Below are positions 1 through 64,000 of a DNA stretch of 64,000 nucleotides, in pieces. Source of the DNA: Halolamina pelagica. Its GTDB lineage: Archaea > Halobacteriota > Halobacteria > Halobacteriales > Haloferacaceae. The position numbers were made by a program, and so were the translations under genes. The notes under the pieces were generated by a model. It was not told where the DNA came from. It searched no databases and saw only the letters and a program-made list of their open reading frames with translations. Every line of letters begins with the position of its first letter. The first letter of the stretch is position 1. The stretch is taken from the NCBI RefSeq assembly GCF_900115675.1, contig NZ_FOXI01000001.1:62001-126000 (forward strand), written 5' to 3'.

Positions 1-20
1 GAACCCGAACACGCGCCGAC

Positions 21-959
21 ATGGACCTCAGCGGCAAGAACGTGGTCGTGACGGGCGGCGCAGGACTCGTCGGCTCCCACCTCGCGGGCGTACTGGCCGA
101 CGAGAACGACGTGTTGGCCGTCGACGATCTCTCGAAGGGCGACCGCGAGGCGATCCCCGACGGCGTCGAGTTCGAACGCGCCGACGTGCTCGACCCCGAC
201 GACGTGGCGCGGGTCATCGACGGGGGGACGGACGTGGTGTTCCACTTCGCGGCCCACACCGACGTGCGCGTCGACGACCCCGCCGAGGAGCGCCGCGTGT
301 TCGAGGAGAACACCGAGATGACGTACAACGTCCTCGAACGGATGCGCGAGGTCGGCTGTGACGCACTCGCTTTCACCTCCTCCTCGACGGTGTACGGCGA
401 GGCCCCCCGACCGACGCCGGAGGACTACGGGCCCCTCGAACCGATCAGCATCTACGGCGCCTCGAAGCTCTCCGACGAGGGTGTGGTGTCGACGTTCGCC
501 AACTCCTACGGCATCCAGTCGTGGGTGTTCCGGTTCGCGAACATCGTCGGCCCGCGCCAGCGCGGCAACGTGATCCCGGACTTCATCCAGAAGCTTCAGG
601 CCGACCCGGAGACGCTCACCATCCTCGGCGACGGCCGACAGGAGAAGTCCTACCTCCACGTCGCCGACTGCGCGGCCGCGATCCGGGACGTCGTGGAGAA
701 CGCCGGGGACGACTACAACGTCTACAACCTCGGCTCGGAGACGACCACCTCCGTCGTCGACATCGCCGACATCGTCGCCGACGTGATGGGACTCGACCCC
801 GAGTACGAGTTCACGGGCGGCGACCGGGGCTGGACCGGCGACGTGCCGAAGATGCGACTCGACACGAGCAAGCTCGCGGGACTGGGTCACGACGTGCCCG
901 CGGACAGCGACGCGGCGGTCCGGCGGGCGACCGAACAGCTCTACGACGAACTCAGCTAG
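21..959 (+). CDS. NAD-dependent epimerase/dehydratase (GalE-like)
   Basis: A 312-residue extended short-chain dehydrogenase/reductase, probably a cytoplasmic nucleotide-sugar epimerase or dehydratase supplying precursors for glycoprotein or polysaccharide synthesis. The N-terminal Rossmann motif TGGAGLVGSH (residues 11-20) binds NAD(P), and the active-site Tyr145-x3-Lys149 (YGASK) follows a Ser/Thr run at 119-123. Length and motif order fit UDP-glucose 4-epimerase-like enzymes. Substrate cannot be read from sequence. It converges on the BsuPI-like gene that follows. No other sugar gene is nearby, so the pathway is open. Confidence 0.9.
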   Translation: MDLSGKNVVVTGGAGLVGSHLAGVLADENDVLAVDDLSKGDREAIPDGVEFERADVLDPDDVARVIDGGTDVVFHFAAHTDVRVDDPAEERRVFEENTEMTYNVLERMREVGCDALAFTSSSTVYGEAPRPTPEDYGPLEPISIYGASKLSDEGVVSTFANSYGIQSWVFRFANIVGPRQRGNVIPDFIQKLQADPETLTILGDGRQEKSYLHVADCAAAIRDVVENAGDDYNVYNLGSETTTSVVDIADIVADVMGLDPEYEFTGGDRGWTGDVPKMRLDTSKLAGLGHDVPADSDAAVRRATEQLYDELS

Positions 960-980
960 CCGGGACGGCGACGAACGCGG

Positions 981-1325
981 TCAGACCAGCACCGTCTCCT
1001 CGGCGCTGAGCTCGCGGTCACGACACGTCAGTTCGGCGACGACGAAGTACTCGCCCGGATCGGGGTCCTCCCACGCGGCGTCGAACGTCCGGCTGCCGCC
1101 CGCGGGCACCGTCTCCGAGCCCGTCACCTGGGCGAACATCCGGTCGGCGTCCGACTGCCAGACGGGCGCCGCCTCGTCGTCGGCGCCGGCGGGGTACACC
1201 GAGACGCGGACCCGCTGTGCGTCCGCGAACGATAGCTCGACGGGCCCGTCGTCGGTGTTCTCCACGGTGAGTTCGAACGCAAGCGCGTCCCCGCGTTGCC
1301 GACTCTCGAGGGAGGTTTCGAGCAC
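981..1325 (-). CDS. BsuPI-like beta-sandwich protein
   Basis: A 114-residue protein with the alternating hydrophobic pattern and conserved phrases (AFELTVENT, VWQSDADRMFAQV, DPGEYFVVAELT) of the BsuPI intracellular proteinase inhibitor family, a single Ig-like beta-sandwich. I chose the GTG at 1325 because the alignable family sequence begins just after it; the longer open frame upstream runs antisense-like through the Trm112 gene and is arginine-rich, unlike a real haloarchaeal protein. It lies 38 bases after the Trm112-like gene on the same strand, probably co-transcribed. Protease inhibition is a family label and is not demonstrated here. Confidence 0.7.
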   Translation of the reverse strand: MLETSLESRQRGDALAFELTVENTDDGPVELSFADAQRVRVSVYPAGADDEAAPVWQSDADRMFAQVTGSETVPAGGSRTFDAAWEDPDPGEYFVVAELTCRDRELSAEETVLV

Positions 1326-1363
1326 GTCTGCAGGTTCGTGGACGCGCAGCAAAAGCTTCCCGC

Positions 1364-1552
1364 CTACGCCCCGTCGCGCATGTCCGGCGGCAGCAGGTTC
1401 GGGATCCCGTCCTCGATGGGGTAGGACTCGCCGCAGTCGGTGCAGGTCAGCGTCCCCGAGATGATCTCGCCGTCGTCGCGCTCGTCGGCGTCGAGCTCGA
1501 GGTCGTGTTTGTCCATCGGGCAGCAGACGATCTCCATCAGCGACTCCTTCAT
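1364..1552 (-). CDS. Trm112-like methyltransferase activator
   Basis: A 62-residue zinc-ribbon protein of the Trm112 family. Archaeal and eukaryotic Trm112 proteins bind and stabilise several RNA and protein methyltransferases. Cys11, Cys37 and Cys40 (CCPMDK and CTDC) plus the tail ESYPIEDGIPNLLP match the family. The ATG at 1552 is preferred over an upstream in-frame ATG at 1561 because a TATA-like element lies 24-33 bases before it, giving a leaderless transcript. It is followed by the BsuPI-like gene. The family is clear; the methyltransferase partner is unknown. Confidence 0.85.
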   Translation of the reverse strand: MKESLMEIVCCPMDKHDLELDADERDDGEIISGTLTCTDCGESYPIEDGIPNLLPPDMRDGA

Positions 1553-1575
1553 ACGCCCCAACTGGGGTCGGATGG

Positions 1576-1585
1576 GGCAAAAGGC
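1576..1585 (-). promoter_or_regulatory. TATA-like element for Trm112-like gene
   Basis: On the minus strand GCCTTTTGCC lies 24-33 bases before the ATG at 1552, the usual spacing for leaderless haloarchaeal transcripts. Confidence 0.5.
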
Positions 1586-1601
1586 TGCGGGTTCCGTGGG
1601 C

Positions 1602-3170
1602 CTACTCGAGGAAGCGCTCGTAGGCGGAGGTGAAGGCGCCGGACTCCTCGGTGAGTTCGTCCCACTCGTCGAGGCCGCGCTCGGCGCGCGTCCCCTCGAC
1701 CGTGTTGTCGAGCACGAACGCGACGATGCCGCCGACGGCCATCCCCGTGCCGCCGACCACGTAGACGGTGTCGGCGACGATCTGGAGCGTCGCGTCGGGG
1801 AGCACCGAGGCCGTGAGCACCGGGCCGACGACGGGGGTGTTCGCGACGCCCTCGGCGAAGGCGGCCGCGCTCCCGACGTTGCCCATGTACGCCGGGAGCG
1901 CGAGGCCGAGGAACAGCGAGATGCCGACGATGAACGAGTTCCGCGAGGAGTCGAGGTCGACGTGTTTCAGGTTCGAGAGGCCGACCGCGGCGATCTGGCC
2001 GAACATCGCGACGTAGAGGCCGCCGACGATCGGGTCGGGGATGGTGGTGATCAGCGCGCCGAAGTAGCCGACGAACCCGGCGATCAACATCAACACCGCG
2101 CCGACCTGGATCACGAACCGGGAGGCGACGCCGGTGAGGCCGATGGCGCCGATGTTCTCGGAGTAGGAGGTCGAGCCGTTCCCGGTGCCCATGATCCCGG
2201 CGAACAGCGTCGCCACCCCCTCGGTCCCGATGCCGTGGTTGATGCGCCGGGCGGAGGGCGCGCGCTCGCCGGCGAGGCGGGCGACGGCGTGGTAGTCGCC
2301 GAAGGACTCGATCATCGACGCCACGACGCCCGCGAACATCCCGATCACGAAGGAGGTCCGGAACGTGGGCATCCCCCACTGCAGCGGCGCCGGCACCTGG
2401 ATCAGGCTGGCGTTCGCGACGACCGAGAGGTCGACGAAAGCCGGGGAGCCCGACGGGATGACGCCGACGACGGAGAGGCCGGTCGCGAGCACCCACGCGA
2501 CGGCGATCCCCAGCAGGACGGGGTAGAGCCGGAACACGCGGTGGGCGTCGTCGACGTACTGGCTGAAGCCGACGATCAGGAGGACGGTCAGGCCGAGCAG
2601 CCACCAGGCCTGCTGGGCCGCGGCGACCTGGGGCGCGCTGAACAGCGAGAGCCCGATGAGCGCGATCGTCGGCGCGATCACCACCGGCGAGAGGTAGCGT
2701 TTGAGCCAGCCCATCACGCCGAGGTAGCCGAGGACGATCTCGACGATCCCGCCGACGATGATCGCGCCCTGGAGCGCGAGGATCGCCTGCTCCCAGTTGC
2801 CCGTGCCGACGAAGCCGATGATGGCCAGCGCGGGCGCGAGCATCGAGAACGTCGCGCCCTGGACGATCGGGTAGCGGTTCCCGACGACCGTCTGGAGCAG
2901 CGTGCCGACCCCGGAGACGACGAAGAACGTCCCGATGTAGAGCGGCTGGTACTCCGCGGGCATTCCCATCGCCGTCGCGAGCGCGAGCGGGACGGCGATG
3001 TTCGCGCCCACCATCGTGAGGTAGTGCTGGAGCCCCAGCAGCGCCGACTCCACGATCGGCGGGCGCTCGTCGACGCCGTACTCGACGTCGCTGGACTGTT
3101 CGACCGATTCGGTTCCGGGTTCGCCCGCCAGCCCCTCCGGCGGTGTCTCCGGGTTGGACGCTCCGGTCAT
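1602..3170 (-). CDS. NCS2 family xanthine/uracil permease
   Basis: A 522-residue polytopic membrane protein of the nucleobase-cation symporter-2 family (UraA/XanQ type), taking up uracil or a purine with protons or sodium. Visible family marks are the QH motif in the first membrane helix (GLQHYLTMVGANIAVP), the QGATFSMLAP segment in helix 3, the helix 8 region ESFGDYHAVARLAG and the later MGTGNGSTSYSENIG signature. About 14 hydrophobic segments are present. The purine-synthesis gene purA is the next gene upstream (3247-4569), which hints at a purine but does not prove the substrate. Confidence 0.93.
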   Translation of the reverse strand: MTGASNPETPPEGLAGEPGTESVEQSSDVEYGVDERPPIVESALLGLQHYLTMVGANIAVPLALATAMGMPAEYQPLYIGTFFVVSGVGTLLQTVVGNRYPIVQGATFSMLAPALAIIGFVGTGNWEQAILALQGAIIVGGIVEIVLGYLGVMGWLKRYLSPVVIAPTIALIGLSLFSAPQVAAAQQAWWLLGLTVLLIVGFSQYVDDAHRVFRLYPVLLGIAVAWVLATGLSVVGVIPSGSPAFVDLSVVANASLIQVPAPLQWGMPTFRTSFVIGMFAGVVASMIESFGDYHAVARLAGERAPSARRINHGIGTEGVATLFAGIMGTGNGSTSYSENIGAIGLTGVASRFVIQVGAVLMLIAGFVGYFGALITTIPDPIVGGLYVAMFGQIAAVGLSNLKHVDLDSSRNSFIVGISLFLGLALPAYMGNVGSAAAFAEGVANTPVVGPVLTASVLPDATLQIVADTVYVVGGTGMAVGGIVAFVLDNTVEGTRAERGLDEWDELTEESGAFTSAYERFLE

Positions 3171-3246
3171 CGAGTGTCTACCGAACCGTTCTCGTTCTCA
3201 CCTAAATACGCTCCACATCCGACCTCGGGGAGCGAACCGGGGGGCC

Positions 3247-4569
3247 CTACTCCCAGGGAGTCTGTCGCTCGACCGTCTGGTCGCGGTCGGGGCCGACGCC
3301 GACGGCGTAGACGGGGGCGCCGAGTTCGCTCTCGAGGTACTCGAGGTAATCACGGCAGGCGGCGGGGAGCGCGTCGTACCCCTCCTCGGCGACGGCGCTC
3401 CAGTCCTGCTCGCTCCAGGTCTCGAACTCCCGGAAGTTCGGCTCACAGCGAGCCCACTCCTCGGTCGTCGCGGGGACCGTTTCGCGCGTCTCGCCGTCGA
3501 GTTCGTAGCTGTGACAGACTTGCAGTTCCTCCAGCCCCGCGAGCACGTCGACGTGGTTCACCGCCAGCCCGGTGAACGACGAGCGCCGCGCCGCGTGGCG
3601 CAGCATCGGCACGTCGAGCCAGCCGATCCGGCGCGGCCGGCCGGTGACGGTGCCGAACTCGCCGCCCTTCTCCCGGATCTCGTCGGCGAGATCCTCCTCG
3701 TCGTCCTCCATCTCGGTCGGGAGCGGCCCCTCGCCCACGCGGGAGAGGTACGCCTTCACGATGCCGACGATCTCGCCGGCGCCAACGACGCCGGGGCCGA
3801 CGCCGGAGCCGACGGTGGCGCCGCCGGCGGTCGGGTTCGAGGAGGTGACGTTGGGGTAGTTCCCGTGGTCGATGTCGATGCTCGTCCCCTGGGCGCCCTC
3901 GAACAGCAGGTTCCCGCCGGCCTCGTGCTGCTCGTAGAGGAAGTCGCCGGCCTCGACGAGCATGTCGTTCTCCTGCAGTCGCCGGCCGTACTCCGCGAAC
4001 TCCGCGACCAGTTCGTCCACGTCGAACTCGACGCCGGCGTCGATCCCGTACACCTCCTCCGCGATGGCCCGCTTGTTCGCGACGGTGTACTCGAGCCGGT
4101 TCCGGAGCACGTCCGTGTCGAGCAGGTCGCCGATGCGGACGCCGCGCCGGCCGGCCTTGTCCTCGTAGGTCGGGCCGATGCCGCGGCCGGTGGTGCCGAC
4201 CTTCATGTCGGTGTCCTCCTTGTCGGTCTCCTCCATGTTGTCGAACACGCGGTGGTACGGCAGGATCACGTGGGCGCGCTTGGCCACGCGCACGTCGGGA
4301 TCGAGGCCCTTCTCCCGGAGGGTCTCGATCTCGTCGAACAGCGTCCGGGGGTTGACGACGCAGCCGTTGCCGAGAACGCCGGTCTTCCCGCGGACACAGC
4401 CGCTCGGGACCAGCGAGAGCTTGTACTCCTCGCCCCCCTCGACGACGGTGTGGCCCGCGTTGTCTCCGCCCTGATACCGCACGACAGTGTCGGCCTCCTC
4501 GCCCCAGCGATCGACGAGGGCGCCCTTACCTTCGTCGCCGAGTTGCGCCCCGACGATTGTGACGGTCAT
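3247..4569 (-). CDS. purA: Adenylosuccinate synthase
   Basis: A 440-residue enzyme that joins IMP and aspartate using GTP, the first committed step from IMP to AMP. The phosphate-binding loop GDEGKG is at residues 11-16. Further signatures are GGDNAGHT, TTGRGIGPTYEDKAGR, GAQGTSIDIDHGNYP, TVTGRPRRIGWLD and the NHVD base-recognition motif. Length is normal for the family. The ATG at 4569 has a TATA-like element 22-31 bases upstream. It is divergent from the winged-helix gene at 4763, and the shared region contains a 17-base palindrome, so regulation at this spot is plausible. Confidence 0.97.
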   Translation of the reverse strand: MTVTIVGAQLGDEGKGALVDRWGEEADTVVRYQGGDNAGHTVVEGGEEYKLSLVPSGCVRGKTGVLGNGCVVNPRTLFDEIETLREKGLDPDVRVAKRAHVILPYHRVFDNMEETDKEDTDMKVGTTGRGIGPTYEDKAGRRGVRIGDLLDTDVLRNRLEYTVANKRAIAEEVYGIDAGVEFDVDELVAEFAEYGRRLQENDMLVEAGDFLYEQHEAGGNLLFEGAQGTSIDIDHGNYPNVTSSNPTAGGATVGSGVGPGVVGAGEIVGIVKAYLSRVGEGPLPTEMEDDEEDLADEIREKGGEFGTVTGRPRRIGWLDVPMLRHAARRSSFTGLAVNHVDVLAGLEELQVCHSYELDGETRETVPATTEEWARCEPNFREFETWSEQDWSAVAEEGYDALPAACRDYLEYLESELGAPVYAVGVGPDRDQTVERQTPWE

Positions 4570-4590
4570 ACGCGTCGGTTCACTAGCCCC

Positions 4591-4600
4591 CGCTAAACCG
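4591..4600 (-). promoter_or_regulatory. TATA-like element for purA
   Basis: CGGTTTAGCG on the minus strand sits 22-31 bases before the purA ATG. Confidence 0.5.
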
Positions 4601-4674
4601 ATTACGATGCGACCGTCCCCTCGGATCCGACGGCCACTGCCGTTCCCGTCCGCTGCCGCCGCCAGAACGGTTAA

Positions 4675-4691
4675 CTACACACCGTGTGTAG
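4675..4691. promoter_or_regulatory. 17-base palindrome, candidate operator
   Basis: CTACACA-CCG-TGTGTAG has perfect 7-base arms around a 3-base centre. It lies between divergent purA and the winged-helix regulator gene, about 37 bases before that gene's TATA-like element. An operator for the adjacent regulator is an inference from position and symmetry. Confidence 0.45.
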
Positions 4692-4727
4692 CTTACTCAC
4701 TCAGTAACCCGCGGGCGGCGAGGGGAA

Positions 4728-4735
4728 GTTTTAAC
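4728..4735 (+). promoter_or_regulatory. TATA-like element for winged-helix gene
   Basis: GTTTTAAC lies 28-35 bases before the ATG at 4763. A related GAAGTTAAC string follows at 4746-4754, so the core promoter carries an imperfect direct repeat. Confidence 0.55.
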
Positions 4736-4762
4736 CTCTCCCAAGAGAAGTTAACATACAGC

Positions 4763-5068
4763 ATGATAGATCGACTGGAGAAAGAAGTGGACATGCTGGA
4801 GCGACACCTCCAAGTCCTCCGGATGGTCATCGAGAACGAGCCGATCGGTATCGTGAAGATGTCGAACGAGACGGGTTACCCACACCACAAGGTTCGCTAC
4901 TCGCTGCGCGTCCTCGAGGAGGAGAACCTGATCGAGCCGTCGAGCCAGGGTGCGATCACTACCGACCACACCGCCGAGTTCGTCGAGGACCTCGACGAGA
5001 AGCTCGACGACACCGTCGACAAGCTGCGCGACATGCGGATCGATTCGGCGCCGGAAGCCGAGAACTAA
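4763..5068 (+). CDS. Small winged-helix DNA-binding regulator
   Basis: A 101-residue soluble protein. Residues 1-35 form an amphipathic helix rich in Glu and Leu. Residues 30-75 read as a winged helix: IVKMSNETGYPHHKVRYSL is a good helix-turn-helix and VLEEENLIEPSSQGAI a good wing. A charged C-terminal helix (DLDEKLDDTVDKLRDM) could make a dimer. The ATG at 4763 is chosen because upstream codons lie in the promoter and in antisense to purA. It is conserved-looking in style, but I cannot name its regulon. The palindrome at 4675-4691 is a natural candidate target. Confidence 0.75.
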   Translation: MIDRLEKEVDMLERHLQVLRMVIENEPIGIVKMSNETGYPHHKVRYSLRVLEEENLIEPSSQGAITTDHTAEFVEDLDEKLDDTVDKLRDMRIDSAPEAEN

Positions 5069-5081
5069 CTCTCTCTGCGGA

Positions 5082-7178
5082 CTACAGTTCTGGCACGCTG
5101 ACGTGGAACTCGCCGTCGCGAGTCTCCACCAAACTGAGGTGGTAGCCGTCCTTGCGCGAGAGCTTCACGAAGCTCTTGCGCTTGCCACGGCCCAGGAATC
5201 CGCCGCCGGTCGCCTCCTCGGCGGTCTCCAGCGCCCCCGGCTCGTAGTAACTCGACGTGACGAAGAACGCCGCCGCGAGCCCCTCGTTCGTCTCGCCGAC
5301 GGGCGTCGCGTTCCGGAGCAGCGACTCGAGCATCGGTTCGGTCGCGGGCTCGCGTGAGCTGTTCAGGTCGGTCACGATCAGCGGCTGGCCCATGCGGTCC
5401 CGGAGCACGACGTCGAAGGAGGCCCGCTCCTCCTCGGCCTCCTCGCCGAGGTCGACGCTGCCCCGGAACTCGATCCGGTCGATCTCCGGGATGGCGCCGA
5501 ACAGCTTCCCCATGGCGGTCTGGTTGCGCGTCTCGCGGACGTCGTGTAGCAGCGACCGGGTCAGCCACTCGACGAACCCGTACTCGACGGTCCCACGGAG
5601 CCACTCCTCGAACGGTGCGCCGTCGACGACGGCGCCCTCCTCGTCGAACTCGGTGTGGTGTTCGAGCCGGAGGTTGTCGTTGACTTCGTCGCGGTCGGCG
5701 TCGCCGTTGTAGGCGTCCTCCAGCGTGGGGCCGCCCTTGCGCTCGTAGCGGACGAACAGGCTCGTCCCGGCCATCGCCTCCTCGGGCGGGATCTCGCGGT
5801 CGCCCTCGGGCATGTACTCCTGTGCCGCCTCGAGTTCGGTTTCCGCGACGCGGAGGTCCTCCTCCAGTTCGTCGACGGTCGCCCGGAGCTCCGCCACTTC
5901 GGTCTCGAGCTCCTCGGCGGTCGCCGCCGCTTCGTCTCGCTCGCGTTCGAGCCGGTCTCGCTCGCCGGCGAGGCGCTCGGTCTCGGCCTCGAGCTCCTCG
6001 ACGCGTTCCCGAAGCTGGTCACGCTCCTCGCGCAGCGCCGTGACCGCCTCGCTGGGGACGTCTTCGCTGGCGGCGGACCCCTCGGCGGCCGGGGGCTCGG
6101 CCGACTCGCTCGCGGCCTCCATCGAGACCGACTCCGCGGGATCGAGCGCGGGGATCGTCGTCGTCTCGCGCCACTCGGACTCGCCCTCGAACCGACCGGC
6201 CGAATCGGACCCGCCTGCCGACGCCCCACCGCTTTCGTTCGACGACTCCGCCGTCGACACGTTCTCACCGTTAGCCATCGCGGCCTCCGCGGCCTCCGTC
6301 GCGGACCGTGCCCGCCCGGACGACGCCGACTCCGCAGGCTGGGACGACCCCGCGCTGGCGCCGTCGGCCGGCGTGGGATCGGTCCGGGGTTCGGCGGTCC
6401 CCTCACGGGTCGGTGTCGATCCCTCGGCGTCCGTCGATGCTGGCTCCTCGCTTCCGGCACGCGACGACGCCCCCCTGTCGGCCGGCGACGACCCCTCGCT
6501 ATCGGCGTCGGTCGGCGGCGCCGTCGCGAACTCCGACTCCGTCGTCGGTTCCGCCTCGTCCGGCTCCGCCGTGGTGTCCTCCTCGGTAGCCGCGGGCTCC
6601 GCGTCGACAGCCGCTGCGCCGCCGATCGAGTCGTCGGCGCCGTCGGGTACGTCGGCGATCTCGATGTCGACCGTCTTGACCCGGTAGATCCCCACCTCGT
6701 CGGCCGCGCGCTCGTACGCCTCGTCGCCGGTGAGTCGGCGCTCCTGGTTGCCGACGAAGGCGACGGGCATCCGCCGGCCGCCGTAGTACGCCAGGTAGTA
6801 GTCCCCGGAGAGGACGTTCTCGGAGAGCTCCACGTAGCCGGTGAAGTTGCCCGATTGCAGGGTCCGGTCGACCTCCGAAAGCGGCGTCTCCTCCGTGTAG
6901 TACTCCCCCCGGACCTCCCCGCCGATCTCCTGCATCGCGAACAGCAGCGGGAGCGACCGGTCGGGGGCGACGTACGCGGTGCCGTCGGCGTCGGCGAACC
7001 GGTCCATCCCGCCGTCGAACACGCCGAGCACTCGACCGTTGAGCATGAACAGCCACGCGACGCCGTCGGTGACGGCGCCCGTGAACTCCCGCTCGGCGTA
7101 CTCCCGGAGTCCCGCGTGCCCGCCCGAGAACGGCTCCGAGTCCCACTCGGTCACCCGCTCGACCGTTTCACTCTTCAT
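5082..7178 (-). CDS. Long coiled-coil protein of unknown function
   Basis: A 698-residue acidic protein with three parts. Residues 1 to about 170 form a globular domain starting MKSETVERVTEW with several Gly-Tyr-rich strands (GDYYLAYYGGRRMPVAFVG). About 175-360 is a low-complexity Ser/Ala/Glu/Thr linker. About 370-455 is a strong coiled coil (repeats such as REERDQLRERVEELEAE). The last 245 residues are a second globular domain that includes FDVVLRDRMGQPLIVTDLN. No signal peptide or membrane segment is seen. I do not recognise a characterised family; a haloarchaeal conserved protein is likely. The gene is convergent with the winged-helix gene. Confidence 0.75.
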   Translation of the reverse strand: MKSETVERVTEWDSEPFSGGHAGLREYAEREFTGAVTDGVAWLFMLNGRVLGVFDGGMDRFADADGTAYVAPDRSLPLLFAMQEIGGEVRGEYYTEETPLSEVDRTLQSGNFTGYVELSENVLSGDYYLAYYGGRRMPVAFVGNQERRLTGDEAYERAADEVGIYRVKTVDIEIADVPDGADDSIGGAAAVDAEPAATEEDTTAEPDEAEPTTESEFATAPPTDADSEGSSPADRGASSRAGSEEPASTDAEGSTPTREGTAEPRTDPTPADGASAGSSQPAESASSGRARSATEAAEAAMANGENVSTAESSNESGGASAGGSDSAGRFEGESEWRETTTIPALDPAESVSMEAASESAEPPAAEGSAASEDVPSEAVTALREERDQLRERVEELEAETERLAGERDRLERERDEAAATAEELETEVAELRATVDELEEDLRVAETELEAAQEYMPEGDREIPPEEAMAGTSLFVRYERKGGPTLEDAYNGDADRDEVNDNLRLEHHTEFDEEGAVVDGAPFEEWLRGTVEYGFVEWLTRSLLHDVRETRNQTAMGKLFGAIPEIDRIEFRGSVDLGEEAEEERASFDVVLRDRMGQPLIVTDLNSSREPATEPMLESLLRNATPVGETNEGLAAAFFVTSSYYEPGALETAEEATGGGFLGRGKRKSFVKLSRKDGYHLSLVETRDGEFHVSVPEL

Positions 7179-7265
7179 CTTAGAAGTTTACTCGCCCGGT
7201 GCCCTCAAAATACTTTGTGGAGCGCTTCCCGGCCTCTAGACAGCCCCTTGACGGGTTCTCCCCGG

Positions 7266-7646
7266 TCAGCCGAGCGCGCGGACGACCGCGGCGGCCGTCG
7301 GCGGGCCGAGCAGCGCCAGTCCGATCATCTCGACGGGGGTGAACCCGCCCGCCGGCGGCGTCGCCCCCGTGACCGCCAGGACGACGACGCCGGCGGCGAC
7401 GGTGATCCCGAAACTCACGCCAGCGGCGACCGCGCGCTTGACCGACGTGGCCACGATACCGAGCAGGACCCCGGCCACCGCCAGCCCCGCCGGGTGGCCA
7501 ACCGTCGCGGCGGCGCCGCCGATCCACGCGAGCGCGCTCGCGGCGTCGGCGAACCGACCGCTCCGGATCGGCTGGAGGCGGCTCCCGTAGGCGAACAGCG
7601 TCGTCGAGCGCTCGCTCACGGTCGGAGGGAGCGGCGGGTTGTACAT
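7266..7646 (-). CDS. Small three-helix membrane protein, unknown
   Basis: A 126-residue hydrophobic protein with a short polar N-terminus (about 40 residues) and three to four membrane segments at roughly 42-70, 75-97 and 105-125. Start taken at ATG 7646 (MYNPPLP); another ATG four codons upstream is possible. It is divergent from the DUF998-type gene at 7729 with about 80 bases between starts. No motif points to a function. Confidence 0.6.
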   Translation of the reverse strand: MYNPPLPPTVSERSTTLFAYGSRLQPIRSGRFADAASALAWIGGAAATVGHPAGLAVAGVLLGIVATSVKRAVAAGVSFGITVAAGVVVLAVTGATPPAGGFTPVEMIGLALLGPPTAAAVVRALG

Positions 7647-7728
7647 CAATCCACCCACTCACCGTGGCCCGTCGGTTCGGGGGCTCGGCGCCCGAAGGGC
7701 TAACTTCCAAGCCCCCCTCGGTGATCCC

Positions 7729-8319
7729 GTGTCCCCTCCGCTTCCCGCCGGCACTCACTCGAGGCGGCGCCGAGTCGCCCGGCTCAGCGGGCCGGCAGCG
7801 GTCGCGATCGCTCTCGGCGGTATCCTCGCCGCGACGGTGGTCTCAGAGGCGTTCGCTTGGCGGACGAGCGCGCTCTCCGATCTCGGGGTCGCCCCCGGAA
7901 CCGCGTGGCTGTTCAACGGCGCGCTGATCGTCGGCGGACTCGTCGGCGCCCCCTACGCGTGGGCACTGTGGAGCGCCGGGGCGGACCGGCTGAGCCACCT
8001 CCGTGCGGCGGCGTTCCTGCTCGCGCTGGTGTCGATGGCCGGCGTGGGGCTGGCTCCCGCCGGGCGACCACTCCACGTTCCGTTCGCGCTCGGCTTCTTC
8101 ACCCTCGCCGCGCTGACCGCCGTCGTCGACGGCGTCGCCCGTTTCCGACTCCGCAGCGGGAAGCTCTCGCTCCTCTCGGGCGCACTTGCACCCATGGCCT
8201 GGCCCGTGTGGCTGGCCTGGTTTGGTGAGGGGATCGCGGTGCCGGAGTTCGTCGGCGCCGTCCTGTTCGGCGTCTGGGTCGCCGCTCTCAGCCCCGAGCG
8301 TCCCGGCCGCCCCGGGTAG
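7729..8319 (+). CDS. DUF998-family membrane protein
   Basis: A 196-residue membrane protein with about six hydrophobic helices. The N-terminal AWRTSALSDLG phrase and the later LAPAGRPLHVPFALGFF stretch are typical of DUF998 proteins. The GTG at 7729 was chosen because sequence before it overlaps the divergent promoter region and is not membrane-like. Function of the family is unknown. Its stop is directly adjacent to the stop of the convergent potassium channel gene at 8320. Confidence 0.75.
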   Translation: MSPPLPAGTHSRRRRVARLSGPAAVAIALGGILAATVVSEAFAWRTSALSDLGVAPGTAWLFNGALIVGGLVGAPYAWALWSAGADRLSHLRAAAFLLALVSMAGVGLAPAGRPLHVPFALGFFTLAALTAVVDGVARFRLRSGKLSLLSGALAPMAWPVWLAWFGEGIAVPEFVGAVLFGVWVAALSPERPGRPG

Positions 8320-9945
8320 CTACGTCGCGAGAGCGGCGAAGGCGTCGATGGCGTCGTCGTCGCCGGCGACGACCAGCGTGTCGCCGTCACGCACCCTGAG
8401 GTCGGCGTCGACGTCGGTCAGCGTCCGCCCGTCGCGCTCGACGGCGATGACGGTACAGCCGGTCCGGGCGCGCACGTCGGCCTGTCCGATGGTCCGTCCC
8501 ACAAGCGCCGGCGCCGCCCGCCGGACGACTTCCACCTGCGTCTCGGGGGTGATCACCTCCTCGTCGAGCAGTTTCGAGGCGAGCATCCGGCCGCTGACGG
8601 TCGGCAGCGAGAGCACGTACTTCGCGCCGGCGCGGTAGAGCTTCGGCGTCGAGTCGCCCTCGTTGGCCCGCGCGATGATCCCCGTCTCCGGGGCGACCTG
8701 TTTGGCGACGAGCGCGGCGAACAGCGCGGTGGTGTCGTCCGACAGCGCGAGCACGATCGCCTCGGAGGACGCCACCTCGGCCTCCTCGAGCGTCATTGGG
8801 TCGGTCACGTCGCCGACGACGTCGACGCCCGGGAGGTCCTCGATGTCGACGATGGTGACCGACAGCCCCGCGGCGGTGACCGCCTCCGCGACCGCCGAGC
8901 CGACGACGCCGTATCCCGCGACGGTGATGTCGCCCTGCGGGAGGTCGTCCTGGGAGAGGCTGCGTCGCTTCATCGTCTCGACGCCGTCCTCGGGGCCGAC
9001 GACCAGCAACACGGTGTGTTCGTCGATGATCCGGTCGGGGCCCGGCGGCGAGACGAACTCGCCGCTGAACCACGCGCCGACGATGTTGGTTCCGGTCAGT
9101 TCGTGGACGCCGCAGTCGCCGATCGTGGCCCCGTCCAGCGGCGACCCGCGTTGGATCAGCAGTTCGCTGATCTCGAGGTCGGCGGCGATCTCGACCGCGC
9201 CGTCGAGTTCCGTGGAGACCGCGGCTGAGGCTTTTCCGGCCAGGGACCCGCCGAGCACGTTCCGGGGTTGGATCACCTCGTCGGCACCCGCGTAGCGGTG
9301 GTAGTCGGCGTGGGTCTCGTCCTCGACGAGGCTGAGCACCCGGGTCTCCGGGGCAACGTGCTGGGCCGCCAGGATCACGCTGGCGTTGGTCTCGTCGCCC
9401 GCGGCGGCGACGACGGCGTCGGCGTCGGCGGCCGAGACGGCCGCGAGCGTGTCACCGTCCTCGGGGTCGCCCTGCACGACCGAGACGCCGTCGGCCTGGA
9501 GGGACTCGACGGTGTCGGGGTGGGACTCGACCACCACGTACGACTTCCCCCGGGCACCGAGTTCGGTGACGAGCGTGTCGACCGTCGGCGAGAACGAACA
9601 GATCACCACGTGGCCCGTATCGTCGTACGACCGCGGCGGCCCGGACGCCAGCGCCTCCGCGAACAGCGGCAAGACGAACGCCGGCAGGGTGAGGAAGATG
9701 AGCGCGACGCCGGTGAACTGCATCGCGATCATGAGCGCGAGCATCGCGGTCGACTCCCACTGCTCGGCCTGCTCGCCGTAGCCGACGGTGGTGAACGTCT
9801 CGGCGACGACGTGGAGCGACTCGATGAATCGCACGTCGATCCCCTCGAGCCGCGCCATCCCGAACTGGTAGAGCACGGCGTAGACGAGCATCACGGCCAC
9901 CGTCCCGAGGAGGTAGAGCCCCGCACGTCGTGCCGGATTCGCCAT
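8320..9945 (-). CDS. Potassium channel with two RCK (TrkA) units
   Basis: A 541-residue channel or channel-like protein. The N-terminus has two membrane helices flanking a pore loop with the selectivity filter TVGYG (residues 53-57). Then come a first TrkA-N/RCK domain (GHVVICSFSPTVDTLVTEL), a TrkA-C domain, a second TrkA-N with intact GYGVVGSAVAEAV, and a second TrkA-C. This is the 2TM-RCK-RCK layout of ligand-gated potassium channels such as BK/GsuK relatives. The first RCK lacks the classic GxGxxG (SFSPT instead), so it may not bind NAD, while the second looks competent. Potassium handling is central in a salt-in halophile. Confidence 0.92.
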   Translation of the reverse strand: MANPARRAGLYLLGTVAVMLVYAVLYQFGMARLEGIDVRFIESLHVVAETFTTVGYGEQAEQWESTAMLALMIAMQFTGVALIFLTLPAFVLPLFAEALASGPPRSYDDTGHVVICSFSPTVDTLVTELGARGKSYVVVESHPDTVESLQADGVSVVQGDPEDGDTLAAVSAADADAVVAAAGDETNASVILAAQHVAPETRVLSLVEDETHADYHRYAGADEVIQPRNVLGGSLAGKASAAVSTELDGAVEIAADLEISELLIQRGSPLDGATIGDCGVHELTGTNIVGAWFSGEFVSPPGPDRIIDEHTVLLVVGPEDGVETMKRRSLSQDDLPQGDITVAGYGVVGSAVAEAVTAAGLSVTIVDIEDLPGVDVVGDVTDPMTLEEAEVASSEAIVLALSDDTTALFAALVAKQVAPETGIIARANEGDSTPKLYRAGAKYVLSLPTVSGRMLASKLLDEEVITPETQVEVVRRAAPALVGRTIGQADVRARTGCTVIAVERDGRTLTDVDADLRVRDGDTLVVAGDDDAIDAFAALAT

Positions 9946-9966
9946 ACATCGCGTAGTTGCGGCGGG

Positions 9967-9978
9967 GGTTAAAAACCG
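9967..9978 (-). promoter_or_regulatory. TATA-like element for potassium channel gene
   Basis: GGTTTTTAACCC on the minus strand lies 22-33 bases before the ATG at 9945. Confidence 0.55.
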
Positions 9979-10075
9979 CCGGCCGGAGGCACCCACGGCT
10001 CGAACGCGGGGGGTCGACGACTGACCGCCGGGGACGGCGCCCAAGAGCTATCGGGCCGGGGGACGACCCACCGCC

Positions 10076-10342
10076 ATGACCCGCCACGTGACCCGGGAGA
10101 AGCAATCGCCGAAGTACCTCGACGAGGAGGACGTCGACCCCGAGAAGGGCGACGTCGCGGTCTGTCGGTGCGGGCTCAGCGACGATCACCCGTTCTGTGA
10201 CGGCTCCCACCGCCGGACCGGGGACGAGGGCGACGGCGTCTACTGCTACGTCGACGGCGAGCGCCGCGAGATCGCGAGCGTCACCTTCGTCGACGGCGAG
10301 ACGCTGGCGGTCGAGACCGCGAACGACGAAACAACCGACTGA
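10076..10342 (+). CDS. CDGSH iron-sulfur domain protein
   Basis: An 88-residue protein carrying the CDGSH zinc-finger-like motif that holds a 2Fe-2S cluster: Cys30, Cys32, Cys41 and His45 in CRCGLSDDHPFCDGSH. MitoNEET-type proteins with this 3Cys-1His ligation take part in redox sensing or cluster transfer. Only one CDGSH motif is present. The short length and absence of a membrane helix suggest a soluble cytoplasmic protein. The partner is unknown. Confidence 0.92.
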   Translation: MTRHVTREKQSPKYLDEEDVDPEKGDVAVCRCGLSDDHPFCDGSHRRTGDEGDGVYCYVDGERREIASVTFVDGETLAVETANDETTD

Positions 10343-10382
10343 CAGCTCGGCCGAGTACTTTTGGGCGATGGCGTGAACAGCG

Positions 10383-10880
10383 ATGAGTGTGTACCGCACC
10401 GGTCACCTCGGGGTGGCGCTGCTGGTGTTCGCCCCGATCGGCTACCTGTTCGTCGCCGTCGGCGAACCGTTCGCGGCGCTGGTGACCGGCGGCGCGATGC
10501 TCTGGCTGGCGATGCTGCCCGACCTCGACCACCGCATCCCGGGGATCCCCCACCGCGGCCCGACCCACTCGCTGCTGTTCGCCGTGCTCGTCGGCGTCGC
10601 CTTCGCCGGTGCGGGCGGGCTGCTCGCGGACGGCGTGGGTGTCGTCGACCGCGCGCGGCTGACGACGTTCGGCTTCTTCGTCGGGTTCGTCGCCGTCGGC
10701 GCCCACCTGCTGGGCGACGTGCTCACCCCCGCCGGCGTGAACTTGTTCTGGCCGTGGGGCCGGGAGTTCAGCCTCTATCTCACCCGCGCGGACAACACGA
10801 TCGCGAACTACGGCCTGTTCCTGCTGGGCGTGTTCGCCGTCGCCGCCGCGGGCGCGCTGGCGCTTCAGGGGCTCCCCTGA
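10383..10880 (+). CDS. YdjM/DUF457-type membrane metal-dependent hydrolase
   Basis: A 165-residue membrane protein. The motifs LPDLDHRIPGIPHRGPTHS and GAHLLGDVLTPAGVNLFWPW carry the His/Asp residues of the DUF457 family, annotated as membrane-bound metal-dependent hydrolases. Four to five membrane helices are visible. The family includes E. coli YdjM, induced by DNA damage. Substrate is unknown. The gene ends overlapping the 3' end of the convergent GNAT gene by 16 bases. Confidence 0.85.
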   Translation: MSVYRTGHLGVALLVFAPIGYLFVAVGEPFAALVTGGAMLWLAMLPDLDHRIPGIPHRGPTHSLLFAVLVGVAFAGAGGLLADGVGVVDRARLTTFGFFVGFVAVGAHLLGDVLTPAGVNLFWPWGREFSLYLTRADNTIANYGLFLLGVFAVAAAGALALQGLP

Positions 10881-11599
10881 TCGAGGACGAGCACCGCGCT
10901 CCGCGCCCAGCGCTCGTAGCCCAGCGAGTTCGCCAGCGCGACCGAGGCGGCCGCCGACTCGCGGGTCCGGTAGCGGACGACGGCCCCGGTGTCGATATCG
11001 AACGCGGTCGCAGTGATCAAGGAGACGACCGCGCGCCCGTACCCGCGCCCGCGCTGCTCGGGGTCGACGACGACGCCCACGTCCGGGAACGGGAGGTGGG
11101 TCAGCGTCGCCACCGCCACGAGGTCGCCGTCCCGGAACAGTCCCGCCGTCTGGCCGGGCCGGAACACCGGCGACGCGCGCGCCCACTCGTCGTCGGGAAC
11201 GCGCTCCTGCAGGCGCTCGAAGGCGGGCTCGTCGGCGCCGACGAGGAGCCGCGCCTCGGAGTCGACCGGGGAGAACGAGGGTTCGTCGACGTAGCCGAGA
11301 CCGTACGGCCCGTAGACGGCGTCGACGCTCGCCCCGCGGTCGGCCAGCGCACGCTCGACCGCCGCGGTCGCTGGCAGGTCAGCGTCCGCGAGCGCCTCGC
11401 GGTGTGTCTCGATCGACGTTCGGACCTGTTCGGGCGCGGCGACGACGAGCGCGTCGCCCCGGCGGATCAGGCGGACGGTGTCGTCGGTCGACCCCGCGAC
11501 CACCGTGACGCCCGACTCCCGGGACGCCGTCGGCGAACAGCCCAGTCGCTCGGCCCAGTGGCGGGCGATCCGGTCATCGGTGTCGGGCGGGAGCGCCAT
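10865..11599 (-). CDS. GNAT family N-acetyltransferase
   Basis: A 244-residue protein with a C-terminal GNAT fold. The acetyl-CoA pyrophosphate-binding loop is EQRGRGYGRAVV, preceded by strand VGVVVDP and followed by NSLGYERWA near the end, as in the FR47/GNAT group. The first 120 residues look like a divergent N-terminal half, so a tandem GNAT is possible. The ATG at 11599 was selected because upstream frame is antisense to the AhpD-like gene. The substrate is not predictable. Confidence 0.85.
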   Translation of the reverse strand: MALPPDTDDRIARHWAERLGCSPTASRESGVTVVAGSTDDTVRLIRRGDALVVAAPEQVRTSIETHREALADADLPATAAVERALADRGASVDAVYGPYGLGYVDEPSFSPVDSEARLLVGADEPAFERLQERVPDDEWARASPVFRPGQTAGLFRDGDLVAVATLTHLPFPDVGVVVDPEQRGRGYGRAVVSLITATAFDIDTGAVVRYRTRESAAASVALANSLGYERWARSAVLVLDQGSP

Positions 11600-11671
11600 C
11601 ACTCCCGTCTTGGGCGCGCGAGGGAAAAAGGAGCGGCCGTCTTGAAGTGGCTGCCGGCCCAACCGCCGGCG

Positions 11672-12253
11672 ATGGCCGATCCCGAACTCGACGACGACGC
11701 GATGACCCGTTTCGAGGTGCCCGACTTCGAGGACCTCCCCGAGGACCTCCAGGACCGCATCGGCGCGGAGACCGAGGAGGCCGGCTTCACGCCCAACGTC
11801 TTCTCGGCGTTCGCCTACAAGCCGAGTCACTTCCGCGCGTTCTTCGACTACCACGACGCGCTCGTCGACGACACCGCGCTCGACCGCGAGGAGGTGGAGA
11901 TGATCGTGGTCGCGGTGTCGGGCCGGAACCACTGCTACTACTGCAACGTCGCCCACGGCGCGCTGCTGCGGATCTACTCGGGCGACCCCGAACTCGCCGA
12001 CCAGCTGGTCGCGAACTACCGACAGGCCGACGTGAGCGAGAAGCGCATGGCGATGCTCGACGTGGCGGTGACACTGACCGAGCACCCCGACCGCGTGACC
12101 GAGACCGATCTGGAGCGGCTCGCCGAGGTCGGGTACAGTCCGGAGGAGATGTGGGACATCGCCGCCGTGACCGCCTTCTTCAACCTCAGCAACCGGATGG
12201 CGATGTTCGCAGACATGCGCCCCAACGAGGAGTTCCACACGATGGGGCGCTGA
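11672..12253 (+). CDS. AhpD-like peroxidase-related protein
   Basis: A 193-residue helical protein of the carboxymuconolactone decarboxylase/AhpD superfamily. The motif SGRNHCYYCNVAHGALL contains the redox CxxC with following His that marks AhpD-type alkylhydroperoxidase cores. Its length matches the uncharacterised peroxidase-related subgroup. A role in peroxide defence is inferred from family. It stands alone, divergent from the GNAT gene and 91 bases before the NOP5 gene. Confidence 0.88.
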   Translation: MADPELDDDAMTRFEVPDFEDLPEDLQDRIGAETEEAGFTPNVFSAFAYKPSHFRAFFDYHDALVDDTALDREEVEMIVVAVSGRNHCYYCNVAHGALLRIYSGDPELADQLVANYRQADVSEKRMAMLDVAVTLTEHPDRVTETDLERLAEVGYSPEEMWDIAAVTAFFNLSNRMAMFADMRPNEEFHTMGR

Positions 12254-12314
12254 GCGAGCAACATCGCGCCGGAGCCGGGACGACGGCGCCGACTCCCCGT
12301 CCGTTTCGGGAACG

Positions 12315-12322
12315 CCTATACA
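12315..12322 (+). promoter_or_regulatory. TATA-like element for NOP5-fibrillarin operon
   Basis: CCTATACA lies 23-30 bases before the ATG at 12345. Confidence 0.5.
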
Positions 12323-12344
12323 ACTACGGCAGGTAGTGCCGGTA

Positions 12345-13238
12345 ATGACCGAGACCGAGGACGCCTGGTTCGCCGGCGTCGACCCCGGCGCCGCCGAGGC
12401 CGCGGCGGCGATCCGCGAGAGCGAGGCCGACGAGCCCCGCGACTGGCCCGCGCTGGCCGTCGAATCCGGCTTCGCCGCGGACGAGGACGAGTACTACGAC
12501 CGACTCCACGAGGCGACCGTCGACGCCGCCCGCGAGGCCGCACGGGCGGCCGGGCGCGCCGACGACCAGCAGCTGATCCACGCGCTGCGAGCCATGGACG
12601 ACGCCGAGCGCACCGCGAACGAACTCGCCGAACGGCTGGAGGAGTGGGCCGGCGCGCTGTTGGACGTGGAGGAGGCCGCCACCGGCCTCGACTTCGCGGC
12701 CGTCGTCGCGGCGACGGAGCCCGAGGACGCGACGGAGGAACGGGCCGTCTCGCTGGCCAAGCGGGCGGTCGACCTCCGCGACGAGCGCGACGACCTGCGG
12801 GCGTTCGTCGAGCGTCGCGCCCCCGAGGTCGCCCCCAACCTCGCCGAGATGGCCGGGCCGGTGCTGGCCGCGCGGCTGATCTCGCTCGCCGGCGGCCTGG
12901 AGTCGCTGGCGAAGAAGCCATCCGGCACCGTCCAGGTGCTCGGCGCCGAGGACGCGCTGTTCGCGCACCTCCGGGGGCACGCGCCCTCCCCCAAACACGG
13001 CGTGATCTTCACTCACGAGTTCGTCCGCGGTACCCGGCCCGACGACCGCGGCTCGGCGGCGCGTGCGCTGGCCGGCAAGCTCAGCATCGCCGCCCGGATC
13101 GACCACTACTCCGGCGAGTTCCGGGAGAGCGTCCACGAGGACCTGCGCGACCGCATGGAGACGATCCGTGCGCGCGCGGCGGACGCGGGCGGCGAGGGCG
13201 ACGACGGCGCCGCCGACGCGGAGGTGGCCGATGAGTGA
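12345..13238 (+). CDS. nop5: NOP5/NOP56-related C/D box RNP protein
   Basis: A 297-residue homologue of archaeal NOP5 (Nop56/58). It bridges L7Ae-bound C/D box guide RNA and fibrillarin in the 2'-O-methylation complex for rRNA and tRNA. The Nop domain is clear from NLAEMAGPVLAARLISLAGG, KKPSGTVQVLGAEDALFAHL and PSPKHGVIFTHEFV. The middle is a coiled-coil heterodimer region. The very acidic N-terminus is short for the fibrillarin-binding part, consistent with haloarchaeal versions. An alternative GTG three codons earlier exists. The stop overlaps the fibrillarin start by 8 bases, indicating translational coupling. Confidence 0.92.
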   Translation: MTETEDAWFAGVDPGAAEAAAAIRESEADEPRDWPALAVESGFAADEDEYYDRLHEATVDAAREAARAAGRADDQQLIHALRAMDDAERTANELAERLEEWAGALLDVEEAATGLDFAAVVAATEPEDATEERAVSLAKRAVDLRDERDDLRAFVERRAPEVAPNLAEMAGPVLAARLISLAGGLESLAKKPSGTVQVLGAEDALFAHLRGHAPSPKHGVIFTHEFVRGTRPDDRGSAARALAGKLSIAARIDHYSGEFRESVHEDLRDRMETIRARAADAGGEGDDGAADAEVADE

Positions 13239-13863
13239 GCTCCCCGCGGGCGTCGAGCGCCGCACCGTCGCGGGCGAGGAGCGCCTGACGACCGCCGGCG
13301 ACCCCGTCTACGGCGAGCCGACCGTCGACGGCCGGCGGGTCTGGGACGCCGGCCGGTCGAAGCTGGGTGCGATGCTCGAACTCGGGATGGACACCTGTCT
13401 CGAGGGCGGCGAGTCGGTGCTCTACCTGGGTGCCGCGTCGGGGACGACCGTGAGCCACGTCGCGGACTTCGCCGGGCCGACGTACGCGGTGGAGTTCGCG
13501 CCCCGGCCCGTCCGTGACCTCGTCGACGTGGCGGCGGGCCGACCGACCCTGTTCCCGCTGCTCGCCGACGCGCGGAGCCCCCGTGAGTACGCGGGCGTCG
13601 TGGAGTCCGGGCTGGACTGCATCGTGCAGGACGTGGCGACCCGGGGGCAGGCCGAGGTCGCGAACCGGAACGCGCAGTTCCTCGGCGACGACGGCCTGCT
13701 GCTCGCGGCGATCAAGGCCCGCAGCGAGGACGTGGTTGCCGACCCGGAGGCCGTGTTCGAGGACGTGCGAGAGACGCTCTCGGCGACCTACGAGATCCTC
13801 GAAACCGAGCGACTGGAGCCGTACCACGACGACCACCTCGGGATCGTCGCCCGGAAGCGGTAA
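13231..13863 (+). CDS. flpA: Fibrillarin-like rRNA/tRNA 2'-O-methyltransferase
   Basis: A 210-residue S-adenosylmethionine-dependent enzyme, the catalytic subunit of the C/D box sRNP. Marks are the SAM motif [17 protein letters not shown] (about residue 64), [20 protein letters not shown] and the catalytic-region phrase [14 protein letters not shown]. In most fibrillarins the last motif is DVAQ(P)xQ, here DVATRGQ. It overlaps nop5, matching their joint function. Length is normal for archaea. Confidence 0.94.
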
Positions 13864-13906
13864 TCGCTGCCGGCGGCTGCCACGCTCGGCGTTCCGGAGC
13901 CGGCAC

Positions 13907-13915
13907 CCTATTTAC
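13907..13915 (+). promoter_or_regulatory. TATA-like element for glutamate-cysteine ligase
   Basis: CCTATTTAC lies 25-33 bases before the ATG at 13940. Confidence 0.5.
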
Positions 13916-13939
13916 GCGGGCGCTCTCAGGGTCGAGCAA

Positions 13940-15028
13940 ATGGAGGATCTGGGTTCCCGGGCGAACTTCGACCGGATGGGCACCCTCGGGGTCGAGGAGG
14001 AGTTCTACGTCGTCGACGACCGGGGGCTGCCCGTCTCGGGCACCGAGGAACTGGTGTACGGCGACGACGAGCCGCCGGCACCGCTCGCGGAGAGGTTGGA
14101 CCACGAGCTGTTCCAGTTCACGATCGAGACCCAGACGCCGCTGATCGAGGCCGTGGCCGACGTCGAGGAGAACCTGCTCGCGGTGCGGGAGGCGCTGGTC
14201 GACTACGCCGAGGGCCACGGCTACCGGATCGCCGCCGCCGGCCTCCACCCCGAGGCCCGCTGGCGCGAACTCGACCACGCCGAGAAGCCCCGCTATCGCT
14301 CGCAACTGGAGCGGATCCAGTACCCCCAGCACCGCAACACGACCGCGGGGCTGCACGTCCACGTCGGCGTCGACGACCCGGACAAGGCGGTCTGGATCGC
14401 GAACGAACTCCGGTGGGAACTGCCACCGATGCTCGCGCTGTCGGCCAACTCCCCGTTCTGGAACGGGTTCGACACCGGGCTCGCGTCCGCGCGGTCGAAG
14501 GTGTTCGAGAACCTCCCCAACACCGGGATGCCCACGCGGTTCGCGGACTACGAGGCCTACGAGCGCTTCGAGCGCCGGATGGTCGAACGGGGCGCGATCG
14601 AGGACCGCGGCGAACTCTGGTACGACGTGCGCCCCCACACCGGCCACGGGACTGTCGAGGTCCGCACGCCGGACGCACAGGCCGATCCCGAGGTGGTGCG
14701 GGCGTTCGTCGAGGGGGCCCACGCGCTCGTGACCGATCTCGCGGAGCGGTACGAGGACGGCGAGCGCGGCCCGCTCGGGACCGGCATCCGCCGGGAGCTG
14801 CTGGACGAGAACAAGTGGCGGGCGATGCGTCACGGCCACGACGCGACGTTCCTTGATCGCGACGGCGAGTCGACGATCGGACTGGCCGAGGCGGTCGAGC
14901 GCACCTGCGACCGGATCGGCGACGACGCGCTCGCGGCGCTGCTCGATCGCGAGAGCGGGAGCCGGCGCCAGCGCCGGATCCACGAGAACAGCGGCAGCGA
15001 GGCGCTTCGGGAGTCGCTGGTCCTGTAG
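13940..15028 (+). CDS. gshA: Glutamate-cysteine ligase (GCS2 family)
   Basis: A 362-residue ATP-dependent ligase that makes gamma-glutamylcysteine, the main low-molecular-weight thiol known from haloarchaea. Family signs are the N-terminal [12 protein letters not shown], the metal and ATP-site residues in [17 protein letters not shown] and [17 protein letters not shown], and the C-terminal [17 protein letters not shown]. The open frame extends upstream but in antisense-like codons over fibrillarin, so the ATG at 13940, with a TATA-like element upstream, is the start. It may protect thiols against oxygen and metals. Confidence 0.93.
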
Positions 15029-15029
15029 C

Positions 15030-15719
15030 TCAGTACCGGATCGGGTACTCCCGGATCGTCTCGGGGACCTCGTCGCCCCAGAACTTCTGCATCTCCTCGT
15101 CGTCCATCCCGCGTTCGGTCTCCAACGCGGCCTCGTAGGCCTCCCGGAGGTCAGTGATCGGTTGGCCCGGCGTGTCGACGCGGAGGTTGTGGTAGAGCTT
15201 CGGGGGCTCGCCGTGGACCAGCACGGCCGCGCTGAGGTTGTCGCCGCGCTTGTCGCCGCCGGCGGACTCGCTGGCCTCGAGCGCGGTCAGCAGGCGATCG
15301 GTGAACCGCCCGCTCGCGCGTTCGAAGGCGGCGGCGACGGCGTCGATCACGTCGGGGCTCGCGAGCAGGTCGCCCGCGACGGTGTACTCCTCGCCCGTGA
15401 CGTGGTCGGCGTGGTCGACGCACTTCTCGCCGGTGTGAGCGTAGGTGTTGCCGCCGGCGTCGATGCCGTGGAGCTGGAGGCCGACCGAGCCCTCGCGACC
15501 GGCGACGAGCGCCTCGGCCGCCGTCGGGAGCGAGAGCCCACGCCCGAGCAGGTAGTGCAACGACTCCCCGTAGTCGGCGCCGGCGTCCCACGACTGGGTG
15601 ACGACGGCGCCGTCGGCGCTCACCCAGGGGCAGACCGCCCCCACCGCGGGGAACGCCGAGGCGACGGCGACGCCGTACTGCGACGACTCGGGATCGCGGG
15701 CCGCGATCGAGATGGTCAC
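15030..15719 (-). CDS. DUF1028-family Ntn-hydrolase-like protein
   Basis: A 229-residue protein of the DUF1028 family. The N-terminal TISIAARDPESSQYGVAVAS and later YAHTGEKCVDHADHVTGE phrases are diagnostic. The family resembles Ntn hydrolases by fold, and its catalysis is uncharacterised. One base separates its stop from that of the convergent ligase gene. No operon partner is seen. Confidence 0.88.
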   Translation of the reverse strand: MTISIAARDPESSQYGVAVASAFPAVGAVCPWVSADGAVVTQSWDAGADYGESLHYLLGRGLSLPTAAEALVAGREGSVGLQLHGIDAGGNTYAHTGEKCVDHADHVTGEEYTVAGDLLASPDVIDAVAAAFERASGRFTDRLLTALEASESAGGDKRGDNLSAAVLVHGEPPKLYHNLRVDTPGQPITDLREAYEAALETERGMDDEEMQKFWGDEVPETIREYPIRY

Positions 15720-15799
15720 GGCCGCCCCCCGACCCTGGTACTGTCGAACACACGCTAACTCGGGCTGTTGCGGGTTTCAACGTTCCGACCCCGACCGAA

Positions 15800-15808
15800 C
15801 GCTTTTGG
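15800..15808 (+). promoter_or_regulatory. TATA-like element for small gene at 15833
   Basis: A CGCTTTTGG run lies 25-33 bases before the GTG at 15833. Confidence 0.45.
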
Positions 15809-15832
15809 CCGACCGCGCCACCACCGTCGACC

Positions 15833-16150
15833 GTGTACCTCTCACACCCCGTTCGGCGGATGCGAGACGATCCCGGGGAGGCGACGGTCGGACTGGTCGT
15901 CGAACTCGCCGACGACGCGGATCCGGAGCCGCTGCGGGAGGCCGTCGCGGCGGCGGGCGGCGAGACCGTCGACGATCTGGGGTTCGGCTGCTGGCTGGTC
16001 AGCCTGCCGGAGGCCGGCGTCGACGACCTCTGCTCGCTCCCGGGCGTGGTTCGCGTCGAGACCGACGCGACGCTGGAGCGTAGCGTCGACGAGACGGTCG
16101 ACCCCAGTTCCGCCGAGGAGGAGCCCGACGACTCGACGCGGGAGGTCTGA
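15833..16150 (+). CDS. Small acidic conserved-looking protein
   Basis: A 105-residue protein starting at GTG. It has one compact alpha/beta domain (TVGLVVELADDADPEPL, DLGFGCWLVSLPEAGVDDL, PGVVRVETDATLE) and a disordered acidic tail. The pattern of strand, helix, strand, LPGVxxVExD recalls the subtilisin propeptide/inhibitor I9 fold, where a similar phrase packs against proteases. That comparison is by eye only. No protease gene is adjacent. Confidence 0.65.
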   Translation: MYLSHPVRRMRDDPGEATVGLVVELADDADPEPLREAVAAAGGETVDDLGFGCWLVSLPEAGVDDLCSLPGVVRVETDATLERSVDETVDPSSAEEEPDDSTREV

Positions 16151-16162
16151 CCCGGCGCGTGG

Positions 16163-16558
16163 TCAGTCCCCGGTCTTGATCTCCACGCGGTAGCCGAAGG
16201 GATCGCGGACGTAGACTGCCGGGGCGGTCCCGGTCGCCCCCTTCAGGTCGCGCGCCTCGCGTTCGATCTCGATCCCCGCGTCCGATAGCTCCCGTTCGAT
16301 CCCGTCGATCGACTCCTCGACGACGACGGCGACGTGGTCGAAGTGCGTCTCCGCCGGCGGTTCGAACTCCTCGCTCGGACTGACGTGGATCAGGCTCGTC
16401 TCCGAGAGCCGGATCGAGAAGATCGGCCGGTCGCCCGCGCGGTAGGCGTCGAGGTCCTCCAGTTCGAAGCCGAGCGTGTCGCGGTAGAACGCGACGGCGT
16501 CGTCGACGCGGTCCGCGGGGACGGTGAGGTTGACGTGGTCGAGGTGCGAGGGGTTCAC
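16163..16558 (-). CDS. VOC (glyoxalase/bleomycin resistance) family protein
   Basis: A 131-residue protein with the paired beta-alpha-beta-beta-beta modules of the vicinal oxygen chelate superfamily. HLDHVNLTVP and DAVAFYRDTLGFELED open the first module. HFDHVAVVVEE and the closing VYVRDPFGYRVEIK form the second. Metal ligands are likely His/Glu in these strands. The GTG at 16558 is preferred: a TATA-like TTTGTATAC lies 20-28 bases upstream, while the only longer start is TTG inside that element. The reaction is unknown. Confidence 0.87.
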   Translation of the reverse strand: MNPSHLDHVNLTVPADRVDDAVAFYRDTLGFELEDLDAYRAGDRPIFSIRLSETSLIHVSPSEEFEPPAETHFDHVAVVVEESIDGIERELSDAGIEIEREARDLKGATGTAPAVYVRDPFGYRVEIKTGD

Positions 16559-16577
16559 GCGAGGGGGTTCGTGCGGG

Positions 16578-16586
16578 GTATACAAA
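16578..16586 (-). promoter_or_regulatory. TATA-like element for VOC gene
   Basis: TTTGTATAC on the minus strand, 20-28 bases before GTG 16558. It decides between the two possible starts of this gene. Confidence 0.5.
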
Positions 16587-16638
16587 TCGGTACGGGCCCA
16601 CCGCAGCAGCTAACTCGCGCCGTGGGCACGGTCGGGGT

Positions 16639-17364
16639 ATGTCCCGATCGGCCGCGGACCGCCGGATCGACCTCGACGGGACGACCGTCGAGTACGCGGT
16701 CCGCCACAGCGCCGACGCCACGCGGGCGCGCATCGACGTCGACGTTCACGGCGTGACGGTGGTGGTCCCCGAGGGCGCACGGCTCGATCCGGCGGCGTTT
16801 ATCCGGGAGAAGGCGGCGTGGGTGCTCGAGAAGCGACGCGAGTTCGCCCGCTACCGCGAGCGCGTCCCCGACCGGACGTTCGAGCCCGGGGAGTCGTTCC
16901 CGGTCCTCGGGAGGGAGCGTGAACTGGTGGTCGAGCCGGCCCGCGAGAACCGGCTGACCGACGAGACGATCCGACTCCGGCGGAGTGCCGTCGAGCAGTC
17001 GTCGGTGAAACGCGCGCTGGAGAACTTTTACCGAGCGGTCGCACGGGAGCGGTTCACCGAGCGCGCCGACCACTACGCCCCGCGGATGGGCGTCGAGTAC
17101 GGGCAGATCGAGGTGCGCAACCAGCGCACGAAGTGGGGGAGCTGTTCGAGCACCGGGACGCTCGGGCTGAACTGGCGGCTCATGCTGGCGCCGCCGGCGA
17201 TCGGCGACTACGTCGTCGTCCACGAACTCGCCCACCTGCGGGAGATGAACCACGGCGAGGCGTTCCGGTCGATCGTCGGCGAGTTCGATCCGGCGTGGGA
17301 GGAGCATCGGAACTGGCTACGGGAGCACAGCGCCGAGTTGGTGTTCTCGGCGGACGATCCGTAG
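16639..17364 (+). CDS. YgjP-type (DUF45/M48-like) zinc metallopeptidase
   Basis: A 241-residue soluble protein of the YgjP/WSS1-like metallopeptidase family. The zinc site is HELAHLREMNHGEAF (HExxH plus a downstream His), following NQRTKWGSCSSTGTLGLNWR, the family's most conserved stretch. The first 130 residues form the N-terminal beta-rich part (DGTTVEYAVRHSA). In eukaryotes related WSS1/SPRTN proteins cleave DNA-protein crosslinks; the prokaryotic role is not established. It stands alone, convergent with the histidine kinase. Confidence 0.9.
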   Translation: MSRSAADRRIDLDGTTVEYAVRHSADATRARIDVDVHGVTVVVPEGARLDPAAFIREKAAWVLEKRREFARYRERVPDRTFEPGESFPVLGRERELVVEPARENRLTDETIRLRRSAVEQSSVKRALENFYRAVARERFTERADHYAPRMGVEYGQIEVRNQRTKWGSCSSTGTLGLNWRLMLAPPAIGDYVVVHELAHLREMNHGEAFRSIVGEFDPAWEEHRNWLREHSAELVFSADDP

Positions 17365-17428
17365 GCGTCGACGGCGGTTCGGGCGGTCTGTGACGGACGG
17401 CCTCGGTGGCGTAATCGGGGGACGTGGA

Positions 17429-18571
17429 TCAGGCTGTCACCGACTGGCGCTGTGGCCCCTCCCCGTCCGGTTCCGAGTCCGCTCTCGGCAGTGTAACGGT
17501 GAACACGCTCCCGTCCGGGCCGGTTTCGGTGAGTTCGACCTCCCCGCCGTACCGGTCGACTAACCGGGCGACGATGGTGAGGCCGATACCGTGGTCCGTC
17601 TTCCCCGTCGTCGTCTCGAAGAGCAGGTCGCGCTCGGCCTCGGGGATCCCCGGCCCGTTGTCGGCGACGCGTACCTCGACGGCGTCCGGCGACGTGGATA
17701 CCGAGACGGTGACGGAGGGGTGTCCGCTCTCGTTGTGTTCGACCGCGTTGTCGAGCAGGTTCGAGAACACCCGTTTGAGGAGTTCGTCCGCACGAACGTA
17801 CACCCCGTCGGGGATGTTCGCCTCCGTCTCCACGTAGCCGTACCGATCCTCCAGTTTGCCGAGCTCCTCCTTCAGTACGTCGGTGAGGTCCACTGGCCCC
17901 AGCTCGACTCCCTCCTCGACGGACTGTAGCAGGAGGCGAACGTCCCTGGTCGTTCCGGTTAGCTCGGTGGCCTGCCGGTCGATGATGTCCAGGTACTCGT
18001 AGGCGGGATCGTCCTCGTCGCTCCGGTTTTTGAGGAGGTCGGCGTAGCCGCTGATGACGGCGGCGGTGTTCAACACCTCATGGCGGAGAAGCGAGTTGAG
18101 GTAGTCGAGCATCTCGCGCCGGTCCTCGGCTTCCTTCGCCTGAATGGACGCGCGTTCGGCCTTCACGGCGCGTTGTACCGCCCGGGCCTCGTAGTAGCCG
18201 ATGAGGAACCCCGCAGCGGCGCCGATACTGAGGGACCACCTTGCCCAGCCGACAGCCACCAACGGGTTCGACGGCGGCATCGTGAGCATGAGCGAAACGT
18301 TCACCGCGAGGAACCCGACCGCCGCGCCGACTGACCACTTCAGAACTTTGAACTGCTGAGCGGGCGAGAGCGAGGACCGCGACAGATATGCCCCGCCGGC
18401 GACGAGTCCCACGAGTCCCGGAACGGTCGTCACGATCCCGATGAGGTACGTCGTATTCACCAGATAGAGCTGGCGAGAAACTGTCAGCCAAATGAACTCG
18501 GTTGCCAGGATTCCGCCTAACACCGCACCGAACCCGACCAAAACAGCCCCTGCACGACTATCAAAACTCAC
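17429..18571 (-). CDS. Membrane sensor histidine kinase
   Basis: A 380-residue kinase starting at GTG. Residues 1-128 contain four membrane helices with almost no extracellular domain. A short helical linker (131-152) leads to the dimerisation/phosphoacceptor helix with LLRHEVLN, His164. The ATPase domain has N box NLLDNAVEH, G1 DNGPGIPEAE and G2 TDHGIGLTIVARLV. There is no PAS or HAMP domain. No response regulator lies beside it, so it is an orphan kinase, common in haloarchaea. The stimulus may be in the membrane. Confidence 0.93.
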   Translation of the reverse strand: MSFDSRAGAVLVGFGAVLGGILATEFIWLTVSRQLYLVNTTYLIGIVTTVPGLVGLVAGGAYLSRSSLSPAQQFKVLKWSVGAAVGFLAVNVSLMLTMPPSNPLVAVGWARWSLSIGAAAGFLIGYYEARAVQRAVKAERASIQAKEAEDRREMLDYLNSLLRHEVLNTAAVISGYADLLKNRSDEDDPAYEYLDIIDRQATELTGTTRDVRLLLQSVEEGVELGPVDLTDVLKEELGKLEDRYGYVETEANIPDGVYVRADELLKRVFSNLLDNAVEHNESGHPSVTVSVSTSPDAVEVRVADNGPGIPEAERDLLFETTTGKTDHGIGLTIVARLVDRYGGEVELTETGPDGSVFTVTLPRADSEPDGEGPQRQSVTA

Positions 18572-18737
18572 TCGTTACTAAAGGGAGCCCGCCAGCCACA
18601 ATAACGGTACCGTAGACTCGTCGAACCGGGTGGAAACGTTAAACGATCGGCGAGTTCCGGTAAGGGTCCCTGAAAGGAACGAACGCGTCGACGGCGGCTC
18701 GGAGAGCTCGTCGCTCGGACGGTTGCGTCGACAGAAA

Positions 18738-18808
18738 TGCGCTGGCTGGGATTTGAACCCAGGTTGTGACCATGGCAAGGTCACGTGATACCACTACACT
18801 ACCAGCGC
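18738..18808 (-). tRNA. tRNA-Gly (anticodon GCC)
   Basis: On the minus strand the acceptor arms GCGCTGG and CCAGCGC pair perfectly with discriminator A at 18738. The anticodon stem TGACC/GGTCA closes loop TTGCCAT with anticodon GCC. The T arm has CTGGG-TTCAAAT-CCCAG. No CCA is encoded. No intron is seen. Confidence 0.96.
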
Positions 18809-18972
18809 GTTCCTTCGCATTCGAACCAAGTGCGGTTTTCTTCTTAAGACTTCCGAAACGTCCCCAATCGACTGCCGGCGCCGGGGTGGCGGCGACGTCA
18901 CCAGAAATCACAGGTTTCCGGTTGGCGGACGAGAGGGCTCGGCATCGCCAGACGCGAAGCTTCTGGCTAGCA

Positions 18973-18995
18973 GCCGAGAATCTCTGATTCTCGGC
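18973..18995. repeat. Perfect 10-base inverted repeat with 3-base loop
   Basis: GCCGAGAATC and GATTCTCGGC flank TCT. It is the strongest hairpin of the cluster. It could form in either transcript direction, as a structure in RNA read toward or away from the tRNA. Confidence 0.7.
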
Positions 18996-19146
18996 GACAT
19001 GACGAGAGAGCTTCGCCCTCTCGAACCACTTCGCTCTCGTCAACGCCCGCGGCGACATCCACGAACGACGGTCACGAACGAAAGAAAGCCCCCAGCAGGC
19101 GTCTGGAGCCGTGTGACGCCGTCACAGCCGCCATGCTGAGTCGCTA

Positions 19147-19155
19147 CCCTTTTAC
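19147..19155 (+). promoter_or_regulatory. Possible TATA element for ribosomal protein array
   Basis: CCCTTTTAC lies 43-51 bases before ATG 19198, which would leave a leader of roughly 20 bases carrying GGCGAGG just before the start. Confidence 0.35.
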
Positions 19156-19197
19156 GCTGTCGTTCGGAACTGACTGTACAGTCCAGTGGCGAGGCAC

Positions 19198-20034
19198 ATG
19201 ACGGGCGACACGACACTCGTCGTTCCGTCGTCGTTGGTCCGGGAGGCCGAAGACAAGCGCGAGGCGACCCGAAAGCTCGGGTACGTGGCTCGCGCGGCGG
19301 TCATCTACCGGACCGATCGAATCCTCGTCTTCCCCGATCGGGAAGCCGAGGGCCGCTGGGGTGGGACGTTCGTCCGCACGGTGCTGGCCTACGCGGCCAC
19401 ACCACCCTACCTCCGGAAGGAGGTCTGGGACGAACGGGACGAACTGCGCTACGCAGGCGTCCTCCCGCCCATGCGTGTCTCCCCACGGACCGGCTCCGAG
19501 GGTGAAACCCCGGAGTCGAGAGAAGGAATCGTGACCGAGGTCGGACCTGACGATCGCGTCCGGGTCAATTGCGGACTGCAACACCCGATCTCCCTGCTCG
19601 TCCCGTCGTCGATGACGGTCGAACGGGGGGAGCGCGTCACAGTCAGGGTCTCTTCGCGAGAACCCGTCCGCGCACGGCTCGTCGACGAGCCCCCTTCGGG
19701 GTTCACCGTCGACGCCTGCGGGGACATCCAGGAAGCCCTCGCCCGCGACGACGCGGGCCTGTGCATCGGCACGTCGCGCCACGGGGACGAACTCACCCGT
19801 TCGCGGCTCGCCGAACTCGCCCCGCGCTACCGGGACGGCGCCACCGTCGTCTTCGGCTCGCCGGGCCGCGGGCTTCCGGAGATCTTGGGGGTGTCCCCCG
19901 ACGATCTCCCCGTCGAACCCGACTCGCCCGGGTTCGACCTCTGGCTGAATACGGTTCCGAATCAGGGCAGCGAGGTGGTGCGCACCGAGGAAGCGGTGTT
20001 CGCCACGCTCGCCCCGCTCGCGCTCAGGGACTGA
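19198..20034 (+). CDS. SPOUT-fold RNA methyltransferase (DUF171/C9orf114 type)
   Basis: A 278-residue predicted RNA methyltransferase of the C9orf114/DUF171 group (SPOUT fold with an inserted OB-like domain). Visible features are LRKEVWDERDELRYAGVLPP, the OB-like segment REGIVTEVGPDDRVRVNCG, and the C-terminal knot region GATVVFGSPGRGLPEILG and LNTVPNQGSEVVRTEEAV. This gene regularly precedes rpl3 in haloarchaea, fitting a role in rRNA modification. The ATG at 19198 is preferred over a GTG at 19186. It is separated from rpl3 by 18 bases. Confidence 0.85.
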   Translation: MTGDTTLVVPSSLVREAEDKREATRKLGYVARAAVIYRTDRILVFPDREAEGRWGGTFVRTVLAYAATPPYLRKEVWDERDELRYAGVLPPMRVSPRTGSEGETPESREGIVTEVGPDDRVRVNCGLQHPISLLVPSSMTVERGERVTVRVSSREPVRARLVDEPPSGFTVDACGDIQEALARDDAGLCIGTSRHGDELTRSRLAELAPRYRDGATVVFGSPGRGLPEILGVSPDDLPVEPDSPGFDLWLNTVPNQGSEVVRTEEAVFATLAPLALRD

Positions 20035-20052
20035 GCGCGGAGGAAAACGAAC

Positions 20053-21069
20053 ATGCCACAACCAAGCAGACCACGAAAAGGCTCGCTGGGCTTCGGCCCG
20101 CGAACGCGTGCGGCGTCGGAAGTGCCGCGTATCCGCTCGTGGCCGGACGACGAGGGGTCCCCTGCACTGCAGGGCTTCGCTGGCTACAAGGCCGGCATGA
20201 CCCACGTCGTGATGGTCAACGACGAGGAGGACTCGCCGCGGAACGGGATGGAGGAGTCCGTCCCCGTTACCGTCGTCGAGACCCCCCCGATGCACGCGAT
20301 CGCCGTGCGAGCCTACGAGGATACGGCGTACGGATCGAAGCCGGCTACCGAGGTTTGGGCGTCCGAGTTCCACGACGAACTCGACCGCGCGCTGGACCTG
20401 CCGGCGGAGAACGATTTCGAGGGCGACGCTGACGAACTGCGAGCGCTCGTCGAGGAGGGTGCGGTCGACGACCTTCGGGTCATCACGCACACCACCCCCG
20501 CGACGCTCCAGAACGTCCCCAAGAAGGAACCCGACATCATGGAGACGCGAGTCGGCGGTGGCTCCCTGCAGGAGCGCGCCGACTTCGCGCTCGACCTGGT
20601 CGAGGACGGCGGCGAACACGAGTTCGGCGACGTCTTCCGCGCGGGCGAGTACCTCGACGCATCGGGCATCACGAAGGGGAAAGGGACGCAGGGTCCCGTC
20701 AAGCGCTGGGGCGTCCAGAAGCGGAAGGGCAAGCACGCCCGGCAGGGCTGGCGGCGCCGCATCGGTAACCTCGGCCCGTGGAACCCGAGCCGCGTTCGCT
20801 CGACGGTTCCCCAGCAGGGCCAGACTGGCTACCACCAGCGGACGGAACTCAACAAGCGCCTGATCGACTTCGGCGAGGGCGACGACGCCTCCGTCGACGG
20901 CGGCTTCGTCAACTACGGCGAGGTCGACGGGCACTACGCGCTCGTGAAGGGCTCGCTGCCGGGTCCCGACCAGCGCCTCCTTCGGTTCCGCCCGGCCATC
21001 CGGCCGAACGACCAGCCGCGCCTCGATCCCGAGGTGCGCTACGTCTCGACGGCCTCCAACCAAGGGTAA
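20053..21069 (+). CDS. rpl3: 50S ribosomal protein L3 (uL3)
   Basis: A 338-residue archaeal/eukaryotic-type uL3, which reaches the peptidyl transferase centre and helps start 50S assembly. The start PQPSRPRKGSLGFGPR, the core KGWGVQKRKGKHARQGWRR-like stretch (here KRWGVQKRKGKHARQGWRR) and GYHQRTELNKRL are diagnostic. An acidic insertion around residues 110-150 reflects salt adaptation. It opens the S10-like part of the ribosomal array, five bases before rpl4. Confidence 0.98.
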   Translation: MPQPSRPRKGSLGFGPRTRAASEVPRIRSWPDDEGSPALQGFAGYKAGMTHVVMVNDEEDSPRNGMEESVPVTVVETPPMHAIAVRAYEDTAYGSKPATEVWASEFHDELDRALDLPAENDFEGDADELRALVEEGAVDDLRVITHTTPATLQNVPKKEPDIMETRVGGGSLQERADFALDLVEDGGEHEFGDVFRAGEYLDASGITKGKGTQGPVKRWGVQKRKGKHARQGWRRRIGNLGPWNPSRVRSTVPQQGQTGYHQRTELNKRLIDFGEGDDASVDGGFVNYGEVDGHYALVKGSLPGPDQRLLRFRPAIRPNDQPRLDPEVRYVSTASNQG

Positions 21070-21074
21070 CAATC

Positions 21075-21821
21075 ATGAAAGCAACAATCCGAAACCTGGA
21101 CGGCTCGGACGGCGACGAGATCGAGCTCCCGGCGGCGTTCGAGACGCCGTTCCGCCCGGACCTCATCAAAGGCGCCGTGCAGGCCGCCCAGGCGAACCGA
21201 AAGCAGGCCTACGGCGCCGACGAGTACGCCGGCCTCCGGACCCCCGCCGAGTCGATGGGGTCGGGCCGCGGCATGGCGCACGTGCCACAGGAGAACGGAC
21301 GCGCACGGCGAGTGCCCCAGGCCGTCGGTGGCCGCGCGGCGCACCCGCCGAAAGCGGAGAAGGACCAGGGTAAGAAGGTCAACGACAAGGAGCGCAAGCT
21401 CGCGACCCGCTCTGCCATCGCCGCCACGGCCGACGCCGAGCGCGTCGCCGAGCGCGGTCACGCCTTCGACGACGACCTCGAACTCCCGCTCGTCGTGAGC
21501 GACGAGTTCGAGGACCTGCAGAAGACCAAGGAGGCCGTCGAGGCCTTCGAGGAGCTCGGCATCCACGACGACGTGGTCCGCGCCGACGAGGGCAAGAGCG
21601 TCCGCGCCGGTCAGGGGACGACCCGTGGCCGGAAGTACGACGAGCCCAAGTCCGTGCTGGTCGTCACCAGCGAGGAACCCTCGCGCGCAGCGCGCAACCT
21701 CGCCGGCGTCGACGTCGCCACGGCCGAGAACGTGAACGCGGAGGACCTCGCGCCCGGCACGGACGCCGGTCGACTGACGGTCTGGACCGAGAGCGCCGTC
21801 GAGGAGGTGGCCGACCGATGA
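21075..21821 (+). CDS. rpl4: 50S ribosomal protein L4 (uL4)
   Basis: A 248-residue uL4 whose long loop lines the peptide exit tunnel. The loop is visible as ESMGSGRGMAHVPQENGRAR with VPQAVGGRAAHPPK following. QGTTRGRKYDEPKSVLVV and RLTVWTESAVEEV close the protein. The ATG at 21075 is chosen since it starts the conserved MKATIRNLDG. It overlaps rpl23 by four bases (ATGA). Confidence 0.98.
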   Translation: MKATIRNLDGSDGDEIELPAAFETPFRPDLIKGAVQAAQANRKQAYGADEYAGLRTPAESMGSGRGMAHVPQENGRARRVPQAVGGRAAHPPKAEKDQGKKVNDKERKLATRSAIAATADAERVAERGHAFDDDLELPLVVSDEFEDLQKTKEAVEAFEELGIHDDVVRADEGKSVRAGQGTTRGRKYDEPKSVLVVTSEEPSRAARNLAGVDVATAENVNAEDLAPGTDAGRLTVWTESAVEEVADR

Positions 21822-22072
21822 GCGGCATCATCGAGCACCCGCTGGTCACCGAGAAGGCGATGGACCAGATGGACTTCGACAACACGCTCCAGTTCATCGT
21901 CCACATCGACGCCGACAAGCCGTCGATCAAAGACGAGATCGAGTCCCGCTACGACGTGGCCGTCGAGTCGGTCAACACGATGGTCACGCCGCAGGGGAAG
22001 AAGAAGGCGATCGTCCGCCTCTCCGAGGACGACGACGCACAGGAGATCGCCTCGCGAATCGGGGTGTTCTGA
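21818..22072 (+). CDS. rpl23: 50S ribosomal protein L23 (uL23)
   Basis: An 84-residue uL23 sitting at the tunnel exit, where it docks SRP and other factors. IEHPLVTEKAMDQMD and the motif VNTMVTPQGKKKAIVRL are typical. It is the short archaeal form. It overlaps rpl4 by four bases and lies two bases before rpl2, indicating coupled translation. Confidence 0.98.
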   Translation: MSGIIEHPLVTEKAMDQMDFDNTLQFIVHIDADKPSIKDEIESRYDVAVESVNTMVTPQGKKKAIVRLSEDDDAQEIASRIGVF

Positions 22073-22074
22073 CA

Positions 22075-22806
22075 ATGGGACGACGAATTCAGGGGCAGCG
22101 ACGTGGCCGTGGGACGCCGACGTTCCGTGCGCCGTCGCACCGCTACAAAGCTGACCTCGAACACAAGAAAAGCGAGGAGCACGACACGATCACCGGCGAG
22201 ATCGTCGACATCGAGCACGACCCCGCCCGCAGCGCACCGCTGGCGGACGTCGAGTTCGAGGACGGCGACCGCCGCCTCGTGCTCGCTCCCGAAGGTATCA
22301 CCGTCGGCGACACCCTGCAGGTGGGTGTCTCCGCCGAGATCAAGCCCGGCAACACGCTGCCGCTCGCGGAGATCCCGGAAGGGGTCCCGATCTGCAACGT
22401 CGAGAGCCAGGTCGGCGACGGCGGGAAGTTCGCCCGCGCCTCCGGCGTCTCGGCCCAGCTGATGAGCCACGACCGCGACGTCGCGGTCGTCCAGCTGCCC
22501 AGCGGCGAGGTCCGACGCCTCCCGCCGGGCTGTCGCGCCACCATCGGCGTCGTCGCCGGCGGCGGGCGAACGGAGAAGCCGTTCGTCAAAGCCGGCAACA
22601 AACACCACAAGATGAAGGCCCGCGGGACCAAATACCCGCGTGTCCGTGGGGTCGCGATGAACGCCGTCGACCACCCGTTCGGTGGCGGCGGCCGCCAGCA
22701 CCCCGGCCAGCCCAAGTCCGTCTCGCGGGACGCCCCGCCGGGACGGAAGGTTGGCGACATCGCCTCCAAGCGCACCGGCCGCAGCGGTGGCAAGGGAGGA
22801 GAGTAA
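22075..22806 (+). CDS. rpl2: 50S ribosomal protein L2 (uL2)
   Basis: A 243-residue uL2, a core 23S rRNA-binding protein needed for subunit joining and peptidyl transfer. The sequence GVAMNAVDHPFGGG holds the conserved His region near the active centre, followed by the basic tail GRQHPGQPKSVSRDAPPG. The start MGRRIQGQRRGRG is the archaeal type. Confidence 0.98.
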   Translation: MGRRIQGQRRGRGTPTFRAPSHRYKADLEHKKSEEHDTITGEIVDIEHDPARSAPLADVEFEDGDRRLVLAPEGITVGDTLQVGVSAEIKPGNTLPLAEIPEGVPICNVESQVGDGGKFARASGVSAQLMSHDRDVAVVQLPSGEVRRLPPGCRATIGVVAGGGRTEKPFVKAGNKHHKMKARGTKYPRVRGVAMNAVDHPFGGGGRQHPGQPKSVSRDAPPGRKVGDIASKRTGRSGGKGGE

Positions 22807-22809
22807 CCC

Positions 22810-23232
22810 ATGAGCTCGGAATACCGAACCGGCCGCGAGGGTGAGTTCACCTACCGCGGTCACACGCTCGAGGACCTCGAAGAGATGGATCTCGACGAGG
22901 TCGTGGAACTGCTTCCCGCCCGCGTGCGGCGAACCATCGACCGAGGACTCGGCATCGACCACCGGAAGCTGGCCGAGGAGGCCCGCGAGGCGGGCGAGGA
23001 GGAGACGGCGAACGATCCGCTCCGGACGCACCTCCGGGACATGCCGATCCTCCCGTCGTTCGTCGGCGTGACCTTCGAGGTGTACAACGGCCACAGCTTC
23101 GACCGCGTGAAGGTCGAGCCGGAGATGATCGGCCACTACCTCGGTGAGTTCCACCTCACCCGATCCACCGTCGAGCACGGTCAGGCCGGCATCGGCGCGA
23201 CCCGGTCCTCGAAGTTCGTGCCACTCAAGTAA
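22810..23232 (+). CDS. rps19: 30S ribosomal protein S19 (uS19)
   Basis: A 140-residue uS19, which contacts S13 and tRNA in the subunit head. The core [38 protein letters not shown] and [12 protein letters not shown] is conserved. The N-terminal 60 residues ([18 protein letters not shown]) are the archaeal/eukaryotic extension. Three bases separate it from rpl22. Confidence 0.98.
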
Positions 23233-23235
23233 CCT

Positions 23236-23697
23236 ATGGGAATCAGCTACAGCGTCGACGCCGACCCGGAGACCACGGCGAAAGCCATGCTGCGGGAGCG
23301 TCAGATCAGCCTGAAGCACAGCAAGGCCATCTCGAAGGCTATCAAAGGCAAGACGGTCAGCGAAGCCGAGGAGTACCTCGACGCCGTCATCGAGGGCGAT
23401 CGCTCGGTACCGTTCAAGCAGCACAACAGCGGCGTCGGACACCGCTCCGACATCGACGGCTGGGACGCCGGCCGCTACCCCGAGAAGGCCAGCGAGGACT
23501 TCCTGAAGCTGCTGACCAACGCCAAGAACAACGCCGACCACCAGGGCTTCGACGGCGAGGAGATGACCATCTCCCACGTCGCCGCCCACAAGGTCGGCGA
23601 ACAGGTCGGCCGCCAGCCCCGTGCGATGGGGACCGCCGACCCGTGGAACACCGTGGAAGTGGACGTGGAAATCATCCTCGAGGAGGCCGATAACTGA
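23236..23697 (+). CDS. rpl22: 50S ribosomal protein L22 (uL22)
   Basis: A 153-residue uL22 with the beta-hairpin that lines the exit tunnel. Typical stretches are AMLRERQISLKHSKAISKAI, NSGVGHRSDIDGWDAGRYP and GRQPRAMGTADPWNTVEV. The stop overlaps the rps3 start by one base (TGATGG arrangement). Confidence 0.98.
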   Translation: MGISYSVDADPETTAKAMLRERQISLKHSKAISKAIKGKTVSEAEEYLDAVIEGDRSVPFKQHNSGVGHRSDIDGWDAGRYPEKASEDFLKLLTNAKNNADHQGFDGEEMTISHVAAHKVGEQVGRQPRAMGTADPWNTVEVDVEIILEEADN

Positions 23698-24647
23698 TGG
23701 CGGACGAACAGCAGTTCATCGAGAACGGGCTCCAGCGGAGCCAGATCGACGAGTTCTTCGCGGACGAGCTCAGCCGCGCCGGCTACGGCGGCATGGACAT
23801 CGCGAAGACGCCGATGGGGACCCAGATCGTCCTCAAGGCCGAGAAGCCCGGCATGGTGATCGGCAAGGGTGGGAAGAACATCCGGAAGATCACCACCGAG
23901 CTCGAGGACCGCTTCGACATGGAGGACCCGCAGATCGACGTGCAGGAGGTCGACGAACCCGACCTCAACGCACAGATCGTCGCGGACCGACTGGCCAACG
24001 CGCTCGAGCGTGGCTGGTACTTCCGCAAGGCGGGCCACACCACCATCGACCGCATGATGGAGGCCGGCGCGCTGGGCGCGGAGATCGTCCTCTCGGGGAA
24101 GGTCACCGGCGCCCGCTCGCGCGTCGAGAAGTTCAACCGCGGCTACATCAAGCACAACGGCGAGCCGGCCCAGACTGTCGTCGACGAGGGGCAGGGCGTC
24201 GCCGTGATGAAGCTCGGCACCATCGGCGTCACCGTCAAGGTGATCGGCCCGGACGCGACGCTCCCGGACGACTTCGAGATCACGGAGACCGACGATGCCC
24301 CCGAGGTCGAACAGATGGAGACCGGTGAGGGCGTCGAGGAGCTGCTCGCGGACGTCGAGGAGGAGGAGGAGGTCCCCGAGGCGCCCGAGGACGAGGAGCC
24401 CGAGATCCCCGACGAGGAGCCCGAGGAGGTCATCGGCGAGGAAGTCGTCGAGGAAGTCGTCGACGCCGCCGAGGACGAGGAGCCGGACGAGTCCGCCGAA
24501 GCGGAGGACGCGGAGTCGGCCGAGCCCGCCGAGGACGAGGAGCTCGAAGAGGGGGTCGAGGAGGAGGCCGCCGACCTCGTCTCCGAGATGGAGGAGGCCG
24601 AAGAGGAGGCCGAACCCGACGAAGACGACGAGGAAACGGAGGAGTAA
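23697..24647 (+). CDS. rps3: 30S ribosomal protein S3 (uS3) with acidic tail
   Basis: A 316-residue uS3, a KH-domain protein forming part of the mRNA entry channel. The KH motif GKGG is at residues 56-59 within MVIGKGGKNIRKIT. Residues 1 to about 205 are the normal protein; the rest is a Glu/Asp-dense tail of about 110 residues with almost no basic residue. Such acidic tails are known in haloarchaeal ribosomal proteins, and this one is on the long side. Confidence 0.97.
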   Translation: MADEQQFIENGLQRSQIDEFFADELSRAGYGGMDIAKTPMGTQIVLKAEKPGMVIGKGGKNIRKITTELEDRFDMEDPQIDVQEVDEPDLNAQIVADRLANALERGWYFRKAGHTTIDRMMEAGALGAEIVLSGKVTGARSRVEKFNRGYIKHNGEPAQTVVDEGQGVAVMKLGTIGVTVKVIGPDATLPDDFEITETDDAPEVEQMETGEGVEELLADVEEEEEVPEAPEDEEPEIPDEEPEEVIGEEVVEEVVDAAEDEEPDESAEAEDAESAEPAEDEELEEGVEEEAADLVSEMEEAEEEAEPDEDDEETEE

Positions 24648-24650
24648 TAC

Positions 24651-24875
24651 ATGGCGATTCTCTACACCGAAGAGATCCGAGACATGACGCCCGCCGAGCG
24701 GGAGGCCGAGCGCGAGGAGCTCGAGACCGAGCTCCTGAACGCTCGCGCCGTCCAGGCGGCGGGTGGCGCCCCGGAGAACCCGGGCCGCGTCGGTGAGCTC
24801 CGTCGCACGATCGCCCGGATCAAGACGATCCAGAACGAGGAAGGCGACGACGCGGCCGACGCGGACGAGGAGTAA
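24651..24875 (+). CDS. rpl29: 50S ribosomal protein L29 (uL29)
   Basis: A 74-residue uL29, a helical-hairpin protein at the tunnel exit that helps bind [24 protein letters not shown] and [18 protein letters not shown] are the two helices, and a short acidic tail follows. It lies three bases after rps3 and six before the RNase P gene. Confidence 0.96.
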
Positions 24876-24881
24876 CGCACG

Positions 24882-25385
24882 ATGGCACTCACACCCGACA
24901 CCCTCACACGACACGAACTCAACGGCCTGCCCGTCCGGGTGGCCGACGCCGCCAACCCCGACTTGGTCGGGATCAGCGGCCGCGTCGTGATCGAGACGAT
25001 GAAGACGTTCCACGTCGACGACGGGCGTCGGGTGCGACAGGTTCCCAAGGAGGGGAGCCGGTTCGAGTTCGCTATCAGGAACACGGACGACGCTGCGAGA
25101 GCCAGCGTCGCTCCCGCCGCAGATGAAGCCGCGGGCGCCGCCGAGGCGTCCGGGTCCGTATCCCAACTCGGGACGGAAACTGCCGGGGTCCGCCCCGGCA
25201 AGTCTGGCCCGTCCGCCGCGCCCCGGAGTCAGGGTCGCGGGGCGAGTCAGCACGACGGGGACGGTTCCCCGCGGGCAGACGAGTGCGAGGATACGGTCTA
25301 CGTGACGGTGGATGGCACCAGGCTGCTCTCACGACCCGCCGCGCGAACCGAGCGCGGGGGTGATTCGACATGGCAATCGGACTAA
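24882..25385 (+). CDS. rnp1: Ribonuclease P protein component 1 (Rpp29/Pop4)
   Basis: A 167-residue homologue of archaeal Rpp29, an Sm-like-fold subunit of RNase P, which trims the 5' ends of tRNA precursors. The core is split: [20 protein letters not shown] and [14 protein letters not shown] at residues 14-47 form the first part, and [20 protein letters not shown] the C-terminal strand part. Between them lies an insertion of about 60 residues (70-130) rich in Ala, Gly, Ser and Pro, which is unusual and likely disordered. The 3' end overlaps rps17 by 16 bases. Confidence 0.9.
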
Positions 25386-25699
25386 ACGTAGAACAACCGG
25401 AGGAGACCTGCTCCGACGAGAACTGTCCGTTCCACGGAGATCTCTCCGTGCGCGGGCAGGTGCTCGAGGGGGAGGTCGCCTCTACCGACATGGACAAGAC
25501 CGTCGTCGTGGAGCGGGAGTACGACGTTCGTGTACCGAAGTACGACCGGTACATGAAGCGCCGTTCTCGCGTTCCCGCCCACCAACCGCCGTGTGTCGAC
25601 ACGGAGGAGGGCGACACGGTCCGTATCGCAGAGACTCGACCGCTCTCGAAGACCAAATCGCACGTCGTCGTCGAAGTCGTCGACGGCGGAGGTGAATGA
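25370..25699 (+). CDS. rps17: 30S ribosomal protein S17 (uS17)
   Basis: A 109-residue uS17, an OB-fold protein that binds 16S rRNA early in assembly. The core [20 protein letters not shown] and [17 protein letters not shown] is conserved. The N-terminal extension holds [10 protein letters not shown] (Cys14, Cys19, His22), seen in archaeal S17. It begins inside rnp1 and ends overlapping the rpl14 start region. Confidence 0.97.
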
Positions 25700-26097
25700 T
25701 GGAGGCGCTCAAGGCCGACGTCACGCAGGGTCTCGAGAAGGGCTCGAAGATCACGTGCGCCGACAACACCGGCGCCCGCGAGCTCAAGGTCATTAGCACC
25801 GCCGGCTACTCGGGGACGAAGAACCGTCACCCGAAAGCCGGTATCGGCGACAAGATCACCGTCTCGGTCACCAAGGGCACGCCCGAAATGCGTCGCCAGG
25901 TGCTCGAAGCGGTGGTCGTTCGCCAGCGGAAGCCGATCCGCCGACCGAACGGCGAGCGCCTCAAGTTCGAGGACAACGCCGCCGTCATCATCGACGAGAA
26001 CGAGGAGCCCCGCGGGACGGAGATCAAGGGGCCCGTCGCTCGCGAGGTCGCGGAGCGGTTCGGCACCATCGCCAGCACGGCGACGATGATCGTCTAA
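25699..26097 (+). CDS. rpl14: 50S ribosomal protein L14 (uL14)
   Basis: A 132-residue uL14 at the subunit interface, forming bridge B8 with 16S rRNA. Typical text includes [19 protein letters not shown] and [19 protein letters not shown]. The start is read as the second of two adjacent ATGs (25696 and 25699), giving the usual [19 protein letters not shown] just upstream is a good ribosome-binding site. Confidence 0.97.
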
Positions 26098-26099
26098 GC

Positions 26100-26456
26100 A
26101 TGACACGACAGCCACGCAAACAACGAAACAAGAAGCGAGACGCCCCCCTGCACGAGAAGCAGAAGCAGGTTCGGGCCACGCTGACGGCCGACCTCCGCGA
26201 GGAGTACGGCCAGCGGAACGTCCGCGTCAACGCGGGCGACACCGTCGAGGTGCTCCGCGGCGACCACGCCGGCGAGGAGGGTGAAGTCCTGAAGGTCGAC
26301 CTTCGGGAGGAGATCATCCACGTCGAGGAGGTCACCGTGGAGAAGACGGACGGGGAGGAGGTTCCCCGCCCGCTCGACGCCTCGAACGTCCGCGTGACCG
26401 AGCTCGACCTCGAGGACGAGGTCCGGCAGGAGCGTCTCGAGGAGGACAACGAATGA
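26100..26456 (+). CDS. rpl24: 50S ribosomal protein L24 (uL24)
   Basis: A 118-residue uL24 with an N-terminal KOW domain ([20 protein letters not shown]) that starts 50S assembly. The archaeal start [18 protein letters not shown] is present. Its acidic C-terminus overlaps rps4e by four bases. Confidence 0.97.
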
Positions 26457-27157
26457 CGAACCACCAGAAGCGACTCTCGGTACCGAACTCCTGGCCGGTC
26501 GAACGGAAGGAGGAGACGTTCACGGTCAAGGCCGACGCGGGCCCGCACGGCGAGAAGGGGGTTCCCCTCCTGATCGTCCTGCGCGACGTGCTCGGCTACG
26601 TGGACTCTCGCAAGGAGGCTCGCTACGCGCTGAACAACGACGCGGTACTCGTCAACGGCGACGCTATCGCCGACGAGGCCCGGCCGATCGGGATGTTCGA
26701 CATCCTGGCGTTCCCGGCCCGCGACGAGTACTTCCGCGTGTTCCCCGGCGAGGGCGGCCGGCTCGCGCTCACCCCGATCGACGAGGAGAGCGCGGCCTCC
26801 CGCCTCGGGAAGATCACCGACAAGCGGCAGGTCAGCGGCGGCGACTTCCAGCTCTCGCTGCACGACGGCTCCACGATTCAGCTCGCGGACGCCGACGAGT
26901 ACAGCGCGGGCGACTCGCTCGTGATCGACAACGAGGACAAGGAGATCGTGGCCCACTTCGACTACGAGGAGGGCGCGCTCGTCACCGCCGTCGACGGCCA
27001 GCACGCCGGCGAGATCGGCGAGGTCGACGAGATCCTCGTCACCCCCGGTTCCGGCCGCAACGCCGTGACCGTCTCGACCGACGACGGCTCCTTCGAGACC
27101 GTCGAGGAGTACGTCGTCACCATCGACGAGAACTTCGTGGGTGATGACGATGAGTGA
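26453..27157 (+). CDS. rps4e: 30S ribosomal protein S4e (eS4)
   Basis: A 234-residue archaeal/eukaryotic-specific eS4, with an S4-like RNA-binding domain ([20 protein letters not shown]) followed by a KOW motif ([18 protein letters not shown]). It has no bacterial counterpart. It ends overlapping the start of rpl5 by eight bases. Confidence 0.97.
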
Positions 27158-27674
27158 GGCCGAATCGGAGTTCCATTCGATGCGCGAGCCGACCATCGAG
27201 AAGGTCGTCGTCCACACGGGCGTCGGCCAGGGTGGCCGCGACCTCGGGGACGCCGAGGAGATCATCGAGGAGATCACGGGCCAGCAGTCGGTCCGAACCA
27301 GCGCCAAGCGGACGGTGCAGGCGTTCAACATCCGCGAGGGCGACCCGATCGGCGCGAAGGTCACCCTCCGGAACGAGGACGCCGAGGAGTTCCTCGATAC
27401 CGCGCTCCCGCTCGCGGACATCAGCGCGTCACAGTTCGACAACGCCGGCAACGTCAGCTTCGGCGTCGACGAACACACCGCGTTCCCGAGCCAGGAGTAC
27501 GACCCCAACACCGGGATCTACGGGCTCGACGTGACCGTCACGCTGGTCCGTCCGGGTTACCGCGTCGCCAAGCGCGATCAGGTGACGCGGTCGATCCCCG
27601 ACAAGCACCGCATGACCGCCGAGGACGCGATCGCGTTCCTCGAGACCGAGTTCGACGTGGAGATCGACGAATGA
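27150..27674 (+). CDS. rpl5: 50S ribosomal protein L5 (uL5)
   Basis: A 174-residue uL5, which binds 5S rRNA and contacts the P-site t[43 protein letters not shown] and [16 protein letters not shown] are family marks. Start at ATG 27150 is preferred over GTG 27141 and ATG 27144, because GGTGATGA immediately before it serves as ribosome-binding site and sequence begins MSEAESEF. Confidence 0.96.
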
Positions 27675-27862
27675 GTGAACTAGACGGCGAACACACCGGT
27701 AACGAAGAGACCGGCGAGCACGCCACCCAGGGCAGCACGCAGGAGCGGCAGTGCCGCCGCTGCGAGCGCACCGAGGGGCTGGTGAGCAAGTACGGCGTCT
27801 TCGTCTGCCGGCAGTGTTTCCGAGAGATCGCCCGCAGCATGGGCTTCCGGAAGTATCGATAA
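27671..27862 (+). CDS. rps14: 30S ribosomal protein S14, zinc type (uS14)
   Basis: A 63-residue uS14 of the zinc-binding class. Four cysteines in [10 protein letters not shown] and VCRQCF form the site. The C-terminus [12 protein letters not shown] is archaeal. A polar 28-residue N-terminus precedes the zinc domain. It overlaps rpl5 by four bases. Confidence 0.97.
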
Positions 27863-27864
27863 CT

Positions 27865-28257
27865 ATGGCAGGAAACGACCCACTGGTGAGTGCCCTCTCC
27901 GGCATCGACAACGCCGAGAGCGTCGGGCACCTCGACCACACGGTAGCACCCGCCTCGAACGTCATCGGCCAGATCCTCGAGGTCTTCTACGACCGCGGGT
28001 ACATCGGCGGCTTCGAGTTCGTCGACGACGGCCGGGCCGGCAAGTTCGAGGTCGAACTGAGTGGCGCCATCAACGACTGCGGGGCGGTCAAGCCCCGCTA
28101 CTCGGTCGGCGCTGACGAGTACGAGCAGTGGGAGAAGCGGTTCCTCCCGGCCCGTGACTACGGGTCGCTCATCGTCACGACCAGCCACGGCGTCATGAGC
28201 CACTACGAGGCCCGGGAGAAGGGCATCGGTGGCCAAGTCATCGCGTACGTATACTGA
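27865..28257 (+). CDS. rps8: 30S ribosomal protein S8 (uS8)
   Basis: A 130-residue uS8, which binds the central domain of 16S r[23 protein letters not shown] and [20 protein letters not shown] are conserved. The ATG at 27865 begins [14 protein letters not shown], two bases after rps14. It shares one base with the rpl6 start. Confidence 0.97.
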
Positions 28258-28793
28258 TGAGCAGAACAGAACTCACGATCCCGGACGACGTCTCCGCGGA
28301 GCTCGACCACCTCGACCTCACCGTCGAGGGTCCCAACGGCTCGGTCACCCGACGCCTCTGGTACCCCGACGTGGACGTGAGCGTCGAGGACGGCACCGTG
28401 GTCATCGAGGCCCCCGAGGAGGGGGACGCGAAGACCCGCGCGACGGTCGGCACCTTCGAGAGCCACGTTCGGAACATGTTCCACGGCGTAACCGAGGGAT
28501 GGACCTACGAGATGGAGGTCTTCTACGCCCACTTCCCGATGCAGGTGGAAGTGCAGGGCGAGGAGATCGTCATCGAGAACTTCCTCGGCGAGCGCGCCCC
28601 GCGGCGGACGCCGATCCGGGGCGACACGCAGGTCGAAATCGACGGCGAGCAGATCACGCTCTCGGGCTCCGACAAGGAGGCCGTGGGCCAGACCGCCGCC
28701 GACATCGAACAGCTCACTCGCGTGAGCGACAAGGACAACCGCGTCTTCCAGGACGGCGTGTACATCACGCAGAAACCCACGGGTGATGCCTGA
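28257..28793 (+). CDS. rpl6: 50S ribosomal protein L6 (uL6)
   Basis: A 178-residue uL6, made of two similar domains near the factor-binding site. [19 protein letters not shown] and the C-terminal [15 protein letters not shown] are typical for archaea and eukaryotes. It overlaps rpl32e by one base. Confidence 0.97.
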
Positions 28794-29497
28794 TGGCTGA
28801 CGACGAACCCCAGGAGATCGAGGACATCAGCGGCGTCGGCCCCTCGAAGGCCGAGACGCTGGCCGAGGCCGGCTACGACTCCGTCGAGGACCTCAAGGCC
28901 GCCTCGCAGTCCGAACTCGCGGAGGTCGACGGCGTCGGGAACGCTCTCGCCGCCCGTATCAAGGCCGACGTCGGTGGCCTCGAAGTCGAAGAGGAGACCG
29001 AGGCCGAGATCGAGGACGAGGGCGAGGAGGCGGCCGACGAGGAGGAAGCAGTGGAGACGGAGCTCCAGCCTCGCGGCCACGCCGACAAGACGCCCGACCT
29101 GGACGACGACACCGCGGCCGCGCTCGCACAGAAGCACCGCGAGGGCAAGCCGCAGTTCAACCGCCAGGACTACCACAAGAAGAAGCGCGTCCCCACCTCG
29201 TGGCGACGCCCGACCGGCGGCCTCTCGAAGCAGCGACGCGGCATCAAGGGCAAGGGCGACACGGTCCAGGCGGGCTTCCGCTCGCCGACGGCCGCCCGTG
29301 GCCTGCACCCCAGCGGCTTCGAGGAAGTGTACGTCCACAACGTCGACGACCTCGACGGCGTCGACGGCGACACCGAGGCGGTCCGCATCGCCTCGAAGGT
29401 CGGCGCCCGCAAGCGCGAGCGCATCGAGGAGGAGTGTGAGGACGCCGGCATTCGCGTCCTCAATCCGACCTACGTCGAAGTGGAGGTAGAGGAATGA
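28793..29497 (+). CDS. rpl32e: 50S ribosomal protein L32e (eL32) with HhH domain
   Basis: A 234-residue eL32. Residues about 110-230 are the ribosomal domain ([39 protein letters not shown]). Residues 1-60 are a helix-hairpin-helix pair ([20 protein letters not shown] and [19 protein letters not shown]), then an acidic linker. The HhH extension is known in haloarchaeal L32e; its role, possibly extra RNA binding, is unclear. Confidence 0.96.
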
Positions 29498-29961
29498 CGG
29501 ATCTGAGCGCACAGAAGCGACTCGCAGCCGAAGAACTGGACGTGGGCGAGAACCGCGTCTGGTTCGACCCGGAGGCACAGGACGAACTCGCGGACGCGAT
29601 CACCCGCGAGGACATCCGCGACCTGATCGCGGACGGAACCATCCGCACGGAGGACGCCAAGTCCAACTCCCGCGGTCGCGCCCGCGAGCGGACGGAGAAG
29701 CGCGACTACGGGCACCGCACCGGCGCCGGCTCCCGGAAGGGGAAGGCCGGCGCCCGGCGCGACGAGAAGGACGAGTGGGTCAGCCGGATCCGCGCCCAGC
29801 GCGCCCGACTGAAGGAGCTTCGCGACGACGAGGAGGTCCTCGACGCCTCCCAGTACCGCGAGCTCTACAACAAGGCCGGCGGCGGCGAGTTCGACAGCGT
29901 CGCCCGCCTCGAGGCCTTCGCGGAGAACAACTACGACGTCGAGATCGGAGGCGACGACTAA
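29494..29961 (+). CDS. rpl19e: 50S ribosomal protein L19e (eL19)
   Basis: A 155-residue archaeal/eukaryotic eL19, an elongated helical protein reaching the small subunit. [20 protein letters not shown] and [20 protein letters not shown] are diagnostic. It overlaps neighbours on both sides (four bases and one base). Confidence 0.97.
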
Positions 29962-30518
29962 TGGCAACAGGACCACGATACAAGGTGCCGATGCGTCGTC
30001 GCCGTGAGGTCCGAACGGACTACCATCAGCGGTTGCGCCTGCTGAAATCCGGCAAGCCTCGCCTGGTCGCCCGGGTGAGCAACAAGCACGTCAGGGCGCA
30101 GCTGGCCAGTCCCGGACCCGACGGCGACGAGATCCACGCCGCAGCGTCCAGCGAGGACCTGTCGGAGTACGGCTGGGAGGCTCCCACGGGGAACCTGCCG
30201 AGCGCGTACCTGACGGGCTTCCTCGCCGGCCTGCGAGCGGTCGACGCCGGCCTCGACGAGGCCGTACTCGACATCGGTCTCAACACGGCGACGCCCGGCA
30301 ACAAGGTGTTCGCAGTACAGGAAGGTGCAATCGACGCAGGGCTCGAAATCCCCCACAGCGAGAGCGTGCTGGCGGACTGGTCGCGTAACCGCGGCGAGCA
30401 CATCGCCGAGTACGCCGAGCAGGTCGACGGCGACCTCTACAGCGGGGAGTTCGACGCCACGGAGCTACCGGCGCACTTCGACGACGTGCGTGAGGCGCTC
30501 CAGGAGGACTACGAATGA
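29961..30518 (+). CDS. rpl18: 50S ribosomal protein L18 (uL18)
   Basis: A 185-residue uL18, which binds 5S rRNA with L5. The archaeal form begins [20 protein letters not shown] and contains [17 protein letters not shown]. The ATG at 29961 follows directly in the stop codon of rpl19e, and the 3' end overlaps rps5 by four bases. Confidence 0.97.
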
Positions 30519-31168
30519 GCCATAACGACGGCTGGGAGCCGGTTACCCGGCTCGGCAAGAAAGTGCAGGAAGGAGAGATCTCCTCCATGGAGGAGGCGCT
30601 GGAGTCCGGGCTCCCGCTGAAGGAGCACGAGATCGTGGACCAGCTCCTCCCCGGCATGGAGGACGAGGTACTGGACATCAACATGGTCCAGCGCATGACC
30701 GACTCCGGCCGGCGGGTGAAGTTCCGCTGTGTCGTCGTCGTGGGCAACCGCGACGGCTACCTCGGCTACGCCGAGGGCCGCGACGACCAGGTCGGCGGCG
30801 CGATCCAGAAGGCCATCGAGGTGGCCAAGCTGAACGTGATCAGCGTCGACCGCGGCTCCGGTTCCTGGGAGGACCAGGCCGGCGGCGTGAACTCGCTGAC
30901 CCGGAAGGCCGAGGGGAAGGCCGGCTCGGTCGAGGTCGAAGTCATCCCGGCCCCGCAGGGGCTCGGGCTGGCCGGCGCCGAGACCGTCCGGAACATCCTC
31001 GAACTGGCCGGGATCCAGGACGCCTGGACCCAGTCCAACGGCAACACCCGGACGACGGTCAACCTCGCGAAAGCGACGTTCAACGCGCTCGAGAACGCCT
31101 CGCAGGCACGCACGCCCGACCGCGCGGCACGCGTCCAGCGCGAGGCTGAGGACGGGGTGAGCAACTGA
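30515..31168 (+). CDS. rps5: 30S ribosomal protein S5 (uS5)
   Basis: A 217-residue uS5 with an N-terminal dsRNA-binding-like fold, involved in translational accuracy. [40 protein letters not shown] and [18 protein letters not shown] are family marks. It shares one base with rpl30. Confidence 0.97.
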
Positions 31169-31626
31169 TGCGGGCGATCGTCCAACTGCGCGGCGAGGTC
31201 GACATGACCGCCGGGCAGCGCGACACGCTCGACATGCTCAACCTCGGTCGCGTCAACCACGCGGCACTCGTCCCCGAGACCGACACGTACGACGGGATGG
31301 TGGCGAAGGTCAACGACTTCGTCGCCCACGGCGAGCCCTCCGTGGAGACGCTGGCGCTCCTGCTCGAGAAGCGTGCGGACGCGCTCGACGCCGACGCCGA
31401 CGTCGACGAGGAGTACCTCGCCGAGGAGACCGACTACGACAGCTTCGAGGCGCTCGCCGAGGCGCTGCTCGAGGAGGAGACGACGCTGCGCGAGCAGCAC
31501 ATCTCCCCGACGATCCGTCTGCACCCGCCGCGGGGTGGCCACGACGGCATCAAACACCCCGACAGCACGGGCGGCGAACTCGGTCCCCACGAGGAGATCG
31601 ACCCGCTCCTGGAGGCGATGCGATAA
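31168..31626 (+). CDS. rpl30: 50S ribosomal protein L30 (uL30)
   Basis: A 152-residue uL30 of the longer archaeal/eukaryotic type. RAIVQLRGEVDMTAGQRDTL and MLNLGRVNHAALVPETDTYD form the conserved ferredoxin-like domain, followed by the extra C-terminal part ending in PPRGGHDGIKHPDS. It shares one base with rpl15. Confidence 0.97.
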   Translation: MRAIVQLRGEVDMTAGQRDTLDMLNLGRVNHAALVPETDTYDGMVAKVNDFVAHGEPSVETLALLLEKRADALDADADVDEEYLAEETDYDSFEALAEALLEEETTLREQHISPTIRLHPPRGGHDGIKHPDSTGGELGPHEEIDPLLEAMR

Positions 31627-32123
31627 TGACGAGCAAGAAACGACGACAGCGCGGTTCCCGCACGCATGGCGGCGGTAGCCACAAGAACCGGCGCGGCGCC
31701 GGCCACCGTGGCGGCCGCGGCAAGGCGGGCAGCCGCAAACACGAGATGCACCACTACGGGCCCTGGGCGAAGCACGGCTTCACCCAGCCCGAGGAGGTAC
31801 AGGACGACGTCGCCGAGGTGCGCGTCCAGAAGATCGACGAGGACGCGGCGCTGCTGGCCGCGGAGGGCGACGCGGAGAACGACGACGGCGCCTACACCCT
31901 CGACGCCCGCGACGTGGCCGAGGACGGCTGGGAGGCCGACGTGGTGAAGGTGCTCGGCAACGGGCAGGTCCGTCAGGAGCTGCACGTCACCGCCGACGCC
32001 TTCAGCGACGCCGCGACCGAACTCATCGAGGACGCCGGCGGCTCGACCACCGTCTCCGAGCGCGCCCAGGAGCGCGCCGAGCGGGAGGCCGAGCAGGCCG
32101 CTGACGACGAGAGCGAGGACTAA
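31626..32123 (+). CDS. rpl15: 50S ribosomal protein L15 (uL15)
   Basis: A 165-residue uL15, a late-assembly 50S protein. The basic, glycine-rich N-terminus (RRQRGSRTHGGGSHKNRRGA) threads into 23S rRNA, and KVLGNGQVRQELHVTADAF is the conserved core. An acidic tail follows. It lies two bases before secY, as in other archaea. Confidence 0.97.
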   Translation: MTSKKRRQRGSRTHGGGSHKNRRGAGHRGGRGKAGSRKHEMHHYGPWAKHGFTQPEEVQDDVAEVRVQKIDEDAALLAAEGDAENDDGAYTLDARDVAEDGWEADVVKVLGNGQVRQELHVTADAFSDAATELIEDAGGSTTVSERAQERAEREAEQAADDESED

Positions 32124-32125
32124 CC

Positions 32126-33616
32126 ATGAGCTGGAAGGAGACCGCCGAACCGGTGCTCACGCGGATGCCCACGGTCGCGCGGCCGGAGGGGCACGTGCCC
32201 TTCAAGCGGAAGCTGCTGTGGACCGCCGGCATCCTCGTGATGTACTTCTTCCTGACGAACGTCACGCTGTACGGGCTCCAGACGACCACCCAGGGCGGCG
32301 ACTTCTACGGGCAGTTCCGCTCGATCCTCGCCGGCGCGTCCGGCTCGATCCTGCAGCTCGGGATCGGACCGATCGTGACGGCGTCGATCGTGCTCCAACT
32401 GCTCGGCGGCGCCGACCTGCTCGGGCTGGACACCGAGAACGACCCGCGCGATCAGGTGCTCTATCAGGGCCTCCAGAAGCTGCTGGTGGTCGTGATGATC
32501 ATCCTGACCGGCGCGCCGATGGTGTTCGCGAGCCCGCTGCTGAGCGCCGACCCGCAGGTCGCCCAGCAGCTCGGCATCGGCGGCCGTGGCGTCGAGGGGC
32601 TGCTGTTCGCCCAGATCTTCGTCGGCGGGATCCTGATCCTGTTCATGGACGAGATCGTGAGCAAGTGGGGCGTCGGTTCCGGGGTCGGGCTGTTCATCAT
32701 CGCCGGCGTGAGCCAGCGACTGGTGGGCGGGCTGTTCTCCTGGAGCGGTCTCACCCCGACCGCCTCCGACGGCTTCGTCGCCGTCTGGATCGGGATCATC
32801 ACCGGGAGCGCCGAGCTCCCGGGGTCGCCGCTGACCGCGGACGGGCTGAGCGCCATCTTCCTCGGCCAGGGGATGATCCTCGCGATGATCACGACGGTGC
32901 TGATCTTCGTCGTGGTCGTCTACGCCGAGAGCGTTCGCGTGGAGATCCCGCTCTCGCACGCCCGCGTGAAGGGCGCCCGCGGGAAGTTCCCCGTGAAGCT
33001 CATCTACGCCAGCGTCCTGCCGATGATCCTCGTTCGGGCGCTGCAGGCCAACCTGCAGTTCCTCGGACAGATCCTCCACAGCCAGTGGGGCGGTATGCCC
33101 GCGTGGCTGGGTGACTACGGCAATCAGGGACAGGTCACCGAGGGGCTCTTCTGGTACCTCAAACCCATCCAGAGCCCCGAGGAGTGGATGTGGTTCGTGG
33201 GCGCGACCGTCACCGCCGAGTGGTGGCAGGTCCTGCTCCGGATCGGCGTCGACCTGACGTTCATGATCGTGGGCGGCGCGATCTTCGCGATCTTCTGGGT
33301 GGAGACCACCGGGATGGGCCCGGAGGCCACCGCCCAGCAGATCCAGAACTCCGGGATGCAGATCCCCGGCTTCCGGCGGAACCCGCAGGTGATCGAGAAG
33401 GTGATGGAGCGGTACATCCCGCAGGTCACCGTCATCGGCGGCGCCCTCGTCGGGCTGCTGGCGGTGATGGCGAACATGCTCGGCACAATCGGGCAGGTCT
33501 CCGGAACGGGGCTGCTGCTGACGGTCTCCATTACGTACAAGCTGTACGAGGAGATCGCCGAGGAGCAGCTGATGGAGATGCACCCGATGATGCGCCAGAT
33601 GTTCGGTTCGGAGTAA
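32126..33616 (+). CDS. secY: Preprotein translocase subunit SecY
   Basis: A 496-residue, ten-helix membrane protein forming the Sec protein-conducting channel together with SecE and SecG/Sbh. Typical stretches are TNVTLYGLQTTTQGGDF (plug region), GSILQLGIGPIVTASIVLQL, GVGSGVGLFIIAGVSQR and the cytoplasmic loop ESVRVEIPLSHARVKGARG. The last helices carry GFRRNPQVIEKVMERYIPQV. It ends the array and lets membrane and secreted proteins be made with the ribosome set. The next gene is 87 bases away. Confidence 0.97.
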   Translation: MSWKETAEPVLTRMPTVARPEGHVPFKRKLLWTAGILVMYFFLTNVTLYGLQTTTQGGDFYGQFRSILAGASGSILQLGIGPIVTASIVLQLLGGADLLGLDTENDPRDQVLYQGLQKLLVVVMIILTGAPMVFASPLLSADPQVAQQLGIGGRGVEGLLFAQIFVGGILILFMDEIVSKWGVGSGVGLFIIAGVSQRLVGGLFSWSGLTPTASDGFVAVWIGIITGSAELPGSPLTADGLSAIFLGQGMILAMITTVLIFVVVVYAESVRVEIPLSHARVKGARGKFPVKLIYASVLPMILVRALQANLQFLGQILHSQWGGMPAWLGDYGNQGQVTEGLFWYLKPIQSPEEWMWFVGATVTAEWWQVLLRIGVDLTFMIVGGAIFAIFWVETTGMGPEATAQQIQNSGMQIPGFRRNPQVIEKVMERYIPQVTVIGGALVGLLAVMANMLGTIGQVSGTGLLLTVSITYKLYEEIAEEQLMEMHPMMRQMFGSE

Positions 33617-33703
33617 CGCGCCACCGCGGACGGCGCACTCCTTCTTCCCGCCTCGTCGCAGTCCGTGGGGTAGATTCAACACCACCTATCGCTACGTTCC
33701 GGT

Positions 33704-34393
33704 ATGCGCGTGTTCTCGTCGCCGGCCGACCGCCGGCGGGCGCTGCTCGCCCTGCTCGCGGTCCTCGTCGGGTTCGCCGGGCTCTACGTCGCGGTTCGCC
33801 AGTATCTCCCCTTCCTCACGGACGCTCGCGCGCTCCGTGCGTGGGTCGCGGAGTTCGGCTATCTGGCACCGCTCGCGTTCGTGATCGTACAGGCGCTCCA
33901 GGTCGTGATCGCGCCGATCCCCGGGCAGGCCATCGCGCTCATGGGCGGCTACCTCTTCGGCCCCGTCGCCGGGACGGTGTACAGCCTCCTCGGCGTCCTG
34001 ATCGGGAGCGCGGTCGCGTTCCTGCTCGCGAAGCGGTTCGGCCGCCCGTTCGTCGAGCGCGTGCTCCGCGCGGAGGTCGTCGCCAGCTTCGACGGGTTCG
34101 TCGAGCGCGTCGGCGTCCCGGGGCTGTTCCTGTTCGTCGTGGTCCCGGGGCTCCCCGACGACGTGATCTGTTTCCTGAGCGGGCTGACGACGTGGCGGCT
34201 CCGGACGTTCCTCCCCGTGATGGCACTCGGCCGGCTGCCGTCGTACGCGCTCACCGTCTACGCGGGCGACGAGCTCGCCAGCGGCCGGTTCGGGTTGGCG
34301 GTGTCGCTGCTGGCGCTCGTCGCCGTCCTCTCGGTGGCCGGCTACTACAACCAGGACCGCATCCGCGCGTTCGTCGAATCCATCGGCGATTGA
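33704..34393 (+). CDS. TVP38/TMEM64 (DedA-like) membrane protein
   Basis: A 229-residue membrane protein of the SNARE-associated/TVP38 group, whose members are implicated in lipid scrambling or transport. The family core is visible as IPGQAIALMGGYLFGPVAGT, GSAVAFLLAKRFGRPFVERV, the FVVVPGLPDDVICFLSGLT re-entrant segment and LGRLPSYALTVYAGDEL. Six hydrophobic segments are seen. It stands alone after the ribosomal array, so no operon context is available. Confidence 0.88.
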   Translation: MRVFSSPADRRRALLALLAVLVGFAGLYVAVRQYLPFLTDARALRAWVAEFGYLAPLAFVIVQALQVVIAPIPGQAIALMGGYLFGPVAGTVYSLLGVLIGSAVAFLLAKRFGRPFVERVLRAEVVASFDGFVERVGVPGLFLFVVVPGLPDDVICFLSGLTTWRLRTFLPVMALGRLPSYALTVYAGDELASGRFGLAVSLLALVAVLSVAGYYNQDRIRAFVESIGD

Positions 34394-34493
34394 TCGCCGT
34401 CGGTACCGAGCCACGCGTGACGACTCCGAACCCCTCCCACGAGCAGGTTGCGAACGGATGGCGTACGGTCCTTGGTACACCGACTCAGAGTAA

Positions 34494-34502
34494 GGTTATA
34501 AC
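34494..34502 (+). promoter_or_regulatory. TATA-like element for UPF0058 gene
   Basis: GGTTATAAC lies 26-34 bases before ATG 34528, one of the clearest TATA boxes in the window. Confidence 0.6.
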
Positions 34503-34527
34503 CCTCCGGTTGATACACCCGGTGTCC

Positions 34528-34767
34528 ATGAAGAAGCAGGAGCTCATCCACCTGCACGGTCTTCTCGCCGAACTTCAGAGCCAGTTCGACGCAGCGGGCG
34601 AGACCGTCTCCGAGGAGTACCGAGAGCTTGGTGTGCAGCCGACCTCGATCCACCGCTCGAAAACTGACCACAAGGCGGCCGTGTTCGCGCTGATCCACGG
34701 CGTCACCGACGAACTCGAAGCCGACGACGAGGCGGAGACCGAGACGGTCGCCGCCACCGCGGACTGA
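34528..34767 (+). CDS. UPF0058 family small protein
   Basis: A 79-residue protein. The start MKKQELIHLHGLLAEL and the phrase LGVQPTSIHRSKTDHKAAVF identify the archaeal UPF0058 family, a small helical protein of unknown function found across euryarchaea. An acidic tail completes it. The strong leaderless promoter implies good expression. Confidence 0.88.
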   Translation: MKKQELIHLHGLLAELQSQFDAAGETVSEEYRELGVQPTSIHRSKTDHKAAVFALIHGVTDELEADDEAETETVAATAD

Positions 34768-34868
34768 GTCCCCGACCGCACCGCTTACTCCCGACAGCCG
34801 ACCCGGCAGTTCCAACGCCGTTGATTCCGCGACGGCGTCGCGTTCGATTCACCGTAATCGGTACTGAA

Positions 34869-34878
34869 GCGTTTATCT
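34869..34878 (+). promoter_or_regulatory. TATA-like element, gene at 34936
   Basis: GCGTTTATCT lies about 58-67 bases before ATG 34936, implying a leader of roughly 30-35 bases. Confidence 0.45.
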
Positions 34879-34903
34879 GTCTACCGCGGCTACAACTAGG
34901 TGA

Positions 34904-34932
34904 GGCGCGCTTCATACCGCGCCGGGGAGGTA
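34904..34932 (+). promoter_or_regulatory. Leader hairpin next to ribosome-binding site
   Basis: GGCGCG (34904-34909) and CGCGCC (34918-34923) can pair across an 8-base loop, immediately before GGGGAGGT (34924-34931). Unlike most genes here this one appears to have a leader with a strong Shine-Dalgarno, whose access the hairpin might affect. Confidence 0.4.
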
Positions 34933-34935
34933 ACC

Positions 34936-35121
34936 ATGAGTGTACGACAGACGCCGTCGGGTGAGCTGCTGGGATCGTACCCCGACTTCGGGTTGAGCTG
35001 TCGGTACGACGACGACGACGACCCGTCGGAGGTCACGCTCTTCCCGGGGGAGGAGATGTCGACCACCGAGTGGGTCACCGCCGACCTCGACAGCGCGGTC
35101 TCGCTCGACGAGATCCGATAG
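34936..35121 (+). CDS. Small haloarchaeal protein, unknown
   Basis: A 61-residue acidic protein beginning MSVRQTPSGELLGSYPDFG and holding five consecutive Asp residues near residue 25. LFPGEEMSTTEWVTADLDSA follows. The text looks like a complete small beta-rich domain. I recognise the style as widespread in haloarchaea, but no function is known to me. Start chosen by the GGGGAGGT ribosome-binding site five bases upstream. Confidence 0.7.
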   Translation: MSVRQTPSGELLGSYPDFGLSCRYDDDDDPSEVTLFPGEEMSTTEWVTADLDSAVSLDEIR

Positions 35122-35212
35122 CCCCCGGTTTTTCCCGTTCTCGACGCCCCTTCAGCGCCGCATCGTCTCACGACTTCGCTTGTCCCCCGCTCTGGATCCG
35201 CCGCAGAGGATA

Positions 35213-35222
35213 GGGTTAAACC
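35213..35222 (+). promoter_or_regulatory. TATA-like element for UspA-permease pair
   Basis: GGGTTAAACC lies 24-33 bases before ATG 35246. Confidence 0.55.
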
Positions 35223-35245
35223 GGAAGCGAGGGAACTCCCTCCAC

Positions 35246-35671
35246 ATGACTGACGACTCGTCAGCCCCGCTTCTGTCCCACGTGTTCGTTCCCGTCGCGA
35301 CTGAAAAGGACGCCCGCGAGACCGCGGTCGCGCTGGCGCCGTACGATCCCGAGCGCGTCACCGTGGTCCACGTCGTCGAGAAGGGCGGCGGCGTCCCGGA
35401 CAAGACGCCCGTCGAGCAGTCCGAGTCGATCGCCGCGACGGCGTTCGAGGCGTTCCGCGAGCGCTTCCCCGACGCTGAGACCGAGACCGTCTACCGCCGG
35501 AACGTGGTTCAGGGGATCGTCGACGCAGCCGCCGAAACGGGCGCCAGCGCCATCGCGTTCCAGCCCCGGGAGGGCGGCCGGCTCAAGCAGTTCCTCTCCG
35601 GCGATCGAACGCTCCGACTGGTGACCGACGCCGACCGGCCGGTGATCACGCTGCCGGGTCGAACCGAATGA
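35246..35671 (+). CDS. Universal stress protein (UspA family)
   Basis: A 141-residue single Usp domain. HVFVPVATEKDARETAVAL opens it, VTVVHVVEKGGG is strand 2, and ETGASAIAFQPREGGRLKQF with TDADRPVITLPGR closes it. The normal ATP-loop G-2x-G-9x-G(S/T) is replaced by QPREGGRLKQFLSGDRT, so nucleotide binding is doubtful. The stop overlaps the permease start by four bases, suggesting it works with that transporter, perhaps as a regulatory subunit. Confidence 0.88.
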   Translation: MTDDSSAPLLSHVFVPVATEKDARETAVALAPYDPERVTVVHVVEKGGGVPDKTPVEQSESIAATAFEAFRERFPDAETETVYRRNVVQGIVDAAAETGASAIAFQPREGGRLKQFLSGDRTLRLVTDADRPVITLPGRTE

Positions 35672-37905
35672 GCGGCGACGAGGAACTCGCCAAGGACCTC
35701 GGCCCGCTGGCCGCGCTGACCATCGGGGTCGGGACCATGATCGGGGCGGGCATCTTCGTCCTTCCCGGGGAGGCGATCTCCCGGGCGGGCTCGTTCGCCA
35801 TCGTCTCGTTCGTCCTGGGCGGCGGGATCGCCCTGTTCACCGCACTGTCGGCCAGCGAACTCGGGACGGCGATGCCCCGCTCCGGCGGCGCGTACTTCTA
35901 CGTCAACGAGGCGCTGGGGCCGCTGTTCGGCTCGATCGCCGGCTGGGCGAACTGGCTGGGACTGGCCTTCGCCAGCGCGTTCTACATGGTCGGCTTCGGC
36001 GAGTACGTCGTCGGGATCGCCGGCCTCCCGGACGGGTTCATGATCGCCGGGTTCACCGTCCCGTGGATCAAGTTCATCGGGCTGCTCGCGGCGACGCTGT
36101 TCGTCCTCGTCAACTACATCGGCGCCAAGGAGACCGGTCGGCTCCAGAACGTCATCGTCGTGATTTTGGTGTTGATCCTGACCGTCTTTACGGTCTACGG
36201 CGCGACCCGCGCGGCCCCGGCGAACGTCCCGGGCTCGAAGGGGCTGACGCCGATGCTGGAGACGACCGGCCTCATCTTCGTCTCCTACCTCGGGTTCGTT
36301 CAGATCACCAGCGTCGCCGAGGAGATCAAGGAACCCGGGAAGAACCTCCCGCGGGCGATCATCGGCTCGGTCGTCATCGTGGCGATCATCTACGCGCTCG
36401 TCCTGGTCGTGATGAGCGCGGCGGTCGAACCCGGGTTCATCCAGGCCCAGTCCGAGGCTGACAACATCGCGGTCGTCGAGGTCGCACGGCTGCTGATGGG
36501 CCCGATCGGGGCAGGTGCGATGCTGTTCGGCGGGCTGCTCGCGACGGCGTCGTCGGCGAACGCGTCCATCATGGCGTCCTCGCGCATCAACTTCGCGATG
36601 GGTCGGGACCGGATCGTGACGCCGGACCTGAACGAAATCCACCCGCGCTTCGGCACGCCGTACCGCTCCATCGCACTGACTGGCTCGTTCATCCTCCTGT
36701 TCATCGTCGCCGCGCCGATCAACACGTTGGCGTCTATCGGTAGCTTCCTCCACCTGGTGATCTACGGCCTACTGAACATCGCGCTGGTCGTGATGCGCGA
36801 GGCCGACGCCATCGACTACGAGCCGTCCTTCACGGTACCGCTTTACCCGTTCACCCCCATCGTGGGCGGCCTGCTCTCCTTTGCGCTCATCTACTACATC
36901 GAGCCTCTCCCCCGACTCGTCGGAGGCTTCATCGTGCTATTTGCCGCGGTCTGGTACCTCGGCTACGCCCGAACCAGGACCGAGAAGCAAGGATTGTTGA
37001 GCGAGTACGTCCTCTCTCGAGAGGAGGAGATGCCCGACGCTGCCGTCGACGCCGCCGAGAGCGTCCAGCCCACGGGTGACAACCAGTACCGCGTGATGGT
37101 GCCGCTGGCCAACCCGGCCCACGAGAAGGAGCTCATCACGCTGGCGAGCGCTATCGCCAAACAGCGCGACGGCGTCGTCGACGCGATCCACGTCATCACC
37201 GTGCCCGACCAGACCTCGCTGAGCTACGCCGCCGACCACATCGAGCGGGTGGAGGAAGACCACCGCTCCGTGCTCGAAAAGGCCGAGCGCGACGCCGAGA
37301 CGTTCGGTGTCGAGGTGGACACCCACACGATCATCTCCCACCGTGGGATCGAGGAGGTGTTCGACGCGGCGAAGGACCACGACGCCGATCTTACAGTGAT
37401 GGGTTGGGGCCCGAGTAGCGGAAGCCGCGTCGAGGGCGCGGTCGACGAACTCACGAGCGACCTGCCCTGTGACTTCCTCGTGCTGAAGGACCGCGGGTTC
37501 GACCCCGAGCGCGTGCTGATCCCGACCGCGGGCGGCCCGGACTCGGTGCTCTCCGTCGAGATCGGCAAGCTGCTCCAGCAGGAGTTCGGCTCCGAACTCA
37601 CGCTCCTCCACGTCGCCGACGGCGAGCAGGAAGGCCGCGAGTTCCTCGAAACCTGGGCCGACGAGCAGGGTGTCGATGCCGAGTTGCGCGTCGAGACCGG
37701 CGACGCCGAGGCCGCGATCGAGACCGCGGCCACGGACGCCACGCTGGTGATCCTGGGCGCGAGCGAACGTGGGGTGCTCTCGCGCGTGCTCACTGGGTCG
37801 CTGGTCCCCGACGTGGTGGCCAACGTGGACTGCTCGGTGCTGATGTCCGAACGCAAGCGCGACCGCGGGGTACTCGAACGCGTCCGCGGGCTCCTGGGGC
37901 GGTAG
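35668..37905 (+). CDS. APC-type amino acid permease fused to Usp domains
   Basis: A 745-residue protein. Residues 1 to about 435 form a 12-helix amino acid-polyamine-organocation transporter, with GVGTMIGAGIFVLPGEAISR in helix 1, SGGAYFYVNEALGPLFGSIA, and the helix 6 segment GLIFVSYLGFVQITSVAEE. Residues about 470-600 and 610-745 are two cytoplasmic Usp domains; the second ends LVILGASERGVLSRVLTGSL, close to the ATP-binding consensus. The fusion and the overlap with a UspA gene suggest nucleotide or stress control of uptake. Substrate unknown. Confidence 0.93.
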   Translation: MSGDEELAKDLGPLAALTIGVGTMIGAGIFVLPGEAISRAGSFAIVSFVLGGGIALFTALSASELGTAMPRSGGAYFYVNEALGPLFGSIAGWANWLGLAFASAFYMVGFGEYVVGIAGLPDGFMIAGFTVPWIKFIGLLAATLFVLVNYIGAKETGRLQNVIVVILVLILTVFTVYGATRAAPANVPGSKGLTPMLETTGLIFVSYLGFVQITSVAEEIKEPGKNLPRAIIGSVVIVAIIYALVLVVMSAAVEPGFIQAQSEADNIAVVEVARLLMGPIGAGAMLFGGLLATASSANASIMASSRINFAMGRDRIVTPDLNEIHPRFGTPYRSIALTGSFILLFIVAAPINTLASIGSFLHLVIYGLLNIALVVMREADAIDYEPSFTVPLYPFTPIVGGLLSFALIYYIEPLPRLVGGFIVLFAAVWYLGYARTRTEKQGLLSEYVLSREEEMPDAAVDAAESVQPTGDNQYRVMVPLANPAHEKELITLASAIAKQRDGVVDAIHVITVPDQTSLSYAADHIERVEEDHRSVLEKAERDAETFGVEVDTHTIISHRGIEEVFDAAKDHDADLTVMGWGPSSGSRVEGAVDELTSDLPCDFLVLKDRGFDPERVLIPTAGGPDSVLSVEIGKLLQQEFGSELTLLHVADGEQEGREFLETWADEQGVDAELRVETGDAEAAIETAATDATLVILGASERGVLSRVLTGSLVPDVVANVDCSVLMSERKRDRGVLERVRGLLGR

Positions 37906-37906
37906 C

Positions 37907-38782
37907 TCAGGTCGCCGACTCGACTTCCGTCTCGATCACGTCGACGTTCTCGTCGATCACGACCCGGAGGAGGTCGTCGTCGATCCGGCAGGTCACCTCC
38001 ACGCGCCAGGGATCACGCGAGCACACGCGGTCGTCGGCGTACTGGTAGATCGACCACGGGTGGCGATCGAAGATCGCGATGCCGTGGTCGTGGAAGAAGC
38101 TGACCACCGCGGGCTCGATGTTCAACGCGAACGGGACGCCGCAGTGCATCGACCAGCTACACCGCCCACAGACGAACCGGGCGACCGAGGAGTAGATCCG
38201 CTCGTTGAACTCCTCGAGTTCGCCGCCCTCCTCGGTGAGCCGGCCCGACACCTCGCCCGCACAGTAGGGGCAGACCCCCTGCCGCATCGCCGTCTGGTCG
38301 CGGAGGATGAACGCGCCGCCGGCGGCGAGGAGTGATTCGGGGCGGTCACGGTCGAAACTGGCCGGCGGGATGGGGTACCTGATGACGAGGTTGTCACACT
38401 CGCTACAGCCCAGGTGGAAGTGGCTGTCCTCGTACCACGCCGCCGCGTCGGCGCCGCAGTACGGACACGTCTCCCCCTCGACGGGCACGGGGTCGATGCC
38501 GCCGTCGTCGGTGTAGGCGCCGGAGACGATGGCCCGGTAGATGTTGTTCCCGGGCGGTTTCAGCTCGTACCCGTCCTCCTCCTTGTCGACGAGCCGACCC
38601 ACGAGCCGCGTGAGGTGGTAGTTGAACCGGCCGTTGTCCTCGACCCCGACGCGCTGCTGGAGCTCGGTGAACGCCAGCGGGCTCTCATCGGCGGCCATCG
38701 CCTCGCCGAGCGTCCGGAGGATGTCCAGCCGGACCTCGTTCGACAGTAGGTCGAACGCCTCGATCGACCCATCGCCGCTCAT
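37907..38782 (-). CDS. Winged-helix regulator with zinc ribbons
   Basis: A 291-residue protein. Residues 1-75 form an ArsR-like winged helix (EAFDLLSNEVRLDILRTLGE, AFTELQQRVGVEDNGRFNYH, KEEDGYELKPPGNNIYRAIV). Then come cysteine pairs CPYCGADAAAWYE...CSEC and CPYCAGEV...CGRC, which look like two zinc ribbons, and a C-terminal beta-rich domain. No membrane segment. ATG 38782 has a strong TATA element 24-34 bases upstream. Haloarchaea have many such regulators; its targets are unknown. Confidence 0.82.
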   Translation of the reverse strand: MSGDGSIEAFDLLSNEVRLDILRTLGEAMAADESPLAFTELQQRVGVEDNGRFNYHLTRLVGRLVDKEEDGYELKPPGNNIYRAIVSGAYTDDGGIDPVPVEGETCPYCGADAAAWYEDSHFHLGCSECDNLVIRYPIPPASFDRDRPESLLAAGGAFILRDQTAMRQGVCPYCAGEVSGRLTEEGGELEEFNERIYSSVARFVCGRCSWSMHCGVPFALNIEPAVVSFFHDHGIAIFDRHPWSIYQYADDRVCSRDPWRVEVTCRIDDDLLRVVIDENVDVIETEVESAT

Positions 38783-38805
38783 GTCCGAGAAACACCACAC
38801 CGCAA

Positions 38806-38816
38806 CGGTTTATAGC
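38806..38816 (-). promoter_or_regulatory. TATA-like element for zinc-ribbon regulator
   Basis: GCTATAAACCG on the minus strand lies 24-34 bases before ATG 38782. Confidence 0.6.
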
Positions 38817-38928
38817 TTCTGTCGGGTGTGGAGTTTCGTCGGGTGAACTGTTAGCACGGACATGCGATCACCCCGCTCCGTGGTGGCGATTATCTCGCTC
38901 GGTCGAGTGAAACACAGTTCACCGAGAG

Positions 38929-38937
38929 CTTTTGATA
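38929..38937 (+). promoter_or_regulatory. TATA-like element before candidate small RNA
   Basis: CTTTTGATA lies 24-32 bases before 38961, the first base of the stem of the candidate RNA. No coding sequence starts at the matching distance. Confidence 0.45.
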
Positions 38938-38959
38938 GATGGGCGTATAGATCGAAGCA

Positions 38960-39045
38960 CGTGCGAGAGGGCGATGAACTGCCTCTGACATAACTCACCC
39001 TCCGCACGACGTAGGCCCCTCGCCCCCTTCCGGTGAGGGGCCGAC
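38960..39045 (+). ncRNA. Candidate two-hairpin small RNA
   Basis: Between two divergently transcribed genes, two stable hairpins follow a TATA-like element. Stem 1 pairs 38961-38971 with 38998-39007 (ten pairs, one bulged A at 38966) and encloses a 26-base loop containing GCGATGA and CTGA. Stem 2 pairs 39014-39021 with 39035-39042 (GGCCCCTC/GAGGGGCC), extendable by about three pairs. The loop strings resemble C and D boxes, but spacing does not fit a standard guide RNA. Existence of a transcript is inference only. Confidence 0.35.
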
Positions 39046-39057
39046 ATCCACGGGAAC

Positions 39058-39065
39058 GCTTTACT
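39058..39065 (+). promoter_or_regulatory. TATA-like element before hydrolase and its upstream ORF
   Basis: GCTTTACT lies 23-30 bases before ATG 39088 and 67-74 before the hydrolase GTG at 39132. It suits a transcript beginning at the small upstream ORF. Confidence 0.4.
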
Positions 39066-39087
39066 CCTCGCCAGTGCAACTCCCGCC

Positions 39088-39135
39088 ATGAACCGAACCC
39101 GTCCCGACCGTCGGCGTCACGCGGGGCGACCGTGA
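39088..39135 (+). CDS. Possible 15-codon leader ORF overlapping hydrolase start
   Basis: ATG at 39088 opens a 15-codon frame (MNRTRPDRRRHAGRP) whose TGA overlaps the hydrolase GTG in the string GTGA. A TATA-like element lies at leaderless distance. The arrangement would allow a leaderless transcript to be read first here and then re-initiate on the hydrolase. It is very basic, unlike typical haloarchaeal proteins, so the peptide itself may not matter. Confidence 0.35.
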   Translation: MNRTRPDRRRHAGRP

Positions 39136-40043
39136 GCCACGCCGCCCGCGGGAAGCCGAGCAGGTACGCGTTCTCGACCCGCCGCGTCGAGTTCGACGGC
39201 CGGCAGGGCCACCTGTTCACCCCCGACCGGCCGGCGGACGCCCCGATCGTCGTGCTCGCCCCCGGTGCCGGGCTCCCGTGGCGGGCGACGCTCGAGCCGA
39301 CGGTCGAACGACTCGCGGCCCGCGGCTACGCCGCCTTCGCGTTCGACCACCGCGGCTTCGGCCACGTCGACGGCGATCACCTGCTCTCGCCGAGCCGCCA
39401 GCGTGCCGATCTCGACGCCGCCGTCGAGGCGGCCCGTGACGCCCCGGAAGTCGACGGTGACCGGCTCGCGCTCTGGGGGCTGGATCTCTCCGCGGGCACC
39501 GCACTCGCGGCCGCCGCGGACGCCGTCGCCGTCGACGCCGTGATCGCCCGGTTCCCCGTACTCGCGGGCGCGAGACTGCTCCCCTCGTGGGTGAGACCCC
39601 GGCTCCGTGGGCTCGGTCGGGGCGTCGCGGACTACCCCGTCTCGGCGCTGGGCCGGCTCCGCGGCGTCGACGCCGACGAGCGCGGGCTGCGGGTGCCGCT
39701 GTTCGGGGAGTCCGACGAGGTCGCCGCGATCGCCGCCGACGGCGCCACGCGCGCCGTGCGGGACGTGCTCGGGCGCGAGCCCGGAACCGCGCCCGCGCGG
39801 TCGCTCGTGAAGCTCCAGCGCCACGACGTGCGCGAGGCCGTGGAGGGCCTCACCTGTCCGGCGCTGTTCGTCGCCGGCGAGCACGACGAGTTCGCGCCGC
39901 CCGAACCGGTCGTCGCCGCGACCGACGACGTCAGGAACGCCTCGCTCGTCCGAGTGCCGGCCTCCCACTACGGCGCGCTGGACGGCGCGGAACTGGAGCG
40001 GACGCTGAACTACGAACTCGCCTTCCTCGACGCCGAACTGTAG
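39132..40043 (+). CDS. Alpha/beta hydrolase
   Basis: A 303-residue alpha/beta-hydrolase-fold protein. APIVVLAPGAGLPWRATLEP holds the oxyanion region, and DHRGFGHVDGDHLLSPSRQ resembles the common DxRGxGxS segment. The nucleophile elbow is GLDLSAGTAL; here the position usually Gly-x-Ser/Cys-x-Gly reads LDLSAG, with Ser as nucleophile. CPALFVAGEHDEFAPPEPV supplies the acid Asp, and SHYGALDG the His. GTG 39132 begins the recognisable protein. Substrate unknown. Confidence 0.85.
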   Translation: MSHAARGKPSRYAFSTRRVEFDGRQGHLFTPDRPADAPIVVLAPGAGLPWRATLEPTVERLAARGYAAFAFDHRGFGHVDGDHLLSPSRQRADLDAAVEAARDAPEVDGDRLALWGLDLSAGTALAAAADAVAVDAVIARFPVLAGARLLPSWVRPRLRGLGRGVADYPVSALGRLRGVDADERGLRVPLFGESDEVAAIAADGATRAVRDVLGREPGTAPARSLVKLQRHDVREAVEGLTCPALFVAGEHDEFAPPEPVVAATDDVRNASLVRVPASHYGALDGAELERTLNYELAFLDAEL

Positions 40044-40100
40044 CGGTTCCGGGGCCGGAGTGGCACAAGACACTTGTCGGTGTCCGGAGACCTGTAACGC

Positions 40101-41096
40101 ATGGACAACGAACGAGCCCTCCTCGGCGGCGCCGTCGTGGTCGTCGTCGCCGCCCTCCTCGCGGCCGCGGTGGTCCCCGGCGCGGTCACGCCCCCCGACG
40201 ACGATCCGGTCCGCCCGGGACCGGTGCGCGTCGTCGACGCGGACATCGCGACGGGCGAGATCACGGGCCGGACCGCCGAACTCGACCTGTTCGCGACGCT
40301 CGACCACCGCGGTAATCCCGCAAAGAACGTGACGGTGCGCTTCGAGGCGACCGACGCCGAGTCCGGCCTGCTCGTCGCCGAGGACGTGGTGGCGGTCGGC
40401 GACTTGACCGCCGAGGGCGAACGTCGCGTCTCGACCACGCTCACGGTCCCCCGCGACGGGGGGTACGAACTCGAGGGGGTCGTCTACCGCAACGGGACGC
40501 GGGTCGACGAGTTCAGCCGGCGGGTCAGCGGCGTCGAGGCGCTGACGCCACCGTACGCCGAGTCGAACGTGAGCTTCGTCGACGACCCCGTGCTCGAGCC
40601 GGTGACGGTGTCGATCGTCGACGCCGGCGCGGATCGCACCACGCTCGAACTCGGCGGCTGGCTCACCGCGGTCGGGCCGAGCGAGGCCGACTCGCTGTCG
40701 GTGACGTTCGTCGTCCGGCAGGCCGAGTCGAACGTCGTCGCCGCCCGGACCAGCGTCGACGCCGGCGGCCTCGAGGAGGGTCGCAGCGAGACGGTCACGA
40801 CCGAGGTGTCGGTGCCCAGCGAGTACAACTACTACGTCGACGCCATTCTCACCCGCGAGGGCGTGATCGTCGACACCGCGGGCGGCGTGGTCAACCTCGA
40901 CCCCACGGAGACGATCGACCGCGACGAGAGTCGACGGGACGTCGAGTTCAACGCGAGCGACTTCGACCGCGACGGCGGGCCCCCGGACCGCCAGACGGCG
41001 CCCGGTGAGACGCCGGCCCAGACGCCCGGGTTCGGTCCGGCGGTCGCCGTCCTCGCGCTCCTGACTGCGGGCTTGCTGGCACGGAGGCGACGATGA
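40101..41096 (+). CDS. PGF-CTERM surface protein with beta-sandwich repeats
   Basis: A 331-residue secreted or membrane-anchored protein. Residues about 8-30 form a signal or anchor helix. Two Ig-like beta-sandwich modules follow (VRVVDADIATGEITGRTAEL and VTVSIVDAGADRTTLELGG), then a Thr/Pro/Gly linker. The last 24 residues are TPGFGPAVAVL plus a hydrophobic helix and RRRR, the PGF-CTERM signal recognised by archaeosortase A, which replaces the tail with a lipid anchor. The next gene overlaps by four bases and is probably its partner. Confidence 0.88.
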   Translation: MDNERALLGGAVVVVVAALLAAAVVPGAVTPPDDDPVRPGPVRVVDADIATGEITGRTAELDLFATLDHRGNPAKNVTVRFEATDAESGLLVAEDVVAVGDLTAEGERRVSTTLTVPRDGGYELEGVVYRNGTRVDEFSRRVSGVEALTPPYAESNVSFVDDPVLEPVTVSIVDAGADRTTLELGGWLTAVGPSEADSLSVTFVVRQAESNVVAARTSVDAGGLEEGRSETVTTEVSVPSEYNYYVDAILTREGVIVDTAGGVVNLDPTETIDRDESRRDVEFNASDFDRDGGPPDRQTAPGETPAQTPGFGPAVAVLALLTAGLLARRRR

Positions 41097-41452
41097 GCGA
41101 GGACGAGCGCCCCGACGGCGTCGAGGACCCGACCGACGACCGATCCCGAACGGAGGACACCATGACCGACACAGCCGACGACGACGACGGAGCCGCGAAC
41201 CGAGAACCCGAGGAGGGACCCGAACAGGACGAGGGGCGCGACCTGCGGCGCACGCTCAACTACGTGCTGCTGGCAGGGCTCTCGCTGCTGGCGCTGATCG
41301 CGACGCTCCAGCTCTACCTGAACGTCTCCTCGGCGATCAACCAGTGGATCAGCCACGAGTACCGCTCGCTGTTCCAGGCGGCGTTCAACCTGGTCGTGTT
41401 GCTGCTGGTGGGGACGGCGATGGTCTGGCAGGTGCGACGGCTCCGGGAGTAA
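41093..41452 (+). CDS. Small two-helix membrane protein paired with PGF-CTERM protein
   Basis: A 119-residue protein. Residues 1-50 are hydrophilic and very acidic, with no clear fold. Two membrane helices follow at about 54-76 and 92-112, ending in a basic RRLRE. Its ATG overlaps the stop of the PGF-CTERM gene (ATGA), so the two are translated together. I do not recognise the family. A role in handling or anchoring the surface protein is possible but not shown. Confidence 0.72.
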   Translation: MSEDERPDGVEDPTDDRSRTEDTMTDTADDDDGAANREPEEGPEQDEGRDLRRTLNYVLLAGLSLLALIATLQLYLNVSSAINQWISHEYRSLFQAAFNLVVLLLVGTAMVWQVRRLRE

Positions 41453-42304
41453 CTACGGCGCGACGGTCCACCAGAGCGCGACGACGACCAGCCCCCCGAG
41501 CACCGTCGACGCCACCGCGTGCAGGCGCAGGCGGTCGAGCACCGCGTGGGCGTCGTCGTCGACGCTCAGCGCGTCGTGGACCTCGCTCCCGAGTTCACAC
41601 CGCGGGAGGAAGTCCATCGCGACGTGGAGGAACACGCCGGTCGCGAAGCCGAACACCAGCCCGTTCAGCGGCCCCGAGGCGGGCAGGCTCACCGCGCTCG
41701 CCAGCACCGCGACGACGCCGACGCCCGCCGCCGGCAGGAGGATGGGGAGCCACGAGCGACCGTTCCGGGCGAGTCGATCCGCGGCGGCGTAGCCCGCCGG
41801 CCCCTTGTGCGAGACGATCGCGACGCCCAGCAGCGGCCCCAGTTCGGGCATGTTCCCGTAGACGATCCCGATGATCGCTCCCGCGGCGGCGGCGTGGGCG
41901 GTCAACTGCGCCACCGTCGCGTCCATCGGGAGCTCGATGTGGGAGAGCCGGTGGCCGATCGCGTGGCCCGCGAAGCCCACGATCACGCCGGTCGCGACCC
42001 CCAGCCCGCCGAACCGCAGGTGGTGGTTCAGCGCGTCGGGGAGCAGGAAGAGGCCGACGCTGACGATCATCGCGCCGCTGGCCAGCCCGGAGCCCCAGAC
42101 TAGCGTTCCCGGCCGGTTCTGGTCGGTTCGCAGCGCCATCGCGACGCCGCCGACCATCGCCGCGAACGCGACCCAGCCGATCTGGATCGGCTTCCACGCC
42201 CCCGTCACCGCCGCGATCCCGGTGGCACCCAGCAGCGACAGTACCCCGATCGCGCCGACGATCCGCTCGCCGCGACGTGACTGCGTACTCGCCTCTGTAT
42301 CCAT
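41453..42304 (-). CDS. ZIP family metal transporter
   Basis: A 283-residue membrane protein with eight helices, like ZIP transporters for Zn2+, Fe2+ or other divalent metals. The first binding-site helix reads TAHAAAAGAIIGIVYG and the second GVAIVSHKGPAGYAAADRL, in place of the usual HNxxDG and HExPHE. The loss of several His/Glu residues means altered metal choice or mechanism. LHVAMDFLPRCELG is another family mark. It converges directly (adjacent bases) on the small membrane gene. Confidence 0.82.
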   Translation of the reverse strand: MDTEASTQSRRGERIVGAIGVLSLLGATGIAAVTGAWKPIQIGWVAFAAMVGGVAMALRTDQNRPGTLVWGSGLASGAMIVSVGLFLLPDALNHHLRFGGLGVATGVIVGFAGHAIGHRLSHIELPMDATVAQLTAHAAAAGAIIGIVYGNMPELGPLLGVAIVSHKGPAGYAAADRLARNGRSWLPILLPAAGVGVVAVLASAVSLPASGPLNGLVFGFATGVFLHVAMDFLPRCELGSEVHDALSVDDDAHAVLDRLRLHAVASTVLGGLVVVALWWTVAP

Positions 42305-42351
42305 CTGTTATGAACTACGGGTCCGAAGTTAATAACCGCCCCGGTCGCGAC

Positions 42352-43587
42352 TCAGCGCGGGAGCTTCCCCGGCTCGCCGTCGTGACGGATGTACTCGACG
42401 GCGATCCCCGTGATCGGCGCGTCGGAGGCGTCGGCGGCGTCGCGGGCGGCGTCGAGGTAGGCCTCCGTGATCGAGACCACGGCGTCGTAGGCCGCGGCGT
42501 CGGTCTCGGCCAGCAGGTACTCCGCGGTGACGGGGGTGAGCTGGCCCTCGCGGACGTCCGCCGCGAAGTCGTCCACGTCGTCGAGCCAGACCTGCGCGCC
42601 GACGATCGACAGCACGACCGCGCGCTCGAACTCCGGGGAGAGCTCGATGCCGGCCTCGCGGAACATCTCGATCATCCCGTGGTAGATGACGCCCACCCGG
42701 CCGTACTGGGTGACGAGGTAGGGGAGGTCGAGTTCGGCCGTCTCGAACAGCACCGGTGGCTCGTCGAACGGGGGGTGTTTGTACTCCGCTCGAAGCGCCT
42801 CGCGGGCGGTCTCCGGATCGCGGCTGCCGCTCTCGCCGTCCACGTCCGCGGCGGTCACGTCGGCGACGGCGTCGGCCTCGGCGGCGGCGACGGCGTCGGC
42901 CATCAGCTCCCGGAAGTGGGGGTCGCGGTCCTGGTGGGCCTCCGAGCGCTCGACGGCGGCGTCGTAGGACGCCCGAACCTCGTCGTCGAACGCCGCGAAC
43001 TGCTCCTGTACCGCGGCCTGCAACACTTCCTGAGCGATGTCGGCGACTCGAGCGCGGTCCTCGACGTCGAAGTCGACCGCGAAGTCCTCGTACTCGCCGT
43101 CGTTGATGGCGTCGCGCATGTCGCCGTCGAGCAGGGCGACGACGACCAGTTCCGCCACCTCACGGGCGCGTCGGGTCTCACGAACGAGTTCGGCGGGGTC
43201 GGCGTCGGCCGCGGACCGCCGCCGACGGAGCCGCGAGATCGGGTCGGTCGCGCGCCGGCCGGAGATCGGGTCGACCCCGGGCGGCGTCGTGGCGCTGGCC
43301 CGGCGGTAGACGTGTGCGAGCGTGAGCTCGACCGGGAGCGTGAGCTTGGTGTCGTAGTCGAACGCGACGGACTCGCGGCCGAACTCGTCGGCCAGCGCGG
43401 CCTCCACGTCGGCGTAGGCGTCCTCGATCATCGCTTCGACTTCGGCTTCGACGCGTCGCTGGAGGCGGATCGCCCTGAGTTCGAGCGAGCCGCCGGCCGC
43501 GTAGTGACTGAACACCGCGCGGGCGGGCGTCGGGAGCGCGTCGACGCCCGCGAGCCGGTCGGCGATCCCGCGGAGCGGTCCGGACAT
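42352..43587 (-). CDS. Acidic helical protein of unknown function
   Basis: A 411-residue soluble protein starting MSGPLRGIADRLAG. Residues 40-130 include LRAIRLQRRVEAEVEAMIED and FDYDTKLTLPVELTLAHVYR. The middle (about 150-270) is helical and charged, and the C-terminus holds PYLVTQYGRVGVIYHGMIEM and ERAVVLSIVGAQVWLDDVDD, which read as an all-alpha domain. ATG 43587 is supported by a TATA-like element 24-33 bases upstream; another ATG at 43626 is possible. No family is recognised. It is head to head with the PcrB-like gene. Confidence 0.72.
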   Translation of the reverse strand: MSGPLRGIADRLAGVDALPTPARAVFSHYAAGGSLELRAIRLQRRVEAEVEAMIEDAYADVEAALADEFGRESVAFDYDTKLTLPVELTLAHVYRRASATTPPGVDPISGRRATDPISRLRRRRSAADADPAELVRETRRAREVAELVVVALLDGDMRDAINDGEYEDFAVDFDVEDRARVADIAQEVLQAAVQEQFAAFDDEVRASYDAAVERSEAHQDRDPHFRELMADAVAAAEADAVADVTAADVDGESGSRDPETAREALRAEYKHPPFDEPPVLFETAELDLPYLVTQYGRVGVIYHGMIEMFREAGIELSPEFERAVVLSIVGAQVWLDDVDDFAADVREGQLTPVTAEYLLAETDAAAYDAVVSITEAYLDAARDAADASDAPITGIAVEYIRHDGEPGKLPR

Positions 43588-43610
43588 GGCTCGGAGTGAG
43601 CCGACCAGGG

Positions 43611-43620
43611 GTTTGAAACT
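43611..43620 (-). promoter_or_regulatory. TATA-like element for unknown gene 42352-43587
   Basis: AGTTTCAAAC on the minus strand lies 24-33 bases before ATG 43587. Confidence 0.45.
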
Positions 43621-43640
43621 GTCCATCCCCGAACCGACCG

Positions 43641-43648
43641 GGTTTTTG
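43641..43648 (+). promoter_or_regulatory. TATA-like element for PcrB-like gene
   Basis: GGTTTTTG lies 24-31 bases before ATG 43672. Only 84 bases separate the two divergent starts. Confidence 0.5.
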
Positions 43649-43671
43649 CCCTCCCGCGGCGAGGTGCCTGT

Positions 43672-44931
43672 ATGCGACGGGACCTCGCGGCGCGGGGCGA
43701 ACGCGCGGTCGACACCGCGCGGCTGCTCGCCCGGAGCGTGCTCGACACCAATCCGGTGCCCGACTGGGAGCACGTGACGAAAGTCGACCCGGAGGGCGCG
43801 AAGAAGCTCCCGCTGCTCTACCCGCTCTGGCTCGCCGAGACCGACGCCGTCTCGGTCGGCGGCTCCTCGGACGTGACGCCGGCCAACACCGCGGCCGCGT
43901 TCGACCTCCTGGCGCCGCTGTCGACGCCGGTCTGTCACGAACCCAGCGGCGCCGACCACGTCACCGAGCAGAGCCACGACGTCGCCGACCTGCTGCTCGT
44001 GCCGGAGGTGCTCAACGGCGACAGCGAGGCGCTCGTGGGGACGCTGGGGACCGCGATCGAGAGCGTCCGGGAGGAGCTCGCTCCCGAGTTGATCCGCCGG
44101 AAGGCGTCGTGGCTCCCCGACCGCGTCGCCGACTGGCTCGCGGGCGTCGCCACATCGCTGCTGCTCTCGGAGGCCGCCTTCGAGGCGTACATCGTCCAGA
44201 ACCCCGACAGCGCGGCCGCCCGCGAGTCCGGCGTCGGCGCCGAGGACCTGCTCGACCCGACCGACGCCAAGCGCCGGGCGATGGCCGCCGACCGCCACCT
44301 CGAGTCCGAGATCGTCTACCTCGAGTACTCGGGCACGTTCGGCGGGGACGAGGCGGTCGAGACGCTCGAACGCATCGACGGTGCGCTGGTGCGCTCGCGA
44401 GTCTGGTACGGGGGCGGCCTCGCGAACGCCGAGGACGTGCGGGCGGTCCGCGAGGCCGGCGCCGACACCGTCGTCGTCGGCGACGCGTTCCACCGCGTGG
44501 CCGAGCGGGAGGCCGACCTGTTGGAGCAGGCGGCGACCGATCTCGACGCCGACGCGTCGCCCGAGACGATCCGCGAGTGGGTCGCCGACCGCGTCGACGC
44601 CGAGGGGTCGGGCGCCCGCTTCCTCTCGACCGTGCCCGGCGTCGACGACCCGGTCGCGCTGGCGCGGGAGTACACCGGCACGACCGTGCGCGCGTGGCTG
44701 GAACTGCGAGCGCGGTCGCGGCGCGCCCGCGAGGGGAGCGGGGAGCCGACCGTCGACGTGCAGGACACCACGCTCCGGGCCGCGCTGGCGCCGATCGTCG
44801 ACGACCCCGACGCGCTCGCGGCGGCGATCGCGCGGGGTGCGCTCGCTGGCCCCGACGACGTGGTGGCGGACGGCTCCCGTCGGTCCGACCAGCTCAGCGC
44901 CTCGCTGGTCGACGCCGGAACGTCACACTAA
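43672..44931 (+). CDS. PcrB/GGGP synthase-like prenyltransferase with C-terminal extension
   Basis: A 419-residue protein. Residues 31-285 match the TIM-barrel geranylgeranylglyceryl phosphate synthase family, which makes the first ether bond of archaeal lipids from glycerol 1-phosphate. Family motifs: HVTKVDP (34-40), SVGGSSDVTPANT (61-73), HEPSG (89-93), LVPEVLN (109-115), AYIVQNPDS (172-180), EIVYLEYSG (213-221), VWYGGGL (244-250) and ADTVVVGD (264-271). Two oddities are an insertion around 125-165 and about 130 extra residues after 290 with no known domain. Normal family length is about 230-250, so it may be a specialised paralogue. Confidence 0.8.
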   Translation: MRRDLAARGERAVDTARLLARSVLDTNPVPDWEHVTKVDPEGAKKLPLLYPLWLAETDAVSVGGSSDVTPANTAAAFDLLAPLSTPVCHEPSGADHVTEQSHDVADLLLVPEVLNGDSEALVGTLGTAIESVREELAPELIRRKASWLPDRVADWLAGVATSLLLSEAAFEAYIVQNPDSAAARESGVGAEDLLDPTDAKRRAMAADRHLESEIVYLEYSGTFGGDEAVETLERIDGALVRSRVWYGGGLANAEDVRAVREAGADTVVVGDAFHRVAEREADLLEQAATDLDADASPETIREWVADRVDAEGSGARFLSTVPGVDDPVALAREYTGTTVRAWLELRARSRRAREGSGEPTVDVQDTTLRAALAPIVDDPDALAAAIARGALAGPDDVVADGSRRSDQLSASLVDAGTSH

Positions 44932-44957
44932 CGTGGCCGCCGGCCGCGAGCGAGGGT

Positions 44958-45134
44958 ATGGTCGAGAAAGCCGACGCCGGATTCGTTCTCGGGACCGGAC
45001 TGCTCGTGTGGGTCGCCGCCGTCACCGCTGTCGACGGCTGGGGCGAGCCGGTGATCGCGTTCTGGGGGGCGGTTCTCACCCTCGGCGTCGCCGGCGCTTT
45101 CCTGGCGGCCGACGCACTGGAACTGGCACGCTGA
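44958..45134 (+). CDS. Small two-helix membrane protein
   Basis: A 58-residue protein with two hydrophobic helices (about 7-25 and 31-52) and few charges, starting MVEKADAGFVLGTGLL. It lies 26 bases after the PcrB-like gene on the same strand and may be co-transcribed. No function recognised. Confidence 0.6.
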   Translation: MVEKADAGFVLGTGLLVWVAAVTAVDGWGEPVIAFWGAVLTLGVAGAFLAADALELAR

Positions 45135-45146
45135 CCCCGAAACAGC

Positions 45147-45156
45147 AGTTTGAAAC
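45147..45156 (+). promoter_or_regulatory. TATA-like element for uridine kinase
   Basis: AGTTTGAAAC lies 25-34 bases before ATG 45181. Confidence 0.45.
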
Positions 45157-45180
45157 GCCGCGCTCACGTCGCACCGGGCG

Positions 45181-45870
45181 ATGAGTATCCCCTCGTTCGT
45201 GGTCGGCATCGCCGGCGGCACCGGCGCCGGCAAGACCACGGTCGCCCGCCTGATCACCGAGAGCGTCGGGGAGTCGGTGACCCGGATCCCCCTCGACAAC
45301 TACTACGAGGATCTGAGCCACCTCGACCGCGAGGAACGGGAGGCGGTCAACTACGACCACCCCGAGGCGTTCGAGTGGGAGCTGCTGCGGGAGCACCTGC
45401 GCGCGCTCTCGGAGGGGCAGGCCGTGGAGATGCCCCAGTACGACTTCGAGATCCACAACCGCAAGGACGAGCGCGTCACCGTGCTCCCGACGGACGTGAT
45501 CATCGTCGAGGGCATCCTCGCGCTGTACGACGAGACCATCAACGACATGATGGACCTCCGGCTGTACGTCGAGACCGACGCCGACGTGCGGATCCTCCGG
45601 CGGATCAAGCGCGACGTGATCCAGCGCGGCCGGGCACTCGAGGACGTGATCGACCAGTACCTCTCGACGGTGAAGCCGATGCACGAGCAGTTCATCGAGC
45701 CGACGAAGAAACACGCCGACCTGATCATCCCCGAGGGCGCCAACTCCGTGGCGGTCAACCTGCTGGAGGAGAAGATCGAAGCCGAGATCGAGGGCGAGGG
45801 GACCCGCACGTGGGAGCGCGGGTCGCTCGAAGGCGAGTTGGGCGAGCGGATGTCGCTGGAAGAGGAGTAG
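45181..45870 (+). CDS. udk: Uridine kinase
   Basis: A 229-residue P-loop kinase that phosphorylates uridine and cytidine for pyrimidine salvage. The Walker A motif GGTGAGKT is at residues 12-19. Substrate-site phrases are PLDNYYEDLSHLDREERE, NYDHPEAFEWELL and MPQYDFEIHNRKDERV; the lid region is RRIKRDVIQRGRALEDVIDQ. The C-terminal LIIPEGANSVAVNLLEEKI is typical. Length is normal. A repetitive hairpin region follows. Confidence 0.95.
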   Translation: MSIPSFVVGIAGGTGAGKTTVARLITESVGESVTRIPLDNYYEDLSHLDREEREAVNYDHPEAFEWELLREHLRALSEGQAVEMPQYDFEIHNRKDERVTVLPTDVIIVEGILALYDETINDMMDLRLYVETDADVRILRRIKRDVIQRGRALEDVIDQYLSTVKPMHEQFIEPTKKHADLIIPEGANSVAVNLLEEKIEAEIEGEGTRTWERGSLEGELGERMSLEEE

Positions 45871-45872
45871 CC

Positions 45873-46012
45873 CAGTCACGGCGCGTGAGCGTCGACGACC
45901 TCCGTGTCGTCGACACTGAACCCGTGCCGTGACTGTGCCGAACCAACACACGGCGCGTGACCGTCGACGACCTTCGTGTCGTCGACTGCCCCGACCGATG
46001 GTCGTGACTGGT
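45873..46012. repeat. Repeated hairpin unit after udk
   Basis: A 38-base unit occurs at 45877-45914 and 45949-45986 with two differences. Each contains a hairpin of GTCGACGAC and GTCGTCGAC around a 6-base loop, preceded by the dyad CACG-GCG-CGTG. A separate inverted pair CAGTCACGGC (45873-45882) and GCCGTGACTG (45926-45935) brackets the first unit, and GTCGTGACTG recurs at 46003-46012. The whole lies between the convergent udk and DUF5785-type genes, where bidirectional terminator-like structure is plausible. Confidence 0.65.
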
Positions 46013-46052
46013 CGACCTCCGACACACCGGGAAGGACCGGTCGTCGACGCGC

Positions 46053-46376
46053 TCAGGCGTCGACGAACTGCTCGGCGCCCTCGTAGAACCAGTAGCCGTG
46101 CTCCCGCATCACCTCGCCGAGGGTCTCGTGGAACTCGACGAAGTCCGCGAACTCCTCCTTCTCGACGTGCTCGAAGATCTCCTCGACGGAGGCGACCTGT
46201 TCGTGGCTGATCCGCACCGGGTGGTCGCCGTAGTCGGCGACGTACTCCTCGGCGGTCAGCGGGAAGTCCTCCTCCTCGTCGATCTTCTTGGCCAGTACGG
46301 CGTGGCCGTACTTGCGCCGGCCTTCGCTCCCTTCCTCGCCGTCCGGGTCGTGGGGCCAGTCGTCGGCGTCGCTCAT
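46053..46376 (-). CDS. DUF5785-type small haloarchaeal protein
   Basis: A 107-residue acidic soluble protein. RKYGHAVLAKKIDEEEDFPL, EEYVADYGDHPVRISHEQVA and EREHGYWFYEGAEQF-like C-terminus (MREHGYWFYEGAEQFVDA) match, to my recollection, a haloarchaeal domain of unknown function (DUF5785). It probably is a single helical domain. Start is at ATG 46376; upstream frame runs through the tRNA-derived region and is not coding. Confidence 0.72.
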   Translation of the reverse strand: MSDADDWPHDPDGEEGSEGRRKYGHAVLAKKIDEEEDFPLTAEEYVADYGDHPVRISHEQVASVEEIFEHVEKEEFADFVEFHETLGEVMREHGYWFYEGAEQFVDA

Positions 46377-46585
46377 TGCTCGGCCGTTCGCCCGACCGGC
46401 CCAAAGCCTTTGCGTTCGACGTGTTCGGCGGTCCGGAACCGAGAAGCGAACCGCTACGTGATCGAGATGCGGTGGGACTGGGATTCGAACCGGACCGAGA
46501 CGTGCTCGCCCGCGTTCGCGCGCTGTGCGCGTCCCGCAGGGTTCGAACCCGACACGCGTCGATCCGCACTGTCGTTCGGAGACGA
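46377..46585. other. Intergenic region with tRNA-derived fragments
   Basis: No gene is seen. 46470-46491 repeats the 3' end of the neighbouring tRNA-Ser (22 identical bases, from the acceptor strand into the T loop), and 46531-46560 contains another T-arm-like string (GGGTTCGAACCC). These look like remnants of tRNA duplication or of integration at a tRNA gene. Confidence 0.6.
46470..46491 (-). repeat. Duplicate of tRNA-Ser 3' end
   Basis: The 22 bases match 46586-46607, which is the 3' end of tRNA-Ser(TGA) (discriminator, acceptor strand, T arm). The copies are 116 bases apart in the same orientation, as expected for an attachment-site-like direct repeat, though no integrase is nearby. Confidence 0.65.
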
Positions 46586-46668
46586 CGGTGGGACTGGGAT
46601 TCGAACCCAGGAGGCGTGACGCCACCGGTTTTCAAGACCGGCGCAATGGGCCACTCTGCCATCCCACC
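46586..46668 (-). tRNA. tRNA-Ser (anticodon TGA)
   Basis: On the minus strand GGTGGGA and TCCCACC form the acceptor stem with discriminator G. CCGGT-CTTGAAA-ACCGG is the anticodon arm with TGA. The long variable arm and T arm CTGGG-TTCGAAT-CCCAG give 83 bases, the type II form expected of serine tRNA. CCA is not encoded. Confidence 0.96.
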
Positions 46669-46737
46669 AGACAGCCCCACGTTTCCGCCCGGGATGGTTG
46701 AAGCTATCGGACCGCAGTCAGGCGTCGATGCCGCGGG

Positions 46738-47481
46738 CTACTGCCGGGTGAGCCCGTCCTCGTCGACGATCAGCCCGTACTCCTCGATCAGCGCCGCGGT
46801 GAAATCCGGGACGGCGCGTCCGGCGGCGACGCGGGCCCGGACCTCCGCGACCACGCCCGCGAGTTCGTCGCCGGTCCGGGCGGTCGGCTGGGTCGGGAGG
46901 AACGCGGTCTCGTGGTCCTCGCCGCGGGCCAGTTCAGCGATCGTGTTCAGCGCCGGCGGCGTCATGGCGTCGGTGAAGTCGACGGTGTCGCTGAAGCCGG
47001 CGTAGTACACCGACCCGCCGGCGCCGGGGCCGAGCACCACGTCGTTGCTCCGGTGTTTCATCGCCGCGGAGTCGATCCCCGCCCGAGTGACGAAGGGGGT
47101 GGTCCCGGGGAGCACCGCGACCGACCGGGCCTCCTCCTCGCGGAGCAGGTGGGTCACGGTGTTGCCCACGCGGGCGCTCCGTGTCGAGCCGACCTGTGGC
47201 TCGAAGCGCACCTCGCCCACGTCCTCGACGGCGTCGGCGGCCAGCGCACGCACATCCGCCTCGGTCGACACCTCGGTCCGGTGTGCCTCGTCGAGCAGGT
47301 CGTCGGGGCGGTAGTTCACGAGCAGGTCGGCGCCGGAGCGCTCGACGGCCCGCATGGCGTCGCGATCCATCGCGGCAGCGAGTTCGGCGGCCTCTCCCTC
47401 GTTCAGCGGACTCGTCGCCGCGAGGTCGGGAAACCGGAGGCCGGGACGTGGCGGGTCGGCGAGCAGCACGACGGTTGTCAT
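46738..47481 (-). CDS. DUF2064-like/nucleotidyltransferase-fold protein
   Basis: A 247-residue protein resembling the DUF2064/TIGR04282 group, GT-A-fold proteins related to CofC nucleotidyltransferases. MTTVVLLADPPRPGLRFPDL opens it; AVLPGTTPFVTRAGIDSAAM and DVVLGPGAGGSVYYAGFSD are the family's middle and GPGxxGG motifs. The basic residue at the usual N-terminal substrate loop is less clear. The reaction is unknown. It is separate from tRNA-Ser and divergent from the small membrane gene at 47591. Confidence 0.68.
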   Translation of the reverse strand: MTTVVLLADPPRPGLRFPDLAATSPLNEGEAAELAAAMDRDAMRAVERSGADLLVNYRPDDLLDEAHRTEVSTEADVRALAADAVEDVGEVRFEPQVGSTRSARVGNTVTHLLREEEARSVAVLPGTTPFVTRAGIDSAAMKHRSNDVVLGPGAGGSVYYAGFSDTVDFTDAMTPPALNTIAELARGEDHETAFLPTQPTARTGDELAGVVAEVRARVAAGRAVPDFTAALIEEYGLIVDEDGLTRQ

Positions 47482-47560
47482 CGATGACTCTCGACTCGCG
47501 GCGTGCTTGAATCCGGCGGGTCGCGGTCGGTGGGCGGCGACGCGAGTGGCCGAGCGCCGC

Positions 47561-47568
47561 GCTTAAGC
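47561..47568 (+). promoter_or_regulatory. TATA-like element for gene at 47591
   Basis: The palindromic GCTTAAGC lies 23-30 bases before ATG 47591; the same 8 bases precede the MoaA-type gene. Confidence 0.5.
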
Positions 47569-47590
47569 GACTGCCCGCCGACCGGCCGGT

Positions 47591-47800
47591 ATGCTCGACT
47601 CCCGTGCGCTCGGACTGCTCGCGACCGGCGTCACCTCGGCGCTGGCGCTGGGCGGTCTCGCGACGTTCCTCCGACTGCTCCCCGACTCCCCGACGATGGC
47701 GGCGAGCGCGGCGACGTTTGCCCTCTGTGCCGTCGCCGTCGCCGCGGGCGTCGCCGCCGGTACTGGAAACCGACCGACGGAAACCGCGTACTGGTCGTAA
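47591..47800 (+). CDS. Small two-helix membrane protein
   Basis: A 69-residue protein with two hydrophobic helices (about 7-27 and 35-57) and a short polar tail GTGNRPTETAYWS. A clear promoter element precedes it. It converges on the uracil-DNA glycosylase gene. Unknown function. Confidence 0.65.
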   Translation: MLDSRALGLLATGVTSALALGGLATFLRLLPDSPTMAASAATFALCAVAVAAGVAAGTGNRPTETAYWS

Positions 47801-47824
47801 CTCGCGGAACCCGTCGCCGCGTCC

Positions 47825-48460
47825 TCAGCGACTTCTGCGCCCCTTCGTCTGCCGGTAGTCCCGCGAGAACACGTTCTCCCGCACGTGCTCGACGAACGCG
47901 GCCTCCTGCTCGTCGGTCTGCTCCGCTGGCGGGATCATGGGGACGAGTTCGAACCCGCGGCCGCGGATGGTCGTCGCGTGCTCCTCGACCACGTCGAAGC
48001 TGTCGGGCCGGCGGGTGGTGTACTCGACTGCGAGTTCACGGAGCACCCGGTCGCCGACGGCAACGATGATGTGGGGGTTGATCATCCGGAGTTCCGCGTT
48101 GAGGAACGGCTCGCAGTTCCGGACCTCCTCGTCGGTCGCCGCCCGGTCGGGGTGGCGACAGCGGGAGAGGTAGGTGAGGTAGACGTTCTGGAGGTCGGGC
48201 TCCGCAGCGTCAGGCGGCGAGCGCGAGAAACCGAGTTCACCGAGGACCCGCTGGACTCGCTCGCCGGCGCCGTCGCCGGTGAAGGGCACGCCCGTCGCTT
48301 CCGCCCCTGCGGCGGGTCCCTCGCCGACGAAAACGAACTCAGCGCCGGCGTCGCCGTAGCCGTGGACCACCTGCTCTCGGCACGCCGCGAGCGCCGGACA
48401 GTTCCGGCAGTCCTCGTCCATCCCGAAGGGGTTCGACAGTTCGTCCTGGTGGGCGTCCAC
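47825..48460 (-). CDS. Uracil-DNA glycosylase, iron-sulfur type (family 4)
   Basis: A 211-residue enzyme removing uracil from DNA, as arises by cytosine deamination, a burden in G+C-rich genomes. Cys18 and Cys21, with a further pair around CRHPDRAATDEEVRNCEPF, can hold a 4Fe-4S cluster. EFVFVGEGPAAGAEATGVPF is the active-site motif, and NPHIIVAVGDRVLRELA follows. The usual C-terminal HP motif is not obvious (MIPPAEQT), a feature seen in divergent members, so catalytic details are uncertain. Confidence 0.87.
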   Translation of the reverse strand: MDAHQDELSNPFGMDEDCRNCPALAACREQVVHGYGDAGAEFVFVGEGPAAGAEATGVPFTGDGAGERVQRVLGELGFSRSPPDAAEPDLQNVYLTYLSRCRHPDRAATDEEVRNCEPFLNAELRMINPHIIVAVGDRVLRELAVEYTTRRPDSFDVVEEHATTIRGRGFELVPMIPPAEQTDEQEAAFVEHVRENVFSRDYRQTKGRRSR

Positions 48461-48502
48461 GTTCGCTCGTGGTTGCCGACCGCGGGGGAAAACGGTTCCG
48501 GG

Positions 48503-48805
48503 CTACTCGTCGTCGGGGTTCAAACCGCCCTGCTCCCGGACCTCGAGGATGTGGCGCATGTTCATGTAGATCTCCGGGATCGAGGTCTCCTCGCCCGCCT
48601 TGTAGAGGTCCGAGACGCGGTAGAGAAACGCCGATATCTGCGACGCCTCCGTGGAGTCGTCGCGGGCGCGGACCTCGTCGGCGACCTCCCGGAGCGTTTC
48701 GCGCTTCTCCGTGTTCTCGGGGAACGTCGCCTCGGAGTCGGGCGCCATCTCCCAGTCCGGCTCGTCGTTCCCGTCGCCGCCGGTCTCGCCGTCCTCACCA
48801 GCCAT
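48503..48805 (-). CDS. Small acidic helical protein beside Mrp
   Basis: A 100-residue protein with a disordered acidic N-terminus and one helical domain (EKRETLREVADEVRARDDST, ISAFLYRVSDLYKAGEETSI, IYMNMRHILEVREQGGL). The ATG overlaps the end of the Mrp ATPase gene by 11 bases, so it is translated with it. Family not recognised. Its context suggests an accessory of iron-sulfur assembly, which is inference only. Confidence 0.68.
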   Translation of the reverse strand: MAGEDGETGGDGNDEPDWEMAPDSEATFPENTEKRETLREVADEVRARDDSTEASQISAFLYRVSDLYKAGEETSIPEIYMNMRHILEVREQGGLNPDDE

Positions 48806-49838
48806 GCTGCTGGACGCTCTGCCGGCGGATCACGCCGACGTTGTTGGCGACGTTCTCGGTCAGCACGCGGAACGCGTCGGCGGTCTCGCCCTCGCGCAGG
48901 ACGACCGGCTTCCCCTCGTCGCCGCCCTGTCGGATCGCCGGGTCGATGGGGATCCCGCCGAGGAACGGCAGGTCGTTCTCGTCGGCCAGCGTCCGGCCGC
49001 CGCCCTCGCCGAAGATCTCGTGTTCGTTGCCGCAGTCCGGACAGCGGAACGAGGCCATGTTCTCGGCGATGCCGAGCACCGGCGTCTCGTGTTTGCCGAA
49101 CATCCGGAGCCCCTTCCGGGCGTCGTCGACGGCGACCTCCTGGGGCGTCGTGACGACGACGGCGCCGGTCAGCGGCAGCGTCTGGAGGATGGTCAGCTGC
49201 GTGTCGCCCGTCCCCGGCGGCAGGTCGAGCACCATGTAGTCGAGTTCGCCCCACTCGACGTCCTCGACCAGTTGGGTCAGGAGTTTGTGGACCATCGGGC
49301 CCCGCCAGATGACGGGGTCGTCCTCCCCGGAGAGGAAGGCCATCGACATCAGCTTCACGCCGAACTTCTCGGGCGGGATGATGGTGTCCTCGTCGGTCGC
49401 TCGCGGCGCCTCGTCGGCGTCGAGCATGCGCGGGACGTTCGGCCCGTACACGTCGGCGTCGAACAGCCCCACCTCGGCGCCGAGCTTCGACAGGCCTGCG
49501 GCGATGTTGACTGCCATCGTGGACTTCCCGACGCCGCCCTTCCCGGAGGCGACGGCGATGATGTTCTTCACCCCCGGCAGGACCTGGTCGTCGTCGGCCT
49601 GGTCGTCGGGGATGTTGGCCGAGAGGTCGACCTCGAGGCCGGCGTCCTGGAGCGTCTCACGGACCTCCGCGGCGATCGCCGACTCGTGGGGCGCGTACGG
49701 CGCGCCGAGCGCCAGCGATATCTTCGCGGTCCCGTCCTCGACTTCGATGGCGTTGACCAGCCCCAACGACACCAGATCGTCGCCGAGGGCAGGATCCTCG
49801 ACCTCCGCGAGCAGGTCGCGTACGGCGGCTTCGTCCAT
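48795..49838 (-). CDS. apbC: Mrp/NBP35-type iron-sulfur carrier ATPase
   Basis: A 347-residue P-loop ATPase of the Mrp/ApbC family that carries iron-sulfur clusters to apoproteins. Residues 1-80 are a MIP18/DUF59 domain (AEVEDPALGDDLVSLGLVNA). The deviant Walker A ASGKGGVGKST is at residues 98-107. Later marks are VGLFDADVYGPNVPRML, DYMVLDLPPGTGDTQLTIL and a CxxC in FRCPDCGNEHEIFGEGGG that may bind the cluster. A TATA-like element precedes ATG 49838. It is divergent from the MoaA gene, itself an iron-sulfur enzyme. Confidence 0.95.
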   Translation of the reverse strand: MDEAAVRDLLAEVEDPALGDDLVSLGLVNAIEVEDGTAKISLALGAPYAPHESAIAAEVRETLQDAGLEVDLSANIPDDQADDDQVLPGVKNIIAVASGKGGVGKSTMAVNIAAGLSKLGAEVGLFDADVYGPNVPRMLDADEAPRATDEDTIIPPEKFGVKLMSMAFLSGEDDPVIWRGPMVHKLLTQLVEDVEWGELDYMVLDLPPGTGDTQLTILQTLPLTGAVVVTTPQEVAVDDARKGLRMFGKHETPVLGIAENMASFRCPDCGNEHEIFGEGGGRTLADENDLPFLGGIPIDPAIRQGGDEGKPVVLREGETADAFRVLTENVANNVGVIRRQSVQQHGW

Positions 49839-49866
49839 AGCGTGGGGAGGCGCGTTCCGCTAATGA

Positions 49867-49877
49867 GGGTTTTGAAG
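49867..49877 (-). promoter_or_regulatory. TATA-like element for Mrp gene
   Basis: CTTCAAAACCC on the minus strand lies 29-39 bases before ATG 49838. Confidence 0.45.
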
Positions 49878-49945
49878 CCGGTATCGCCGCCGCGACGCGA
49901 CGGGGCCGATTTTGAACCCGTTGGCGCGGTCACCGCCCCGATTGG

Positions 49946-49963
49946 GTAACCGTAATCGGTTAC
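49946..49963. promoter_or_regulatory. Inverted repeat upstream of moaA, candidate operator
   Basis: GTAACCG-TAAT-CGGTTAC has perfect 7-base arms. It lies 23 bases before the TATA-like element of moaA and between divergent promoters, a position where a haloarchaeal activator or repressor could bind. The factor is unknown. Confidence 0.45.
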
Positions 49964-49986
49964 AATTCGGGTGTCGCCACCCGGAT

Positions 49987-49994
49987 GCTTAAGC
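49987..49994 (+). promoter_or_regulatory. TATA-like element for moaA
   Basis: GCTTAAGC lies 24-31 bases before ATG 50018. Confidence 0.55.
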
Positions 49995-50017
49995 CCGTTC
50001 GGACGAACAAACAGCCA

Positions 50018-51046
50018 ATGCCGCTCTCGGACGAGTTCGGTCGCGAGGTGACGGGCGTCCGCGTCTCCCTCACCGACCGGTGTAACTTCGACTGTGTCTA
50101 CTGTCACAACGAGGGGCTCGGCGACACTCGTGGCCCGATGGAACCGGGCGACGACGAGATGGGCACCGACGACGTGGTGCGCTTCCTCGACGTGGTCGCG
50201 GAGTACGGCGTCGACTCCGTGAAACTCACCGGCGGCGAGCCGATGCTCCGCGAGGACCTGGAGGAGATCATCCGCCGTGCGCCCGACGAGATGGAGGTCT
50301 CGATGACCACCAACGGAACCTTCCTCCCCGGGCGCGCCGAGGACCTCAAGGAAGCCGGGCTCGACCGCGTCAACGTCTCACAGGACGCGCTCGACCCCGA
50401 CGAGTTCGCCGAGATCACGAAGTCCGGCGCCTACGACAAGGTGATGGAGGGTGTCCAGGCCGCCGTCGACGCCGACCTCGCGCCGGTGAAGCTCAACATG
50501 GTCGTCTTCGAGCACACCGCGGACTACGTCGAGGGGATGGTCGAACACGTCGCCGAGAACGAGGGGCTCCAGCTCCAGCTGATCGAGTACATGCCCGAGC
50601 TCACGGGCCGACCGGAGTGGAACATCGACATCGGGCGCGTCCACGACTGGCTCGCGGATCTCGCCGACCACGTCGAACACCGCGAGATGCACGACCGCAA
50701 GCGCTACTACGTCAACCCCGAGGCCGCCGAATCCGTCGCCGCCACGCCGGAGCCGGCCGACCTCGACGAGTTCCAGGGCGGGATGGTCGAGATCGTCGAC
50801 CCCGTGGAGAACGCCGACTTCTGCGCCAACTGCGGCCGGGTGCGCGTCACCCACGAGGGCTACCTCAAGGGCTGTCTCAACCGCAACGACGACCTGAAGT
50901 CGATGGGCGAGATGACTCGCGAGGAGATCCGCGAGACGTTCGAGGCGGTCGTCGCCGAGCGCGTGCCCTACTACGGCGAGTACCTCGTCGAGAACGAGCG
51001 CGGCGAGTACGAGATCAACGAGAAGTACATCTCCGCCGCGGACTGA
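50018..51046 (+). CDS. moaA: GTP 3',8-cyclase MoaA (radical SAM)
   Basis: A 342-residue radical SAM enzyme that starts molybdenum cofactor synthesis by rearranging GTP. The radical SAM cluster motif CNFDCVYC is Cys22, Cys26 and Cys29; [15 protein letters not shown] is the SAM-binding GGEP. The C-terminal cluster is [20 protein letters not shown], as in MoaA. The usual C-terminal GG is missing: the protein ends [14 protein letters not shown] 50018 is favoured by the TATA element over an in-frame ATG at 49985. No other moa gene is nearby. Confidence 0.92.
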
Positions 51047-51048
51047 GC

Positions 51049-52593
51049 CTACCGACCCGGCAGCAGTTCCCCGTACCGTTCGGCCAGCGTCGACGCCAGC
51101 CGACGCTCCACCGGCGTGAACCCCAGCGTCTTCAGCGTCGCCGCGAACGCCGCCAGCCCGAGCAGCGTGCCGACCACGGCGCCGAGGACGCCGGGGGCGA
51201 GCGCCCGCGCGACGAGGGCGACGACGCCGAACGGCAGCGCCGCCAGCAGGGGGTAGCTGTGGCGCTTCGTGAACGGCTGGAGCCCTTCGAGGTGGTAGAG
51301 CACCGCGACCTCGATCCCGTTGTTGAGCGTGAGCATCAGCAGGTACGTCCAGACCACGCCCGCGAGGCCGAACTCGACGGTGAGCGGGATCGCGACGACC
51401 GCCAGCACGGTCGTGATCGCGACGTTGGTCACGAGCAGCGCCTGCTGGTGGTCGGTCATCCGGAGCAGGATCCCCACGCTCCCGGCCGCGCAGGCGGCGA
51501 TCTGGGCGAGCACGAACAGCGTCAGAAGCGGCGCGTACTCGGTGAACGTCGGGCCGAACGCGGCCATCACGGTCTCGCGGTAGACGACGACGGGGACCGC
51601 CGCGGCGACGACGCCGACGAGGACCAGCCGACTGGTGACGTGATAGAGCCGCGAGAGGGCGTCCTCGTGCCCCTCCTCGTTGAGCGCGGCGGCGACCGGC
51701 GGGATGAACTGGTTGATCGCCATCAGCGGCAAGCGAACGAGCTGGGAGACGAGCACGCCGACGGCGAACACGCCGCCGGCGACGCCCGAGAGGAACACGG
51801 CGATGAGCGGGTAGAAGCCGAGTCGCTGTGTCGTGGTGGCGATGCCGCCGAGGAACAGCGGGATCGTGTAGTCGAGGTAGCGACGGCGGAGGGCGGGGAG
51901 CCTCGGGCCGCGCAGCCGCGGGCGGAACCCGCGTGCGCGGACGATCCAGACTGCGGCGCCGACGCCGGTCAGCCCCATCACCGCCAGCACGCCCCCGGCG
52001 ACAAACGCGATGTCGCCGACGACGAAGGCGCCCACGACGCCGACGACCAACTGTGCGGCGGGGTAGACGAGCCGCATCGTGAGGTTCAGCGGCGCGACCT
52101 CCTCGATGCCGCGCAGGACCTCGGTCACCGTAAAGAGCCAGACGCTCGCGGGCATCCCGAGCGCAAACACCTGCAGGAGCGTCTCGAACCGCCCTGTCTG
52201 GCCGGCGATCGACGTGATCCGGGGAGCCGCGAGGAAGAGGCCGACGCCGAACACCGTCGCCACGCCGAGCAGTAGCAGCGACGCGAAGGTGGCGAGCGCG
52301 TTCCGCTCCTCCTGGTCGGCGGTCGGGAGGAAGCGACTCAGCCCGTTCCGGAACCCCAACACGATCCGGGCGAGGAAGCGCTGGATGCGCCGGGCCAGCG
52401 CGAACAGGCCGTACGGCGCCGCGCCGATGCCGTTTGTCAGGACCGCGGTGAAGACGACCGTGAGCCCGCGCTGGAGCAGGATGCTCGGCACGGAGACGGC
52501 GGCCCCGTGGGCGACCCGCTCCAGCGCGTCGTCGAGCCGACGAGCCACGTCGTCGACGGCTTCTTCCGACGGGTCGTCGGCGGCCGGGGGCAC
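51049..52593 (-). CDS. Polysaccharide flippase (MVF/Wzx-like)
   Basis: A 514-residue membrane protein with about 14 helices, of the Wzx/MOP exporter superfamily that flips lipid-linked glycans across the membrane. The N-terminus (after about 35 soluble residues) reads ALERVAHGAAVSVPSILLQR, then GFRNGLSRFLPTADQEERNA. The second half has GVLVSQLVRLPLMAINQFIP and FGPTFTEYAPLLTLFVLAQI, typical of the group. It is convergent with moaA. No glycosyltransferases are close, so its glycan is unknown. Confidence 0.88.
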   Translation of the reverse strand: MPPAADDPSEEAVDDVARRLDDALERVAHGAAVSVPSILLQRGLTVVFTAVLTNGIGAAPYGLFALARRIQRFLARIVLGFRNGLSRFLPTADQEERNALATFASLLLLGVATVFGVGLFLAAPRITSIAGQTGRFETLLQVFALGMPASVWLFTVTEVLRGIEEVAPLNLTMRLVYPAAQLVVGVVGAFVVGDIAFVAGGVLAVMGLTGVGAAVWIVRARGFRPRLRGPRLPALRRRYLDYTIPLFLGGIATTTQRLGFYPLIAVFLSGVAGGVFAVGVLVSQLVRLPLMAINQFIPPVAAALNEEGHEDALSRLYHVTSRLVLVGVVAAAVPVVVYRETVMAAFGPTFTEYAPLLTLFVLAQIAACAAGSVGILLRMTDHQQALLVTNVAITTVLAVVAIPLTVEFGLAGVVWTYLLMLTLNNGIEVAVLYHLEGLQPFTKRHSYPLLAALPFGVVALVARALAPGVLGAVVGTLLGLAAFAATLKTLGFTPVERRLASTLAERYGELLPGR

Positions 52594-52697
52594 GGCGCTC
52601 GCTACCCGGAACGCCCGAAAAAGTCCGACGGTCTCGCCCGACGCGTGTGGTGTGTCACCGAAGGTGGATTGATTGGCGCTCGCCCGGAACGCAGCGT

Positions 52698-52946
52698 ATG
52701 CCCGACACCTGCGAGTTCCTGGAGCGGCGCCGGACCGGCGCCGACGGCGAGTCGTTCGAGCACGAGCGCCCGTACTGTACCGCCGTCGACGCGTTCGTCC
52801 AGCCGATGCGTGCCGACGTGTGTGCGAAGCGCTACGACCTCGACCCCGAGTCAGACTGCGAGTTCTACCGCGGGGCGAAGGGGGCGGGCTCGATCACGGG
52901 CTTCGACGGCGCCGGGACGACCGACTCGGAGGCGGGCGGCTCGTGA
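52698..52946 (+). CDS. Small cysteine-containing protein coupled to BKACE
   Basis: An 82-residue protein starting MPDTCEFLERRRTGADGESF. Four cysteines (Cys5, Cys27, Cys42, Cys54) in a short folded region of about 60 residues suggest a metal site or cluster. It ends in a Gly/Asp-rich tail. The stop overlaps the GTG of the next gene (GTGA), so it is translationally coupled to it. I do not recognise a family. Confidence 0.65.
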   Translation: MPDTCEFLERRRTGADGESFEHERPYCTAVDAFVQPMRADVCAKRYDLDPESDCEFYRGAKGAGSITGFDGAGTTDSEAGGS

Positions 52947-53779
52947 GCTACGACGACTACCGGGACGGCAAGCCCCTGATCGTCACCGCGGCGCTGACCG
53001 GCGGCGTCCACGGGAAGGAGGCGAACCCGAGCGTCCCCGAGACGCCGGCGGAGGTCGCCGAGGCCGCGGCCGCCGCCGAGGAGGCGGGCGCGAGCATCCT
53101 CCACCTGCACGCCCGCGAGGACTCGGGCGAGCGTGCGTTCTCCGCCGAGCGGTTTCAGGAACTGGCTGACGCGGTCCGGGACGCGACCGACGACGCCATC
53201 GTCCAGCACTCCACGGGCGGGACGGCGGCGCCGGACGCGCTCCGGGCCGAACCGCTGCGGACCGACCCCGCGCCGGAGATGGCGTCGCTGGACATGGGCC
53301 CGCTCAATCGGTACCGCCACCTCACCAGCGAGAACACCCGGGCGCTCGTCGACGCGCTCCACGAGGAGATGCGGGCCCGCGGGATCAAGCCCGAACTGGA
53401 GGTGTTCAACGGCGGCCACCTGAACGAGGCGCTGCGCATCCGGGAGGAGCTCGCCGAGCCGCCGTACGTGAACCTCGTCTTCGGCGGCGGAACGACGACG
53501 GTTCCCTCGCCCCGCAACCTGCTGCACATGGTCGAGAACCTTCCGGAGGGCGCGGAGTTCAACGTGCTCGCGTTCGGGCCGCACCAGCTCCCGTTGACGA
53601 CGATGGGGATCCTGCTGGGGGGACACGTCCGCGTGGGGCTGGAGGACAACCTCTACTACGACCAGGGGCAGCCGGCCGAGAGCAACGCCCAGTTGGTCGA
53701 GCGGACCGTCCGCATCGCCGGGGAACTCGGCCGACCCGTGGCGTCGACGGCCGAGGCGCGGGAGTTACTGGGCCTGTAG
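52943..53779 (+). CDS. BKACE-family 3-keto acid cleavage enzyme (DUF849)
   Basis: A 278-residue TIM-barrel enzyme of the beta-keto acid cleavage family, which cleaves beta-keto acids with acetyl-CoA; the founding member acts in lysine fermentation. PLIVTAALTGGVHGKEANPS is the start, SILHLHAREDSG contains the zinc-binding HxH, and IVQHSTGG, EVFNGGHLNEAL and GGHVRVGLEDNLYY are also conserved. Substrate differs among members and cannot be told here. GTG 52943 is used because family sequence begins at it. Confidence 0.88.
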   Translation: MSYDDYRDGKPLIVTAALTGGVHGKEANPSVPETPAEVAEAAAAAEEAGASILHLHAREDSGERAFSAERFQELADAVRDATDDAIVQHSTGGTAAPDALRAEPLRTDPAPEMASLDMGPLNRYRHLTSENTRALVDALHEEMRARGIKPELEVFNGGHLNEALRIREELAEPPYVNLVFGGGTTTVPSPRNLLHMVENLPEGAEFNVLAFGPHQLPLTTMGILLGGHVRVGLEDNLYYDQGQPAESNAQLVERTVRIAGELGRPVASTAEARELLGL

Positions 53780-53968
53780 TGACCGGCGGCGGCGCCGTGG
53801 CGAGTACATCGACGCCCTCCGTCGGTGTTTCCCTCTCCCACACCTCCCCCCGTTCCGTGATGTTTAAGTAGCCAGTCCGGGAATCGAAGGGTGTAGTGAA
53901 CTGTAGGGGCGCCGGGTCCCGAGTCCACGAGTCGGATCGACTCGGCGGGCGACGATACCAGCACGCGG
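53780..53968. other. Intergenic leader with promoter for tRNA-Ser operon
   Basis: No coding sequence is seen. A TATA-like TGTTTAAGTA at 53861-53870 could direct tRNA-Ser(GCT) and the ribosomal protein genes after it, giving a pre-tRNA leader of up to about 75 bases. Confidence 0.5.
53861..53870 (+). promoter_or_regulatory. TATA-like element for tRNA-Ser/S13 operon
   Basis: TGTTTAAGTA, about 100 bases before the mature tRNA 5' end. Confidence 0.45.
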
Positions 53969-54053
53969 GTTGCGGTAGCCTAGCCTGGCCCAAGGCGCAG
54001 GGTTGCTAACTCTGTGGCGCACAGCCTCCGGGGTTCAAATCCCCGCCGCAACG
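53969..54053 (+). tRNA. tRNA-Ser (anticodon GCT)
   Basis: GTTGCGG and CCGCAAC form the acceptor stem with discriminator G at 54053. CAGGG-TTGCTAA-CTCTG is the anticodon arm with GCT. The long variable arm gives 85 bases, the type II serine form. The T arm is CGGGG-TTCAAAT-CCCCG. rps13 begins 22 bases further on, so the two probably share a transcript. Confidence 0.96.
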
Positions 54054-54075
54054 CTCGCACCGACACCAACCAGAT

Positions 54076-54594
54076 ATGAGTGCAGAAGAACCAGCGGACG
54101 GCGAGACGGAGGAGGACGAGGACCTCCAGTACTTCGTCCGGATCGGGCAGACCGACCTGGACGGGACCAAATCCGTCGAGCGGTCCCTCAGTGAACTCAA
54201 AGGAATCGGCAAGCGCATGGCGCGCATCGTCGCCGACGAGGCCGAAGTGAATCGGCAGGCGACGTTCGGACGCCTCGACGACGACGAGATCAACAGCGTC
54301 GTCGAGGTCGTCGAGAACCTCGGGGAACACGTTCCCTCGTGGATGGCCAACCGGCAGAAGGACTTCTTCTCCGGCGAGACCACCCACGTGACCGGGGGCG
54401 ACCTCGAGGAGTCCCGGCGCCACGACATCAACCGCATGAAGATGATCAGCTCCTACAAGGGCGTCCGCCACCAGCGCGGGCAGAAGGTCCGCGGACAGCG
54501 GACCAAGTCCACGGGTCGAACCGAGGGGACCATCGGGGTCAACATCGAGGAGATCCGCGAGGAGATGGAGGAAGAAGCCGGTGAGGAAGAATGA
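54076..54594 (+). CDS. rps13: 30S ribosomal protein S13 (uS13)
   Basis: A 172-residue uS13 in the 30S head, contacting the 50S subunit and P-site tRNA. QYFVRIGQTDLDGTKSVERS, LKGIGKRMARIVADEA (HhH-like) and SYKGVRHQRGQKVRGQRTKS are typical of archaea. Acidic ends are halophile features. It starts 22 bases after tRNA-Ser and overlaps rps4 by four bases. Confidence 0.97.
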   Translation: MSAEEPADGETEEDEDLQYFVRIGQTDLDGTKSVERSLSELKGIGKRMARIVADEAEVNRQATFGRLDDDEINSVVEVVENLGEHVPSWMANRQKDFFSGETTHVTGGDLEESRRHDINRMKMISSYKGVRHQRGQKVRGQRTKSTGRTEGTIGVNIEEIREEMEEEAGEEE

Positions 54595-55121
54595 CGACCG
54601 GAAACGCAACTAAACGCTACGAGACGCCGAACCACCCGTTCCAGGGCGAACGTATCGCCGAGGAGGCCGGGCTGGTCGACCGCTACGGACTCGAGAGCAA
54701 AGAGGAACTCTGGCGCGCCCAGTCGCGCCTGCGCGACTTCCGCCGCGAGGCTCGACGGCTGCTCGGCGCCGCACAGGGCGACGTCGAGGTCGCCAACGAG
54801 CAGGGTAGCGAGTTCGTCGCTCGGCTCCGGAAGATCGGCATCCTCAACGAGAACGACGACATCACCGAGGTGCTGAGCCTCGACGAGACCGACGTGCTCG
54901 AGCGTCGGTTCCAGACCGTCGTCTACCGCCAGGGGCTGGCGTCGACGCCCCAGCAGGCTCGACAGTTCCTCGTCCACGGCCACGTCACCGTCGACGGCGC
55001 TCGGGTCACCGAGCCTTCGAAGTTCGTGACCGTCGGCGAGGAGGACAGCATCGAGTTCGACGAGAACTCCGTGCTGGCCGACGAACTTCATCCCGCGCGT
55101 GCGGAGGGTCAAGACGAATGA
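54591..55121 (+). CDS. rps4: 30S ribosomal protein S4 (uS4)
   Basis: A 176-residue uS4, an early-assembly protein with an S4 RNA-binding domain ([20 protein letters not shown]). The start [20 protein letters not shown] is the archaeal type. It overlaps rps13 and rps11 by four bases each, in the same order as in other archaea. Confidence 0.97.
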
Positions 55122-55519
55122 GCGAGAGCGAGTCCACAGCAGACGGAGACAAGTGGGGTATCGCACACGTGTTCGCGTCGTTCAACAACACGCTGATCAC
55201 GGTGACCGACGCCACCGGCGCCGAGACGGTCGCGAAGTCCTCCGGTGGGACGGTCGTGAAGCAGAACCGCGACGAGGCGTCGCCGTACGCGGCCATGCAG
55301 ATGGCCGAGGCGGTCGTCGACGACGTGAAGGCCGCCGGCATCGGCGGCGTCCACGTCCGCGTTCGCGGTCCGGGCGGTAACGAGACCAAGTCCCCGGGGC
55401 CGGGCGCACAGGCGACGATCCGTGCGCTGGCCCGCGCCGGGCTGGAGATCGGTCGCATCGAGGACGTCACCCCGCTTCCCCACGACGGGACGCGCGCAGC
55501 CAAGAAGAACCGACTGTAA
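55118..55519 (+). CDS. rps11: 30S ribosomal protein S11 (uS11)
   Basis: A 133-residue uS11 on the platform near the mRNA exit. [20 protein letters not shown] and [20 protein letters not shown] are conserved, and it ends [11 protein letters not shown]. Three bases separate it from rpoD. Confidence 0.98.
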
Positions 55520-55522
55520 CAC

Positions 55523-56284
55523 ATGGCAGACGAATTCGACGTCGAGTACATCCGAGGCGACGACCGCGAGGCGCGGATCCTCGTGCGCGGTCTCACCCCG
55601 GCCTTCGCCAACGGGCTCCGCCGGGCGATGATCGCGGACGTGCCCACGCTGAGCATCGACACGCTCCGCGTCGTCGAGAACTCCTCGGTGATGTTCGACG
55701 AGATGATCGGGCTCCGACTCGGGCTCGTCCCGCTGACGACGCCCGACGACTTCGAGTACGGTGACACCGTCACCCTCTCACTCGACGTCGAGGGGCCGGA
55801 CACGGCGTACTCCGGGGACCTCGAGTCGTCGGATCCGGACGTCAATCCGGCCGACGAAGACGTCCCGATCATCCAACTCAACGAGAACCCCAGCGGCGAG
55901 AACCAGCGCATCGAGCTGGAGGCCGAGGCCGTCCTCGACGACGGCAAGAGCCACGCCAAGCAGTCCGGGGGCGTCGCGGTCGGCTACCGCCACCTGCGCA
56001 AGGTGTCGGTCGTCGGCGACCGCGGCGAGTTCGACGAGGAGGAGACCAACATCCTCCGCGGGGTCATCGAGACCGAGGACGGCGAGTTGGTCCCCACCGA
56101 CGAGTTCGATCACGACCTGACCGAGCGGTACCCCGGGAAGGAACTCGAAGTCGAGGACGTCCCCGGGGCGTTCGTCTTCCACGTGGAGACGGACGGCTCC
56201 ATGACGGTCGAAGAACTGGTGCTCCGCGGTATCGACTCGATCGAGTCGCGCGCGGACGAACTGCAAGAGAAAGTCGCAGTCTGA
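55523..56284 (+). CDS. rpoD: RNA polymerase subunit D
   Basis: A 253-residue archaeal subunit D (alpha/Rpb3 homologue) that nucleates polymerase assembly with subunit [21 protein letters not shown] and [16 protein letters not shown] are family marks. Many archaeal D subunits carry a cysteine-rich insertion with iron-sulfur clusters; here the insertion (about 100-160) has no cysteine, and the whole protein has none, so no cluster can form. Placed after S13, S4 and S11, the usual archaeal order. Confidence 0.97.
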
Positions 56285-56294
56285 TGACCTGGAC

Positions 56295-56353
56295 CCCACG
56301 ACACCCCGACGCAAGCCCCCGAACCGGGAGCCGCGGCGCCGGCGCGTCGTGGG
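56295..56353. repeat. Inverted repeat after rpoD
   Basis: CCCACGAC (56295-56302) and GTCGTGGG (56346-56353) can pair. It lies just after the rpoD stop and before tRNA-Leu, a place for operon end or processing structure. Confidence 0.45.
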
Positions 56354-56367
56354 TGCGGACCGAAACC

Positions 56368-56376
56368 GCTTTGAAG
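56368..56376 (+). promoter_or_regulatory. TATA-like element for tRNA-Leu operon
   Basis: GCTTTGAAG lies 26-34 bases before the tRNA-Leu 5' end, the spacing expected for transcription starting at or near the mature end. Confidence 0.5.
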
Positions 56377-56401
56377 GGCCATCGAGTACCTGAGAGTGCA
56401 G

Positions 56402-56486
56402 GCAGGGATAGCCAAGTCAGGCCAACGGCGCAGCGTTCAGGGCGCTGTCCTGTAGAGGTCCGCAGGTTCAAATCCTGCTCCCTGCA
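56402..56486 (+). tRNA. tRNA-Leu (anticodon CAG)
   Basis: GCAGGGA and TCCCTGC form the acceptor stem with discriminator A. CAGCG-TTCAGGG-CGCTG is the anticodon arm with CAG. The extra arm and T arm (GCAGG-TTCAAAT-CCTGC) give 85 bases, type II leucine form. It heads the L18e-L13-S9 operon, an arrangement long known from haloarchaea. Confidence 0.96.
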
Positions 56487-56528
56487 TTCTCAGTTTTCCG
56501 GAGGCAACTCCACGCTAGAGGTAAATCC

Positions 56529-56885
56529 ATGAGTAGCAACAAGACGAACCCGAGACTAGGGAGCCTCATCGCCGAGCTCAAGTCGGTCTCGCGTGACGTC
56601 GGCGCCAACGTGTGGGCCGACGTCGCCGACCGACTCGAGAAGCCGCGCCGCACGCACGCGGAGGTCAACCTGGGCCGCATCGAGCGATACGCCCAGGAGG
56701 ACGAGACCGTCGTCGTGCCCGGCAAGGTGCTCGGCAGCGGTGTGCTCCAGAAGGACGTCACCGTCGCCGCGGTCAGCTTCTCCGGCACCGCCCGGAAGAA
56801 GATCGACCAAGTCGGCGAGGCGGTGCAGCTCGAACAGGCACTCGAACAGAACCCCGAAGGCAGTAACGTGCGGGTGATTCGATGA
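56529..56885 (+). CDS. rpl18e: 50S ribosomal protein L18e (eL18)
   Basis: A 118-residue archaeal/eukaryotic eL18, related to bacterial L15 in fold. [40 protein letters not shown] and [20 protein letters not shown] are conserved. An AGAGGTAA ribosome-binding site lies at 56515-56522. It overlaps rpl13 by four bases. Confidence 0.97.
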
Positions 56886-57319
56886 GCGTCGCCGAGTGGG
56901 AGGCCGACGTCGTCGTCGACGCCCGCGACTGCATCATGGGCCGCGTCGCCAGCGAGATCGCCCAGTGCGCTCTCGACGGCGACCGCGTCGCCGTGATCAA
57001 CGCCGAGGAGGCGGTGATCACCGGCAACGAGGAGGCCACGATGGAGACCTACCGCACGCGAGCGGATCTGGGCTCCGACTCGGGGCCGTACTACCCCAAG
57101 CGCCCGGACCGCATCTTCAAGCGCTCCGTGCGCGGCATGCTGCCGTACAAGCAGGACCGTGGCCGCGAGGCCTTCGAGAACATCCGAATCTACGTGGGCA
57201 ACCCCCACGATCGGGACGGCGAGGTGCTCGAGGGCACTTCGCTCGACCGGCTCTCGAACATCAAGTTCACCACGCTCGGTGAGATCTCCGAGACCCTCGG
57301 CGCCAACAAGACATGGTAA
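56882..57319 (+). CDS. rpl13: 50S ribosomal protein L13 (uL13)
   Basis: A 145-residue uL13, an early 50S assembly protein. [40 protein letters not shown] and [20 protein letters not shown] fit the archaeal form. It overlaps rps9 by seven bases. Confidence 0.98.
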
Positions 57320-57711
57320 CGAACACGTCCGGCAAGAAGAAGACGGCCGTCGCCCGCGCCACCGTGAGCGAGGGCGAGGGTCGCGTTCGCATCAACTCCC
57401 AGCCCGTCGAGCTGGTCGAACCGGAGCTCGCACGGCTCAAGATGCTGGAGCCGTTCCGCATCGCCGGCGACGAACTCCGCTCGGGGGTCGACATCGACGT
57501 GTCGATCTCCGGCGGCGGGTTCGCGGGGCAGGCCGACGCCGCCCGCACCGCGATCGCTCGCGGGCTCGTCCAGCACCTGCAGGACGCCGAACTCCGCGAC
57601 GCCTACATGGAGTTCGACCGCTCGCTGCTGGTGAACGACTCCCGGCAGTCCGAGCCGAAGAAGTGGGGCGGGCCCGGCGCGCGTGCTCGTTACCAGAAGT
57701 CCTACCGCTGA
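57313..57711 (+). CDS. rps9: 30S ribosomal protein S9 (uS9)
   Basis: A 132-residue uS9, whose basic C-terminal tail reaches the P-site tRNA; here it ends [36 protein letters not shown] and [20 protein letters not shown] are typical. The tail is conserved despite the acidic proteome. Confidence 0.98.
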
Positions 57712-57723
57712 GGTGATCTAACC

Positions 57724-57918
57724 ATGATGATACCCGTCCGGTGTTTCTCGTGTGGCAAGGTCATCGGGGAACACTGGGAGGAGTTCGAAGACCGAGCGCG
57801 TGACGGCGACGAGGACCCGGCGGCGGTGCTCGACGACCTCGGCGTCGATCGGCACTGCTGCCGGCGCATGATGGTGAGCCACCGCGACCTGGTGGACGTC
57901 GTCTCCCCCTACCAATGA
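57724..57918 (+). CDS. rpoN: RNA polymerase subunit N
   Basis: A 64-residue zinc-binding RNA polymerase subunit (Rpb10 homologue). [20 protein letters not shown] holds Cys7 and Cys10, and [12 protein letters not shown] supplies Cys45 and Cys46. It assembles with subunits D, L and P. The first of two ATGs is used. It overlaps rpoK by four bases. Confidence 0.98.
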
Positions 57919-58097
57919 GCACGGACACCGAGTTCAACCGGTACGAGAAGGCCCGCATTATCGGCGCCCGAGCGCTGCAGCTGTCGTACGGCGCGCCGGT
58001 GCTCGTGGAGACCGAACGGACCGAACCGTACCTCATCGCGGCAGAGGAGTACGACGCCGGCGTCCTGCCGTTCACCGTTCGACGGGAGGGCAAATGA
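57915..58097 (+). CDS. rpoK: RNA polymerase subunit K
   Basis: A 60-residue homologue of Rpb6/omega, which braces the largest subunit. [20 protein letters not shown] and [20 protein letters not shown] are diagnostic. It overlaps enolase by four bases. Confidence 0.98.
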
Positions 58098-59293
58098 CGC
58101 GCATCAGCGGCGTCTCGCTCCGGCGCGTGCTCGACTCCCGTGGCAACCCCACGGTCGAGGCCGACGTGCTGACGGTGTCGGGCGGCTTCGGCCGCGCGGC
58201 GGCCCCGTCCGGGGCCAGCACCGGCGAGCACGAGGCCATCGAGCTCCCGCCCGGTGAGGCCATCGCCGCGGCCCGCAAGCACGCGATCCCCCGACTCGTG
58301 GAGGAGGTCCACGCGGGGAACCAGCGCGAGGTCGACGCGGCCCTGCGTGGCGCCGACGGCACCGAGGACTTCTCGGAGATCGGCGCCAACAGCGCGGTCG
58401 CCATCTCGATGGCGGCGGCCAAGGCCGGCGCCGACGTGCTCGGGGCGCCGCTGTACCAGCATCTCGGCGGCGCGTTCCGGGGGGAGAACTTCCCGGTGCC
58501 GCTGGGCAACGTCGTGGGCGGCGGCGAGCACGCCGCCGACGCGACCCACATCCAGGAGTTCCTCGCGGCGCCGGTCGGGGCCCCCTCCGTCGCGGAGGCG
58601 GCCTTCGCCAACGCCGCGGTCCACGAGACCGTGGGCGAACTCCTCACCGAGCGCGGCGTCCCGGCCGCGAAAGGCGACGAGGGTGCGTGGGCGCCGTCGA
58701 TCGACGACGCCGAGGCGTTCGAGATCGTCGCCGAGGCCTGCGAACGGGTCTCCCAGGACGTCGGGTTCGAGGTCACGTTCGGCCTCGACGTGGCGGCCTC
58801 GGAGCTCTGGGACGGCGACGCCTACCAGTACGGCGGGACGAGTCGGTCGCCCGCGGAGCAGATCGACTACGTCGCCGACCTGGTCGCGGAGTACGAACTG
58901 GCGTACGTCGAGGACCCGCTCGAGGAGAACGACTTCGAGGGGTTCGCGGAACTCACCGCCCGTGTCGGTGAGGAGACGCTCGTCTGCGGTGACGACCTGT
59001 TCGTCACCAACACCGAGCGACTAGAGCGGGGCATCGAGAGGGGCGCTGGCAACAGCATCCTGATCAAGCCCAACCAGATCGGGACGCTCTCGCTGGCGGT
59101 CGACGCCATCGAGACTGCGACCCGGAACGGGTTCACGCCCGTGATCTCCCACCGATCGGGGGAGACGGAGGACACGACCATCGCACACCTCGCCGTCGGG
59201 ACCGGCGCACCGTTCATCAAGACGGGCACCGTCGGGGGCGAGCGAACTGCCAAACTCAACGAACTCATCCGCATCGCGGAGGACGCTGTATGA
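58094..59293 (+). CDS. eno: Enolase
   Basis: A 399-residue glycolytic/gluconeogenic enzyme interconverting 2-phosphoglycerate and phosphoenolpyruvate. [13 protein letters not shown] is the mobile loop. Metal ligands are in [27 protein letters not shown] and [10 protein letters not shown]; the catalytic Lys is in [14 protein letters not shown], and [18 protein letters not shown] follows. Placed between rpoK and rps2, as in other haloarchaea, so its expression is tied to translation genes. Confidence 0.97.
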
Positions 59294-60048
59294 GCGAAAG
59301 CGAGAACGACGACACAGAACCCGCCGAGGAGGACGTGGCCGACGAGGTCGCCGACTCCGAGGCGGCGGCAGAGAGCGCCTCGAGCGACGAGGCAGAGACA
59401 GAACAGGCCGACGAGGCCGAAGAGGAGTCCCGGTTCGACGAGAACGTCATGCCGGAGGGCGAGGAGGAAGCAGACCTCCTCATCCCGGTCGAGGACTACC
59501 TCTCCGCCGGGGTCCACATCGGGACCCAGCAGAAGACGAAGGACATGGAGCGGTTCATCCACCGCGTCCGCGACGACGGCCTCTACGTGCTCGACGTGAG
59601 CCGGACCGACGGCCGCATCCGGACCGCCGCGGAGTTCCTCTCCAACTACGACCCCGAGCAGGTGCTCGTCACCTCCTCGCGGCAGTACGGCCGGTTCCCG
59701 GCCGAGAAGTTCGCGGACGCCATCGGCGCCCGCGCACGCACGGGTCGATTCATCCCGGGCACCCTGACGAACCCGAAGTACGACGGCTACATCGAGCCGG
59801 ACGTCGTGGTCGTCACCGACCCGATCGGTGACGCCCAGGCGGTGAAGGAGGCCATCACGGTCGGCATCCCCGTCATCGCCATGTGCGACTCGAACAACGC
59901 CGTCTCGAACGTCGACCTGGTCATCCCGACCAACAACAAGGGCCGACGCGCGCTCTCGGTCGTCTACTGGCTGCTGGCCAACGAGACGCTCGACCGACGC
60001 GGCGCGGAGCCCAGCTACGCCCTCGAAGACTTCGAGGCCGGGCTCTAG
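59290..60048 (+). CDS. rps2: 30S ribosomal protein S2 (uS2)
   Basis: A 252-residue uS2 on the 30S back, near the mRNA exit. [40 protein letters not shown] and [20 protein letters not shown] are typical. Residues 1-55 are a very acidic, Ala/Ser-rich extension, long even for a halophile. It ends the tRNA-Leu operon. Confidence 0.97.
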
Positions 60049-60132
60049 GCCCGTCGAGAAATTTTCTGCGTTCGCTTTCCCGCCGGACAGCGGCGACGCC
60101 GTCGCTCGCGTGGGCCGAAAGCGGATGGGGAT

Positions 60133-60154
60133 GTCGGTCGGAAAACCGACCGAC
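60133..60154. repeat. Perfect 9-base hairpin with AAAA loop
   Basis: GTCGGTCGG and CCGACCGAC flank AAAA. The first and strongest of the three hairpins after rps2. Confidence 0.7.
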
Positions 60155-60322
60155 GGGAGTCGGGTCACCGGGCGCCTTTCGGGGGTGTCGACGGCCGGCG
60201 ACGACGCGACGGGGGTCGCGCCCGGCACGCCACAGCGGCGTGCCGCCACATCGTCCATCCTGCACGCAGTCGTACAAAAATTTCCCGCCGCGTGTCTCAC
60301 TCGTGAAAGCGAACCCCCGACG

Positions 60323-60331
60323 GGCTTTTGC
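60323..60331 (+). promoter_or_regulatory. TATA-like element for cupin gene
   Basis: GGCTTTTGC lies 23-31 bases before ATG 60354. Confidence 0.5.
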
Positions 60332-60353
60332 GGCCGCTGGCCGAGGCTGTCCC

Positions 60354-60737
60354 ATGGGCTACCGAACCGTGGAGACCGCGGACGTGGAGCCGACACCCGA
60401 CCGACCGTGCGAGCTTCGCCGGCTGACCGAGGCGGCGGGCCTCGAACACGTGGCGCTCAACCGCTACAGCGCCGCCCCCGGCGAGGAGATCCCGCTGGCG
60501 TACCACTACCACGACGAGCAGGAGGAGGCGTTCTACGTGATCGCCGGCGAGATCGCGGTGGAGACGCCCGAGGGGACGTTCGCGGTCAGCGCCGACGAAC
60601 TGTTCGCCGCCGACCCGGACAGCCCCCACCGCGCGTACTGTCCCGAGGACGCCGACGAGGCGGCGGAGGTGCTCGCCGTCGGCGCGCCACAGACCGACGG
60701 CGACGTGCACGTCTACGAGCCCGACGGCGGGGAGTGA
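60354..60737 (+). CDS. Cupin-domain protein
   Basis: A 127-residue single-cupin protein. GEEIPLAYHYHDEQEEAFYV is cupin motif 1, with His-x-His and Glu as likely metal ligands; ELFAADPDSPHRAYCPED contains motif 2 with the last His. Such small cupins can be isomerases, dioxygenases or binding proteins. Function here unknown. It lies 63 bases before mevalonate kinase and has its own promoter element. Confidence 0.87.
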   Translation: MGYRTVETADVEPTPDRPCELRRLTEAAGLEHVALNRYSAAPGEEIPLAYHYHDEQEEAFYVIAGEIAVETPEGTFAVSADELFAADPDSPHRAYCPEDADEAAEVLAVGAPQTDGDVHVYEPDGGE

Positions 60738-60769
60738 GCGGCCGGGCAGGCCTCGTCGCCAGTCGGAAC

Positions 60770-60778
60770 GACTGTAAC
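60770..60778 (+). promoter_or_regulatory. Possible TATA element for mevalonate kinase
   Basis: A CTGTAACCA string lies 23-31 bases before ATG 60801. Weak match. Confidence 0.35.
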
Positions 60779-60800
60779 CATCGAGAGCGAGCGTTGGGGC

Positions 60801-61814
60801 ATGACGACTTCGAGCGCCCCCGGGAAGGTGTACCTGTTCGGGGAGCACGCCGTGGTGTACGGCGAGCCCGCCGTGCCCTGCGCGATCGAGCGGCGCGCGC
60901 GGGTGACCGTCGAGCCACGCGAGGACCACCGTGTCCGCGTCGAGTCCGACGACCTCACCCTCGACGGCTTCACCGTCGAGTGGGGCGGGCCGGCTGACGA
61001 GCACCACAACGTGGACGTGCCGTCGAACCTCGTCGAGGCCGCGACCGGCTACGTCGACGAGGCGCTGGCCCAGGCCCGCGCCGCGATCGGCGACCCCGAA
61101 GCCGGCTTCGACGTGACCATCGAGAGCGACATCCCGTTGGGCGGCGGGCTGGGCTCCTCGGCGGCGGTCGTCGTCGCCGCCATCGACGCCGCGGTCCGCG
61201 CCAGCGGCGAATCGATCGACCCCGAGGAGCTGGCCGACCGCGCGTACCGAGCCGAGTCGACCGTCCAGGGCGGCGAAGCCTCCCGTGCGGACACCTACTG
61301 CTCGGCGATGGGCGGCGCCGTCCGGGTCGAGGGCGACGACACCCGGCCGATCGAGGCACCGGAGCTCCCGCTGGTGATCGGCTACGACGGCGGCGCGGGC
61401 GACACGGGCGAACTCGTCGCCGGCGTCCGGGCGCTGAAGGAGGAGTACGAGTTCGCCGCCGACACCGTCGAGACCATCGGCGACCTCACGCGGGAGGGCG
61501 AGCGGCTGCTGGCGGCGGCCGACCCGGGGGGGGACCCCGGCCCGGTACTGCTCGACGAACTGGGCGATCTGATGGACTTCAACCACGGGCTGCTGTCGGC
61601 GCTGGGTGTCTCCTCGCGCTCGCTGGACCGGATGGTCTGGACCGCCCGCGAGGCCGACGCTGCAGGGGCGAAGCTCACGGGCGCGGGCGGCGGCGGCTGC
61701 ATCGTCGCGCTCGACCAGGGGCAGGCCACCCGGCGCGCGCTGGAGTACTCGCCGGGCTGTGAGCAGACGTTCCGGGCCGAACTCGCGACCGAGGGGGTGC
61801 GCGCGGAGGAATGA
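60801..61814 (+). CDS. mvk: Mevalonate kinase
   Basis: A 337-residue GHMP kinase phosphorylating mevalonate for isoprenoid (archaeal lipid, carotenoid) synthesis. SAPGKVYLFGEHAVVYGEPA is the N-terminal substrate motif. IPLGGGLGSSAAVVVAAIDA is the ATP-binding loop, and KLTGAGGGGCIVAL the C-terminal GHMP motif. The catalytic Asp is likely in EASRADTYCSAMGG. It overlaps isopentenyl phosphate kinase by four bases. Confidence 0.96.
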   Translation: MTTSSAPGKVYLFGEHAVVYGEPAVPCAIERRARVTVEPREDHRVRVESDDLTLDGFTVEWGGPADEHHNVDVPSNLVEAATGYVDEALAQARAAIGDPEAGFDVTIESDIPLGGGLGSSAAVVVAAIDAAVRASGESIDPEELADRAYRAESTVQGGEASRADTYCSAMGGAVRVEGDDTRPIEAPELPLVIGYDGGAGDTGELVAGVRALKEEYEFAADTVETIGDLTREGERLLAAADPGGDPGPVLLDELGDLMDFNHGLLSALGVSSRSLDRMVWTAREADAAGAKLTGAGGGGCIVALDQGQATRRALEYSPGCEQTFRAELATEGVRAEE

Positions 61815-62569
61815 CGCCCACCGTCCTCAAACTCGGCGGCTCGGTCATCACCGAGAAGGACCGCGCGGAGACGCTCGACGGCGCTGCCCTCGACGCGGCG
61901 GCCGACGCCGTCGCCGACGCGATGGAGAACGGCGACCTCGACGAACTCGTCCTCGTCCACGGCGGCGGGAGCTTCGGCCACCACCACGCCAGCGAGGCGG
62001 GCGTGTCGACGACCGAGGGAAGCGCCGATGCCGTCGACGCCGTCGCGATCCACGGCGCGATGAAGACGCTCAACCAGTTCGTGCTCTCGCGGCTCCACGA
62101 CCGGGGCGTGCCGGCGCTCCCGGTCCACCCGCTCTCGGCGGGCGCTCGCGACGCCGATGGCGCCCTCGACCTCCCGATGAGTCAGGCGGCGACGATGCTC
62201 GGCGAGGGGTTCGTCCCGGTGCTGCATGGTGACGTGATCGCGACGGAGGGCGAGGGCGTGACGGTGCTCTCGGGCGACGAGATCGTGACGACGGCCGCCG
62301 AATCCCTCTCCGCCGAGCGCGTCGGTCTCTGTTCGACGGTGCCGGGCGTGCTCGACGCCGAGGACGAGGTGATCCCGGAGATCACGGCCTTCGCCGACGC
62401 CGCGCACGCGCTCGGGGGCAGCGACGCCGACGAGGACGTGACCGGGGGGATGGCCGCGAAGGTGCGGGAACTGCTCGATTTGGGTGCGCCGGCGTCGGTG
62501 TTCGGCGCCGACGACATCGGGGCGTTTCTGGTCGGCGAGAACCCCGGGACGACGATCCGCGGGCGGTAG
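61811..62569 (+). CDS. ipk: Isopentenyl phosphate kinase
   Basis: A 252-residue amino acid kinase-fold enzyme of the archaeal mevalonate pathway, converting isopentenyl phosphate to the diphosphate. VLKLGGSVITEKDRAETLDG has the phosphate-binding Lys and GGS; LVLVHGGGSFGHHHASEAG contains the His that defines the family; DVTGGMAAKVRELLDLG is near the end. It follows mvk directly. Its last codons are partly repeated downstream. Confidence 0.95.
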   Translation: MTPTVLKLGGSVITEKDRAETLDGAALDAAADAVADAMENGDLDELVLVHGGGSFGHHHASEAGVSTTEGSADAVDAVAIHGAMKTLNQFVLSRLHDRGVPALPVHPLSAGARDADGALDLPMSQAATMLGEGFVPVLHGDVIATEGEGVTVLSGDEIVTTAAESLSAERVGLCSTVPGVLDAEDEVIPEITAFADAAHALGGSDADEDVTGGMAAKVRELLDLGAPASVFGADDIGAFLVGENPGTTIRGR

Positions 62570-62578
62570 CCGGTAACC

Positions 62579-62642
62579 GTCCCGGTGCGACGATCCGGGG
62601 CGACGACTGACAGTCGCACCGGGACGACGATCCGGGGCGGTA
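62579..62642. repeat. Inverted and direct repeats copying the ipk 3' end
   Basis: GTCCCGGTGCGAC (62579-62591) and GTCGCACCGGGAC (62613-62625) are perfect 13-base arms. GACGATCCGGGGCG occurs at 62589-62602 and 62626-62639. The string GGGACGACGATCC, seen at the end of ipk (62547-62559), recurs at 62621-62633 followed by nearly the same GGGCGGTAG ending. This suggests local duplication plus a strong hairpin. Confidence 0.65.
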
Positions 62643-62655
62643 GTCGTTCGGCAAC

Positions 62656-62663
62656 CCTTTACC
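62656..62663 (+). promoter_or_regulatory. TATA-like element for thymidine kinase
   Basis: CCTTTACC lies 23-30 bases before ATG 62686. Confidence 0.5.
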
Positions 62664-62685
62664 CCTCCCCTGCCCGCCTTCGACC

Positions 62686-63273
62686 ATGCACGAGATCACC
62701 GGGAGCGGCTTCGTCGAGGTGGTCGCCGGCTCGATGTTCTCGGGGAAGACCGAGGAGCTGCTGCGGCGGCTGCGCCGCGCGGAGATCGCGGGCCAGAGCG
62801 TCGCCGCGTTCACGCCCGCCATCGACGACCGGTACGGCGAGACGACGATCGGCTCCCACGAGGGGCGCCAGTGGGAGGCACAGGTCGTCGACAACGGGGG
62901 CGACGGGGTCTGGGAGATCCAGGACCACCTCAACGGCGAGGAGGTCGTCGCCGTCGACGAGGCCAACTTCTTCGACCGGGACCTCGTCAACGTCTGCAAC
63001 GTGCTGGCCAACGACGGCCGGCGCGTGATCGTCTCCGGGACCGACATCACGTTCCGGGGGGAGCCGTTCACGCCGCTGCCGGAGCTGATGGCGATCGCGG
63101 AGTACGTCGACAAGCTCCAGGCGATCTGCACCGTCTGTGGGGAGCCGGCAACCCGGAACCAGCGGCTGGTCGACGGCGAGCCCGCCCACGTCGACGACGA
63201 CACGATCGTCGTCGGCGCCGACGAGTCCTACGAGGCACGGTGTCGGAGCTGCCACACGCTCAGGACCGACTGA
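62686..63273 (+). CDS. tdk: Thymidine kinase (type II, zinc)
   Basis: A 195-residue enzyme phosphorylating thymidine for salvage. The P-loop GSMFSGKT is at residues 15-22. EEVVAVDEANFFDRDLV holds the catalytic DE; VSGTDITFRGEPFTPLPELM is the substrate strand. Cysteines in AICTVCGEPA and ARCRSCHT form the zinc site. Length is normal. It has its own promoter element after the ipk repeats. Confidence 0.96.
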   Translation: MHEITGSGFVEVVAGSMFSGKTEELLRRLRRAEIAGQSVAAFTPAIDDRYGETTIGSHEGRQWEAQVVDNGGDGVWEIQDHLNGEEVVAVDEANFFDRDLVNVCNVLANDGRRVIVSGTDITFRGEPFTPLPELMAIAEYVDKLQAICTVCGEPATRNQRLVDGEPAHVDDDTIVVGADESYEARCRSCHTLRTD

Positions 63274-63298
63274 TGCGCCGAACCGAGGTGAGCCGACC

Positions 63299-63901
63299 GT
63301 GACACAGTGGGTGGCGGATCCCGAGGGCGGACGCGACCGCGGGCCGCGAGCGCTCGCTCGCGCGTGGGCGGAGGTACTCGTCCGCCCGAAGCGGTTCTTC
63401 CGGAACGGAGTCGCGCCGGCCGATCAGGCGCCGGGGCTGGTCTTCGGCGTGCTCGTGGCGTTGGTCGCTATCGGCGGCCGGCTGGCGACGGGCGACCTCC
63501 CGACGTTCGAGAGCGTCGAGATCACGCCGACGTTCGTGCCCGAGTCCGCGCTGTTGCAGGCCGTGTTGGTGCTGCTGGTGGTCGGCCTCTTTCTCGCGCC
63601 GGCGACGTTTCACTTCGCGGCGGCGATCGAGACGATCGGGCTGACGCTGGTCGCCCCCGACCGCGGGGGCGTGAGCGAGACGGTGCAGGTCATCGCGTAC
63701 GCGACCGCGCCGTGTCTGCTGACCGCCGTGCCGTCGCCGCCGCTGCGGGTGGCGTGCTGTCTGTACGGGACCGCGCTGTTGGTGGTCGGGACCTCCGTGC
63801 GCCACCGGACCAGCCTCCCGCGGGCGGCGCTCGCGGCGGCGCTGCCGGCGGTTCTGGTGTTCGGCTACGGCTACGGCGGCTTCGCGGCTGCCGGGCTCTG
63901 A
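63299..63901 (+). CDS. YIP1-family membrane protein
   Basis: A 200-residue membrane protein with five hydrophobic helices. WAEVLVRPKRFFRNGVAPAD near the N-terminus and the later VIAYATAPCLLTAVPSPPLR are characteristic of prokaryotic YIP1-domain proteins. The start is GTG 63299, before VTQWVADPEGG. Function unknown. It is 25 bases after tdk on the same strand. Confidence 0.85.
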   Translation: MTQWVADPEGGRDRGPRALARAWAEVLVRPKRFFRNGVAPADQAPGLVFGVLVALVAIGGRLATGDLPTFESVEITPTFVPESALLQAVLVLLVVGLFLAPATFHFAAAIETIGLTLVAPDRGGVSETVQVIAYATAPCLLTAVPSPPLRVACCLYGTALLVVGTSVRHRTSLPRAALAAALPAVLVFGYGYGGFAAAGL

Positions 63902-63940
63902 GTCGTCGTCGCCGGCGGTTCGCAGTAGCTTTCGACAACG

Positions 63941-63950
63941 CCTTTAGGGC
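63941..63950 (+). promoter_or_regulatory. TATA-like element for gene at window end
   Basis: CCTTTAGGGC lies 22-31 bases before ATG 63972. Confidence 0.5.
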
Positions 63951-63971
63951 GGACCGTGTGGTTTCTCACAA

Positions 63972-64000
63972 ATGGGTAACTGCATCATCTGTGGCGCCGA
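63972..64000 (+). CDS. Start of a gene cut by the window, CxxC N-terminus
   Basis: Only the first nine codons are present, MGNCIICGA, with Cys4 and Cys7 as the first half of a zinc finger. From memory, haloarchaeal proteins with an S1/OB domain and a DHH phosphoesterase domain begin this way, but nine residues cannot confirm it. The preceding TATA-like element supports a real start. Confidence 0.5.

What the first reader, a model, noticed from the sequence alone, without database searches (positions are those of the whole stretch)
42352..44931. PcrB-family lipid enzyme with unknown extension, head to head with an unknown gene
The GGGP synthase barrel keeps its motifs (KVDP, GGS, HEPSG, YIVQNPDS, YLEYSG, YGGG, VVVGD) but has an internal insertion and about 130 extra C-terminal residues. 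Haloarchaea normally have a separate enzyme of 210-250 residues for ether lipids. This longer form may use another prenyl donor or acceptor. Opposite it, 84 bases apart, lies a 411-residue helical protein of no known family.
Basis: partly seen in the sequence, partly recalled or inferred. Interest (0 to 1): 0.6.

Follow-up and report, generated by a model that had tools for sequence, protein, structure and literature searches.

The report
Replacement enzyme for archaeal membrane lipids
Next to an unusual, enlarged version of the enzyme that starts archaeal membrane lipids lies a gene no database recognises, which probably makes the second chain link of those lipids in the roughly one-fifth of sampled salt-loving archaea that lack the textbook enzyme for that step.

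Summary
Window 43672-44931 (+) encodes a 419-aa PcrB/GGGP synthase with an internal insert and a helical C-terminal extension. 84 bases away, 42352-43587 (-) encodes a 411-aa protein (P0002) of no catalogued family. The genus is Halolamina, and its genome also has a canonical GGGP synthase.

The long PcrB is a third haloarchaeal group-I clade, sister to the known second paralogue "IaH2". All catalytic residues are kept. In five sampled genera it is the only PcrB protein, so it is very probably a working GGGP synthase.

The surprise is P0002. Its confident model (pLDDT 90) has the trans-isoprenyl-diphosphate-synthase fold (best matches MoeN5 and polyprenyl synthases), with two invariant Asp-rich motifs. 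It accompanies every long PcrB (36/36 genomes). Elsewhere it sits beside the lipid geranylgeranyl reductase.

Among 292 haloarchaeal genomes, P0002 and the UbiA-type second-ether-bond enzyme (DGGGP synthase) exclude each other: 62 have only P0002, 227 only DGGGPS, 1 both, 2 neither (one of these is an assembly gap). Halolamina's five UbiA proteins include no DGGGPS.

Best explanation: P0002 is a non-homologous replacement DGGGP synthase (inferred, about 0.75). No biochemistry has been done.

The parts
42352..43587 (-). P0002: 411-aa all-helical protein of no catalogued family, isoprenyl-diphosphate-synthase fold; proposed replacement DGGGP synthase (second ether bond)
43081..43128 (-). P0002 residues 154-169, first Asp-rich motif DGDMRDAINDxEYEDF (D154, G155, D156, D159, N162, D163, E165, D168 invariant in 44 relatives), at the C-terminal end of a long helix, like the first DDxxD motif of prenyl synthases
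42520..42594 (-). P0002 residues 332-356, second Asp-rich motif Q-x2-LDDxDD-x3-D-x4-QLTPxTAE (invariant in 44 relatives), resembles the second DDxxD motif
43588..43671 (.). 84-bp shared divergent intergenic region; AT-rich boxes (TTTGAAA for P0002, GGGTTTTTG for the PcrB gene) lie about 25 bases before each start, as expected for leaderless haloarchaeal promoters (inference from sequence)
43672..44931 (+). Long PcrB / GGGP synthase (P0001), 419 aa
43759..44517 (+). (beta/alpha)8 PcrB barrel, residues 30-282; catalytic Y173, Y216, E218 and phosphate-site S220, G221, G247, G248, V269, G270 invariant in 32 long forms
44068..44151 (+). Internal insert, about residues 133-160, present in IaH2 and long forms and absent from canonical IaH1
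44524..44928 (+). C-terminal extension, residues 285-419; helices at 271-290, 297-305, 313-319, 327-354, 367-372, 379-391, confident (pLDDT 92-98) to about residue 350; no Pfam/NCBIfam match; only in long forms

Best explanation
The two divergent genes are consecutive steps of archaeal membrane-lipid synthesis. The long PcrB protein joins a prenyl diphosphate (most likely C20 GGPP) to sn-glycerol-1-phosphate, giving GGGP. The neighbour P0002, a soluble, very acidic protein with the class I isoprenyl-diphosphate-synthase fold, then uses Mg2+ held by its two Asp-rich motifs to ionise a second GGPP and transfer the prenyl group to the sn-2 hydroxyl of GGGP, giving DGGGP. P0002 therefore replaces the membrane-embedded UbiA-family DGGGP synthase, which these organisms lack. 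Shown here: fold by prediction, invariant motifs, linkage to GGGPS and to the lipid reductase GGR, and near-perfect mutual exclusion with DGGGPS. Inferred: the reaction, the substrates, and the idea that the PcrB extension docks or channels to P0002.
For: (1) Mutual exclusion in 292 haloarchaeal genomes: P0002 in 63, DGGGPS (NF009521) in 228; P0002 only 62, DGGGPS only 227, both 1, neither 2; Fisher p 6e-60. One of the two 'neither' genomes (G199) has its DGGGPS locus in an assembly gap, both flanks ending at contig ends. (2) The swap recurs: the two genes flip inside one genus (g63: G158 against G155 and G237), and a 25-genome proxy tree forces at least 6 changes of P0002 on well-supported branches; wherever DGGGPS also differs it goes the opposite way. 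(3) No spare UbiA takes over: all ten DGGGPS-positive genomes checked carry a 146-167-bit UbiA, and 12 of 13 P0002-only genomes lack one; the exception, Halolamina's 153-bit hit, is a heme o synthase-like protein, and its other four are heme o synthase, MenA, lycopene elongase and a CruF-like protein. (4) Fold: VIA Z 19.4 to MoeN5 (250 residues, 3.1 A) and 16.5-18.7 to dozens of prenyl synthases; Foldseek top 50 are all prenyl diphosphate synthases. (5) Two invariant Asp-rich motifs in 44 relatives. (6) Context: within 1.2 kb of the long GGGPS in 30 of 36 genomes in more than one orientation, and beside geranylgeranyl reductases in 15 loci, one of them over the NCBIfam cut-off for the haloarchaeal DGGGP-lipid reductase (777.7 against 700 bits). 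(7) P0002-only genomes without the long PcrB (27) have a canonical GGGPS and no DGGGPS, so P0002 is the common factor, not the long PcrB. (8) Precedent: MoeN5, the best fold match, prenylates the lipid begun by MoeO5, a PcrB homologue (PMC7839719, PMC13096315).
Against: No biochemical data. MoeN5 makes a C-C bond, whereas the proposed reaction makes a C-O bond. Sequence profiles do not detect a relation to prenyl synthases (hhalign probability 0.4%), so homology rests on a predicted fold. The first motif is DGDxxD rather than DDxxD. One genome (G238, Halorubellus) has both genes. The independent-pairs test is too small to reach p 0.05 alone. Another gene with the same distribution, outside the loci examined, could be the real enzyme.
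Confidence: 0.74

Rival explanations
1. P0002 is a prenyl diphosphate synthase that makes a special donor (for example C25) for the long GGGPS next to it, and has nothing to do with the second ether bond.
For: Fold and Asp-rich motifs; the limiter Trp of canonical GGGPS is Ala/Gly in the long form, read from the ungapped segment.
Against: 27 genomes have P0002 with only canonical GGGPS. Halolamina keeps its two standard prenyl synthases and Halorhabdus-type genera keep three, so nothing needs replacing there. It does not explain the loss of DGGGPS in 62 of 63 genomes.
Confidence: 0.1
2. P0002 is a non-catalytic partner (scaffold or regulatory subunit) of an unidentified DGGGP synthase that shares its distribution.
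For: The first Asp motif is non-canonical; the relation to synthases is by fold only.
Against: Both motifs are invariant over 44 divergent relatives, as expected of an active site. No other gene next to P0002 follows it through all loci, and no extra UbiA is specific to P0002 genomes.
Confidence: 0.1
3. One reading: the long PcrB is a second, specialised GGGPS for another prenyl donor or acceptor, and P0002 is an accessory to it.
For: Two PcrB genes in Halolamina; Ala/Gly at the limiter position; published suggestion that the sister paralogue IaH2 (Leu limiter) takes longer chains (PMC9385802).
Against: In g23, g42, g48, g54 and g68 the long form is the only PcrB protein (holders named), so it must supply ordinary GGGP. 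P0002 occurs without it in 27 genomes.
Confidence: 0.05
4. The long GGGPS itself forms both ether bonds, through its C-terminal extension.
For: All long-form genomes but one (G238) lack DGGGPS.
Against: 27 further genomes lack DGGGPS and have P0002 but no long form.
Confidence: 0.01

Closest known systems
Haloarchaeal GGGPS group IaH2 (Peterhoff 2014, as described in PMC9385802)
   Same: Same PcrB barrel, same internal insert, sister clade in the tree (99% SH-aLRT for IaH2 plus long)
   Different: The long form has about 135 extra C-terminal residues, Ala/Gly instead of Leu at the limiter position, forms its own clade (98%), and always travels with P0002
UbiA-family DGGGP synthase (NF009521 / PRK12882; MjDGGGPS)
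   Same: Proposed same reaction and pathway position; Asp-rich motifs for a prenyl diphosphate
   Different: Unrelated fold: UbiA is integral membrane with nine TM helices (PMC9385802), P0002 is soluble (best 19-residue hydropathy 1.05, net charge -45); mutually exclusive distribution
MoeN5 (moenomycin prenyltransferase), partner of MoeO5
   Same: Best fold match (Z 19.4, 3.1 A over 250 residues); acts on the prenyl-glycerate lipid started by a PcrB homologue
   Different: 11% identity; MoeN5 makes a head-to-middle C-C bond on a trisaccharide lipid; actinobacterial secondary metabolism
trans-Isoprenyl diphosphate synthases (FPPS/GGPPS, PF00348)
   Same: Fold and two Asp-rich motifs
   Different: Not detected by PF00348 or by profile comparison; first motif DGDxxD; proposed acceptor is GGGP, not IPP

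Membership tests
GGGPS/PcrB family, group I (P0001) | PcrB barrel by sequence and fold | tested here: met
   PF01884 84.5 bits against cut-off 23.9; Z 24-25 to group I PcrB/GGGPS structures
GGGPS/PcrB family, group I (P0001) | Catalytic Tyr/Tyr/Glu (Af Y124, Y165, E167) and phosphate motif | tested here: met
   Y173, Y216, E218, S220, G221, G247, G248, V269, G270 invariant in 32 long forms
Haloarchaeal canonical GGGPS IaH1 (TIGR04147) | Score over the curated cut-off; Trp limiter; no insert | tested here: not met
   93.3 against 300 bits; Ala/Gly limiter and insert; separate clade
GGGPS IaH2 | Shared insert and clade; Leu limiter; about 255 aa | tested here: not met
   Insert shared and sister clade, but own 98% clade, Ala/Gly limiter, 419 aa; NF003199 162.8 against cut-off 169
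GGGP synthase activity (P0001) | Prenylates G1P with GGPP | not testable with these tools
   Inferred from being the sole PcrB in five genera
UbiA DGGGP synthase (P0002) | UbiA fold or family | tested here: not met
   No PF01040 match; prenyl-synthase fold instead. It may work like a DGGGPS without being one by descent
Class I isoprenyl diphosphate synthase superfamily (P0002) | All-helical class I prenyl-synthase fold | tested here: met
   Z up to 19.4, still 16.5 at rank 50, all prenyl synthases; predicted model only
Class I isoprenyl diphosphate synthase superfamily (P0002) | DDxxD at both motif positions | tested here: inconclusive
   Second motif DDxDD invariant; first is DGDxxD; no residue-level superposition available
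Polyprenyl synthase family PF00348 (P0002) | Detectable sequence homology | tested here: not met
   No hit; hhalign probability 0.4% against 14 haloarchaeal synthases
DGGGP synthase function (P0002) | Forms DGGGP from GGGP and GGPP | not testable with these tools
   Inferred from mutual exclusion, context and fold

The most novel reading that the evidence does not exclude
About one-fifth of sampled haloarchaeal genomes (62 of 292) make the second ether bond of their membrane lipids with a previously unrecognised, soluble, prenyl-synthase-fold enzyme that has displaced the UbiA-type DGGGP synthase several times independently, and in more than half of the P0002-bearing genomes it comes with an enlarged partner GGGP synthase.
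Probability: 0.72. Interest if true: 0.92.

Novelty: new variant of a known kind. Interest (0 to 1): 0.84.

Why it matters
The second ether bond is a defining step of archaeal membranes, and the papers read here name only the UbiA-family DGGGP synthase for it. Replacement of that step by an unrelated fold, in named culturable genera (Halolamina, Halorhabdus, Halapricum, Halovenus, Halorussus, Halosimplex), would show that this part of the 'lipid divide' machinery can be swapped. It would also explain a gap in many haloarchaeal genomes, give a new biocatalyst for archaeal lipids in engineered cells, and name a function for a family that now has none. It parallels the moenomycin pair MoeO5/MoeN5, suggesting that a PcrB-type first step followed by a prenyl-synthase-fold second step arose twice.

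Tried and rejected
Loss of standard prenyl synthases compensated by P0002: rejected, counts are normal. Long PcrB doing both bonds: rejected by 27 P0002-only genomes. A P0002-specific UbiA as hidden DGGGPS: not found. Halolamina's extra UbiA of 153 bits as DGGGPS: NCBIfam places it with heme o synthases at 207 bits, just under the cut-offs, and only 31.7 bits to the DGGGPS model. Profile-profile link of P0002 to prenyl synthases: none, and no convincing PDB sequence hit. AAA_assoc_2 hit of P0002 (E 0.013, under cut-off): chance. Searching P0002 through the phylum: 6 of 247 genomes, all haloarchaea. A published report that haloarchaea lack DGGGPS was sought in several searches and papers and not found; subscription papers are not held. 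The MAFFT column for the limiter residue was ambiguous (one search gave S131); the Ala/Gly reading comes from the ungapped VP-x-V-x-N-G segment shared with IaH2 (A128). The second DGGGPS-less, P0002-less genome (G186, 180 contigs) stays unresolved.

Full report
CHECK. The window carries a 419-aa PcrB-family gene (43672-44931 +) and, 84 bases away on the other strand, a 411-aa gene (42352-43587 -). The named motifs, the internal insert and the extra C-terminal residues are all there. Named relatives put the window in Halolamina: Halolamina pelagica, H. salifodinae and H. rubra proteins are 79-89% identical. The genome holds a second, canonical PcrB gene (233 aa, contig C16).

THE LONG PcrB. Sequence and fold make it a group I GGGPS: PF01884 84.5 bits, Z 24-25 to PcrB/GGGPS structures and 18 to MoeO5. 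The three catalytic residues and the phosphate site are invariant in 32 long forms. Haloarchaea are known to have two group I paralogues, IaH1 with a Trp limiter and IaH2 with Leu (PMC9385802). Twenty short relatives that I fetched fit IaH2 (GKHxEL segment or close variants). The long form shares their internal insert, and a tree gives three clean clades, IaH1 (99), IaH2 (97) and long (98), with IaH2 and long together (99) (quick tree, SH-aLRT only, midpoint root). So the insert is not special to this protein; the C-terminal extension is. The limiter position is Ala or Gly, which leaves a longer donor open. The model puts a confident helical domain at about 271-354, weaker beyond.

Distribution: 36 of 292 haloarchaeal genomes have the long form at E<1e-85. 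In genera g23, g42, g48, g54 and g68, at 98-99% completeness, the PcrB search finds one gene only, of the weak score typical of the long form; one search names Halorhabdus, Halapricum, Halovenus and Salinibaculum among holders. There it must be the working GGGPS. In Halolamina and Halorussus it stands beside the canonical one.

THE NEIGHBOUR. P0002 has no Pfam or NCBIfam match in any of 44 relatives above cut-off. An AlphaFold2 model from those relatives has pLDDT 90.2 and pTM 0.88. Foldseek's top 50 are all prenyl diphosphate synthases (E about 1e-2, probability up to 1.0). VIA-align gives MoeN5 Z 19.4 (250 residues, 3.1 A) and other prenyl synthases 16.5-18.7 down to rank 50, well above the level quoted for unrelated helical bundles (about 14 at best, up to 13 at rank 50); MoeN5 and the polyprenyl synthases are practically tied. 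Two Asp-rich motifs are invariant in 44 relatives: D154-G-D-x2-D-A-x-N-D-x-E-x2-D-F and Q332-x2-L-D-D-x-D-D-x3-D-x4-Q-L-T-P-x-T-A-E. The second resembles the second DDxxD region of prenyl synthases (FQIQDDVLD...ENKQTL in haloarchaeal enzymes). Sequence profiles alone do not link the families. P0002 is soluble and acidic by composition.

CONTEXT. All 36 long-form genomes also have P0002; in 30 the genes lie within 1.2 kb, in four within 5 kb, in two apart (positions). Orientation varies: divergent in Halolamina, Halorussus and Halosimplex, same direction in Halovenus and Halapricum. A second, named collection agrees: 42 of 51 long-form loci show P0002 within the DNA held, and some of the misses are truncated contigs. 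P0002 also occurs without the long form in 27 genomes (g13, g27, g37), which have canonical GGGPS. In g27, g37 and several long-form genera it stands near, mostly divergent to, a geranylgeranyl reductase: 15 loci in all. In G227 that neighbour is the haloarchaeal digeranylgeranylglycerophospholipid reductase over its curated cut-off (777.7 against 700); in g42 and Halovenus it is a reductase-superfamily paralogue below the equivalog cut-offs. So P0002 sits among genes for the steps before and after the second ether bond.

THE DECISIVE TEST. If P0002 belongs to the lipid pathway and has a prenyl-transfer fold, which step is missing? Halolamina has five UbiA proteins, none of them DGGGPS. Over 292 genomes the DGGGPS model NF009521 hits 228 and misses 64. 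P0002 only 62, DGGGPS only 227, both 1 (G238, Halorubellus, which also has IaH2 and looks like a fresh acquisition), neither 2; Fisher p 6e-60. Of the two 'neither' genomes, G199 breaks at exactly this locus: the sister's flanks match the ends of two contigs and the stretch between is absent; G186 (180 contigs) is unresolved. UbiA repertoires in 25 genomes show that P0002-only genomes lose the DGGGPS class and gain no other (the DGGGPS class reads 146-167 bits; Halolamina's 153-bit hit is the exception discussed under Tried and rejected). Shared ancestry inflates the p value, but the swap recurs: inside genus g63, between g30 and g56, and at least six times on supported branches of a heme-o-synthase tree of 25 genomes; in every independent pair where DGGGPS differs it goes opposite to P0002 (4-5 pairs, 0 contrary; sign test p 0.06-0.125, limited by pair number).

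MECHANISM. Shown: fold (predicted), motifs, linkage, exclusion. Inferred: P0002 binds GGPP-Mg at the two Asp motifs, ionises it and prenylates the sn-2 OH of GGGP. Precedent for a prenyl-synthase fold acting on a lipid begun by a PcrB homologue is MoeN5 after MoeO5 (PMC7839719, PMC13096315); there the bond is C-C. UbiA DGGGPS is itself described as having structural elements like those of soluble prenyl synthases (PMC9385802), so the chemistry is plausible. The extension of the PcrB occurs only where P0002 occurs, though P0002 also works (by inference) with canonical GGGPS; a docking or channelling role is a guess.

NOVELTY. I found no report of haloarchaea lacking DGGGPS or of this protein family in the papers held. 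The fold is known and the reaction is known; their combination, and the recurrent displacement, would be new.

Noticed in passing
G238 (Halorubellus): P0002 C11:62152-63345, long PcrB C11:67265-68275, IaH2 C7:147518-148231, DGGGPS present: The only genome of 292 with both P0002 and DGGGPS, plus long and IaH2 PcrB; looks like a recent acquisition caught before loss. Its genus mate G265 has DGGGPS only.
   Followed up: partly
G043, G071, G100, G207 (g38) and G077 (g50): These genomes seem to have only an IaH2-type PcrB and no canonical GGGPS, so IaH2 too may be able to carry all GGGP synthesis.
   Followed up: no
G000:C17:91523-92260 (L274): Halolamina carries a second heme o synthase-like UbiA protein (351 aa) not seen at that score in the other P0002-only genomes checked.
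   Followed up: partly
L113:5904-7358, L104:7089-8516: In Halovenus and g42 the gene divergent to P0002 is a geranylgeranyl-reductase paralogue well below the DGGGP-lipid reductase cut-offs, so the reductase may have been exchanged as well.
   Followed up: partly
L100:11520-12651 and the same place in L096-L102: In g30 (Halorussus) and g14, P0002 is followed by a KaiC/DUF7504-like ATPase gene and a CoA-binding-domain gene.
   Followed up: no
G182 (f3, g67): Seven PF00348 polyprenyl synthase matches, against two or three in nearly all haloarchaea.
   Followed up: no
window 41453-42304 (-) and 45181-45870 (+): Genes flanking the pair look like a ZIP-type metal transporter and a uridine kinase (read from sequence, not searched); neither was seen as a conserved neighbour outside Halolamina.
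   Followed up: no

Follow-up and report, generated by a model that had tools for sequence, protein, structure and literature searches.

The DNA under study is a 64-kb window of the Halolamina pelagica contig NZ_FOXI01000001.1, and all coordinates given here are positions in that window; the genome from which it comes is labelled G000. Around the region of interest, a plus-strand gene at 58094-59293, which we take to be eno, is followed by rps2 (59290-60048, plus strand; PF00318), an intergenic gap of 305 nt (60049-60353), a cupin gene (60354-60737; PF07883) and the gene of an mvk-like GHMP kinase (60801-61814). An earlier note on this DNA had described the gap as the interval between rps2 and mvk; its length is indeed 305 nt, but the cupin gene intervenes before mvk.

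The same note had reported three hairpins between AT-rich strings, and both observations can be read directly from the sequence. The hairpins lie at 60133-60154 (9 bp, 4-nt loop), 60205-60220 (6 bp, 4-nt loop) and 60224-60244 (8 bp, or 9 bp counting 60223-60245), and the flanking strings at 60060-60065 and 60276-60283. A longer fourth helix, absent from that description, pairs 60202-60190 with 60176-60164, between the first two hairpins. When 60059-60284 was shuffled 2000 times with dinucleotides preserved, stems of at least 9, 8 and 6 bp came up together twice. A scan of the real window in 226-base frames, moved in steps of 25, found the same trio at 7 of 2551 positions, five of which are over the element locus and two near 45851. 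At 45891-45914 and 45963-45986, a hairpin-forming sequence, GTCGACGACCT(C/T)CGTGTCGTCGAC, occurs in two copies 72 nt apart.

Reading the gap between rps2 and the cupin gene in seven genomes of the genus Halolamina, we found the element at the same locus in four: G000, G077, G086 and G066. Named strains account for three of these carriers: the pattern of the element matches the records of H. pelagica CDK2, H. salifodinae DSM 26232 and H. rubra CBA1107. The gap of G050 is about 109 nt long and without the element; those of G002 and G030 are about 660 nt each and filled with repeat-rich palindromic DNA, in which the model search found no diverged copy. Nor did this search find a copy elsewhere in the three genomes that are without the element at the locus. 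G000 itself has only two short further matches (37-65 nt), both resembling coding DNA on inspection by eye. Part of the gap in G030 (locus L046; G030:C1:972313-972615) is a palindromic interspersed repeat of about 300 nt with inverted ends like CCACTTGCGACCGC. This repeat gives 76 matches in G030, 73 in G002 and 79 in G066, and between 8 and 35 in the remaining four, some matches being pieces of one copy; its 12-base end is absent from the window, which has one weak 61-nt match at 18874-18934.

Conservation was assessed in 20-base bins by comparing G000 with the other three carriers. The score across 60119-60218 is 0.95-1.00 in G077, 0.85-1.00 in G086 and 0.55-1.00 in G066, and is lower across 60059-60118 (0.75-0.85, 0.65-0.80 and 0.45-0.60, respectively). 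The part at 60219-60258, which corresponds to one hairpin (P2, see below) and the 5' end of the predicted RNA, is conserved no better than the flanks (0.75-0.80, 0.70-0.75 and 0.65-0.75), yet its pairing is kept. Stop-free frames exist in every copy, as expected in such GC-rich DNA. The best frame has an amino-acid identity to G000 of 0.88 in G077, 0.51 in G086 and 0.26 in G066; for comparison, DNA identity of the element is 88% in G086 and 72% in G066. Judged from these alignments, the element is not coding, as no reading frame is kept. The element is intergenic and has no conserved open reading frame, with frame identities of at most 51% in G086 and at most 26% in G066.

What is kept is the pairing. 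The count covered 43 pairs in four sequences, three of them close, and 171 lettered cells; 97.7% of these cells hold standard pairs, in a consensus structure that was itself derived from the alignment on which the pairs were counted. With the partners shifted by 1 to 3 columns as a control, pairing falls to 27.5-52.8%. Four pairs are changed on both sides, a number reached in 5 of 500 shuffles. Further standard pair types show no excess (13 versus 13.2 in shuffles, 423/500). By hand count, six indel events fall within the structure (lengths 1, 1, 1, 2, 2 and 3), all in or bordering hairpin loops; one was set by the aligner at the last P3 pair, within a run of C that is continuous with the loop. 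Five of the six are not multiples of three. Covariation, for which the earlier note had proposed a check, is present in the four sequences.

The same comparison indicates a strand. Within helices P2 to P5, eight pairs are G-U on the minus strand versus one that would be G-U only on the plus strand (sign test 0.039); pair 64/94 is C-A on the minus strand and, read on the plus strand, would form G-U. Folding the whole region (252 nt) gave an unremarkable z-score of -1.08 on the plus strand and a better one, -2.42, on the minus strand. Minus-strand folds of the 138-143 nt core had z-scores of -4.07, -4.89, -5.88 and -7.05 in the four copies (0 of 200 shuffles each), and P2 to P5 were recovered independently in all four single-sequence folds; plus-strand folds of the core gave -1.95, -0.21, -1.56 and -1.41. 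A single-sequence z-score of -4.7 ranks 5th among 1278 windows, and values of -4 or lower occur in 20 of the 1278 windows of this GC-rich DNA on either strand. Because of this background, the case rests on comparison and not on energy. Conservation, structure and strand preference of the element are evident from the alignments, and they speak for a minus-strand structured RNA.

The predicted RNA occupies 60110-60252 on the minus strand and, given its conservation in four species, structure and z-scores, would be about 130-143 nt long with an uncertain 3' end. In the proposed fold, P2, P3 and P4 abut without linkers, a 9-nt linker leads to P5, and a weak helix, P1, joins the ends. The 5' strand of P1 (60246-60252) pairs with 60129-60124 as a weak closing helix, two of whose six pairs are broken in G066. 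P2 (60223-60245, 9 bp; the third hairpin of the earlier note) is paired in 100% of cells, with one pair changed on both sides and three varying on one side. P3 (60203-60222) has 8 bp, which include the second hairpin of that note, and a CCCC loop; 100% of its lettered cells are paired and one pair varies between A-U and G-U. P4 (60164-60202), the added helix, has 12 bp, an internal mismatch at one position and a C-rich loop of 13 nt, and is paired in 95.8% of cells, with two pairs changed on both sides. The predicted folds leave 60155-60163 single-stranded as the 9-nt linker, CCGACUCCC. P5 (60133-60154, 9 bp; the first hairpin) is paired in 100% of cells over the eight pairs counted, and one pair is changed on both sides.

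Sequences on either side suggest where such an RNA might begin and end. Reading on the minus strand, a TATA-like box, TTTTTG (60280-60275), follows a purine-rich, BRE-like GGGAAA (60286-60281). The box is kept in all four copies (TTTTTG, TTTTTG, CTTTTG and TTTATG), which together with the preceding purines read GGGAAATTTTTG, again GGGAAATTTTTG, GGGGAACTTTTG and GGGAGATTTATG; by eye and unscored, it resembles boxes upstream of leaderless genes in the window, for example CTTTTG. With a spacing of about 26 nt from TATA box to start, the predicted start is near 60252, the first base of P1. RNA polymerase would start there and produce a transcript running towards, and converging with, rps2. At the other end, all four copies have CATCCG followed by a short T tract. 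This putative 3' tail (60110-60123; CGCUUUCGG...) thus contains a short U tract at which we infer that transcription may terminate. Transcription itself, like the exact ends, is predicted from these signals. On the plus strand, the cupin gene has a TATA-like box of its own, TTTTGC (60326-60331), whose centre is about 25.5 nt before the ATG at 60354, and would be leaderless. Since this box is also found in G050, which is without the element, the element does not seem to be needed as a cupin promoter.

The earlier note had also named a match to a known RNA as a possible outcome, and Rfam gave no gathering match at the locus. A lax scan returned isrK alone, on the plus strand, with 16.9 bits versus 50 needed. 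Elsewhere in the window, the Rfam L4-Archaeoglobi ribosomal protein leader matches 19547-19646 (plus strand; 73.2 bits versus 34.5 needed) inside a predicted open reading frame at 19186-20034, and ARAGORN places a tRNA-Leu (cag) at 56402-56486 (plus strand), where the Rfam tRNA model gives none at its gathering score. Archaeal RNase P RNA (RF00373) and SRP RNA (RF01857) are structured archaeal RNAs as well, but the element matches neither covariance model, and the genome's own copies are located on contigs C31 and C17. A ribosomal-protein leader or riboswitch sits 5' of the gene that it controls and shares its strand. The element is not one, because no minus-strand gene follows: rps2 and eno, which come next in the minus direction, are both plus-strand genes. 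Guide RNAs are likewise small archaeal RNAs, often with hairpins. Box H/ACA guides have an internal pocket, a K-turn and a conserved ACA box, and box C/D guides have RUGAUGA and CUGA boxes. What tells against the former, by eye, is that P2, P3 and P5 of the element are perfect stems with no pseudouridylation pocket and that an ACA after P5 is not kept, G066 being different; the boxes of the latter were not seen by eye in the core sequence.

The closest resemblance by description is to intergenic sRNAs of haloarchaea. In published work, 395 intergenic sRNAs are given for Haloferax volcanii (PMC6490895), among the haloarchaeal intergenic sRNAs are sRNA132 and s479 of this species (PMC6560208, PMC8155600), and 22 conserved ncRNAs of Halobacteria are reported to be without an assigned function (PMC7002113). 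The element is like these in being intergenic, having a predicted promoter of its own and keeping no open reading frame, and its predicted size falls within the 50-200 nt that PMC7002113 gives for most intergenic sRNAs. Unlike these, it is known from sequence alone, as a predicted GC-rich, multi-hairpin structure with comparative support. Because haloarchaea have many intergenic sRNAs, the element would join a kind already known. The locus was not found among the matches listed in literature searches on Halolamina small or noncoding RNA and on haloarchaeal sRNAs.

Beyond the genus, no homologue was confirmed when the model was run against two overlapping sets, 170 family genomes and 392 genomes from the order. 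At E<=0.1, 27 family genomes have a match, namely the four of the genus and 23 outside it. Two of the outside matches were inspected closely: the best one, in G043, and that in G059 of the same genus (g21), both of which lie inside thiolase-like genes by open reading frame reading; the 21 weaker ones are unproven. All 23 are centred in stop-free frames that span 130 codons or more, which proves little in GC-rich DNA. The order search (E<=0.001, strict filters) gave matches in three of the 392 genomes, two of the genus and again G043; G077 and G086 were not among them. Plasmid and phage collections gave no match at E 1e-3, and a viral collection none to the element as an exact pattern.

In a tree of eno/rps2 DNA, G066 stands beside G050 (93/98), and G000, G086 and G077 are grouped (100/100). 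Presence of the RNA requires two changes on this tree, and 229 of 500 shuffled labellings need no more; two gains, or two to three losses, suit it about equally. As the copies are homologous and at the same place, we prefer a scenario in which an ancestor at the base of the genus, or close to it, already had the element and later lineages repeatedly lost it. The patchy presence also suggests that it is probably dispensable.

Taken together, these observations suggest that the element is probably a small RNA gene of its own, lying between genes and read from the minus strand, and it is the noncoding RNA suggested by the earlier note that gains from covariation, loop-confined indels and the conserved TATA-like box. 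That note had offered a complex end of the rps2 operon as another possibility, which is less well supported, as the strand signals favour minus. Under this account, the hairpins would belong to the plus strand, where, as part of the rps2 3' UTR or as a terminator, they would protect the eno-rps2 mRNA against decay. The element does lie directly 3' of rps2, and P2 to P5 recur when a wider alignment is folded as a plus-strand consensus, in which 6 of 56 pairs have changes on both sides. Nevertheless, the account is unlikely: its covariation term is unfavourable (+1 versus -1.56 for minus), plus-strand z-scores are weak with minimum-energy structures that differ between species, the wobble pattern favours minus, the TATA-like box reads on minus, and rps2 of G050 does without the element.

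A cis-antisense regulator would share the minus-strand transcript with the small RNA gene and would read past a weak 3' end into the rps2 3' UTR, lowering rps2 expression. Convergence with rps2, a predicted end only about 60 nt from its stop codon and the lack of a long U tract at 60115-60123 are all compatible with this; however, the conserved structured core stops before rps2, 60059-60118 is poorly conserved, and such a regulator would have no need of the structure, all of which makes it quite unlikely. It is very improbable that the element acts at the level of DNA, as palindromic protein-binding sites between two divergent promoters or as the remains of a mobile repeat. The other repeat-rich palindromic DNA in the gaps of G030 and G002 speaks for this idea and indicates that the site tolerates insertions, but a strand-specific G-U pattern and loop-confined indels would not be expected of DNA sites, the genome holds no second copy beyond the two short, coding-like matches of 37-65 nt, and plasmids and phages were without a match at E 1e-3.

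For the small RNA gene that we favour, function is a separate matter. The RNA could act in trans, with its C-rich unpaired segments (the P3 loop, the P4 loop and the P4/P5 linker) pairing with G-rich stretches of target mRNAs and the rigid hairpins providing stability. We give this much less weight and consider it doubtful; the C-rich loops are a plausible pairing surface, and a protein-binding role is equally conceivable. We searched four genomes for the complement of the linker region, using one 13-base segment with at most one mismatch, and found 19 places, three of which are the element itself, versus six for a reversed control pattern. Seven places were inspected. Four are at the start of one same gene, on the strand unable to pair; one (L104) falls within what is probably a coding frame on the pairing strand, and two (L102 and L107) are unclear or on the wrong strand. 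The excess comes at least partly from one conserved gene, and no shared target emerged from this one segment in the four genomes and the seven places inspected.

A broader reading, which we hold tentatively, is that the element represents a new family of structured RNAs confined to Halolamina. Its members would be compact multi-helix RNAs that bind protein or serve as a regulator or sponge through their C-rich loops; the family would go back to the base of the genus or close to it, with loss or replacement in several species. The candidate brings comparative structural support along with a predicted strand, structure and ends, and its patchy presence in one genus would make it a means of gauging how quickly archaeal sRNAs are gained and lost.
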